Shown here piece after piece: positions 1-38,432 of a stretch of 38,432 nt of DNA. The position numbers and the translations under genes are program-made. Below the pieces are notes generated by a model. The model had not been told where the DNA came from. It did not search any database and worked only from the letters and a program-made list of their open reading frames with translations. The stretch is from an uncultured Chlorobiaceae bacterium (GTDB lineage: Bacteria; Bacteroidota; Chlorobiia; Chlorobiales; Chlorobiaceae): NCBI GenBank assembly GCA_903920215.1, contig CAIXLG010000092.1, positions 1 to 38,432 on the forward strand, read 5' to 3'. Positions within the stretch are counted from its first letter, which is position 1; each line of letters begins with the position of its first letter.

Positions 1-77
1 ATTGCATTAAGGCGGTCTTTATCGCCGCTTTTCATGGAACTTTTGAGATCCTGATCTATTTTTTCTTTCAGACTCAT
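1..77 (-). CDS. yqeY: YqeY/GatB-like domain protein, N-terminal fragment
   Basis: Only the first 25 codons lie in the window, reading leftward off the edge from the ATG at 75-77. The peptide starts MSLKEKIDQDLKSSMKSGDK, which resembles the opening helix of YqeY proteins (about 150 residues, related to the tail domain of the GatB amidotransferase subunit; cellular role poorly defined, thought to bind tRNA). No strong ribosome binding site is visible before the start. The assignment rests on one short helix, so it is moderate. Confidence 0.6.
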   Translation of the reverse strand, partial: MSLKEKIDQDLKSSMKSGDKDRLNA

Positions 78-167
78 GGTCGATTATTGTTCAGATTTAT
101 GGTTTAAAAAGGAGTATCTGAAAATACAGGAAAAAATGCGGCTTTCCCACAAGAGCTTTTGCATTGT

Positions 168-899
168 TCACTCACTGATATCCCCGCAAACCGGCCTTAT
201 TACAAGCTCTTCAATGGACGTTCGCTGCGTCGTCAGATAAGCCTGCACTATAGGAGCTGAAATATCACAAGGCATCATCATTACGCTTTTTACGGTATCG
301 GGAACTTCACCCCACATCGGGGTATAGACTGCTCCAGGCATCACATTGGTGATCTTGACATTACAGGTTTTTGCGTAGAGGCGTATTGTCTCCACCAATC
401 CTTTCTGGCCAAACTTCGACATCGAGTAGAGCGAAGAGCTCTTGAATGCGGTTTCCGCGGCAATCGAGGTAATAAAGAAAATATGACCCGATCGCTGCTT
501 TTCCATCACAACAAAGACCTTTTGCGTCAGAAAAAAAGTGCCTTTCAGGTTTGTAGCCATGTTATAATCAAAATCTTCCTCCGTCATTTCGCCTAAAGCC
601 TTGAATCGTCCAACACCTGCATTATTGACCAGACAGTCAATGGTACCGTAACGTTCCATCGTTGTCGTAACGAGCCGCTCAACCTCGGTCATATCAGCAA
701 TGTCTGTCTGAATAATATCGGTTTCTGCCCCATAAGAGCGGCACTCGGTTGCAACAGATTCAAGATCCGATAAAGTTCTGGAGGCGAGGACCAGTAAAGG
801 TTCAAAGTCGTTATTGTTGTCTGCAGCTTTCGCAAAATCAAGTGCAATGCTCTTGCCGATTCCTTTTCCGGCACCGGTGATGATGATGATCTTTTTCAT
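168..899 (-). CDS. Sepiapterin reductase-type short-chain dehydrogenase
   Basis: A 243-residue short-chain dehydrogenase/reductase. It has the NADP-binding TGAGKGIG motif at residues 8-15, NNAG at 92-95, and the catalytic triad Ser145, Tyr158 and Lys162 (YSMSK). From memory it closely resembles the structurally characterised Chlorobium sepiapterin reductase along its whole length, including the DFEPLLVL and GAVYTPMWG stretches. That enzyme reduces 6-pyruvoyl-type pterins or sepiapterin with NADPH to make the L-threo tetrahydrobiopterin cofactors of green sulfur bacteria. It is cytoplasmic and appears monocistronic here, followed by a YqeY-like gene on the same strand. A generic FabG-like reductase is the alternative, but the overall resemblance favours sepiapterin reductase. 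Confidence 0.82.
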   Translation of the reverse strand: MKKIIIITGAGKGIGKSIALDFAKAADNNNDFEPLLVLASRTLSDLESVATECRSYGAETDIIQTDIADMTEVERLVTTTMERYGTIDCLVNNAGVGRFKALGEMTEEDFDYNMATNLKGTFFLTQKVFVVMEKQRSGHIFFITSIAAETAFKSSSLYSMSKFGQKGLVETIRLYAKTCNVKITNVMPGAVYTPMWGEVPDTVKSVMMMPCDISAPIVQAYLTTQRTSIEELVIRPVCGDISE

Positions 900-1113
900 T
901 ATGAGTAAATAAAATTAATATATGTCGGGTAATGTAAAGATGAAGTCAGTCTACTGTAACGCTTAAGAAAAGTAATGTGATAGTGTTATTACTTGTTAGA
1001 GTGAAATAATTCAGGATTAATATATATATTACGACTGTAATTGATCTGATTCAACCCGCTTCATCTATAGTGCAGTTGTCTTTCTTTATAAGAGATAAAT
1101 CATAATATTTATT

Positions 1114-1371
1114 ATGGCAATAAGTAAAGTTAAATGGTTTGATGGCAAAAAAGGGTATGGGTTCCTTTTGAATCCAGAAGGTGGGGAGGACATATTTGTC
1201 CATTATTCTGCTATCCAGTCTGATCAGAGCTTCAAAGTACTGAATCAGGATGCAGAAGTTAATTTCGAGCTTGATACAACCCAAAAGGGACTGCAGGCAA
1301 AAAATGTCCGGGAAGTTTCTGCAAATGATTCTTCAGTAATCTCTTCTCTGCCTCAGGATTCATTTTTTTAG
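1114..1371 (+). CDS. Cold-shock domain protein (CspA family)
   Basis: An 85-residue protein made of a single cold-shock OB-fold domain. RNP1 is seen as KKGYGF (residues 12-17) and RNP2 as DIFVHY (26-31), the aromatic surface that binds single-stranded RNA or DNA. It keeps the usual KWFDGKKGYGF opening and adds about 18 C-terminal residues. Family members act as RNA chaperones or antiterminators in cold or stationary phase. The 214-bp space to the divergent upstream gene is AT-rich and leaves room for the long 5' leader usual for csp genes. It converges on radC, with only 24 bp between the stop codons. Confidence 0.9.
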   Translation: MAISKVKWFDGKKGYGFLLNPEGGEDIFVHYSAIQSDQSFKVLNQDAEVNFELDTTQKGLQAKNVREVSANDSSVISSLPQDSFF

Positions 1372-1395
1372 CCCGTCGAGCCCTGACTGCATGAA

Positions 1396-2064
1396 TTAAA
1401 GAAGTGAGCGTTCCCGAAAACTGAACCATTCTGATCTTGCTATAATGACATGATCCAGAAGGTCGATCTGAATGATTGCGCTTGCCTCTTTGAGCAGAGT
1501 AGTGACTTGTTTGTCGGCATTGCTGGGTTCAACGTCACCCGAAGGGTGGTTATGGACAAGGATGATTGCATGAGCGCTCTCCCTGATGGCCGACTTGAAC
1601 ACCTCCCTGGGGTGGATAAGTGCGGCATTGAGTGTGCCGACAGAAACCAGTTCAGGTTTTATAATCTGGTTTTTTGTGTTCAGGTGCAGAACAAAAAGGT
1701 GCTCCTTCGTTTCATCCGGTATTCTGCCAGCCATGTATTCAACTACATCCCTGGCTGCCTTGATTTTTTTGTTGAAATTTCTTGCATAATGCAGCCGCTT
1801 GTTCAGTTCAAAAACAGCAATGATCTGCATTGCTTTCACTTTACCGATTCCCCTTATTTTCTGAAGATCAACCAGTGCTGTATCGGCAAGCTTTTCCAGT
1901 CTGAACTCACTGATGATTTGATTGCAGGTATCAACAATATTGAGGTTTCGTGATCCTGAGCGTAAGATCAATGCAAGTAATTCGGCCGGGCTGAGTGATG
2001 CTGGTCCAGTCCGTATAAACCTCTCACTCGGCCTATTTTCAGGATCAAGATCATGGAGTCGCAT
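1396..2064 (-). CDS. radC: RadC family JAB/MPN-domain protein
   Basis: A 222-residue RadC-like protein. A helix-hairpin-helix segment ([13 protein letters not shown], about residues 67-79) precedes a JAMM metal site read as [14 protein letters not shown] (His171, His173, Asp184). The family is common, but its proposed DNA-repair role is not established; it is better described as a putative metalloprotease or nuclease-like fold. An open frame extends upstream to 2238, but the first 58 residues of that extension are not RadC-like and run almost to the operon terminator, so the ATG at 2062-2064 ([16 protein letters not shown]) is chosen; this gives the usual family length. Confidence 0.88.
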
Positions 2065-2228
2065 ACTTGTGATTATTATGATGCAATAAAGGCGTAATAA
2101 ATCAAGATACAGAAATAGGTGGGTATCGCAACTGCTTTCTTGCCTGTTTCTTCGGTTTTCACACGAAAACCCAGGGTAAAAAGCACAATTAAGGAAGGAA
2201 TCGTTAAGTGCTTGTTTCACAATATAAG

Positions 2229-2255
2229 CGGGCAGCATCGCTCCGATGCTGCCCG
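2229..2255 (-). terminator. Hairpin ending the ilv-leu-cimA operon
   Basis: A perfect 12-bp inverted repeat (CGGGCAGCATCG and its complement) with a 3-nt loop sits 16 bp downstream of the cimA stop. On the transcribed strand it is followed by CTTATATTG, a weak U tract. It is the only strong structure between cimA and radC, so it is read as the operon terminator. Confidence 0.7.
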
Positions 2256-2270
2256 TAAAATCCGTGAGGG

Positions 2271-3881
2271 TTAAGCCTGAGAAGTTTTTTCTGGCTGGGG
2301 TGCTGAAGCTTTGAGGGTGAAGAGGTGATAGTTCATGCTGTCCTGAAGAGCCTGTAGGCTTGCTTCGATTATATTTGTCGATACCCCGACAGTACCCCAG
2401 GTAAAGCGACCATTGCTTGACTCAATTAATACTCGCACTTTTGCGCTTGTACCCCTTTTTTCTTCAAGAACCCGGACTTTGTAGTCAACCAGTTTGATGC
2501 TCTTGATTTCAGGATAGAAATGGATTAACGCCTTGCGAAGTGCTTTGTCGAGGGCGTTGACGGGGCCGTCTCCGTCGGCGGCAATATGTTCGATCTCTTC
2601 TCCAACCTTCACCTTGAGAACAGCCTGATCGACATTTTTAGCATTTTTGCTCGATTCAATATGAACTTTGGTCTCAAGGACTTCAAAGAACGGGTTGAAA
2701 TTGCCCAGTTCCCTGTGCAGGATCAGCTCAAAAGAAGCTTCAGCCCCGTCGAACTGGTAACCTTCGTGTTCGAGCTCTTTAATTTGGTGGACAATATTTT
2801 TAAAAACTGCACTTTTTTCCGGTATGCTGATGCCAAGCTCGTGGGCTTTGTAGCGGATGTTGCTTTGGCCTGCAAGCTCTGAAACGAGAACCCTTTGGCG
2901 GTTTCCTACAAGTGCGGGGTCGATATGCTCGTAGAGGGAGCTCTCTTTCATGACGGCGCTGACGTGGATGCCGCCTTTGTGGGCAAAGGCTGATTTTCCG
3001 ACAAAGGGAGCTCTGGTATTCGATGGCATATTCAATATTTCATAGACAAACTTCGAGAGAGAAGTCAGCTGATTGAGATGCTGCACGAAGGAGAATGACC
3101 GCTGAAGCTTCAGCATGATATTGGGGATAATGCTGATAAGGTTGGCGTTGCCGCATCGTTCCCCAATGCCGTTGATGGTGCCCTGTATATGAGTTGCACC
3201 AGCTTTGACTGCAGCTATGGTATTAGCAACAGCCAGATCGCTGTCGTTGTGGCTATGGATACCTACCTGCACTCCTGTAATGGCAAGTACCTGTGCGACG
3301 GCTTCGGTAACTTCGTGGGGCAGGGAGCCTCCGTTGGTGTCGCAGAGGACGATTCGTGAGGTTCCGCCCTGAACGGCTGAGAGCAGCATTTTCAGTGAAA
3401 ACTCACGGTCGTCTTTGAAGCCGTCGAAAAAATGCTCGGCATCAAAAAAGACTTCCCGTCCCTCGGCCTTCAGGAAAGCGACAGAACGGTAGATCAGTTC
3501 CGCATTCTCATCGTCGGAGATGCCGAGGCTTTTTACGGAGTGGGCTTTCCATGTTTTTCCAAAGATCGTGATGACCGGGGTTTCAGATTGAAGCAAACCG
3601 AGCAGATTAGGATCGCTTTCAACGGTTGCTACCGTTCTGGCAGTCGAACCGAATGAGCAGAGTTTTGCATTCTTGAGTTTAAGAAGTCGGGCCTTTATGA
3701 AAAACTCTTCGTCTTTTGGATTACTGCTCGGCCATCCACCTTCAATGTAGTCCATGCCAAACTCATCGAGCTTTTCAGCAATAAGAAGTTTGTCCTGTAC
3801 CGACAGGTTGATATGCTCACCTTGAGTGCCATCACGCAGAGTGGTGTCGTAAAGCTCAATTGGCTTTGTGGTAACAGTCAT
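2271..3881 (-). CDS. cimA: (R)-citramalate synthase
   Basis: A 536-residue member of the citramalate synthase branch of the isopropylmalate/homocitrate synthase family. The TIM barrel opens with [19 protein letters not shown], with the metal-binding [13 protein letters not shown] motif in mid-barrel; the C-terminal region (from about residue 400) is the LeuA-type dimer/allosteric domain. CimA condenses pyruvate with acetyl-CoA to citramalate, which LeuCD and LeuB can turn into 2-oxobutyrate for isoleucine. It is the last gene of the operon, 3 bp after leuD, which supports co-expression with the enzymes that use its product. Confusion with LeuA is unlikely because a separate leuA lies at 5789-7357 and the GTQGEH signature is typical of CimA. 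Confidence 0.92.
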
Positions 3882-3884
3882 AAA

Positions 3885-4451
3885 TCAGCTCTGTGCCATT
3901 AAATTTTCCTGCCTTGCATAAGCGAAAATACCACCGGCCTCAACGATGCTGAATACATCACCAAGGGGATTGAGTGTATAGGTGACCTTACGGGTCAGGT
4001 TTTCAATGGTGTTGAGTGTGACATCGATTTTCAGCTCATCACCGGTGTTGATAAGTTGATTAAGGTGCTCTGAGGTTTCGTAGGGAATAAGAAAACCGCC
4101 ATCAACAGAGTTGCGGTAAAAAATTCTTGCGTAAGACTCAGCAATAATGGCTTTAATTCCAGCCACCTTAAGAGCGAAGGGAGCATGCTCTCTTGATGAG
4201 CCGCAGCCGAAGTTTGGCCCGGCTATGATAATGGTAAATTCCGAACCAAAACTTCCTTCCTCGATGAACGGAATATTGCCCTCGGGAAGTCCGCCCTGTT
4301 CTGGTGGCACGCCCGAAAGGGCATACTTTCCGTATAATTTTACCTCTTCAGGATTTGAGAGGCTGTACACAAGATGCTCGGCCGGAATGATCTGGTCGGT
4401 ATCGATATTTTTGCCTAAAACATAGGCTTTTCCTTGAATGACTTTTTCCAT
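3885..4451 (-). CDS. leuD: 3-isopropylmalate dehydratase, small subunit
   Basis: A 188-residue swivel-domain subunit. It opens with GKAYVLGKNIDTDQIIPAEHL and has the FGCGSSREHAP motif that contacts substrate. It pairs with LeuC (36 bp upstream) to isomerise 2-isopropylmalate to 3-isopropylmalate. Its position between leuC and cimA suggests it also handles citramalate, as known for this promiscuous family. Length is close to the shorter archaeal-type LeuD, matching the shorter LeuC type beside it. Confidence 0.93.
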   Translation of the reverse strand: MEKVIQGKAYVLGKNIDTDQIIPAEHLVYSLSNPEEVKLYGKYALSGVPPEQGGLPEGNIPFIEEGSFGSEFTIIIAGPNFGCGSSREHAPFALKVAGIKAIIAESYARIFYRNSVDGGFLIPYETSEHLNQLINTGDELKIDVTLNTIENLTRKVTYTLNPLGDVFSIVEAGGIFAYARQENLMAQS

Positions 4452-4487
4452 TTGCGTATACCAAGTAAGTTAGTCCATTTCTGCCGA

Positions 4488-5783
4488 TCAGAGAAAATCT
4501 CTCGGATCGGTGAGTTTTCCAGTAATTGCCGATGCAGCAGCTGTGAGCGGCGAAGCAAGGTATACCCCTGCGTGTTTACTGCCCATCCGGCCTGGGAAGT
4601 TACGGTTGGTTGTCGACACAACGACATCATTGTCAACCGAACGTCCAACCGTATCAGCAGGGCCGCCAAGGCATGCTGCGCATGAAGGGAGCGCAATGCT
4701 GCATCCCGCATCCTCAAAGATCTGCTTGAGAGTTTGGCCGTCGTAGCGCTCATGCTCGAGGTCGAGGGCGACTTTGACGGTTGCCGGTACAATGTTGGTG
4801 GTGACCGACACTTTTTGACCCTTCAGGATTTTTGCTGCCATCATGAAGTCGGTGAGTTTGCCGCCGGTGCACGAACCGATATACGATTTGGTGATTTTCG
4901 TCCCCTGAACACTTCTGACTGTGGCTCGGTTATCAGGGCTGTGCGGCTGGGCGACAACTGGTTCGAGTTTACGGACATCATAACTATACTTGCTATGGTA
5001 TTTTGCATCCGGATCGCTTCTGAAGAGTTCATAAGGCTTGTTGCTTCGTGCCTTTACATAGCGTTCAGTGACCTCATCGGCAGCAATGATGCCGTTCATG
5101 CCGCCTCCTTCGATAGCCATGTTTGTAAGAGTCATTCTCTCTTCCATTGGAAGCGAAAAAATTGCCTCACCATCGAACTCCATGGCGCGGTAAGTAGCAC
5201 CATCAGTGGTGATGTCGCCGAGAATCTGAAGAATAAGGTCTTTTGCCGTAAGGTATTCAGGCATGGTTCCCTCAAAAGTGAATTTCATCGATTCCGGAAC
5301 TTTTTCCCATAGTTTCCCGGTACCGAGAATGAACGCAGCATCTGTATTGCCGATTCCTGTACCGAACATACCGAATGCACCTGATGTACAGGTATGAGAG
5401 TCTGTACCAAAGAGTACCGTTCCGGGTAGGTTAAATCCTTCTTCAGCAAGTGCGACATGACAGACGCCTTTGTATCGGTCGGAACCTACATCATAGTAGT
5501 GCTCAAGGCCCTGTTCTTTTGCAAACTGCCTTAAGAGATCAATGTTGCGATGGGCATGTTCATTAGCTGTAAAAATATAGTGGTCCGGAAGAACGACAAT
5601 TTTCTTTGGGTCCCATACTTTTGCGGTAGCGCCGAACTCTTCTTTGAATATATCAAAGGTAGGCGGCCCGCAGACATCATGGGTAAGCAGGATATCGACA
5701 TTCAGCCAGACGCTTTCACCCGCGTCGACAAATGTTCTGTTTGCTGCCTTGGAAAGGATTTTTTGGGTTATTGTTTGTGCCAT
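4488..5783 (-). CDS. leuC: 3-isopropylmalate dehydratase, large subunit
   Basis: A 431-residue aconitase-superfamily catalytic subunit of the short (HacA/LeuC2-like) type. The [4Fe-4S] cluster ligands are seen in IGSCTGG and in PSCAACLGG near the C-terminus; the substrate-side segments DHYIFTANEHAHRN and FGTDSHTCTSGAFGMFGTGIG are intact. It acts with LeuD in leucine synthesis and probably in the citramalate route to isoleucine. It starts 5 bp after the leuA stop. Confidence 0.94.
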   Translation of the reverse strand: MAQTITQKILSKAANRTFVDAGESVWLNVDILLTHDVCGPPTFDIFKEEFGATAKVWDPKKIVVLPDHYIFTANEHAHRNIDLLRQFAKEQGLEHYYDVGSDRYKGVCHVALAEEGFNLPGTVLFGTDSHTCTSGAFGMFGTGIGNTDAAFILGTGKLWEKVPESMKFTFEGTMPEYLTAKDLILQILGDITTDGATYRAMEFDGEAIFSLPMEERMTLTNMAIEGGGMNGIIAADEVTERYVKARSNKPYELFRSDPDAKYHSKYSYDVRKLEPVVAQPHSPDNRATVRSVQGTKITKSYIGSCTGGKLTDFMMAAKILKGQKVSVTTNIVPATVKVALDLEHERYDGQTLKQIFEDAGCSIALPSCAACLGGPADTVGRSVDNDVVVSTTNRNFPGRMGSKHAGVYLASPLTAAASAITGKLTDPRDFL

Positions 5784-5788
5784 TGTTT

Positions 5789-7357
5789 TTAAACCTCGCT
5801 GTCTATGGTTTCAGGAGTGTTATTTTCAAAATGATGCTGACGCATACCAAGAGCTTGCAAATAAGCTTTGGCGCTTGCTTCTATAATATCTGTCGAAATT
5901 CCTCTTCCGTTAAAAAAACTGTTGTTGTCTCTGATCCTTACCAGTGCTTCACCAAGAGCCTGACGGCCTGCGGTGGTTGAACGAACAGAGTAAGAGTTAA
6001 CCAATGACTCCAATCCAAGAGCCCTTTCTATAGCTCTGAAGCAGGCATCAACGGGGCCATCTCCAGTCGCGGACTCTTCGAATACCTGGGCGTTGTGCCT
6101 GATCCTTACGGTTGCGGTTGGAATGGAGGCCGTGCCGCTGTTGATATGAAGATAGTCAAGCTCATAAGCGTTCCGTGGTTTACTTCGCTCATCACCCATT
6201 AATACTCTTAAGTCATCATCATACACTTCTTTCTTTTTATCGGCAATATCGACAAAACGCTTGTACACCGTTTCAAGTTCTGTGTCCTGTAGATCATAGC
6301 CGAGAGCATGAAGTCGGGATTGCAGGCCATGCTTACCTGAATGGCGACCGAGAACGATGTTCGTTTGCGGCACACCGACTGATTCCGGGGTCATTACTTC
6401 ATAGGTATGCCGGTTTTTCAGCATTCCGTCCTGATGAATACCGGATTCGTGTGAAAATGCATTGTCGCCGATAATAGCCTTGTTGGGCTGTATGATGATA
6501 CCGGTGAAGGTGGAAACCATCCGGCTTGTATTGTACAGCTCTTCAGTTACGATACCGGTATAGAAGTTGTGCAGGTCACTGCGGACTTTCAGTGCCATGA
6601 CAATCTCTTCGAGGGAGGCATTGCCGGCACGCTCTCCAATGCCGTTCATGGAACACTCTACCTGTCGTGCCCCATGTTCAATGGCACTGAGCGTGTTTGC
6701 TACGGCAAGGCCGAGGTCGTTATGGCAATGCACACTGATAATCGCATCACCGATATTCTGTACACAGTTGTGAAGATCAGCTATTTTTTTGCCGAACTCA
6801 GAAGGCCAGGTATAACCGGTAGTGTCAGGGATATTCACTGTTGTTGCACCCGCACCAATTACAGCTTCAATTATTTCAGCCAGATAACCTTGATCGGTAC
6901 GACCGGCATCTTCAGCGGAAAACTCAATATCAGGTGTAAATGTTTTGGCGAAGCTGACAGCATCTACAGCCATCTTCAATATGGTCTGACGCTTCTCCTT
7001 AAGAGTGACTCCGTAACGGTCGCTGCCGAATTTTCCGGCAATGTGGATGTCAGAAGTGCCGATGAAGGTGTGAATGCGAGGCTTTTGAGCCAGGCTGAGT
7101 GCTTTCCATGCTGCAGTGATATCGCTCTGAACCGCTCTGGCCAAAGCAGCCACAATAGCAGAGGACTCAGACCCTACCCGTTGAACGGCTTCAAACTGAA
7201 GAGGAGAGGAGGCAGGGAAGCCTGCTTCTATTACGTCAACCCCAAGTTTTTCAAGCTGCCGGGCAATCTCAACCTTCTCTTGTACATTCAGAGCTGCACC
7301 AGGGGACTGCTCCCCATCACGCAGTGTTGTATCGAATACAAGGATTTTTTCTTTCAC
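5789..7357 (-). CDS. leuA: 2-isopropylmalate synthase
   Basis: A 522-residue LeuA. The barrel starts with VFDTTLRDGEQSPGAALN, the metal site is HCHNDLGLAVANT, and HESGIHQDGMLKNRHTYE is the conserved subdomain helix. The C-terminal 120 residues form the leucine-sensing dimer domain with the GDGPVDACFRAIERA motif. It condenses acetyl-CoA with 2-oxoisovalerate, the committed step to leucine, and is usually feedback-inhibited by leucine. It lies 23 bp after leuB and 5 bp before leuC in the operon. Confidence 0.95.
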   Translation of the reverse strand: MKEKILVFDTTLRDGEQSPGAALNVQEKVEIARQLEKLGVDVIEAGFPASSPLQFEAVQRVGSESSAIVAALARAVQSDITAAWKALSLAQKPRIHTFIGTSDIHIAGKFGSDRYGVTLKEKRQTILKMAVDAVSFAKTFTPDIEFSAEDAGRTDQGYLAEIIEAVIGAGATTVNIPDTTGYTWPSEFGKKIADLHNCVQNIGDAIISVHCHNDLGLAVANTLSAIEHGARQVECSMNGIGERAGNASLEEIVMALKVRSDLHNFYTGIVTEELYNTSRMVSTFTGIIIQPNKAIIGDNAFSHESGIHQDGMLKNRHTYEVMTPESVGVPQTNIVLGRHSGKHGLQSRLHALGYDLQDTELETVYKRFVDIADKKKEVYDDDLRVLMGDERSKPRNAYELDYLHINSGTASIPTATVRIRHNAQVFEESATGDGPVDACFRAIERALGLESLVNSYSVRSTTAGRQALGEALVRIRDNNSFFNGRGISTDIIEASAKAYLQALGMRQHHFENNTPETIDSEV

Positions 7358-7380
7358 ATTATCTACCCGCCTTTATTTAA

Positions 7381-8439
7381 TCAAGCGCCCAGATGCCTGA
7401 CAATTGCCTCTGTCATAACTGTTGTTGAAACTGCGATCTCTCCTGGATTTGCTATGTCTGCTGTTCGCAGGCCTGAAGCAAGAGTTGCCTCAATTGCCTG
7501 ATAAATCTCCCGAGCAATGTCCGGCAAAGAGAAACTATAGTCAAACATCATCGCTACAGATGCGATTGTGGCAATGGGGTTTGCCTTGTTTTGTCCTGCA
7601 ATATCAGGAGCACTGCCGTGTATTGGCTCGTACAATGCATGGCTTTTTCCAATGCTTGCAGATGGAAGCATACCAAGACTTCCGGTTATCATACCAGCGA
7701 TATCACTTAAGATATCACCAAAAAGGTTGCTGGTGACGATGACATCGAATTGCTTCGGATTCCGTACAATCTGCATTGCAGCATTGTCCACATACATATC
7801 GCTCAACTCAACATCCGCAAAATCCTTATGGACTTCATGAACCACATTTCTCCAGAACTGTGATACTTCAAGGACGTTTGCCTTATCGATAGAAATTACT
7901 TTTTTGTCGCGTTTCCGTGCCTCTTCAAACGCCAGACGAGCAATACGCTCAACTTCGAAGCGCTCATACACCATGGTGTTCCAGCCCTTATTTTCATCAA
8001 ATCCACGCGGTTGTCCAAAATAAATACCCCCGGTCAGTTCACGGAATACTAGAAAATCAGTACCGCGGACAACCTCAGGCTTGAGCGATGAGGCACCAAG
8101 AAGTGCATCATACACTTTTGCAGGTCTGAGGTTGGCAAACAGCCCCAGCTCTTTGCGGATTTTGAGCAGTGCAGCTTCAGGTTTATGGTCATGCGGCAGC
8201 GATTCCCATTTCGGACCGCCAACAGCGCCAAGCAGAACTGCATCACAGTTTTTGCAGGCCTCAAGCGTAGCATCGGTGAGCATCTCTCCATGAAGATCAT
8301 AAGAAGCCCCCCCGAAAGGATGCTCCTCAATCACTATTTCAAAGCCATGTTTCTTTGAGAGCTGTTTAAGTACTGCAACAGCTCCTGCAACTACTTCCGG
8401 GCCAATGCCATCACCCGGTATTGATACTATCTTATACAT
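7381..8439 (-). CDS. leuB: 3-isopropylmalate dehydrogenase
   Basis: A 352-residue beta-decarboxylating dehydrogenase. It begins with YKIVSIPGDGIGPEVV and carries the family segments DSSNVLE-like (DKANVLEVSQFWR), DMYVDNAAMQIVRNP and GSAPDIAGQNKANPIATI, the last forming the NAD site. It oxidises 3-isopropylmalate to 2-oxoisocaproate and, with citramalate-derived 3-methylmalate, gives 2-oxobutyrate. It sits between ilvC (16 bp upstream) and leuA. Confidence 0.95.
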   Translation of the reverse strand: MYKIVSIPGDGIGPEVVAGAVAVLKQLSKKHGFEIVIEEHPFGGASYDLHGEMLTDATLEACKNCDAVLLGAVGGPKWESLPHDHKPEAALLKIRKELGLFANLRPAKVYDALLGASSLKPEVVRGTDFLVFRELTGGIYFGQPRGFDENKGWNTMVYERFEVERIARLAFEEARKRDKKVISIDKANVLEVSQFWRNVVHEVHKDFADVELSDMYVDNAAMQIVRNPKQFDVIVTSNLFGDILSDIAGMITGSLGMLPSASIGKSHALYEPIHGSAPDIAGQNKANPIATIASVAMMFDYSFSLPDIAREIYQAIEATLASGLRTADIANPGEIAVSTTVMTEAIVRHLGA

Positions 8440-8455
8440 TTCTTTTTCGGGTAGG

Positions 8456-9448
8456 TTATTTTTTGATCAGCCAGCTCATCATGTTGCGAAGCTTAGCCCC
8501 TACCGTTTCAATTGAATGGTTACGGTTATCCTCTCTGAGCTTGTTCAGTAGTTTGGAGCCGCCATTGCATTCGTCAATGAACTCCTTGGCAAAACGACCA
8601 TCCTGGACCTCTTCAAGAATCTTTTTCATCTCAGCCTTTACAGCAGGAGTGATAAGGCGCGGTCCGCGGGTCATGCCGCCGTACTCAGCAGTATCGCTCA
8701 CTGAATAGTTCATTCTCGAAAGGCCTCCTTCATAATAAAGGTCGACAATCAGTTTCAACTCGTGCATACATTCAAAGTAGGCAAGTTCTTCAGGGTAACC
8801 GGCCTCGACAAGGGTCTCAAAACCGGCCTTGATAAGCTCAGCTGAACCACCGCAGAGGACTGCCTGTTCACCGAAGAGATCGGTTTCAGTTTCATTTTTG
8901 ATAGAGGTCTCAATAACGCCGGCCTTGGTACCGCCAAGAGCTTTAGCCCAGGCAAGTGCCTGCTGTTTTGCCTCTCCGGTGGCATCCTGATGGACGGCGA
9001 TAAGGCAGGGAACGCCATTGCCCTGGGTAAAGGTGCGGCGTACAAGGTGACCAGGGCTTTTAGGAGCGATCATGATAACGTTGACGGTCTCATCCGGAAT
9101 GATCTGCTTGTAATGGATATTGAAGCCATGAGCGAAAGCAAGGGTATTGCCTGGTACAAGGTTTGGAGCAATTTCAGAATCATAAATTGCCTTCTGTGTC
9201 TGGTCAGGAAGAAGTACCATAACGATGTCAGCCCATTTGACAACTTCCGGAACGGTATCGACCTCCAGTCCAGCCTCTCTTGCTTTGAGAGAGGATGAGC
9301 TGTCGGCACGAAGACCTACGCGTACATTCAGGCCGCTATCTTTCAGGTTGAGGGCATGGGCGTGGCCTTGGCTGCCGTAACCGAGTATTGCAATATTCTT
9401 TCCCAGGAGATAACCTAAATCGGCATCCTTATCGTAATAAACATTCAT
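8456..9448 (-). CDS. ilvC: Ketol-acid reductoisomerase, class I
   Basis: A 330-residue class I (short) ketol-acid reductoisomerase. The Rossmann motif is [17 protein letters not shown], followed by the cofactor-specificity loop VGLRADSSS, whose serines suggest NADPH preference. The knotted C-terminal domain contains [10 protein letters not shown] and the acidic metal ligands of the [11 protein letters not shown] region. It isomerises and reduces acetolactate and acetohydroxybutyrate, serving valine, leucine and isoleucine. It follows ilvN by 39 bp. Confidence 0.96.
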
Positions 9449-9487
9449 CAGAAAAATGGTTTTGATTGATAATACAGTACAATGGTG

Positions 9488-9964
9488 TCACTCTCCACGG
9501 TGTATTGCAACAGCGCCTGATCGGGCTAACTCCTTTATTCCGTAGGGTTTGAAGATATCAATAGTTGTGTTGATTTTATCCGGTGAACCGATGACCTCAA
9601 TAGTAATGGATTTTTGTTTTATATCCACGACTTTTCCTTTAAAAACATTGATAAGTTCGAAAATCTCATGCTGCTGTGTTTTGCTGAGTTTCAAAGTCAT
9701 CAAAAGCAGTTCCCGCTCAACATGCGGTTGCTTTGTCAGATCGGTCACTTTAATGGTATCAACAAGTCTGTTCAACTGCTTGATGACCTGATTGATGATC
9801 TGATCATCCGCAAAGGTCACAATGGTCATGCGTGAAATTTCAGGGTACTCTGTTTCACCGATTGAAATGCTTGCCAGATTAAACCCACGGGCGCTGAACA
9901 TTGTAGCAACCCTGTTCAGGGTTCCAAACTTGTTTTCAACGAGTACTGATATGATGTGTTTCAT
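9488..9964 (-). CDS. ilvN: Acetolactate synthase, small (regulatory) subunit
   Basis: A 158-residue regulatory subunit with an N-terminal ACT domain (MKHIISVLVENKFGTLNRVATMFSARGFNLASISIG) and the usual C-terminal ALS_ss domain. It binds the catalytic subunit IlvB and confers valine feedback. It normally follows ilvB directly, but here a 1-kb block with a DUF805/SHOCT gene (10085-10834) lies between them. The ATG at 9962-9964 is the natural start. Confidence 0.94.
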   Translation of the reverse strand: MKHIISVLVENKFGTLNRVATMFSARGFNLASISIGETEYPEISRMTIVTFADDQIINQVIKQLNRLVDTIKVTDLTKQPHVERELLLMTLKLSKTQQHEIFELINVFKGKVVDIKQKSITIEVIGSPDKINTTIDIFKPYGIKELARSGAVAIHRGE

Positions 9965-10080
9965 AGAATATTAAAAATTATATCCTTATAAGTCTCTTTA
10001 TATAAATACCCTGACCACTCCCCAGTCAACACGACCAAAGTGAGGGATCTATCTTCACTGCCCAAAGCGAACTCACTCCA

Positions 10081-10107
10081 TCTTTCATCGTTTAAAAAGA
10101 TGAAAGA
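10081..10107. repeat. 9-bp inverted repeat at the 3' end of the DUF805 gene
   Basis: TCTTTCATC at 10081-10089 pairs perfectly with GATGAAAGA at 10099-10107 across a 9-nt loop. It overlaps the stop codon of the DUF805/SHOCT gene and is AU-rich, so it is a weak terminator or mRNA end structure at best. Confidence 0.4.
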
Positions 10108-10834
10108 TTTTGTTGGTATAACTGTTGGCGATTTTGATGCGTCTCGATTGATGAGATTCATTTAAAAGTCTATCGTAGAGCTCTTTTTTCTTTTTCTCAT
10201 ATTCGGCTTGAGTAAATATCCCGTCTATTACCAGCTTATCCAGGTTATCTAAAATTGGTTTTGCAATTTTATCAACCTCCTCCTTTCGAATAAGCAAATC
10301 CGTTTTCTCATTATACTCTCTTTCCTGTATATCTAACAAGGCATTTTTCTCATTATATTCATCTTCACTGATAAGCCCGTCAAGTTTGGATTTTCTCAGT
10401 AAATTTCTTGTTTCGATATATGGATGTTCTCCTTGCTTTGAACTTAGATAATGATCGTTAATATTATCTCTGGTGTCTCGATTTCTATTATTACCAGATC
10501 TTTTTGGATGAACACCATATTCGTTTCGAGTCAAATCGCCTTTTTTAAGGAATAAAAAAAAGCAAAAAAAAGGGATTAATTGCCACCACATACTTAAACT
10601 TATATCATGACACCTTTTTGCCCCCTGAGCAAAATAAAAGAAAGTAAACGGCGCACATGCAATCGTGGATATCCAATAAACAACCCCACCATAAGTGTCT
10701 TTACTTATACGCTCCGCAAGAATATAAGTGACTATACTATACATTATTAAGACCCCTGCGGAAAATATGAGGAAACTTAAAAAATATTCCCGCCTGTTAA
10801 TTCTCCCTTCAAATGAAAAAACGGATTTAAACAT
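10085..10834 (-). CDS. DUF805 membrane protein with two SHOCT-like motifs
   Basis: A 249-residue protein. Residues 1-110 match the DUF805 pattern: FSFEGRINRREYFLSF opening, hydrophobic segments near 20-40, 50-70 and 84-97, the conserved AKRCHDISLSMWW loop, and the closing NEYGVHP. After a polar linker come two short SHOCT-like helical hairpins: LLRKSKLDGLISEDEYNEK (about 145-163) and LDKLVIDGIFTQAEYEKKK (about 199-217), separated by a charged helix. Function is unknown; SHOCT units are thought to be oligomerisation modules. The gene is visibly more AT-rich than its neighbours and separates ilvB from ilvN in an otherwise tight operon, which suggests a later insertion. Whether it depends on the operon promoter is unclear, because a hairpin (10901-10934) precedes it. 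Confidence 0.8.
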   Translation of the reverse strand: MFKSVFSFEGRINRREYFLSFLIFSAGVLIMYSIVTYILAERISKDTYGGVVYWISTIACAPFTFFYFAQGAKRCHDISLSMWWQLIPFFCFFLFLKKGDLTRNEYGVHPKRSGNNRNRDTRDNINDHYLSSKQGEHPYIETRNLLRKSKLDGLISEDEYNEKNALLDIQEREYNEKTDLLIRKEEVDKIAKPILDNLDKLVIDGIFTQAEYEKKKKELYDRLLNESHQSRRIKIANSYTNKIFHLFKR

Positions 10835-10900
10835 TGTAGTAGTATATTTTCAGGCACCTGTTTTAAGAACAAATCTCTCTCTCTAATTATTTATACCGCC

Positions 10901-10934
10901 AATCCTCTATAATGCTAGTCAGGTATAGAGGATT
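10901..10934. repeat. 11-bp perfect inverted repeat between ilvB and the DUF805 gene
   Basis: AATCCTCTATA (10901-10911) and TATAGAGGATT (10924-10934) are exact complements around a 12-nt loop. It lies 42 bp after the ilvB stop and 66 bp before the DUF805 start. There is no U tract on the operon strand, so it could be a processing site, a partial terminator or an operator. Confidence 0.6.
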
Positions 10935-10975
10935 TAATGTGTTAGAGTAACCTTGTCATGTATTTACAGTGAAAT

Positions 10976-12718
10976 TCAAACCATTGTTTTCGGGTTTAAT
11001 CTCGCCAGAAGCATATCCGAAATTGAGCCACCTGCCGGGACCATAGGAAAAACCATATCTTTTTTCATAACCCTGAAATCAACAAGTACCGGTCCTTCAT
11101 TATAGGCAAGTGCCTCTTTGATAGCTGCTTTTGCCGATTCAGGTGTATCAGCCAGGAGAGCCTTGCAATTAAACGCTTCGGCAACCTTGACAAAGTCAGG
11201 GTTGCTTTCGGCAAGATCGGTAAATGAGTATTTTTCTTTATGGAACAGCTCCTGCCATTGGCGGACCATCCCGAGAAAGCTGTTATTGATCAGGAATATC
11301 TTAATCGGTGTTTTATAGTGAACAGCAGTGACAAGTTCCTGAATATTCATCATAATCCCGCCATCTCCACAGAACAGGACGACTGGACGATCGCTGATGC
11401 CGAAAGCAGCGCCGATGGCCGCAGGCAGACCGAACCCCATGGTGCCGAGTCCACCGCTGGTGATGATGGAACGCGGATTGCGGAATGTATAATATTGCGA
11501 TGTCCACATCTGATGCTGGCCAACATCGGTTACCACGACAGCATTTCCTTCTGTTTGTCTCGACACCTCATCGATAACAAATTCGGTTCTCAGAGCACCA
11601 TCTTCCTTGTTGTAAGTCAAAGGGCACTGTTTACGCCATGACTGGATATCCGCAAGCCAGCTATCGCGATTTTCTACCGTTTTCGGTGTCTCTTTCAGGA
11701 GCGTAGCCAGAAAGTCTTTGGCGTCGCCAACAATCGGCAAGTCCACCATGATGTTTTTATCAACATTGGTAGGATCAATGTCATTGTGAATGATGTAGGC
11801 ATCGGGAGCAAATGTTTCAATTTTTCCCGTGACCCTGTCATCAAATCGAGCACCGACAGCAATAAGCACATCACAGGCATTGACAGCCTGATTGGACCAG
11901 TATGTCCCGTGCATGCCAAGCATCCCCATGCTGAGCGGATGGTTGCCGGGGAAAGCTCCAAGTCCCTGCAGAGTCATGGTGACCGGTATATTCTGTTGTA
12001 TCGCAAAAGCCCGAAGCTCTTCTGATGCTTCAGCACTGATGACTCCGCCACCAACATAAAGAAGGGGGCGTTTTGCTTTGGCAATTTTATGCGCAGCTTT
12101 CTCAACCTGGTTAATGTGGCATGTGATTGTCGGCTTGAATCCACGGATTTCTACCGTTTCAGGCCAATGAAATGCGCATGATGCATTAAGAATATCTTTA
12201 GGCATATCAATCAGCACAGGTCCAGGCCTGCCATTTGTAGCAAGAAAAAATGCCTTGCGGATTGTTATGGCAAGCTCTTTGACGTCCTTGACAAGAAAAT
12301 TGTGTTTTGTTATGGATCTCGTGATCCCTACAATATCGGCTTCCTGAAAGGCGTCATTGCCAATGAGCGAGCTTGGAACCTGTCCGGTAAAGACCACCAT
12401 TGGCGACGAGTCCATATAGGCATTGGCTATGCCGGTAACGGTGTTTGTCGCACCGGGTCCCGAAGTGACAAGAACAACACCAGGTTTTCCTGTCGCGCGG
12501 GCGTATCCCTCAGCCATATGAGTCGCACCCTGCTCATGACGGACAAGAATGTGCTTGATATCCTTTATATCGTACAGAGTCTCATAAACTTTTAAGAGCG
12601 AACCGCCCGGATACCCGAAAATATATTCGACGTTTTCTCGTCGTAGACATTCGAAAAAAATTTCTGAGCCATTGAGAGTTTGGCTTGAAGAATGCATAGC
12701 GTGTTTATTTAGGTTCAC
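10976..12718 (-). CDS. ilvB: Acetolactate synthase, large (catalytic) subunit
   Basis: A 580-residue thiamine diphosphate enzyme. The N-terminal ThDP pyrimidine domain contains [15 protein letters not shown] and the catalytic glutamate in [21 protein letters not shown]; the C-terminal domain has the ThDP/Mg motif [16 protein letters not shown] ending in INN. It condenses two pyruvates, or pyruvate with 2-oxobutyrate. Its first 14 bp overlap the end of ilvD, implying translational coupling. The regulatory subunit ilvN lies 1 kb downstream rather than adjacent. Confidence 0.95.
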
Positions 12719-14402
12719 AGGTAACAGTGCTTTTCAGTATTGCCCCAGTATTGGCTGATGTGACCAGTTGAGCATACCTTGCCAGATAGCCTTTTGTTAT
12801 TTTTGGCACAAACGGCTTGAGCAGCGCCATCCGTTCAGCAATAATATCATCGGTTAAATCCACAGAGATGCTTCTGTTTGGAATATCAACAGTAATGATA
12901 TCGCCATTTTCAAGTGCAGCAATGGGACCTTTCTCTGCAGCTTCGGGCGAGATGTGACCGATACAGGCCCCTCTCGATCCCCCGGAAAACCGTCCATCAG
13001 TAATGAGCGCAACTGATTCTCCAAGCCCTCTACCCATAATGGCGCTGGTAGGGGAGAGCATTTCCGGCATTCCAGGGCCGCCTTTTGGACCCTCATAGCG
13101 AATGACAACTACATCACCGGCTTTGACATCATCCTCCATAATGCCTTTGATGGCATCATCCTGGCAGTCATAAACCTTTGCAGGGCCTGTATGTTTCATC
13201 ATTTCTGCAGCGACGGCTCCGGTTTTGACAACAGCGCCCAGTGGGGCAATATTCCCGTACAGAACTGCCAGACCACCTGAAAATGAGTAGGGCTCTTCAA
13301 CACTTCTTATGACAGATCGGTCTGTGATCTCAGCATCCGCAATATTTTCACCAAGTGTTTTTCCTGTTACCGTCAGTGCCGAAAGATCAAGAAGCCCTTC
13401 AATCTTACTGAGTTCATGAAGGATCGCCGATACTCCGCCAGCCCGGTCAACATCCTCGATGTGGACGGCCATTGTTGCAGGGCTTACCTTGCATATATAG
13501 GGTGTTTTGGCTGAAAGTGCATTGAGTTCAGAGAAATCAAAATCCAGTTCCGCTTCATTTGCAAGGGCAAGAGTATGCAGGATGGTATTGGTACTGCCAC
13601 CCATTGCAAAGTCAAGAGCAAAAGCATTCAGCAAAGCCTTGCGTGTAAGGATATCCCTCGGTCTGATATTCCTCTTTACCAGATCAATGATCCGGCGTGA
13701 AGCTTCCTGTACCAGTTCATTACGACGAGGGTCAATTGCAAGTATTGTTCCGTTGCCTGGCAGAGCAAAACCAAGGGCTTCACTGAGGCAGTTCATCGAG
13801 TTAGCTGTAAACATTCCGGAACATGAGCCGCAACCTGGGCAGGCATTGTCTTCTATGGAACCCAGTTCACTCTCGCTGATTTTTCCAGTACTGTACTGGC
13901 CTACTGCTTCAAAGACTGAAATCAGGTCAATGGTTTTTCCGGAAGGGGTATGGCCGGCCTTCATTGGCCCTCCGGAAACGAAAATAACCGGAATGTTGAT
14001 TCGAAGTGCGGCCATCATCATGCCAGGGGTGATCTTGTCACAGTTTGGTATACAGACAAGTCCATCGAGCCGGTGTGCCTCAGCAACGGTCTCGACACTG
14101 TCAGCAATAAGTTCACGGCTTGCAAGTGAGTAGCGCATGCCGATATGCCCCATAGCAATACCATCGCAAACCCCGATGGTATTGAATTCAAAGGGTACAC
14201 CCCCGGCTTTGCGAACCTCTTCTTTTGCGATTTTTCCGAGCTCCTGAAGATGGGCATGTCCCGGGATAAGTTCATTATAGGAGTTGCATATGCCTATAAA
14301 GGGTTTTCTGAAGTCATCGTTTGAGACAATTGACCCTGTGGCTTTCAGAAGACTGCGGTGAGGCGCTTTTTCAAACCCTGTTTTAATAGTATCAGATCTC
14401 AT
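12705..14402 (-). CDS. ilvD: Dihydroxy-acid dehydratase
   Basis: A 565-residue IlvD/Edd family enzyme. Likely Fe-S cysteines are in [11 protein letters not shown], in [13 protein letters not shown] (the C-D-K triad binds metal and substrate) and in [18 protein letters not shown]. It dehydrates 2,3-dihydroxy acids to the 2-oxo acids for valine, leucine and isoleucine. It is the first structural gene of the operon, preceded by a 290-bp leader containing a small ORF rich in Val/Ile/Leu codons. The start has only a weak ribosome binding site after a run of nine U residues. Confidence 0.95.
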
Positions 14403-14519
14403 TGCAGTTCAAGTATTTTTTTTTGACAATTAAAAGAAACCCCCGAGACCGCTGTTCCCGAAGCCACTGTGATGAAAAGTCTGAAAGAGAAAAAAATGGA
14501 CTTGGGATCGGCTTTGGGC
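14403..14519 (-). promoter_or_regulatory. Putative attenuator region between the leader ORF and ilvD
   Basis: On the transcribed strand this 117-nt spacer holds a segment (complement of 14463-14475) that can form a 13-bp helix, including two G-U pairs, with the Val-codon part of the leader ORF (complement of 14549-14561). A second segment just after the leader stop (CCCAAAGCC) can pair with GGCTTCGGG further down, and the two pairings overlap at one arm. The region ends in a GC-rich GGTCTCGGGGGTTTCTTTT stretch. I could not identify one unambiguous terminator stem by eye, so the mechanism is inferred. Confidence 0.45.
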
Positions 14520-14693
14520 TTAGAGCACAGCAACACTCAGTGATGAAATCACCACAGTGACAAAAATCCCGATCATGGAATGGAGGGTGTTAAGCAAATG
14601 CTTGTCATTAAAGCCGAAACCGGATGAACTCGTCAACGCAGGTTGTTCAACACCACGGCAGGAACTGCAGGTATATAAATTGAATGCAGACAT
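14520..14693 (-). CDS. Putative ilv operon leader peptide
   Basis: A 57-codon ORF from the ATG at 14691-14693 (an in-frame TTG at 14703-14705 would add four codons). Its last 18 residues read MIGIFVTVVISSLSVAVL, with five Val, three Ile and two Leu codons, immediately before the ilvD attenuator-like spacer. Leader peptides of ilv operons elsewhere use such runs to sense charged branched-chain tRNAs. It is longer than typical leaders, has no clear ribosome binding site, and could instead be a small protein with one C-terminal membrane helix. An internal ATG at the start of the run would give an 18-codon leader. Confidence 0.5.
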   Translation of the reverse strand: MSAFNLYTCSSCRGVEQPALTSSSGFGFNDKHLLNTLHSMIGIFVTVVISSLSVAVL

Positions 14694-14737
14694 TGAAGCG
14701 AACAAGTTTCTATCGGTATTAAACTGAGATTCGTAAT

Positions 14738-14766
14738 AAATTACATTTAATGTTTTATTAAAGCAA
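14738..14766 (-). promoter_or_regulatory. Candidate sigma-70-type promoter of the ilv-leu operon
   Basis: On the minus strand TTGCTT (complement of 14761-14766) and TAATTT (complement of 14738-14743) are separated by exactly 17 bp. Initiation would fall near 14731, about 38 nt before the leader ORF. The match to consensus is only partial and the area is AT-rich, so chance matches are likely. Confidence 0.35.
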
Positions 14767-14898
14767 GCATTAAAAAAGTTAAAATCCGATGGATTTTTAC
14801 TGTTTATTCTGTTGTGTTACAGTTATATTTTTAAACAATTCCGTGCTCAGTTAAGTGTCGGTTTTTTCGGACTAAACCTTCAAAAAAGTTCCACAACC

Positions 14899-15891
14899 AT
14901 GCTGAACATCCAAGCTCCATTGCCTCAGGATCTGCCAGCCTTTTTTTTGACGTTGTGTCTTGTTCTGCTTTTTGTTCTCCTTGCCGAATTACTCACAAGA
15001 AAATTCAGTATCAGCAGTCTGGTGGTCAGAAAAATTATGCATTTATGCATGGGTGTTGTTATTTTTTTTGTGCCTTCCTATTTTCAATCCAGCTTTTATC
15101 CAGCGTTTACTGCACTTGTCTTTTTGCTTTTCAACGGGCTTAATATCCGGTTCCAATGGTTTGGCTCTTTGCTTGCTCTTCCGGAAGACAATAATGTTCA
15201 GTCACCGGCAGTAAAAAGTTATGGTTCTCTTTTTTTTCCGCTTATTTTTCTGCTTCAGATTCTTTTTCTGTGGGAGTCCCATAAGTGGATACTGCAGACC
15301 TCCATGCTTGTCATGGGCATCAGTGACTCGCTTGCTGCTCTTGTGGGGAGCTCGGTCGGCAAAAAACATATTGAGCATCTGACGAAAAACCCTAAAACTG
15401 TTGAGGGATCTTTGACCATGTTTTTCAGCAGCTTTATTCTGCTGAGTGCTACTCTCATGCTGTTCAGCAAAGATTTCACCGGTGGGCTGGCCGGTAAGCC
15501 GTTATTGATGCTTTTAGCTCTTGCACTTCTTCTTGCGGTTGTCTCAACTGCTGTCGAAGCTCTTTTATCGCACGGTCTCGACAATTTTTTTATTCCCCTG
15601 TCGATTGCTTATACGCTCTATGTGCTTGAAATGAATCATACTATTCTTCTTGAGCGCTTTCTCATCGGAGGACTTTTTGCTTTTCTTCTTGCAGTTTTTT
15701 CCATCAAGGTCAAGTTTCTTGATAACAGTGGCGCAACGGCGACATTTTTGCTTGGTACCACAATTTTTGGTATTGGAGGGATAGCCTGGACTGTACCGCT
15801 TTTAACTTTTTATCTTCTGTCGTCAGTCTTGTCGAAGCTCGGTAAAAAACGTAAGGCTAAATCTCTATGGGTCATATTCCCCGCCTCTTGA
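14899..15891 (+). CDS. VTE5-like isoprenoid-alcohol kinase plus N-terminal part of a VTE6/DUF92 domain
   Basis: A 330-residue polytopic membrane protein from the ATG at 14899 (an upstream TTG at 14812 is less likely). Its first about 220 residues resemble phytol/dolichol kinases: the ISDSLAALVGSSVGKKH loop and the NPKTVEGSLTMF motif, the usual G(D)..A..G..GK and EGS signatures of this family. After about residue 250 a DUF92 domain begins (FLIGGLFAFLLAVFSIKVKFLDNSGATATFLLG). DUF92 includes the plant phytyl-phosphate kinase VTE6, so the pair would convert free phytol or a similar prenol to its diphosphate. The frame breaks after KKRKAK, in the loop where DUF92 proteins normally continue to FEKGSQRDAGQV. 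An insert of about 90 bp carrying two hairpins lies at that point, and the rest of the domain is in the next frame. Confidence 0.7.
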   Translation: MLNIQAPLPQDLPAFFLTLCLVLLFVLLAELLTRKFSISSLVVRKIMHLCMGVVIFFVPSYFQSSFYPAFTALVFLLFNGLNIRFQWFGSLLALPEDNNVQSPAVKSYGSLFFPLIFLLQILFLWESHKWILQTSMLVMGISDSLAALVGSSVGKKHIEHLTKNPKTVEGSLTMFFSSFILLSATLMLFSKDFTGGLAGKPLLMLLALALLLAVVSTAVEALLSHGLDNFFIPLSIAYTLYVLEMNHTILLERFLIGGLFAFLLAVFSIKVKFLDNSGATATFLLGTTIFGIGGIAWTVPLLTFYLLSSVLSKLGKKRKAKSLWVIFPAS

Positions 15892-15953
15892 GGCGTAAAG
15901 ATATTATAGAGTTGTCTTCAAAATACCCCGCTGCTTGCGGCGGGGTTCTTTAT
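15862..15953. mobile_element. Palindromic element inserted in the DUF92 domain
   Basis: About 89-92 bp not expected in a DUF92 gene. It contains a 6-bp hairpin, CGCCTC-TT-GAGGCG (15882-15895), and a stronger one, CCCCGCTG-CTTG-CGGCGGGG (15926-15945), the latter flanked by CAAAATA and TATTTTG in inverted orientation. The length is not a multiple of three and moves the reading frame. It looks like a small non-autonomous palindromic repeat; the exact ends and any target duplication cannot be set from one copy. Confidence 0.55.
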
Positions 15954-16574
15954 TTTGATCTTGTTTTTGAAAAAGGTTCCCAGCGCGATGCTGGTCAGGT
16001 TTACGCCAACGGCGGCATAGCATGGGTTTTAATGGTTATTTTTTCACTCACCAATAACCCGGCTGTTTTTTTTGCCTACCTTGGAACGCTTGCTGCAGTG
16101 CAGGCCGACACCTGGGCTACAGAGATTGGTACCATGTGGCCAAACCCAAAAGCCTGGCTGGTGACCACCTTCAAGGAGGTGCCTGTAGGAACCTCTGGAG
16201 GTGTTTCAGTGCCGGGGACTTCCGGAGCATTCCTTGGTTCGCTTTTTATATGTGCAAGCGCAATGCTTGTTAATGTCAAATGGCTCTCTGATTTTGGAAT
16301 ACTCCAATCGTTTCTTCTCATAGGCTTTTCCGGACTTCTTGCAAGTTTGGTTGACAGCTTTTTCGGCGCAACCGTTCAGGCTCAGTATTTCGACCCGATC
16401 CGCGAAAAAGTAACCGAAAGGACCCATAGCATTGCAGAGGATGGTTTACTTGTTGAAAACCGGCTTATAAAAGGAACACCCTTTGTGAATAACGATCTCG
16501 TCAACACCCTTTGTGCGCTTTCCGGTTCTGCATTGGCTTATCTGGTGATTGATAATGTGCATTTGTTTCATTGA
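15867..16574 (+). CDS. C-terminal part of the VTE6-like/DUF92 kinase domain
   Basis: A 235-residue ORF. Its first about 29 residues are translated from the palindromic insert; from FDLVFEKGSQRDAGQVYANGG it follows DUF92 closely, with the AAVQADTWATEIG and GTSGGVSVPGTSGAFLGS motifs expected at the active side of the membrane. It completes the domain begun in the preceding ORF, with which it overlaps by 25 bp in a different frame. It may be made separately through translational coupling, by a frameshift, or be the tail of a broken gene. The conserved motifs show no further damage, which favours continuing function or a recent break. Confidence 0.65.
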   Translation: MGHIPRLLRRKDIIELSSKYPAACGGVLYFDLVFEKGSQRDAGQVYANGGIAWVLMVIFSLTNNPAVFFAYLGTLAAVQADTWATEIGTMWPNPKAWLVTTFKEVPVGTSGGVSVPGTSGAFLGSLFICASAMLVNVKWLSDFGILQSFLLIGFSGLLASLVDSFFGATVQAQYFDPIREKVTERTHSIAEDGLLVENRLIKGTPFVNNDLVNTLCALSGSALAYLVIDNVHLFH

Positions 16575-16595
16575 ACTTTAATTGCTTCTATTGAT

Positions 16596-17255
16596 ATGGT
16601 TGATTCTTATCTTGGAATTTTTGGCCTGCTTTCGGATGCCGGACCTGTAGTATTATTTGTTCTTTCTGTACTCCTCTCATTCTCTATTGTATCATGGGCA
16701 ATCATTGCATACAAATTCACCTATGTCAGAAAATCTTTGAGTGAGTCCAGAGCTTTCCTGGACTTTTTTTTCGAAATCTATAACGTTGACAAAGCGTTTG
16801 TCGAAAGTGAAAAATACCGAAAAGGCTCTCTTCCGAGGGTTTTTCGTTCAGGGTATGTCGAGTACCACGCTTTCAGCGATAAGGTCGATATTCGCCAGCT
16901 TAGGGTACGCATTGCCCGTGCAGTTAAACGTGAAGCCAATGCAGAAAGCAAAAGGCTCTCCTCACTGGTTCCATTTCTTGCAACAGTAGGCAATACAGCT
17001 CCTTTCATTGGTCTTTTTGGAACCGTATGGGGTATCATGACCTCATTTCATAACATTGGCAAGGCCCAGTCGGCCTCGCTTGCCGCTGTCGCACCAGGTA
17101 TTTCAGAGGCTTTGATCGCTACCGCGGCAGGTCTTGCTGCTGCTATTCCCGCAGTAATGGCCTATAATTATTTTACCCATCAGATCGGCATTATTGAGCG
17201 TGATCTTGATGAGTTCTCTCCGGAATTTGTTGCCGCATTCATTAACGAACCATAG
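16596..17255 (+). CDS. tolQ: TolQ/ExbB-type proton channel protein
   Basis: A 219-residue inner-membrane protein. It has an N-terminal helix (about 15-35), a long cytoplasmic loop, and two C-terminal helices around LVPFLATVGNTAPFIGLFGTVWGIMTSF and VAPGISEALIATAAGLAAAIPAVMAYNYF, the signature of MotA/TolQ/ExbB channels. With TolR it converts proton motive force into movement of the TonB/TolA-like partner. The gene lies 21 bp after the kinase ORF and is followed by tolR. TolQ is preferred over ExbB because of the CpoB-like gene downstream, though the two are hard to separate by sequence. Confidence 0.85.
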   Translation: MVDSYLGIFGLLSDAGPVVLFVLSVLLSFSIVSWAIIAYKFTYVRKSLSESRAFLDFFFEIYNVDKAFVESEKYRKGSLPRVFRSGYVEYHAFSDKVDIRQLRVRIARAVKREANAESKRLSSLVPFLATVGNTAPFIGLFGTVWGIMTSFHNIGKAQSASLAAVAPGISEALIATAAGLAAAIPAVMAYNYFTHQIGIIERDLDEFSPEFVAAFINEP

Positions 17256-17268
17256 GTGCCCCGAGGAA

Positions 17269-17691
17269 ATGATAACTTCAGGTAAAGGCCGGTTGATGAG
17301 TGACATCAATGTAACACCCTTCGTTGATGTCATGCTTGTCCTGCTGATTATTTTTATGGTAACCGCTCCCATGATGACAAATGGCGTAAAGGTTGATACC
17401 CCCCAGACTACCCTTCAACAGATGGATATAGATGAGAAAGCTCTTGTCATCAGCATAGACGCTTCTCGTCGCGTTTTTATTAATCAATATCAATTGAATG
17501 CTTCTGAGGTACGCCAGAAGTTACCGACAATACTGGACGTCAAGCGTACTGGTGACGTCTATCTTAAAGCCGACAAATCTCTTCCTTACGGCCTGGTCAT
17601 GGATGTTATGGCTCAGATCAAGGATGCAGGGATTGAGCATATTGGTATGGTGACTGAACCTGCCCCGGCAATGAAGGCAGGCGGTAAATAA
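17269..17691 (+). CDS. tolR: TolR/ExbD-type biopolymer transport protein
   Basis: A 140-residue protein with one membrane helix. The key segment MSDINVTPFVDVMLVLLIIFMVTAPMM carries the conserved channel aspartate in the FVDVMLVLLIIFM helix. The periplasmic domain ends in the TolR-like AQIKDAGIEHIGMVTEP. The open frame runs back to 17194 inside tolQ, but the ATG at 17269, just after GAGGAA, gives the usual length and avoids a non-homologous extension. It is 13 bp after tolQ. Confidence 0.87.
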   Translation: MITSGKGRLMSDINVTPFVDVMLVLLIIFMVTAPMMTNGVKVDTPQTTLQQMDIDEKALVISIDASRRVFINQYQLNASEVRQKLPTILDVKRTGDVYLKADKSLPYGLVMDVMAQIKDAGIEHIGMVTEPAPAMKAGGK

Positions 17692-18639
17692 GTGGGGAGT
17701 ATGGAAAAAGGTCAGAAGCGTACTGATGCTGAAAAAAAATTTTCACTTTGGCTTGTTTCGGCAGCACTCATTCATGCATTTGTGATTTTTCTGGCAATAT
17801 ATCTCCAGATATTGGATGCAAACCGGATTGTTAAGCCGAAAATTGTAAGTGTCAGTATTGTGTCGCTTCCCGGTTCAGGTGGATCGTCTGAACTTTCTCA
17901 AAAGGGGGGCATGGAAGCCGCTTCCGCTCCTTCCACAGAGGTCTCGCATCCTGCTGGGAGCAGCAAAAGTGTTACGGTGAAGGAAGTGCCGCCCGTTACT
18001 CCAAAGAAAGAACCAAAACCAGTTAAGGTTAAGGAGCATGTTCCTGAAGCCGCACCGGTTCCCCCAAAGAAAGTTGCAGTCGAACCTTTGCCGGTAAAAG
18101 CAAAGCCTAAAGCTGTTGATAAACCTGCTGATATCAGCAAAGCACTTGAGCGCCTCAAGCAAACTGTCGACAAAAAAACGGCCTCAACGCCACCGACTTC
18201 TGCAAGCAGTTTGAACAATGCATTTGCCCGGCTTCAGCAGAAAGTAAAATCGGAAGGCGGCCCTGCATCAACAGGCTCAGGAAGTGGAAAAGGCAGTTCA
18301 TCTGGTGGTCGGAGTGGTGCAGGTAAAGGGTATGGAGGAGAAGGGCAATCCGCCCCTTACCAGGCAGAAATTGCATCAATTATTATGCAGAACTGGGAGT
18401 TTTCCAAGTTGCTGCTTAAAAACAGTTACGGAATGGAGGTCTATGTTCGCATTAATATTCTAGCTAACGGAACAATTAACAAGATTGTTTTTGATAAAAA
18501 AGCTCCAAGCGAATACCTTAACAATTCGGTAAAAAAAGCCCTTGAAAAATCATCTCCTCTTCCAGCTCTTCCAAAACAGGAAGGTACAGGGGATGTGTGG
18601 ATTGGATTTGTATTTACCCCTGAAGGTATCGAGAAGTGA
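17692..18639 (+). CDS. TonB/TolA-like energy transducer
   Basis: A 315-residue protein with a single N-terminal membrane anchor (about 19-42), a long Pro/Lys/Ala-rich periplasmic stretch (about 100-160, with VPPKK-type repeats), a Gly/Ser-rich linker and a C-terminal TonB/TolA domain (from about 222) including AEIASIIMQNWEF and VYVRINILANGTINKIVFDKKAPS. It would be driven by TolQ/TolR and reach across the periplasm to outer-membrane partners. A GTG at 17692 abuts the tolR stop; an ATG nine bases on (17701) is an equally possible start. TolA is suggested by context, TonB by the C-terminal domain style. Confidence 0.8.
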   Translation: MGSMEKGQKRTDAEKKFSLWLVSAALIHAFVIFLAIYLQILDANRIVKPKIVSVSIVSLPGSGGSSELSQKGGMEAASAPSTEVSHPAGSSKSVTVKEVPPVTPKKEPKPVKVKEHVPEAAPVPPKKVAVEPLPVKAKPKAVDKPADISKALERLKQTVDKKTASTPPTSASSLNNAFARLQQKVKSEGGPASTGSGSGKGSSSGGRSGAGKGYGGEGQSAPYQAEIASIIMQNWEFSKLLLKNSYGMEVYVRINILANGTINKIVFDKKAPSEYLNNSVKKALEKSSPLPALPKQEGTGDVWIGFVFTPEGIEK

Positions 18640-18710
18640 CCATGGTTGACCTCAGGTATCATGGCCTCCTATAGGCAACTAATTTGCATATTCTACATGG
18701 GAAAATAGAG

Positions 18711-18806
18711 GTGAAAACAATATATTTTGCAGATATGACTCAACACCCCCTAAAGGGCCGAGCTGCAAGTGCAAAAGAATATATTGTCAAGCTTGGTGTG
18801 GCCTAA
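18711..18806 (+). CDS. Possible 31-residue small ORF or gene remnant
   Basis: A GTG-started frame (reads VKTIYFADMTQHPLKGRAAS and on to KLGVA) in the 246-bp gap between the TonB-like gene and the CpoB-like gene. AGAG lies directly before the start, too close for a good ribosome binding site. I do not recognise it. It could be a remnant of a gene lost from the Tol cluster, or chance. Confidence 0.2.
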   Translation: MKTIYFADMTQHPLKGRAASAKEYIVKLGVA

Positions 18807-18885
18807 TCCAGTCTCGAATCAGACAGTTTTGGTTCAGAGCGATTAAAGGAATGGTATAAATCGAATACATACTCCAATATGCTTT

Positions 18886-19650
18886 ATGAATAAAAAGATT
18901 ACACCTTTTCTTTTTTTGACGTTTCTTGTTTTATCTGCCTGCGCATCAAAACAGGATCTAGTTGTTGTTCAGGATGATCTGCAAAAACTGAAAACTGAAT
19001 CTGAAGCCATTAAAACGCAGTCTGCGGGCTCCTATTCAGATGTTCAGCAGGTTCATGATGAGATTTCGCGCCTGCAGGGCAGGATAGAAGAGGCGACGCA
19101 TAAGAACAGCCAGACATTCGGACGCCTTGGAATGGAAGATTCTCTTTTGGTCCACAAGGCTGACGATCTTGAATCCAGACTGCAGAAAATTGAGCAGTAT
19201 CTTGGCATTGACAAAAAGGAACAATCCTCATTAGTCGCGCCGAATCCGAAAGAATTCCCTGAGAGTGCTAAACCTTCAGGAATTATTGATGATGCGGGAT
19301 TGCTCAAAGAAGGACTGGAAAGGCTTGGAAAAAATAGTTTTGCCCCGTCGAGGGAGAGTTTCACTGCGCTTTTGAAGACCTACCCTGCATCCGCTCTTGT
19401 TGATCAGGCACAGTTTTATCTTGCCGACAGCTACTTTGGCGAAAAATGGTATGAAAAAGCTATTCTTGAATATCAGGTAGTGATAGCTAAATATGTCAAA
19501 AGCAGCAAGCGTCCTGCAGCGCTATTCAAACAGGCAATTTCTTTTGAAAAGATAGGCGATACCGCTAATGCGAAAGCAAGGTTCAAGGCACTTGCCAATG
19601 TGTATCCAAAAGCACCTGAAGCTGCATTGGCGCGCAAGAAAATCCAGTAG
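18886..19650 (+). CDS. cpoB: CpoB/YbgF-like tetratricopeptide lipoprotein
   Basis: A 254-residue exported protein. The lipoprotein signal is LFLTFLVLSAC with Cys18 as the lipidated residue. Residues 25-110 are heptad-rich coiled coil (QDDLQKLKTE..., EISRLQGRIEEA), and 140-254 carry tandem TPR-like repeats including DQAQFYLADSYFGEKWYEKAILEYQ, the YbgF C-terminal type. CpoB proteins coordinate the Tol machine with cell-wall synthesis. It follows the Tol block after a 246-bp gap; tolB and pal, usually between these genes, are not there. Confidence 0.78.
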   Translation: MNKKITPFLFLTFLVLSACASKQDLVVVQDDLQKLKTESEAIKTQSAGSYSDVQQVHDEISRLQGRIEEATHKNSQTFGRLGMEDSLLVHKADDLESRLQKIEQYLGIDKKEQSSLVAPNPKEFPESAKPSGIIDDAGLLKEGLERLGKNSFAPSRESFTALLKTYPASALVDQAQFYLADSYFGEKWYEKAILEYQVVIAKYVKSSKRPAALFKQAISFEKIGDTANAKARFKALANVYPKAPEAALARKKIQ

Positions 19651-19681
19651 ATTATCAAAACCTCCCCTCCTCACCATGTAT

Positions 19682-19710
19682 GTTGGGGTGATTCCTGAAC
19701 CCCAACAACA
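19682..19710. repeat. Dispersed 29-bp repeat with internal inverted repeat, copy 1
   Basis: Begins GTTGGGGTGATTCCTGAACC and is identical over 29 bp to 29184-29212. The ends of the core (GTTGGGG and CCCCAAC) are complementary, so each copy forms a 7-8 bp hairpin with an 11-nt loop. Both copies sit just after the stop of a plus-strand gene, so they could act as terminators or be small mobile palindromes. Confidence 0.7.
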
Positions 19711-19751
19711 CAAAAGTTCTCCCTCCATCTTTTATCTCAGCAACGAGGGTG

Positions 19752-19802
19752 CCCTGTAATGCAAAAAGCCTTGGAATATCCAGGGCTTTTTGCATTACAG
19801 GG
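19752..19802. terminator. Long bidirectional hairpin between convergent genes
   Basis: A 51-nt near-perfect inverted repeat: 24-bp arms with one T-G pair and a 3-nt ATA loop. The arms contain AAAAAGCC and GGGCTTTTT, so each strand has GC pairs followed by a T run inside the repeat, as in bidirectional terminators. It lies between the CpoB-like gene and the convergent gene at 19846. Confidence 0.75.
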
Positions 19803-19845
19803 ATGAAAAGAGGCTTAATAAGTAAAAAGCGAAAACTGATCGCGC

Positions 19846-20313
19846 TTACTTGAAAAACTCATTAAGGGTATAAGTGCGGCGATCAATTTCGACACAAAGT
19901 TTTTGCTGGAGTGAATCATAAAAGACAGGAATATCTCTCATGGTCCACTTTACTCCCCGGTTGTCAAAGTCGATGACGTAACGGTTTTCATTGTCAATAA
20001 CTTTTTTCTTCAGGTCAATACCGATATCCGGCTGAGTAGTCAGCACAAAAAGCTCAATTTCGCCGCTTATGACCTTATTGATGATCTCCTTTGTAGGTGA
20101 AAGCTTTCTGCGTCCGGAGGCCGGACCGATCTCGACTTGAAGGTTGCCTCTATTGTCTCTTTTCGCAGAGGTTATAAAGTATTTTGCTGCTTTATGAACC
20201 GCATTGCCTGACCATGGCCCTGATGTACTGATTCTGACCTGATTTGTGCCGGTGTTAGGACGGCTGAGCTGAGGTTGCATTGTTTGCACGGTTAAATTTT
20301 GCAAAAATAACAC
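19846..20313 (-). CDS. Unknown protein downstream of dnaK
   Basis: A 155-residue soluble-looking protein from a GTG at 20311-20313, or 144 residues from the ATG at 20278-20280 ([11 protein letters not shown]). I do not recognise a family. It is rich in basic and polar residues, with no signal peptide, membrane helix or cysteine cluster. The middle contains [20 protein letters not shown] and the end is rich in Asp/Asn and aromatic residues ([27 protein letters not shown]), suggesting a beta-rich fold. It follows dnaK on the same strand but is separated from it by a strong hairpin, so it is probably transcribed on its own. Confidence 0.6.
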
Positions 20314-20363
20314 ACTCCGGTGTTCTACCTTCTTTGATGATAAATTAGCAAAACAAGGTTAAA

Positions 20364-20396
20364 TAACAAAGGGATTCATTATGAATCCCTTTGTTA
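20364..20396 (-). terminator. Terminator of dnaK
   Basis: A perfect 15-bp stem (TAACAAAGGGATTCA and complement) with a 3-nt loop, 27 bp past the dnaK stop; the stem itself ends in TTTGTTA and is followed by TTTAACC on the dnaK strand. Confidence 0.8.
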
Positions 20397-20423
20397 AAGA
20401 ACTAATATTACCGATGTATCCGA

Positions 20424-22421
<1,998 letters not shown>

Positions 22422-22426
22422 TCATG

Positions 22427-22825
22427 TTAGTTGATCGAAATTTCCTTTGCTTTTTTTGTTATCTGAGCTTTTGGCAAGGTTACATGAAGTATTCCATTGT
22501 CAAGCCCTGCATTAATGTTCTCCTGATCAATAGTCTCACCAAGATTAAATTTTCTCTGCAGGCAGCCATAGGTTCTTTCAATACGCAGGTAACCTTTTTT
22601 GTTCTCTTCACTGGACTGCTTTCTCTCTGCTTTTATGGTCAGCACATCATCTTCAATATTGAGAGCAATCTCATCTTTGGCTAAACCCGGCAACTCAGCA
22701 TCAATATGAAACCCGCTTTCATCTTCCGAAATATCAACATTGAAAGCCGGTATTGAAGATGTTTGGGCACTTGAACGGATATCATCAAACAGCCTCATCG
22801 GGTCTTTAGATAATTTTACGATCAT
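22427..22825 (-). CDS. Small heat shock protein (Hsp20/alpha-crystallin)
   Basis: A 132-residue Hsp20. The alpha-crystallin domain spans about 30-132, with [30 protein letters not shown] and the closing [11 protein letters not shown] motif. It holds unfolding proteins for DnaK, encoded next door. The start is the ATG at 22823-22825, preceded by a clear AAGGAG. The frame stays open to 22915, but that stretch reads through the sigma-54-like promoter and is not Hsp20-like. A sigma-54 element implies activator-controlled expression rather than a housekeeping heat-shock promoter. Confidence 0.94.
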
Positions 22826-22898
22826 GTTGTTCTCCTTTTTAAGCTTGCTATTATTATTTGATTGATTGTAAGCGATAAACGACTTACTGCCAATAATT

Positions 22899-22914
22899 TG
22901 CAAGAAGCGTGCCA
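22899..22914 (-). promoter_or_regulatory. Sigma-54 type (-24/-12) promoter of hsp20
   Basis: On the minus strand the sequence is TGGCACGCTTCTTGCA, i.e. TGGCACG-N4-TTGCA, with the invariant GG and GC separated by exactly 10 bp. This is a full match to the RpoN consensus. Initiation would be near 22888, giving a leader of about 63 nt before the hsp20 ATG. Confidence 0.75.
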
Positions 22915-23008
22915 AAGCATGAAAGTAGTGACTTTTGTGCTTTTTTAGAGATATAAAAGGAAGGGTTATGGTAAAAATGTCGCACTACTATTTACTTTAA
23001 TGATATTA

Positions 23009-23032
23009 TGTCATATAGTGTCAATATTGACA
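23009..23032. promoter_or_regulatory. Candidate activator site upstream of the hsp20 promoter
   Basis: A perfect 14-bp palindrome TGTCAATATTGACA (23019-23032) plus another TGTCA half-site exactly 10 bp to the left (23009-23013). It is centred roughly 135 bp upstream of the predicted start, the usual distance for an enhancer-binding protein working with sigma-54. The cognate regulator is not identified. Confidence 0.5.
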
Positions 23033-23161
23033 GGGTATGCACAATACCGTACACTTGCTTATGGATTATAAAGTAATTCGAGGTGGAGTTGTAACGCTGA
23101 AGCAATGAGATTCAAGCAAATTCGAATGCATTATTGCGGCGCGGCAAGGTGAGGCTTTCGG

Positions 23162-23551
23162 TCAGTTGGATAGCTTGGTGTTGACGTTCTGTACCCAGCT
23201 GAGTCGCTCCTGAAGATTTTCAACAACACTTTTTGAGCTCAGATAGCATGAATAGATAATGCTGTCATCCACGATGCGGTAATAGCATTTTAAGCCCTCT
23301 TTGCGGCGGTTAACAACCCCATTTTCATGCATCAGGGCAAGATGTTTTGAAATGTTTGCCTGAGTCGCATTAACCTTCTCGACGATCTCCTGAACAGTAT
23401 GCTCCCGCTCACACAGAACACGCAATATTTTAAGTCTCATTGGCTCAGAGAGCAGCTTGAACCGGCTCGATACGGCTTCAAGCATTTCGTCAGGCATATT
23501 GAGATTCCATCTTTTCACTTCTTCTTCAGTTATTGTAACAGTCTTGTTCAT
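23162..23551 (-). CDS. ArsR-family winged-helix repressor
   Basis: A 129-residue HTH regulator. The winged helix covers about 30-95, with [16 protein letters not shown], the recognition helix [19 protein letters not shown] and the wing [13 protein letters not shown]. The start at the ATG 23549-23551 has AAGG at the right distance; a further upstream frame adds 16 unlikely residues. The classical ELCVC metal site is missing, but cysteines occur at 47 (LRVLC), 89 and 102 (IYSCYL). Some thiol- or persulfide-sensing ArsR proteins use one Cys in each of these two helices, which would suit a sulfide oxidiser, but the spacing is not identical. No target gene is evident beside it. Confidence 0.85.
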
Positions 23552-23727
23552 AACAACCTTTTTGCGGAAGGGGTAGTAATTATAATACCCGCTTGACATT
23601 AGATAATGTTTTCTTAAGTGGTTATGTGATTATATAGCCATTAAATTATACTAATCAAACCATAAACGGATTTTATGAGAGTATCATAAAGAATAAAAGA
23701 GACTGGCTATTTTGAAACGGGGGTATC

Positions 23728-23964
23728 TCAGTGCTCTAAACTGCTCATGCTGGTTAATTCCATAATAGAATTAAACAAGCTTTGAGGAGCCTTAAACTGA
23801 ACAATTTTTTCCTTGATGATCATTTTGGTTTTTTTGGCATCTTCAAACTCATCTCTGCACTCTTTGCACTCCGAGAGGTGTAATAGAAAGCCCTCTTCTT
23901 CCTTTACTCTTAGCTCACAATCCACGGCGGCACTCATAAGTACCTGGGCTTTTTGGCAGTTCAT
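23728..23964 (-). CDS. Zinc-finger anti-sigma factor (ZAS type)
   Basis: A 78-residue protein with Cys3 and the His29-x3-Cys33-x2-Cys36 motif (HLSECKECRDEF) of zinc-binding anti-sigma factors such as RsrA. It has no membrane helix, so it should sequester its sigma factor in the cytoplasm and release it on thiol oxidation or zinc loss. It starts 28 bp after the ECF sigma gene, the normal arrangement for a cognate pair. Confidence 0.85.
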   Translation of the reverse strand: MNCQKAQVLMSAAVDCELRVKEEEGFLLHLSECKECRDEFEDAKKTKMIIKEKIVQFKAPQSLFNSIMELTSMSSLEH

Positions 23965-23992
23965 AGTTTACAAATTTTTGAGCGTATTGATT

Positions 23993-24622
23993 TTAATGAT
24001 CTTTATCGGTATTGAATCCATATTTTTTAGCATACCCCTCAAGTTGTTCACGAAGCAGTTTTCTACCTCTATATAACCTTGATCTTACTGTTCCGATCGG
24101 GCTTTCAACCATATTTGCAATTTCTTCATAAGTAAAACCGTCAATATCACACAACTGTATCACTTCCCTGAACTCTTCAGGCAAAGAGTGAAGAGCCTGA
24201 TGTACCTCTTCATGAAGCAATGAATGGAAATAATCGCTTTCAGCTTCACTGGTATCATTCTGAACATCTTTGATAGAATGATAGAAATCCTTTATAAGAT
24301 CGTAATCGACCTTCCCCGGTTCTTTAGAATTTTTGCGAAACCGGTTGATATAATTGTTTTTCAGGATTTTAAACAGCCAAGCCTTACAGTTTGTTCCCCT
24401 CTCAAAAGAATTAAAAAATCTATACGCCTTGAGATAGGTTTCCTGTACCAGATCTTCGGCATCACTCGGATTCATGGTTAAGTGGAGCGCGTAATTATAG
24501 AGCGAATTCAGATGAACAACCGCTTCCTTTTGAAACTCGAGTTGCTTTTGACGCTCCTCCTTGGACAAAGATTCTTTTTTTGTCCTGGTTGTGGTGTTAC
24601 GGGTTGGATCGGGTTTATCCAT
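23993..24622 (-). CDS. ECF-family RNA polymerase sigma factor
   Basis: A 209-residue sigma-70 family ECF protein. Region 2 is about 33-105 ([30 protein letters not shown], then [19 protein letters not shown]); region 4 is about 140-195 ([44 protein letters not shown]). It resembles SigR/RpoE-like sigma factors paired with ZAS anti-sigmas. An N-terminal basic, Thr-rich tail of about 25 residues precedes region 2. It probably directs an oxidative or thiol-stress regulon; the target promoters are not determined here. Confidence 0.92.
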
Positions 24623-24934
24623 GAGCTAAAGTCTACCGGGTTCAAATCACATTGTTTTGTATGCAGGACTGAAATCATAAAATAATTAAAGCAAAAAACA
24701 CTCCAAATCTTATAAATATAAGTTTTTCCATTCATATAGAGTGGAATCAATCCGCAACAACAGGCTAACCCCTGTCACTTTCCGGTGTAGTACAACAGAG
24801 AAGGCCAAGCCTCCTGGCAGAGTAGAAGAAGAGCGTTATCGTTCGCTTTACTGACTGTCGGGAGGCTTGGCCTTTGCCTATGTTCTCTGAAAAACTTTCA
24901 GGATGAATGAGCTTTTCAATTCATGGTGCGTCTT
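24623..24934. other. 312-bp intergenic region between the ECF sigma gene and the repeat protein
   Basis: No gene is supported. The right part holds the large inverted repeat at 24801-24874; the left part is AT-rich and should contain the sigma-factor promoter, but no convincing -35/-10 pair was picked out. Confidence 0.5.
24801..24874. terminator. Large stem-loop, probably terminating the repeat-protein gene
   Basis: A perfect 14-bp inverted repeat (AAGGCCAAGCCTCC at 24801-24814, complement at 24861-24874) surrounds a 46-nt loop that can itself pair through AGCG/CGCT and AGTA/TACT. It lies 60 bp beyond the 3' end of the minus-strand repeat protein, followed on that strand by CTCTGTTGT. It is bulky for a simple terminator and might be a small palindromic element. 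Confidence 0.55.
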
Positions 24935-25765
24935 TTATTTATTGTTCTCATCCTTGTGTTGAGCACCATCTTGTTTCTTGCTGTCAGAGTGCCCCTGTGG
25001 CTTGTTGTCAGAGGGCTTGTTTGGCTGCCCCTGTGGCCTGTTGTCAGAAGGTTTGTTTTGCTGACCCTGCGGCCTGTTGTCAGAGGGTTTGTTTGGCTGA
25101 CCCTGCGGCTTGTTGTCAGAGGGCTTGCCTGGTTGTCCCTGATTCGGCTTGTTGTCAAAAGCATTGTTTAATTGGCCATGATTCGGTCTGTTATCTTGGC
25201 CGTTGCTTTGCTGGCCATGATTCGGCTTGTTATCAGGAGCTTCGTTTTGACGCCCTTGGTGCGACCTTATTTCAACGTTCTGGTTTGACGGCTCGTGACG
25301 ATTTGGTATGAACTCAGTATGGGTATTTTGTTCTTCATACGATCTGCGACCTTCCCCGTTCCTTTCATCAATAAATCGCCTCCTGTTGTCATCACGGCTA
25401 TCAGTTCTGCGATACTCAACATCGCGATATCTGCTTATCTCATCCCAGCTATACCTTCTCAGCTTTAATGGTAAACGGTTATTCTTCGTAAGAGTCCAGG
25501 GCCCCCGGTAACGAAGAGAGCAGTACCAGCGACCGTCATCGAAGATGTAGTACCTGTTTCCATAGAATATCATATCATATCGACTCCCGACAGATACTGA
25601 AAAACCTTGATTTTTCAGGTAAATCAATCTTGGTGGAGAATCAATAACAAAGGATGGTCTGCTTCCTGTACTGAAATGCACATCGTTTTTTGCATGAGCA
25701 GCGGCGAAAGGGCTGCCGAGAAGCATACCTGCTATTCCAGCGGTCAACCATATCTGGTTTTTCAT
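24935..25765 (-). CDS. Secreted protein with C-terminal NKPSDNRPQGQP-type repeats
   Basis: A 276-residue exported protein, family unknown to me. An N-terminal signal peptide (KNQIWLTAGIAGMLLGSPFAAAHA) is followed by a compact domain at about 30-110 with NRYYIFDDGRWYCSLRYRGPWTL, an aromatic-glycine pattern seen in small periplasmic proteins. After an Arg/Glu-rich segment (110-145) the C-terminal 110 residues are low-complexity tandem repeats of 12-13 residues rich in Asn, Pro, Gln, Gly and Lys. No lipobox or membrane anchor. The repeats suggest an extended surface or wall-associated tail. It lies upstream of the sigma/anti-sigma pair but is separated by the 24801-24874 structure. Confidence 0.75.
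   Translation of the reverse strand: MKNQIWLTAGIAGMLLGSPFAAAHAKNDVHFSTGSRPSFVIDSPPRLIYLKNQGFSVSVGSRYDMIFYGNRYYIFDDGRWYCSLRYRGPWTLTKNNRLPLKLRRYSWDEISRYRDVEYRRTDSRDDNRRRFIDERNGEGRRSYEEQNTHTEFIPNRHEPSNQNVEIRSHQGRQNEAPDNKPNHGQQSNGQDNRPNHGQLNNAFDNKPNQGQPGKPSDNKPQGQPNKPSDNRPQGQQNKPSDNRPQGQPNKPSDNKPQGHSDSKKQDGAQHKDENNK
25001..25264. repeat. Tandem 36/39-bp repeats inside the secreted protein gene
   Basis: Seven units are phased by the recurring (C/T)(T/C)TGTT(G/A)TC motif starting at 25001, 25037, 25073, 25109, 25148, 25187 and 25226. The first spacings are exactly 36 bp and the later ones exactly 39 bp, i.e. 12- and 13-residue protein repeats. The 36-bp units are the more alike, implying recent expansion. 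The opposite strand is open through the array because of this periodicity. Confidence 0.8.
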
Positions 25766-26013
25766 TATTTTTTAACTATTTATTCATTTGATTAAAACAC
25801 GTTACCATCATCAAAAATAAGCAATAAAAAAATTTAAAGCCTGAGTTTTTTCAATCTTGCGTTGCTCATGCTTTGCTTACCTCTCCCCAAAAGCCCCTAT
25901 TTTTTTCAAGCCTAAGCTTTTCTTAATTGATTTTTAAGGTTGTCTTAGGGTCGCTATAGTTACCGCCAGTTATCTTATACCCGATTGCTATGAATGCTTA
26001 ATGATACTGAACT

Positions 26014-26589
26014 ATGTGGAAATCTGTATTAATACAAAGGACCTTACCTCTCACGGTCTCATATCTACTTCTGATTATTGTGGCTATATTGCTTGACTAT
26101 CTTTTGCACGTTGCACATCTTGCATGGATAGGTCGGTATATGGGTTTTGCCGGCACAGCTTTTCTTGTTTTTTCATTTGCTTATTCTGCCCGAAAAAGTA
26201 AGGTTATAAGCAATGGAACGCTCAAATTTTTTCTTTGGCTTCACTGTAAAGCGGGCTGGATCGGAACATTGATGATTCTCATTCATTCAGGCATTCATTT
26301 CAATGCCGTTCTTCCCTGGGTTGCTACAGCCTTTATGCTGATAGTCACAGGCAGCGGACATGTCGGACAATATCTGCTAAAAAAAGTCAGGGATGAGGTG
26401 AAAATGAAAATCAAACAGCTTGGTCTTGAAGTGACCGATGATAACCTTGACCGTCAACAATACTGGGATACGTTGACCGTCAAAACTCTGGGGAAATGGA
26501 GAACCATCCATATGCCTATGGTTTCCATATTGATGGCATTGACCCTCATCCATATTCTGAGCATAACATTCTTTTTGAACTGGAGGTAA
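26014..26589 (+). CDS. Putative b-type cytochrome membrane subunit
   Basis: A 191-residue protein with about four membrane helices (roughly 12-32, 43-60, 80-112 and 168-188). Histidines in or near helices (LLHVAHL, FFLWLHCK, LIHSGIH and LTLIHIL) could ligate one or two haems, as in cytochrome b561/ferric reductase-like proteins. A charged cytoplasmic loop lies between the last helices. Its stop overlaps the ribosome binding site of the multihaem cytochrome gene, 4 bp away, so the two are probably one electron-transfer unit, with this protein passing quinol electrons across the membrane. The haem role is inferred from the histidines and the neighbour, not from a recognised family. Confidence 0.65.
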   Translation: MWKSVLIQRTLPLTVSYLLLIIVAILLDYLLHVAHLAWIGRYMGFAGTAFLVFSFAYSARKSKVISNGTLKFFLWLHCKAGWIGTLMILIHSGIHFNAVLPWVATAFMLIVTGSGHVGQYLLKKVRDEVKMKIKQLGLEVTDDNLDRQQYWDTLTVKTLGKWRTIHMPMVSILMALTLIHILSITFFLNWR

Positions 26590-26593
26590 TCCA

Positions 26594-27475
26594 TTGAAAG
26601 TACTACTGTTTATTTTTATAGCAGCAACTATAATTCTGGCTGCTCTGGCAGTTGCGTTCCCTGAACTCCTTCTTAGCCCCGGGCCGCTGATAAAAGGGCA
26701 TCAATCATTGAAAAAAGAGTGTCTGAGTTGTCACAAACCTTTTGCAGGTGTTACTTCAGTTCAGTGTATCAGCTGTCATAAACAGAGTGATATCAGCGTT
26801 AGGAATGTGGCAGGCAGTTTGCTTCCAAAAGATACCACCAAGGTTCTGTTTCACAGAGGGGTCGACACCAACTCCTGCATAGACTGTCATACCGATCACC
26901 GGGATCTTGACGCGGCAAAAGCACTTAAACCCTTTAAACACAGCTCGCTTTCGATTGTAAAACAGAAAGAGTATATAACATGCCACAGGAATAAAAAGCC
27001 TCAGGATGTTCTCCATCGTTATGCAACTGGCAATTGCTCAGAGTGCCATGGGACAAACCAATGGAAGCCAGCAACTTTCAATCACAGCAAGCTCACGGCA
27101 TCATCAGGGCAGCAGTGCATAACGTGCCACAAAGCTGACCAGCCGAAGGATAACCTTCACCTGAAAGTAACCGCAAGTTGTGCGGATTGCCATAAAACTA
27201 CTGCCTGGAAACCGGCAACCTTTGACCATAACAGCTATTTCAGGCTTGACGGTGATCACAAGGCAAGCTGCGTCACCTGCCATACGGAACCCGGTAATTA
27301 TAAAAAATATACCTGCTATAACTGTCATGAACATTCACAGTCTCGTATTGCCTACGAGCATCTAAAAGAGGGAATATCCAATTATCAGAATTGCATGAAA
27401 TGCCACCGCAACGGCAGCAAGGAAGGTGAGGGTGACAATGAACGAGAGGGACACAGGGGCGGTGACGATGATTAG
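26594..27475 (+). CDS. Multihaem cytochrome c (nine CXXCH, one degenerate site)
   Basis: A 293-residue protein with an N-terminal signal/anchor helix (2-22) and nine CXXCH haem motifs, starting at residues 43, 58, 95, 148, 175, 196, 226, 241 and 267. A tenth, YITCH at 127-131, has lost its first cysteine. Repeated WKPATFNH/WKPATFDH segments and spaced histidines fit cytochrome c7/c3-type modules. The start is TTG, with GGAGG seven bases before it. It is probably periplasmic, anchored, and reduced through the upstream membrane protein. It ends in a Glu/Arg/Asp-rich tail. Electron acceptor unknown. Confidence 0.88.
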   Translation: MKVLLFIFIAATIILAALAVAFPELLLSPGPLIKGHQSLKKECLSCHKPFAGVTSVQCISCHKQSDISVRNVAGSLLPKDTTKVLFHRGVDTNSCIDCHTDHRDLDAAKALKPFKHSSLSIVKQKEYITCHRNKKPQDVLHRYATGNCSECHGTNQWKPATFNHSKLTASSGQQCITCHKADQPKDNLHLKVTASCADCHKTTAWKPATFDHNSYFRLDGDHKASCVTCHTEPGNYKKYTCYNCHEHSQSRIAYEHLKEGISNYQNCMKCHRNGSKEGEGDNEREGHRGGDDD

Positions 27476-27638
27476 CGTTCAGCATGAGCGACCATAAAAA
27501 ACAGGTAACCGCAAGTTTGATCATTATCTCCTAAAGCAAGATTATTGGAAGAGAATCGTGCATTTTACTAATTAACTTAAAACAATATATTTCAAGGCAG
27601 TTAAGAACGTTACTTCCGAATCAAGATGTACAATTTCT

Positions 27639-29153
27639 ATGAATGAAGCTGCCGAAATCATTGTAATCGGCTCAGGAATTGGTGGCCTCACTGCCGCAGC
27701 GCTCCTTCAGGATCGAGGTATTTCAACGCTCGTTTTCGAGAAAAACCGTTATCCGGGAGGAAGCTGTTCTTCTTTTCAGCGTGAGGGCTACAATTTTGAT
27801 GCAGGAGCATCAGTCTTTTACGGTTTTGGTGAAAACTGCAAAAGCGGCACACTCAACCTTCATACAAGGATATTCAGAAAACTTGGGCTTCATGTGCCGA
27901 CGATTTCCGATCCTGTACAGATTCATTATCATCTGCCAAGCGGTTTTTCAATCCCTGCTTTTTATGACCGCCATGCATTTCTCGATGCTCTCCGTGCACG
28001 TTTCCCGCATGAACGTGATGGCATTGAAAAGTTTTACAACGAACTTGAGGCAGTTCACGATATTCTCAGTTCACTTCCTGCCGGTTCGCTTGAGGATGTT
28101 TTCCATCTGGCGTCAGTAGGTGTAACTTTTCCAGCAAAAACCATCGCACTTGCACTGAAGACTTTTCGCTCAATGGGTAAAACAGCCAGGAGGTATATCC
28201 GCGATGAGGAGCTTCTTAAATTTATTGATATAGAAGCCTATTCCTGGGCGGTGCAGGATGCGGTTTCAACTCCACTGGTCAATGCCGGCATCTGTCTTGC
28301 TGATCGGCATTCCGGTGGCATCAACTATCCGGTCGGAGGTTCTGGTGCCATTCCCAAAGCATTATGTCAAGGCATTGAAAAATCCGGAGGTCGAATCCGC
28401 TACCAATCCGAGGTAACCTCTATAATTGTTGAAAATGGCGAAGCTCGAGGCGTCAGGCTTGCTGATGGGACTGAATATTTAGCAAAAGCAGTCATTACCA
28501 ATGCCACTGTATGGGATACCTTCAATCGCCTGATCACCGATTCGCGCTACAAGGTTGATGAAAGCACATTTTTAAGAGCCCCGAGCTGGTTCCAGCTCTA
28601 TCTCGGTGTAGATGCCTCAGTCATTCCAAAAGAGTTTTATGTTCACCATATTCTTGTAGATAAGTGGGATACCTATAATCAGCCCGGCGGGACCATTTAT
28701 TTTTCAGCTCCAACGATTCTTGATCCCTCCCTGGCCCCTCCAGGCAAACATATCGTCCATGCTTTTGTTACCGCCGAGGCCGATGAGTGGCAACACTACG
28801 ACAGGGGAAATGGTGCATACCGAAACGCAAAAGAAGCCTTGGCTGAAAGCGTGATATCCCGGACAGAACGTATTCTTCCAGGCCTGTCAAATGCCATCGA
28901 ACTCAAGGTGCTTGCAACGCCATTGACTCATCAGCGCTATCTTAACCGCTTCAAAGGATCCTACGGGCCGCTCTTGAAGCCAGGTCAGAACATCCTGCAA
29001 AAGCCCCAGAACAGCACACGGATTAAAAACCTCTTTGCCACTGGCGACAGTACCTTCCCGGGTCAGGGAGTTATCGCGGTCACCTATTCAGGCGTCTCAT
29101 GCGCATCCTATATTGCAAGGCAATTCGGCAAACCGCTTGACGAATTGATATAA
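27639..29153 (+). CDS. crtH: CrtH-type carotene cis-trans isomerase
   Basis: A 504-residue FAD-dependent enzyme of the phytoene desaturase/CrtISO superfamily. The dinucleotide fold is IIVIGSGIGGLTAAALLQDRG, then FEKNRYPGGSCSSFQREGYNFDAGASVFYGF; the C-terminal FAD motif is NLFATGDSTFPGQGVIAVTYSGVSCASYI. CrtH isomerises poly-cis lycopene formed by the CrtP/CrtQ route to the all-trans form, needed for chlorobactene or isorenieratene in chlorosomes. It stands alone, 163 bp after the cytochrome genes. A desaturase function is possible but the PGGSCSSF/GQGVIAVT pattern fits CrtH. Confidence 0.85.
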   Translation: MNEAAEIIVIGSGIGGLTAAALLQDRGISTLVFEKNRYPGGSCSSFQREGYNFDAGASVFYGFGENCKSGTLNLHTRIFRKLGLHVPTISDPVQIHYHLPSGFSIPAFYDRHAFLDALRARFPHERDGIEKFYNELEAVHDILSSLPAGSLEDVFHLASVGVTFPAKTIALALKTFRSMGKTARRYIRDEELLKFIDIEAYSWAVQDAVSTPLVNAGICLADRHSGGINYPVGGSGAIPKALCQGIEKSGGRIRYQSEVTSIIVENGEARGVRLADGTEYLAKAVITNATVWDTFNRLITDSRYKVDESTFLRAPSWFQLYLGVDASVIPKEFYVHHILVDKWDTYNQPGGTIYFSAPTILDPSLAPPGKHIVHAFVTAEADEWQHYDRGNGAYRNAKEALAESVISRTERILPGLSNAIELKVLATPLTHQRYLNRFKGSYGPLLKPGQNILQKPQNSTRIKNLFATGDSTFPGQGVIAVTYSGVSCASYIARQFGKPLDELI

Positions 29154-29183
29154 GTGCACCTCTATTCTTTACCTCCTCTGTAG

Positions 29184-29212
29184 GTTGGGGTGATTCCTGA
29201 ACCCCAACAACA
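29184..29212. repeat. Dispersed 29-bp repeat with internal inverted repeat, copy 2
   Basis: Identical over 29 bp to 19682-19710; it lies 31 bp after the crtH stop. Flanking bases also look alike (a CCTCCTC-like run before it), so the full repeat unit may be longer. Confidence 0.7.
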
Positions 29213-29233
29213 AACCTGTCGGTACCCTAAGTT

Positions 29234-29254
29234 CTGCCCACTGCCAACTGCCAA
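29234..29254. repeat. Short heptameric tandem repeat (CTGCCAA)
   Basis: Three consecutive 7-bp units: CTGCCCA, CTGCCAA, CTGCCAA, immediately downstream of the 29-bp repeat. A related heptamer array occurs at 32142-32172. Confidence 0.6.
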
Positions 29255-29266
29255 CAAACTTACCTG

Positions 29267-30487
29267 CTAGCTTGCAGCAAGCAGCATATCGATCTCCCTG
29301 AATGGAAGATCAGTCAGTTCGGCAAGAATTTTTTTCGTGACGTAACTCTTGAAAATATAGGTTCCTCGTCTCAGACTGTGGTTTTTCCAGAGTATATCCG
29401 AGATAGTCTCATGGGAGGTGAGTTTCAGTAAAAAGGGGAGCAGCGTATTGGTAAGAGCAAAAGAGGCTGTTTTAGCCACAGCGGAAGGAATGTTAGGAAC
29501 GCAGTAGTGGGTAACCCCATGTTTTACATAAATAGGATTGGTATGCGATGTATGCCTGCTTGTGGCAAAGCAGGCCCCCTGATCAATAGAGACGTCAATA
29601 ATAACCGAACCAGGCTTCATCGATTTAACCACCTGTTCACTCACCAGCGGTTTTGTTATTTTCTGTCTCGGGCTTAACGCGCCGATCACAACATCCGATA
29701 TCTTGGCAAGTTCAGCAATGTAATGGTCATTGGCTATTGCTGTGACAAGGTGACGGTTGAAAAACGCTTCAAATCTTCTCAGACGGTTAATCTCCTTGTC
29801 GATAACCGTGACTTGAGCACCAAGTCCAAGCGCGTCCTGTGCAGCAAAAAGCCCAACCGTTCCTGCACCGATAATGGTGACGTGCGCAGGCGGTACACCG
29901 GCAATGCCTCCAAGCAGTATTCCGCTGCCGCCATACCCGGTTTCAAGGTATTTAGCCGCCGTTTGAATGGCAAGAGAACCCGCAATTTCACTCAGTGTTC
30001 TTACTATCGGCAGCTCGCCATCCCTTGTTTCAATAAATTCAAATCCCAGTGCGGTGATATTCTTTTCAAGCAGGGCTTGTATAAGTTGAGGGGTAATGGT
30101 TCCAAGGTGCAGTGCTGAAATAAGCAGTTGCCCGGGCTGAAAGAGGGGGATTTCATCAGGTTGAGGGGGCGACACCTTGACGATGACGTTGGACCGCTCA
30201 TAAAGCTCTTCGGGAGTTTCAGCAAGTGAAGCTCCCGCTTCCGCGTAATTGCTATCCGTAAAGTTGCAGAAATTTCCGGCAGCTCGTTCAATATTGACTT
30301 TGATGCCATTTTCAACAAGTATTTGAACTCCAGGAGGAGAAATAGCCACCCGTCTCTCATCCTGAGCACGTTCTCTCGGTATTCCGAGAACAACATCCAT
30401 AGTTCTCTCAGGCTTGATCAACCACCGTTCAAGGGTTTTTGCACCAAGCTCAAACTCAATATTTTCAATATCCGAAGAATACCCCAT
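29267..30487 (-). CDS. ald: Alanine dehydrogenase family protein
   Basis: A 406-residue protein of the alanine dehydrogenase/transhydrogenase-alpha family. After a 29-residue N-terminal extension the catalytic domain starts MDVVLGIPRERAQDERRVAISP; VIVKVSPP and ISALHLG carry the substrate lysine and histidine, and VTIIGAGTVGLFAAQDALGLGAQVTVID is the NAD-binding fold. The enzyme interconverts pyruvate and alanine with ammonia. The extension plus a longer C-terminus make it about 35 residues longer than Bacillus Ald; the start could alternatively be the internal Met30. It is preceded on the same strand by the chlorosome ferredoxin genes, 56 bp away. Confidence 0.8.
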   Translation of the reverse strand: MGYSSDIENIEFELGAKTLERWLIKPERTMDVVLGIPRERAQDERRVAISPPGVQILVENGIKVNIERAAGNFCNFTDSNYAEAGASLAETPEELYERSNVIVKVSPPQPDEIPLFQPGQLLISALHLGTITPQLIQALLEKNITALGFEFIETRDGELPIVRTLSEIAGSLAIQTAAKYLETGYGGSGILLGGIAGVPPAHVTIIGAGTVGLFAAQDALGLGAQVTVIDKEINRLRRFEAFFNRHLVTAIANDHYIAELAKISDVVIGALSPRQKITKPLVSEQVVKSMKPGSVIIDVSIDQGACFATSRHTSHTNPIYVKHGVTHYCVPNIPSAVAKTASFALTNTLLPFLLKLTSHETISDILWKNHSLRRGTYIFKSYVTKKILAELTDLPFREIDMLLAAS

Positions 30488-30543
30488 CAGGAGTTCATGG
30501 TTGCTGTTTTTACCCGATTCGCCGCAATGGGAAAAACTACTTT

Positions 30544-31218
30544 TTAGATATCTTGACCGATTTTGGTAACCGGAGTTTTATTTGTCCCGCAGCATGAAGT
30601 ATCCGTTCCCGGCAATTGCAGGCATCCTCCAGTCACATTGCACACAACCTCTGTTGCACTCTTGAAAACTCCTTTCACCCCCTCGGTAAGGATGGATACA
30701 GGGTACTGCATGAAGGGAAATGTCTCCATAAAAGTAGTACTCGCGAGAAGTGATCCATAAGCCAGTCCACTCCCGATTTTTTTCAACGAATCACCGGGGC
30801 TTACTGTACCCGCTTTAACACGGTTAAAAAGGGTGCCTGCTCCATCCGGCAGTTTATTGGTCACATTATACCCGATAGTCTCGGCATACGTGATAAATTC
30901 CGGCACCTTGAACCCTAAAACAATGCGCCGAAGGTATTCAGCCCTCGAAAGCACCTTTATGGTTCCCTCCTTGACAATAACACTCCTGCAGGCAAGCCGT
31001 CCACCCTCCCTGAAAAGCATATCAGAAATAAATGCTTTCTCCTCTAAACCCGGAGACGACAGGCACTCACTTCCTTCTTTCACATACACAAAACAACTCT
31101 GGCAAATACCGTTCCCGCCACAGATACAGCCTATATGGCTCTTATTGAGTTGAGCAACCTTCAGAAGCACTTCACCAACATGCCCTTCGCAAGGTTTATC
31201 ATTAATAGAGATGATCAT
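30544..31218 (-). CDS. Chlorosome envelope [2Fe-2S] protein, CsmI/J/X family (copy A)
   Basis: A 224-residue protein. The N-terminal about 90 residues form a plant/adrenodoxin-like [2Fe-2S] domain with ligands Cys33, Cys39, Cys42 (CGGNGICQSC) and Cys77. The C-terminal half has hydrophobic and Gly-rich helices (PGDSLKKIGSGLAYGSLLASTTF) and a Cys-rich tail. CsmI, CsmJ and CsmX sit in the chlorosome envelope and are tied to redox control of energy transfer from BChl. The start at the ATG 31216-31218 is preferred to a TTG four codons upstream, since it aligns exactly with the paralogue at 31363. The length is nearest to CsmX, but I cannot assign the member by eye. Confidence 0.85.
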   Translation of the reverse strand: MIISINDKPCEGHVGEVLLKVAQLNKSHIGCICGGNGICQSCFVYVKEGSECLSSPGLEEKAFISDMLFREGGRLACRSVIVKEGTIKVLSRAEYLRRIVLGFKVPEFITYAETIGYNVTNKLPDGAGTLFNRVKAGTVSPGDSLKKIGSGLAYGSLLASTTFMETFPFMQYPVSILTEGVKGVFKSATEVVCNVTGGCLQLPGTDTSCCGTNKTPVTKIGQDI

Positions 31219-31307
31219 TGGCTCATGCAATTAGTGGTGAATTAATGTAACCTGCTCATCAACCTCTTTTTTCTAAGATATAAAAAATTTGTTACCAGCA
31301 CTTAATC

Positions 31308-31342
31308 AAACCTTGTTCTTCCCTTACAGAAGAACAAGGTTT
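31308..31342 (-). terminator. Terminator between the two chlorosome ferredoxin genes
   Basis: A perfect 14-bp stem (AAACCTTGTTCTTC and complement) with a 7-nt loop, 20 bp past the stop of copy B. On the minus strand the stem ends GGTTT and is followed by GATTAAG. It suggests that copy A has its own promoter in 31219-31307. Confidence 0.75.
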
Positions 31343-31362
31343 AAGCGTTTACCTTTTGAAGC

Positions 31363-31962
31363 CTATGCGGCAATACCTTCGCTCTCTGTATCGGTATTTT
31401 TTTCTTTATTGCCATTGCAGAAGGCTGAAATTTGAAAAGGTTTGCATGCTTCTGCATCCGTCTTTCCATCCACTGGACATGACGGTACCAAAGCATTGGC
31501 CAGTAACTGCAAAGCATCTCCGATTCCGCTGATGACATCTGCAATGAGCTGCCACAGATCAAAATCTCTTCCGGCCTGCAGCCGCATCGTATCAGGAAAC
31601 TTTACCAGCGACTCCCACCCCATTTTGGCGGCATGTTCAGTCAACTGCAAGGGATTGGTTTCAAAGCTCCTTTTTATCTCTTCAACTAACGAAACGACTC
31701 TAATATCTCCCTCTTTCTCAACAGTGGTCAGGCAGGCCATTCTTGTTCCTTCATTGATCAATCGGTCTGAAAGAAGACCCTTTTCCTCAACACTGAGAGC
31801 CGACAGGTTCTCACTACCCTCAAGAACCTTTACATAGCATGTTTGACAGATGCTGTTGCCACCGCAGAAATACCCGATATGTTCATGGTTGCTGCGAGCA
31901 ATATCAAGCAGCCTGTCACCCTTCTTTGCTTCGTATGTGTTATTATTTATAGAGATGTTCAT
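31363..31962 (-). CDS. Chlorosome envelope [2Fe-2S] protein, CsmI/J/X family (copy B)
   Basis: A 199-residue paralogue of the next gene. Cluster ligands Cys33, Cys39, Cys42 (CGGNSICQTC) and Cys77 have identical numbering, and the first 80 residues align without gaps. The C-terminal half differs: WQLIADVISGIGDALQLLANALVPSC provides one amphipathic helix, then a polar tail. Two such genes in tandem suggest duplication and divergence. A small inverted repeat (TTTAGT/ACTAAA, 31974-31992) lies just upstream of the ATG and might be an operator. Confidence 0.83.
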   Translation of the reverse strand: MNISINNNTYEAKKGDRLLDIARSNHEHIGYFCGGNSICQTCYVKVLEGSENLSALSVEEKGLLSDRLINEGTRMACLTTVEKEGDIRVVSLVEEIKRSFETNPLQLTEHAAKMGWESLVKFPDTMRLQAGRDFDLWQLIADVISGIGDALQLLANALVPSCPVDGKTDAEACKPFQISAFCNGNKEKNTDTESEGIAA

Positions 31963-32141
31963 AATTGTAACAGTTTAGTTTATAGGACTAAATTTGTCCG
32001 CTTATTATGAACATAAGAATTATTACAAAAGTTTCGATGGTGAAGTCAATTATTTTTCAACCGCCAAAAATAAATTCTCCCGATTTTTCCCACATAAGCC
32101 CTATGGGCCCTCTTCCCCAGCCAACTGCCCACTATTTCTTT

Positions 32142-32172
32142 CTCAGTACCCAGCACTCAGCACTCAGCACTC
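32142..32172. repeat. Heptameric tandem repeat (CTCAGCA) at the end of mfd
   Basis: Four 7-bp units plus a partial one: CTCAGTA, CCCAGCA, CTCAGCA, CTCAGCA, CTCTC. The array supplies the last codons and the stop codon of mfd on the minus strand (protein end AKESAEC). A single related element (CCAACTGCCCACT) lies 20 bp to the left. Confidence 0.75.
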
Positions 32173-35100
32173 TCTTTCGCCACTGCGTCCAGCTTTTTCA
32201 GCAGTTCCGCATACTCGTCTATCAAAGCTGTCGGGGACGAATCTGTACCGGCAGGATGGGTCAGTACAAGTTTTATTTTTTTATCCATCTTGAATCCAGG
32301 GTTATACTTCTGCATCCATGATTCCTGAACCGAAACAAACAGGTACTGGAAAAAATCCCTGTTTCCAAGATGTTCATCGTGCTGGTCAGGGAGATAAAGG
32401 GTCAACGTATACTTTTGAATATCAATCTTTTCAAGTCCCAGAGACGATCCGACTATTTTAAGTTTTGTCAAAAGAAGAAGGTTCGAAACCTCTTCAGGCA
32501 GCGCTCCAAAACGGTCTTTGAGTTCGACCGCCAGGGCATCGATGCTCTCAGCTGAGGGCGCTTTTGAGATTTTGTCATAAAACGCAAAACGTTCATGCGT
32601 CGCATTGACATAATAATCAGGAATAAGGGCGTCAAAGAAAAAGAGAAGATCACAGGCTTTTGATTGCCTGGCTGACGGTTTATCATCACCTGAAAACATG
32701 TGACTGAATTCATTTGATTTCAGTTCAGCCACAGTCTCTGCAAGCATTTTTTGATAGAGATCAAAGCCGAGTTCATGGATATACCCCGATTGCTCAGCAC
32801 CAAGCAGATTTCCAGCACCGCGGATATCGAGATCCCGAAGGGCAATATTAAAGCCTGATCCAAGTTCAGTAAAGCTTTCAATCACCGCAAGACGTTGGAC
32901 GGCATCCCTTTTCAGGGTGTGCAGAGGTGGGGTTACCAGGTAGCAGTATGCTTTTCGATCGCTTCGTCCCACTCTTCCGCGTAGCTGGTAAAGGTCGGAA
33001 AGCCCGAACATGTCAGCCCGGTTGATGATGATGGTATTTGCATTCGAAATGTCAAGGCCTGAGCCGATAATGGTGGTTGAAATAAGCACGTCAACCTCTT
33101 TCTGCATGAAATCCATCATTATTTTTTCAAGCTCCTTCGGTGGTAACTGGCCATGAGCGTAAACAATCCTTGCAGAAGGAACAAGCTCCCTGAGTGTATT
33201 CAGGATCTCCTCAAGAGATGCAATCCGGTTATGCAGAAAAAATACCTGCCCCTCCCGTTTGATTTCCCTGAGGATAGCCGATTGAATAAGTGACGTGTCA
33301 TAATCGGTAATGATAGTTTCGACCGGCTGCCGGTTTTTAGGCGGAGTAGAGACAATCGAAAGATCTCTTGCCCCAAGCATAGAAAACTGCAAGGTCCTGG
33401 GAATGGGTGTTGCAGACATGGTCAAGGTGTCAACCCCGGGGAACGCTTCACGCAGTTTCTCTTTAACCTCAACCCCGAAGTGCTGCTCTTCATCAATAAC
33501 AAGCAGACCAAGCTCTTTAAAGTGAACATCTTTCGATACCAGCCGATGAGTGCCGATAACAATATCAATCAGTCCCAGCTCAATTTTTTTGAGTATTTCC
33601 AGTTGTTCCTTGCGAGGCACAAAGCGGCTGAGTACGGCAATTGAAATAGGAAAATTCTCAAACCTTCTGGTAAACGATTCAGCATGCTGATGGGCTAAGA
33701 TAGTTGTCGGCGTCAGCACGGCAACCTGCTTTCTGGACTCAACAGCCTTGAAAGCCGAACGCATGGCAATCTCGGTTTTTCCAAAACCGGCATCACCGCA
33801 TATTAACCGGTCCATCGGATGCGGTTCCTGCATATCTTTTTTAACCGCCTCAATTGCCTTGAACTGATCAGGTGTTTCATCAAAAATAAATGACGACTCA
33901 AATTCGCGCATGAATATAGAGTCAGGTTCAAAGGCAAATCCGGGCTGCATTTTCCGCTGGGCGTAAACCTTTATCAGGTTTATAGCAATATCACGGAGTT
34001 TCGAACGAACCTTCTCTTTTTTTGCCGCCCATTTCGAACTGCCAAGTTTTGAGAGTGTTGGAAGGGAGCTTTCCGAAGCCGTATATTTCGAAAGCAGGTT
34101 GATACTCTGCACATTCACAAAAAGCTGATCCCCGCCCGAATACTCAATAAGCACCGACTCTTGCTCGGAATTTCCAACCGTTATGGTTTCAAGGGATTTG
34201 AATATTCCAATGCCGTAATCCTCATGGACTACATAATCACCGACTTTAAGCTTCTGGAGATCCTTGAGCGAAATCCCCCTTATTTTCCGTTTACGGTGAG
34301 CTTTATGCGAGTGCAGTTTCCCAAAGATGTCCGACTCTGTATAGAGATCAAGATTGCCGAAAATAAATCCCGTATGCAGGTTAATCGGAACCCAGCTTGC
34401 CTCCAGAGTCTCCTCACTCCCCGAATTCATCATTTCCTCTGCCAGAAAATCAGTCAACCCCTCTATTTCACGTCGTGAACTGGTTGCAAAGAGCGGTTTT
34501 TTATTAGTGGCTATTTCCTTTTGCAGCAGGGTGGCGAGAATTCGGAAATTTGCGTTAAGTTTTTTTTGCGCAGTTGACTTGAAGTCAATTGCCGAAGGTG
34601 AAGAGTGTGTAATTCTAATACATCGAAACCTTGAAAGCCCTTCAACTAAGGCATCATGATTCTTCCGTGAAGCAAATTCAGTTGAATCATCGATGATAAC
34701 GACTGTTCGCTGGTCCAGATAGTCAAGAATTGTTGTTTCAGTGCCGGCACTCTTTGTTGTTGTATCTAAAAAACTGGCTGAAATATCGGCGGTTGTCACC
34801 GTTTTTCCTGAAAGCTGACTGTTGATGTCAAAAATGCGCAGCGATGTAACGGTATCGCCAAAAAATTCCACTCTAAACGGTTCCCTCGCTCCAAAGGGGA
34901 ATGCGTCAATAATTGAGCCTCTCACGGAGAACTCTCCCTCGTTCTCAACAAACTCTCTCTGCTCAAAGCCGTTGGCAGTAAGAAATATTTTCAGGGTTTC
35001 ATATCCTGCCGTCTGGTCAGTTTTCAGTCTGAATATCCGGCTTTCGGCCTCGACTGGTTTGCAAAGGGCAACGTCGAGGTCATCGAAAAAAGAGAGTATG

Positions 35101-35471
35101 AGCGATTTTTTCCCTTTGGAGATAGCCCCGATCGACAGCGAAAGTTCATCAGATGTATTGCAGATTTTCTCTTTGGGAATCAGTGCGTCGAGATCATTGT
35201 CATACAATTCGAAGCTGTTTTGACCACAGACCACCATGAGAGAAGAGTGCATATCTGCAAAAAGAGCTGCCGCAAGAACCGAAGAGAGAGAGCCCTGTAA
35301 CCCGGAGATATCAATTGGTGGAAAAATATCATTGTTTTTTTGAGATCTGTCAGCTAAAGCTTGTGTAAGCAGACTGTAGGGAGTTGATTCCTTAACGGTC
35401 TCAATAAGAAAGCTGGAATTTTTTTTAGTGACGGTCGTGCTTTGCAGATCTGAATCTGATAACGTTTTCAT
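32157..35471 (-). CDS. mfd: Transcription-repair coupling factor Mfd
   Basis: A 1104-residue SF2 translocase. UvrB-like N-terminal region; the CarD-like RNA polymerase-interacting domain is near 410 ([17 protein letters not shown]), Walker A near 560 (GDAGFGKTE), DEEQH near 660, [10 protein letters not shown], and the C-terminal TRG and UvrA-binding regions. Mfd removes stalled RNA polymerase and recruits UvrA. The ATG at 35469-35471 is chosen; a GTG at 35523-35525 would add 18 residues but crowd the divergent ABC gene. The final residues come from a heptamer repeat. Confidence 0.93.
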
Positions 35472-35560
35472 ATGAAGCTTACAAACTATATTTTCATGCT
35501 TGATTCCCTCAATGCCTGGCAACACTCTGAACTCTTTACGGCCCTGGAAGACTGTTATAT

Positions 35561-36529
35561 ATGGAAAAAATTCTTGAACTGAAAAATCTCAGGACTTACT
35601 ACTCAACCGACAATGGAATTGCCAAAGCAGTTGACGGTGTTAGCTTTTCTCTTGGCCGCAACCGTACCTTGGGAGTCGTAGGGGAGTCCGGGTGCGGAAA
35701 ATCGGTCACAGCACTCTCTATTATGCGCCTGGTGCCAATGCCGCCCGGTTATTTTGCGGGAGGGGAGATACTGTGGAAAGGGGAGGACCTCTTGAAGTTT
35801 TCTGAAGAAAAAATGCGCAATCTACGAGGTGACGACATTGCCATGATTTTCCAGGAGCCAATGAGTTCGCTCAATCCGGTATTTACCTGCGGCAGCCAGA
35901 TCTCGGAACAGATTCTCATTCATCGTGCTGTCAATCAGGCGGAAGCAAAACAACGCTCAATCGAACTCCTGAACTTGGTTGGAATACCAAACCCGGCCGA
36001 GCGATATTCCTCTTACCCCCATGAACTTTCAGGAGGTATGCGCCAACGGGTCATGATTGCCATGGCGCTTTCCTGCAATCCCGCCCTTCTCATTGCCGAC
36101 GAACCCACCACAGCCCTCGATGTCACCGTTCAGGCTCAGATTCTCGATCTTATCAGCAAACTTCAGTCCGATACCGGCATGAGTGTTATGCTCATCACCC
36201 ATGATTTTGGCGTTGTAGCCGAGCTTTGCGAAGAGGTACTTGTAATGTATGCCTCCAGAGTGGTCGAAAAAGGTTCGGTCCAGCAGCTTTTCCAGAATCC
36301 TCTTCATCCCTATACCCAGGGCCTGTTACAATCCATTCCTCATTTAGGTGCGCCAAAAAAGAGGCTGCATGTTATTGAAGGCAACGTGCCGAGCGTTATC
36401 AACCTGCCCGAAGGGTGCCGCTTTGCAGGCAGATGCCCTCTAGCCGACGACCACTGCCGGCATCTTCAGCCTGATCTTGTTGCCTATGAGGTCGGCCATG
36501 ATGCAGCCTGCTGGAAAGTTGGTCTCTGA
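35561..36529 (+). CDS. Oligopeptide/dipeptide-type ABC transporter ATPase (DppD/OppD-like)
   Basis: A 322-residue ATP-binding subunit: Walker A GESGCGKS (41-48), Q-loop [12 protein letters not shown], signature LSGGMRQRV, Walker [13 protein letters not shown] and the switch histidine in [11 protein letters not shown]. The C-terminal oligo-HPY segment ([14 protein letters not shown]) and the Cys-rich [14 protein letters not shown] tail are typical of DppD/OppD. No permease, binding protein or second ATPase is present in the window. Its last 46 bp overlap the 3' end of the convergent Nudix gene. Confidence 0.88.
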
Positions 36530-37020
36530 GTTTTGTTGCCATCCACTATAATCTGCCGGTGCAGCGGTATTCGTACCTCCGGTATAAGATGTCGGGGATA
36601 AAAGCCGGCATCCAGCAACTCATGGTTTATTGTTATGGCGTCAATAGCAACCCTGACCCGGTAAGCAAGTACCAGCAGTGAACCATAGAGTTCAACATCA
36701 CGATGATAAACGCCTATCAGGCTGTCAACTTTTCCTTCCAGTGAAGTCTCCTCCATCAGCTCCCGTAAACACCCTTCGTGAGGTTCTTCGCCTGTTTCAA
36801 GAAACCCTCCAGGAAGAGCCCACTCATTGAATGATGGTTCATGACCCCTCCGAATTACAAGGAGCTCATCTTTCCGATTTACGGTATAGGCCACTGCAAC
36901 AGGAAGAGGGTTGACGTAATGTACCCATCCGCATGATGGGCAAAACATCCGTTCACGTCCATCAATTATAGCTTTATCAAGTCTTTCAGCGCAAATCGGA
37001 CAAAATGAATAAGATTTCAT
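36484..37020 (-). CDS. Nudix hydrolase with N-terminal zinc ribbon
   Basis: A 178-residue protein. A zinc ribbon has Cys7/Cys10 (CPIC) and Cys27/Cys30 (CPSC); the Nudix box spans 71-96, read GGFLETGEEPHEGCLRELME and onward, with the catalytic REL and EE residues intact. Such two-part proteins cleave nucleoside-diphosphate-linked substrates such as ADP-ribose, NAD(H) or FAD; the substrate is not predictable here. Its 3' end overlaps the convergent ABC gene by 46 bp. Confidence 0.87.
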   Translation of the reverse strand: MKSYSFCPICAERLDKAIIDGRERMFCPSCGWVHYVNPLPVAVAYTVNRKDELLVIRRGHEPSFNEWALPGGFLETGEEPHEGCLRELMEETSLEGKVDSLIGVYHRDVELYGSLLVLAYRVRVAIDAITINHELLDAGFYPRHLIPEVRIPLHRQIIVDGNKTQRPTFQQAASWPTS

Positions 37021-37099
37021 GATACCCTCAAGAAACTTTTTGCAGTAGTGATTGATTTACAATTGAAATAAGTTCATATAATTAGAATAAGTTTCATTC

Positions 37100-37579
37100 A
37101 TGTCAATATCAATACTTAAAGAAGGCGTCACGGCACCGCCAATAGCCGCTCAAGACCAGGATGGAAAACCGGTTTCTCTCGGAGAGTACCGTGGCCGTAA
37201 GGTAGTCCTTTATTTTTATCCGAAAGATGATACTCTTGGATGTACAAAGGAAGCTTGTGCTTTTAGGGATAATTTCCCTAACTTTAACGAACTGGGGGTA
37301 GATATTCTTGGCGTCAGTGTCGATAACGAGACAAAACATAAAAAGTTTGCCGAAAAATTCACGTTGCCCTTCCGCCTTGTTGCCGATCCGGACAAGCATA
37401 TTGTCGAAGCTTACGGAGTATGGGGACAGAAAAAGTTTATGGGACGTGAATATATGGGTACCAGCAGGGTAACATATTTGATTAATGAGCAGGGAGTAAT
37501 TGAAAAAGTTTGGCCGAAAGTCAATCCTGTTGGACACGCAGAAGAGTTGCTCGACTATTTGCAGCAAAAAACATCATAA
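37100..37579 (+). CDS. bcp: Thiol peroxidase, Bcp/PrxQ peroxiredoxin
   Basis: A 159-residue thioredoxin-fold peroxiredoxin. The peroxidatic Cys48 lies in DDTLGCTKEAC with Thr45, and the resolving Cys53 is five residues later, the PrxQ alpha2-type arrangement. It reduces hydroperoxides with thioredoxin, useful to a strict anaerobe. Divergent from the Nudix gene and 6 bp before yqgE/algH, so probably cotranscribed with it. Confidence 0.93.
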   Translation: MSISILKEGVTAPPIAAQDQDGKPVSLGEYRGRKVVLYFYPKDDTLGCTKEACAFRDNFPNFNELGVDILGVSVDNETKHKKFAEKFTLPFRLVADPDKHIVEAYGVWGQKKFMGREYMGTSRVTYLINEQGVIEKVWPKVNPVGHAEELLDYLQQKTS

Positions 37580-37585
37580 ACGAAT

Positions 37586-38149
37586 ATGGTAAACGAATTT
37601 GACAAGGTTAAAGCTGGCAAACTCCTGATTGCTTCAGCCAATATGCTGGAATCGAATTTCAAACGCACGGTTCTTGTTATGTGTGAGCATAACGAAAAGG
37701 GCTCTTTGGGTTTTATTCTTAACCGTCCGATGGAATTCAAGGTTTGTGAAGCCATAGCTGGTTTTGAGGAGATCGAAGAGCCTCTTCACATGGGGGGGCC
37801 TGTTCAGGTAGATACGGTGCATTTTCTGCATCTGCGGGGTGATCTTATCGAAGACTCACTTGAAATTCTACCCGGCCTCTTTTGGGGCGGCGACAAAAAT
37901 CAACTGAGTTTTCTCCTGAATACAGGTGTCATGATGCCTGGTGAAATCCGCTTTTTTCTTGGTTATGCAGGGTGGACTGCCGGGCAGCTTGAAGCCGAGT
38001 TTGAAGAGGGAGCATGGTATACGGCCGAAGCATCGAAAGACATGATATTCAGTGATGCCTACGAACGGATGTGGAGCCGCTCAGTACGCTCAAAGGGCGG
38101 TGAATACCAGCTCGTTGCCAACGCCCCTGAACTTCCCGGCCTGAACTGA
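37586..38149 (+). CDS. algH: YqgE/AlgH family (UPF0301) protein
   Basis: A 187-residue protein of the UPF0301 family: KAGKLLIASANMLESNFKRTVLVMCEHNEKGSLGFILNRP opening, HMGGPVQVDTVHFLH and FFLGYAGWTAGQLEAEFEEGAWY. The molecular function is not established; AlgH was named from alginate regulation in Pseudomonas. Cytoplasmic, cotranscribed with bcp. Confidence 0.92.
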   Translation: MVNEFDKVKAGKLLIASANMLESNFKRTVLVMCEHNEKGSLGFILNRPMEFKVCEAIAGFEEIEEPLHMGGPVQVDTVHFLHLRGDLIEDSLEILPGLFWGGDKNQLSFLLNTGVMMPGEIRFFLGYAGWTAGQLEAEFEEGAWYTAEASKDMIFSDAYERMWSRSVRSKGGEYQLVANAPELPGLN

Positions 38150-38153
38150 CGGG

Positions 38154-38188
38154 ATTGTCGTTTGTAAGTATCGTGGCGACAATTTTTC
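38154..38188 (+). terminator. Rho-independent terminator after algH
   Basis: ATTGTCG (38154-38160) pairs with CGACAAT (38177-38183) across a 16-nt loop, followed directly by TTTTC. It is 4 bp past the algH stop. Confidence 0.65.
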
Positions 38189-38217
38189 TTGTTCTATAGG
38201 GTTAAAAAGTATATATA
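38189..38217 (+). promoter_or_regulatory. Candidate promoter of the tmRNA gene
   Basis: TTGTTC (38189-38194) and TATATA (38212-38217) are separated by 17 bp, a fair sigma-70 pattern. Initiation near 38225 leaves a leader of about 30 nt, removed by RNase P at the mature 5' end. Confidence 0.5.
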
Positions 38218-38257
38218 AACAACGCTGCTTCGGTAGCACTGTTCTTTGATGAAGTAT

Positions 38258-38432
38258 GGGGATGACAGGCTTTCGACAGGGCAGGTGTGAGATGGAGTTG
38301 CACTCCGAGTTTCAGCATGGATGGACTCGTTAAAGAAGTCTATGCAACTATACATGCAGACGATTATTCGTATGCAATGGCTGCCTGATTAGCACAAGTT
38401 AATTAATCAGCCATCGTCCGTTGGGGGAGGCG
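38258..38432 (+). ncRNA. ssrA: tmRNA (SsrA), 5' portion
   Basis: The 5' end GGGGATGACAGGCTTTCGACAGG is the conserved tRNA-like acceptor/D-arm start of tmRNA. The tag frame at 38356-38388 encodes ADDYSYAMAA followed by TGA; as I recall, this is the tag reported for Chlorobium. tmRNA with SmpB rescues stalled ribosomes and marks the product for proteolysis. The 3' part, including the T-arm, lies beyond the window. Confidence 0.93.

Follow-up and report, generated by a model that had tools for sequence, protein, structure and literature searches.

We consider it highly likely, from sequence comparison and modelled folding, that a ribosome-mediated transcription attenuator controls the branched-chain amino acid operon of the window (the whole stretch of 38,432 nucleotides analysed, from an uncultured Chlorobiaceae bacterium). 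Comparison among relatives supported a putative attenuator through an ORF rich in Val, Ile and Leu codons (V/I/L), a covarying antiterminator, an overlapping terminator followed by a T-run, near-fixed spacing and placement before ilvD. The features of the class were found: a leader ORF with codons for the operon's amino acids and an operon that makes them, mutually exclusive antiterminator and terminator helices that share an arm, and a terminator with its T-run before the first gene. A classical trp-type 1:2 protector, which is not universal in the class, was not supported across the 79 sequences compared. The initial annotation had proposed an ilv attenuator, and this proposal gained comparative and computational support, with the leader present in 79 of 82 upstream regions and a covarying antiterminator sharing the terminator arm. 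Under this reading the whole branched-chain pathway of green sulfur bacteria would have a specific switch that can be tested, and 80 genomes supply natural variants of it.

Leader frame and gene run

The leader ORF was located from the ORF list and the comparison of relatives at 14520-14693 on the minus strand (57 codons, MSAFN...SVAVL), with an ATG at 14693, a TAA stop at 14520-14522 and a peptide ending IGIFVTVVISSLSVAVL; a longer form could start at a TTG at 14705. Its last 17 codons (14523-14573, minus strand), the presumed sensor run, contain ten V/I/L codons, exactly as first annotated; the initial annotation did not name the strand. The distance from the end of the ORF to the ilvD ATG (14402) is 117 nt, or 120 nt with the stop codon counted, and the intergenic stretch covers 14403-14811, a divergent plus-strand open frame starting at 14812 at the earliest. 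An ATG-TCT-GCA-TTC block at the leader start was conserved in an alignment of 16 sequences, the window among them. In the 79 regions the motif ATG[TGA]CNGC, located 105-240 nt before the stop, was in frame at all 40 of its occurrences; the strict start motif was present in 38 of the 79 leaders, and an ATG lay 35-80 codons before the leader stop in 77. Since the start block is conserved and the motif always in frame, the ATG at 14693 is probably the right leader start.

The alignment of 16 sequences also contained a conserved, AT-rich, promoter-like block (CTTG, 20 nt, TAATTTAT; 14736-14767, minus strand), 43-74 nt upstream of the leader ATG, which we take to resemble the Bacteroidota pattern TTTG-N(19-21)-TAnnTTTG. 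A sigma-70 scan returned no promoter.

The gene ilvD heads a run of ten co-directional genes (minus strand), ilvD-ilvB-DUF805-ilvN-ilvC-leuB-leuA-leuC-leuD-cimA, of which nine encode Val/Ile/Leu pathway enzymes or their subunits and one is the DUF805 gene; the ten-gene region mentioned in the initial annotation was thus correctly counted. Dihydroxyacid dehydratase (ilvD, 12705-14402) was named from translation, homology and position, and the acetolactate synthase large subunit (ilvB, 10976-12718) from translation and position, both without a family call. Family matches named ilvN (9488-9964), ilvC (8456-9448), leuB (7381-8439), leuA (5789-7357) and the citramalate synthase gene cimA (2271-3881). 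The products of leuC (4488-5783) and leuD (3885-4451) passed subfamily-level cut-offs only (isopropylmalate/homoaconitate type), and their names lean on context. All ten genes would presumably form one transcript; radC and then an SDR gene follow cimA in the same direction. The DUF805 gene (10085-10834), called by family match, is placed between ilvB and ilvN within the branched-chain run and encodes a SHOCT-like end (SHOCT scored just below the cut-off). Elsewhere in the window, an ECF-type sigma factor-like gene and a small anti-sigma-like gene, named by eye from their translations, are adjacent at 23728-24622 (minus strand).

Of the 98 genomes of the window's order, 84 gave an ilvD match in an IlvD search, and upstream DNA was collected from 82 of these (G067 and G068, with partial ilvD matches, were left out). 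A V/I/L-bearing ORF was present in 79 of the 82 upstream regions, with a stop codon beginning 111-133 nt ahead of the ilvD ATG and an open frame of 43-102 codons; an ORF arising by chance had been expected to be absent from relatives. Both the ORF and the RNA element were missing from three of the 82 (L034, L040 and L053, from genomes G029, G039 and G022), which were dropped from all comparative leader counts (n = 79). What these three have in common upstream of ilvD is another block, ATTATTTGTATTAATGCATGGGGTGATGTAACTTA or a near variant, together with a short frame whose peptide begins MRNSR or MRNYR.

In the 79 leaders V/I/L made up 754 of 1343 codons (56%) within the last 17 positions and 269 of 1817 (15%) at codons 18-40 before the stop; the other two frames gave 257 of 1247 and 162 of 1341. 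The mean was 9.54 V/I/L per 17 codons, against 4.32 in shuffles (top of 200 rounds, 4.91), in a comparison where the leader frame had been picked by script for the highest V/I/L count around the expected position, a choice that favours this frame and that the shuffles omit. The contrast with the shuffles and with the rest of the frame is large despite this choice. The strength of the signal comes from the 79 related leaders, not from the window alone, in which the count is only moderately unusual: of 20,000 base shuffles, 141 had no stop and at least ten V/I/L. Val, Ile and Leu interchange at leader positions -4, -6, -9, -11 and -15, as expected if any of the three residues is acceptable. The anticipated pattern of a kept V/I/L run and a variable remainder was borne out by the alignment: V/I/L are concentrated at the end, the peptide between start and end diverges freely, and ten leaders are V/I/L-poor, with 5-6 of 17 (L015, L016, L019, L022, L023, L027, L052, L056, L060 and L080). 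Seven of these ten, all save L052, L056 and L060, have a shorter end.

Helices in the spacer

The spacer before ilvD had been called structured in the initial annotation. In an alignment of the 79 sequences (A1), a 13-pair antiterminator helix joins a stretch just past the stop codon with GGCTTCGGGAACGGC. As placed by alignment and pair counts on the minus strand, its 5' arm (region 2, GCCGATCCCAAGTC) lies at 14499-14512 and its 3' arm (region 3, GGCTTCGGGAACAGC) at 14451-14465; the CTTCGGG part of region 3 doubles as the 5' arm of the terminator. Pairing was possible in 90.6% of 1025 cells (86.7% in shuffles). Double changes occurred at seven pairs, a number reached by 17 of 500 shuffles, and in 35 cells, against 9.4 in shuffles, none of the 500 reaching 35. 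Slid versions of the helix were at most 50.9% paired; the helix was found by eye in the alignment, so part of its excess over the slid versions is built in, which does not hold for the double changes. The window forms 12 of the 13 pairs, with one C-A, as judged by eye. Unaided, RNAalifold returned six pairs, four identical to the antiterminator and two shifted by one column, in an energetically weak consensus (-0.57 kcal/mol). Regions 2 and 3 hold near-invariant sequence blocks, CCCAAGTCC and GGCTTCGGGAACGGC, and the CCC of region 2 follows the end of the stop codon at a distance of 12-15 nt in 72 of 79 sequences and of 17 nt in the other seven.

The terminator hairpin (3:4, CTTCGGG/CTCGGGG) occupies 14441-14463 and is followed by the T-rich tract GTTTCTTTT at 14432-14440 (both minus strand), the former mapped by a terminator scan and pair counts and the latter by the scan and T counts in relatives. 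The scan tool reported the hairpin independently, as one hit against 0.5 expected in 651 bases. In the alignment the helix reads CTTCGGG/CCCGGAG, overlaps the 3' arm of the antiterminator and is 84.6% paired, and no covariation was found in it among the 79 sequences. A T-run (at least five T in eight bases) follows the terminator in 72 of 79 sequences, leaving seven without a clear one, and at least five A in eight were found in one.

Several further helices were considered. The window RNA alone folded no better than shuffles (z 0.43; 134 of 200 shuffles as good). The minimum-energy helix of the window, 14549-14559 with 14465-14475, was rejected as a functional structure, since relatives, L003 and L005 for example, break its pairing, as seen by eye. 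A 1:2 protector pairing the leader GGATCGG with CCGnTCC was attractive in single folds and is possible in the window and in some species of the same genus; it was rejected across the 79 sequences, where 61.7% of its cells were paired and double changes were no better than in shuffles. For 77 of the 79 sequences, treated as two groups, duplexes between the leader and region 2 did not exceed shuffled ones in strength. A hairpin within the ORF over the last 17 codons was weak (mean z -0.46, window 0.24). Support was mixed for a possible small hairpin across the stop codon (14511-14526, minus strand), four of whose five pairs are possible in the window: across the 79 sequences 61% of its cells were paired and double changes occurred in 31 cells against 11.9 in shuffles, with pairs showing double changes no more numerous than in shuffles and a mean z of -0.83 (window +1.12).

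Proposed switching and rival readings

In the proposed mechanism, RNA polymerase would make the leader while a ribosome behind it translates the 57-codon ORF. When charged Val, Ile or Leu tRNA is scarce, the ribosome would slow within the last 17 or so codons, region 2 would stay free and pair with region 3 as the antiterminator, and transcription would enter ilvD and the genes behind it. Under good supply the ribosome would reach the stop codon and cover the start of region 2, region 3 would then form the 3:4 terminator with its T-run, and transcription would end before ilvD. We infer the stalling, the termination and the direction of the response.

The switching was modelled by an edge scan, in which a left edge representing the ribosome front was moved along the RNA, from no more than 60 nt upstream of the stop codon, and the RNA beyond it was folded; edge positions were counted from the first base of that codon. 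Over the 79 sequences, the mean core probability of the antiterminator was 0.43-0.54 and that of the terminator 0.04-0.06 for edges up to +9 (0.54 and 0.06 at +9), changing to 0.02 and 0.36 at +18, all in equilibrium folding, which takes no account of which arm is made first. The predicted flip from antiterminator to terminator falls at about +15 to +17, the mean curves crossing at +15/+16. In the window the antiterminator was modelled at 0.75 and the terminator at 0.00 for edges -6 to +3, and at 0.00 and 0.86 at +18; the terminator leads from +12 on and stands at 0.85-0.86 from +17. At window edges -60 to -21 competition from other helices keeps both from forming well.

The front of a ribosome that holds the stop codon in its A site is at about +12 to +13. 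The mean crossing of the modelled curves lies a few bases beyond this bare footprint; the direction fits, though not exactly. For edges from +12 to +15, 49-55 of the 79 sequences still favour the antiterminator, so that termination may depend on kinetics or on additional clearance. An edge at -60, which represents ribosome-free RNA less the initial part of the leader, gave the antiterminator a higher probability than the terminator in 69 of 79 sequences, and if this is true in cells an untranslated leader would read through.

Three other explanations were weighed. Ribosome control might act on the translation of ilvD or through Rho and not through an intrinsic terminator, in keeping with the short, G-U-rich terminator stem of the window and its C-interrupted T-tract, the lack of covariation in the terminator and the seven sequences of 79 without a clear T-run; we consider this improbable, given that a T-run directly follows the stem in the other 72 and that the mapped helices reach only to 14441, which is 38 nt from the ilvD ATG, and so leave the ilvD ribosome-binding site uncovered. 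It is very improbable that the region is a riboswitch or a protein-binding RNA in which CCCAAGTCC and GGCTTCGGGAACGGC serve as binding sites for a ligand or protein, the ORF being of secondary importance. Regions 2 and 3 are indeed strongly conserved in sequence and not in pairing alone; region 3, however, must pair with two partners, which already limits sequence change, 79 leaders have in-frame V/I/L codons concentrated at their ends, and no Rfam family, T-box and other cis-regulatory families included, matched the window at gathering thresholds (at relaxed thresholds only chance-level matches to animal RNA families appeared).

We give hardly any credence to the leader ORF being a small hydrophobic membrane protein, with the spacer merely a promoter or terminator. 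The last 17 or so residues are hydrophobic, the frame stays open in all 79 relatives, and the peptide has a weak Pfam match to DUF1576 below the cut-off (E 0.0019, 18.2 bits against a cut-off of 25). Against this, the peptide diverges freely apart from its start and end, Pro, Gln, Arg or Ser interrupt the V/I/L end at several positions, and the nucleotide spacer downstream is by eye better conserved than the peptide. Conservation of the whole protein, named in the initial annotation as the mark of a membrane protein, was accordingly not observed.

Distribution, related systems and codon choice

A model of the spacer (R1) was built from 44 of the 79 sequences and found one site in each of 80 of the 98 genomes, in a search that scored 38 first-look candidates per genome under strict filters and may miss weak extra sites. 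By comparison of coordinates with the IlvD search, all 80 sites lie directly before ilvD; 36 of them are outside the training set, though in relatives. The genomes without a match are the three exceptions lacking the element, G068, where the start of ilvD is missing, and 14 without an ilvD match. Extending the search from the order to the class covered the same 98 genomes and gave the same 80 matches. Among the best 80 ilvD loci from many phyla, the sole R1 match was L093, a contig of a Chlorobaculum sp. MAG.

Frames rich in V/I/L (11-14 of 17) were also seen before ilvD in L094 and L107 (Bacteroidetes MAGs), L095 and L104 (Neomarinimicrobiota) and L097 (CSSED10-310), the rest of these 80 loci reaching at most 9 of 17, the score of L093 and five others. 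The five frames are possibly further, unrelated-looking ilv attenuators, to judge by their sequences; R1 misses all five, so that their RNAs, if they are attenuators, differ. A SAM riboswitch (RF00162) was noted near ilvD in L107 (681-868, minus strand). Leaders of the trp and his type were sought before trpE and hisG at 25 loci each from 26 genomes (one trpE locus, L200, partial) with crude thresholds, a short frame with at least two W or at least four H. No consistent leader was found at these thresholds before either gene: 8 of 25 trpE loci had some frame with 2-4 W, in scattered places and mutually unlike, and 1 of 25 hisG loci passed the His threshold.

Leader-peptide attenuation is shown or well supported before ilvD in Listeria (PMC5864092) and S. 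aureus (PMC5794164) and before ilvB in Corynebacterium (PMC10272879), according to the available text of these papers. The Staphylococcus aureus leader resembles the window in having a peptide with Ile and Leu codons and a terminator before an ilvD-headed ilv-leu operon, whose expression is reported to rise on Leu shortage; it differs in its 26-aa Leu-rich peptide, in a terminator 52 nt past the stop and in an antiterminator that reportedly sequesters the poly-U tail and leaves the terminator stem intact (PMC5794164). Listeria Rli60, for which the accessible account gives mutational proof, is likewise a ribosome-mediated attenuator before ilvD with two alternative structures and a 3:4 terminator, and its peptide is 13 aa long; loss of leader translation there is described as causing super-attenuation and lower ilvD, whereas here the ribosome-free RNA was predicted as antiterminator in 69 of 79 sequences (PMC5864092). 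The leaders upstream of ilvB in other lineages have a conserved uORF rich in branched-chain codons, and ilvB-II also has alternative terminator and antiterminator helices; they differ in standing before ilvB, in belonging to other lineages and in giving no Rfam match in the window. In Veillonella, WRC-18-2 is a conserved RNA before ilvD, some copies with a possible terminator; it has been reported from Veillonella alone and is presented as a weak riboswitch candidate, and the portion of the paper available mentions no leader ORF (PMC8632094).

For Chlorobia, the texts available mention hisS T-boxes (PMC2965389), report the SAM-Chlorobi, Lnt, Chlorobi-1 and Chlorobi-RRM motifs (PMC2864571) and, in a survey of leader genes, place Chlorobia among the groups with few genomes (PMC4833913). 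Among the open-paper matches listed none describes leader-peptide attenuation in Chlorobi, and the surveys by Lopatovskaya (Mol Biol 2010, 44:128) and PMC4833913 could contain a case; the main text of PMC11109978 does not mention ilvD, Chlorobi, Chlorobaculum, leader peptide or branched-chain. The remark in the initial annotation that it knew of none described for green sulfur bacteria agrees with these matches. The attenuation principle is known from other bacteria, and the Chlorobi instance, without a description among the matches listed, is very probably a switch by which a slowed ribosome turns on the whole pathway.

Codon choice was compared between two groups of leaders. In the ends of 20 leaders of the family's second genus (L058, L059, L061-L077 and L082; this genus is the one with Chlorobaculum, a member of Chlorobiaceae, order Chlorobiales), the otherwise uncommon GTA made up 95 of 104 Val codons (91%), against a background of 9.9%, 11.6% and 16.1% of Val codons in ORFs from 18-kb stretches of three genomes of that genus. 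The bias may reflect either adaptation to a scarce tRNA or, given the many GTAC repeats, RNA folding. As a natural experiment, the GUA-rich leaders of this one clade could show which tRNA is read by a switch that works through stalling. A joint reading, which we regard as speculative and rather doubtful, is that of a protector-less, default-ON attenuator retuned to GUA in the Chlorobaculum clade, where one tRNA-Val isoacceptor would gauge the whole pathway. The second-genus leaders also used CTA for 17% of their 41 Leu codons (background 0.4-0.6%). In the 57 leaders of the window's genus, GTA accounted for 23% of Val codons, as in the operon of the window (22%), and GTG was raised (37% against 13%).
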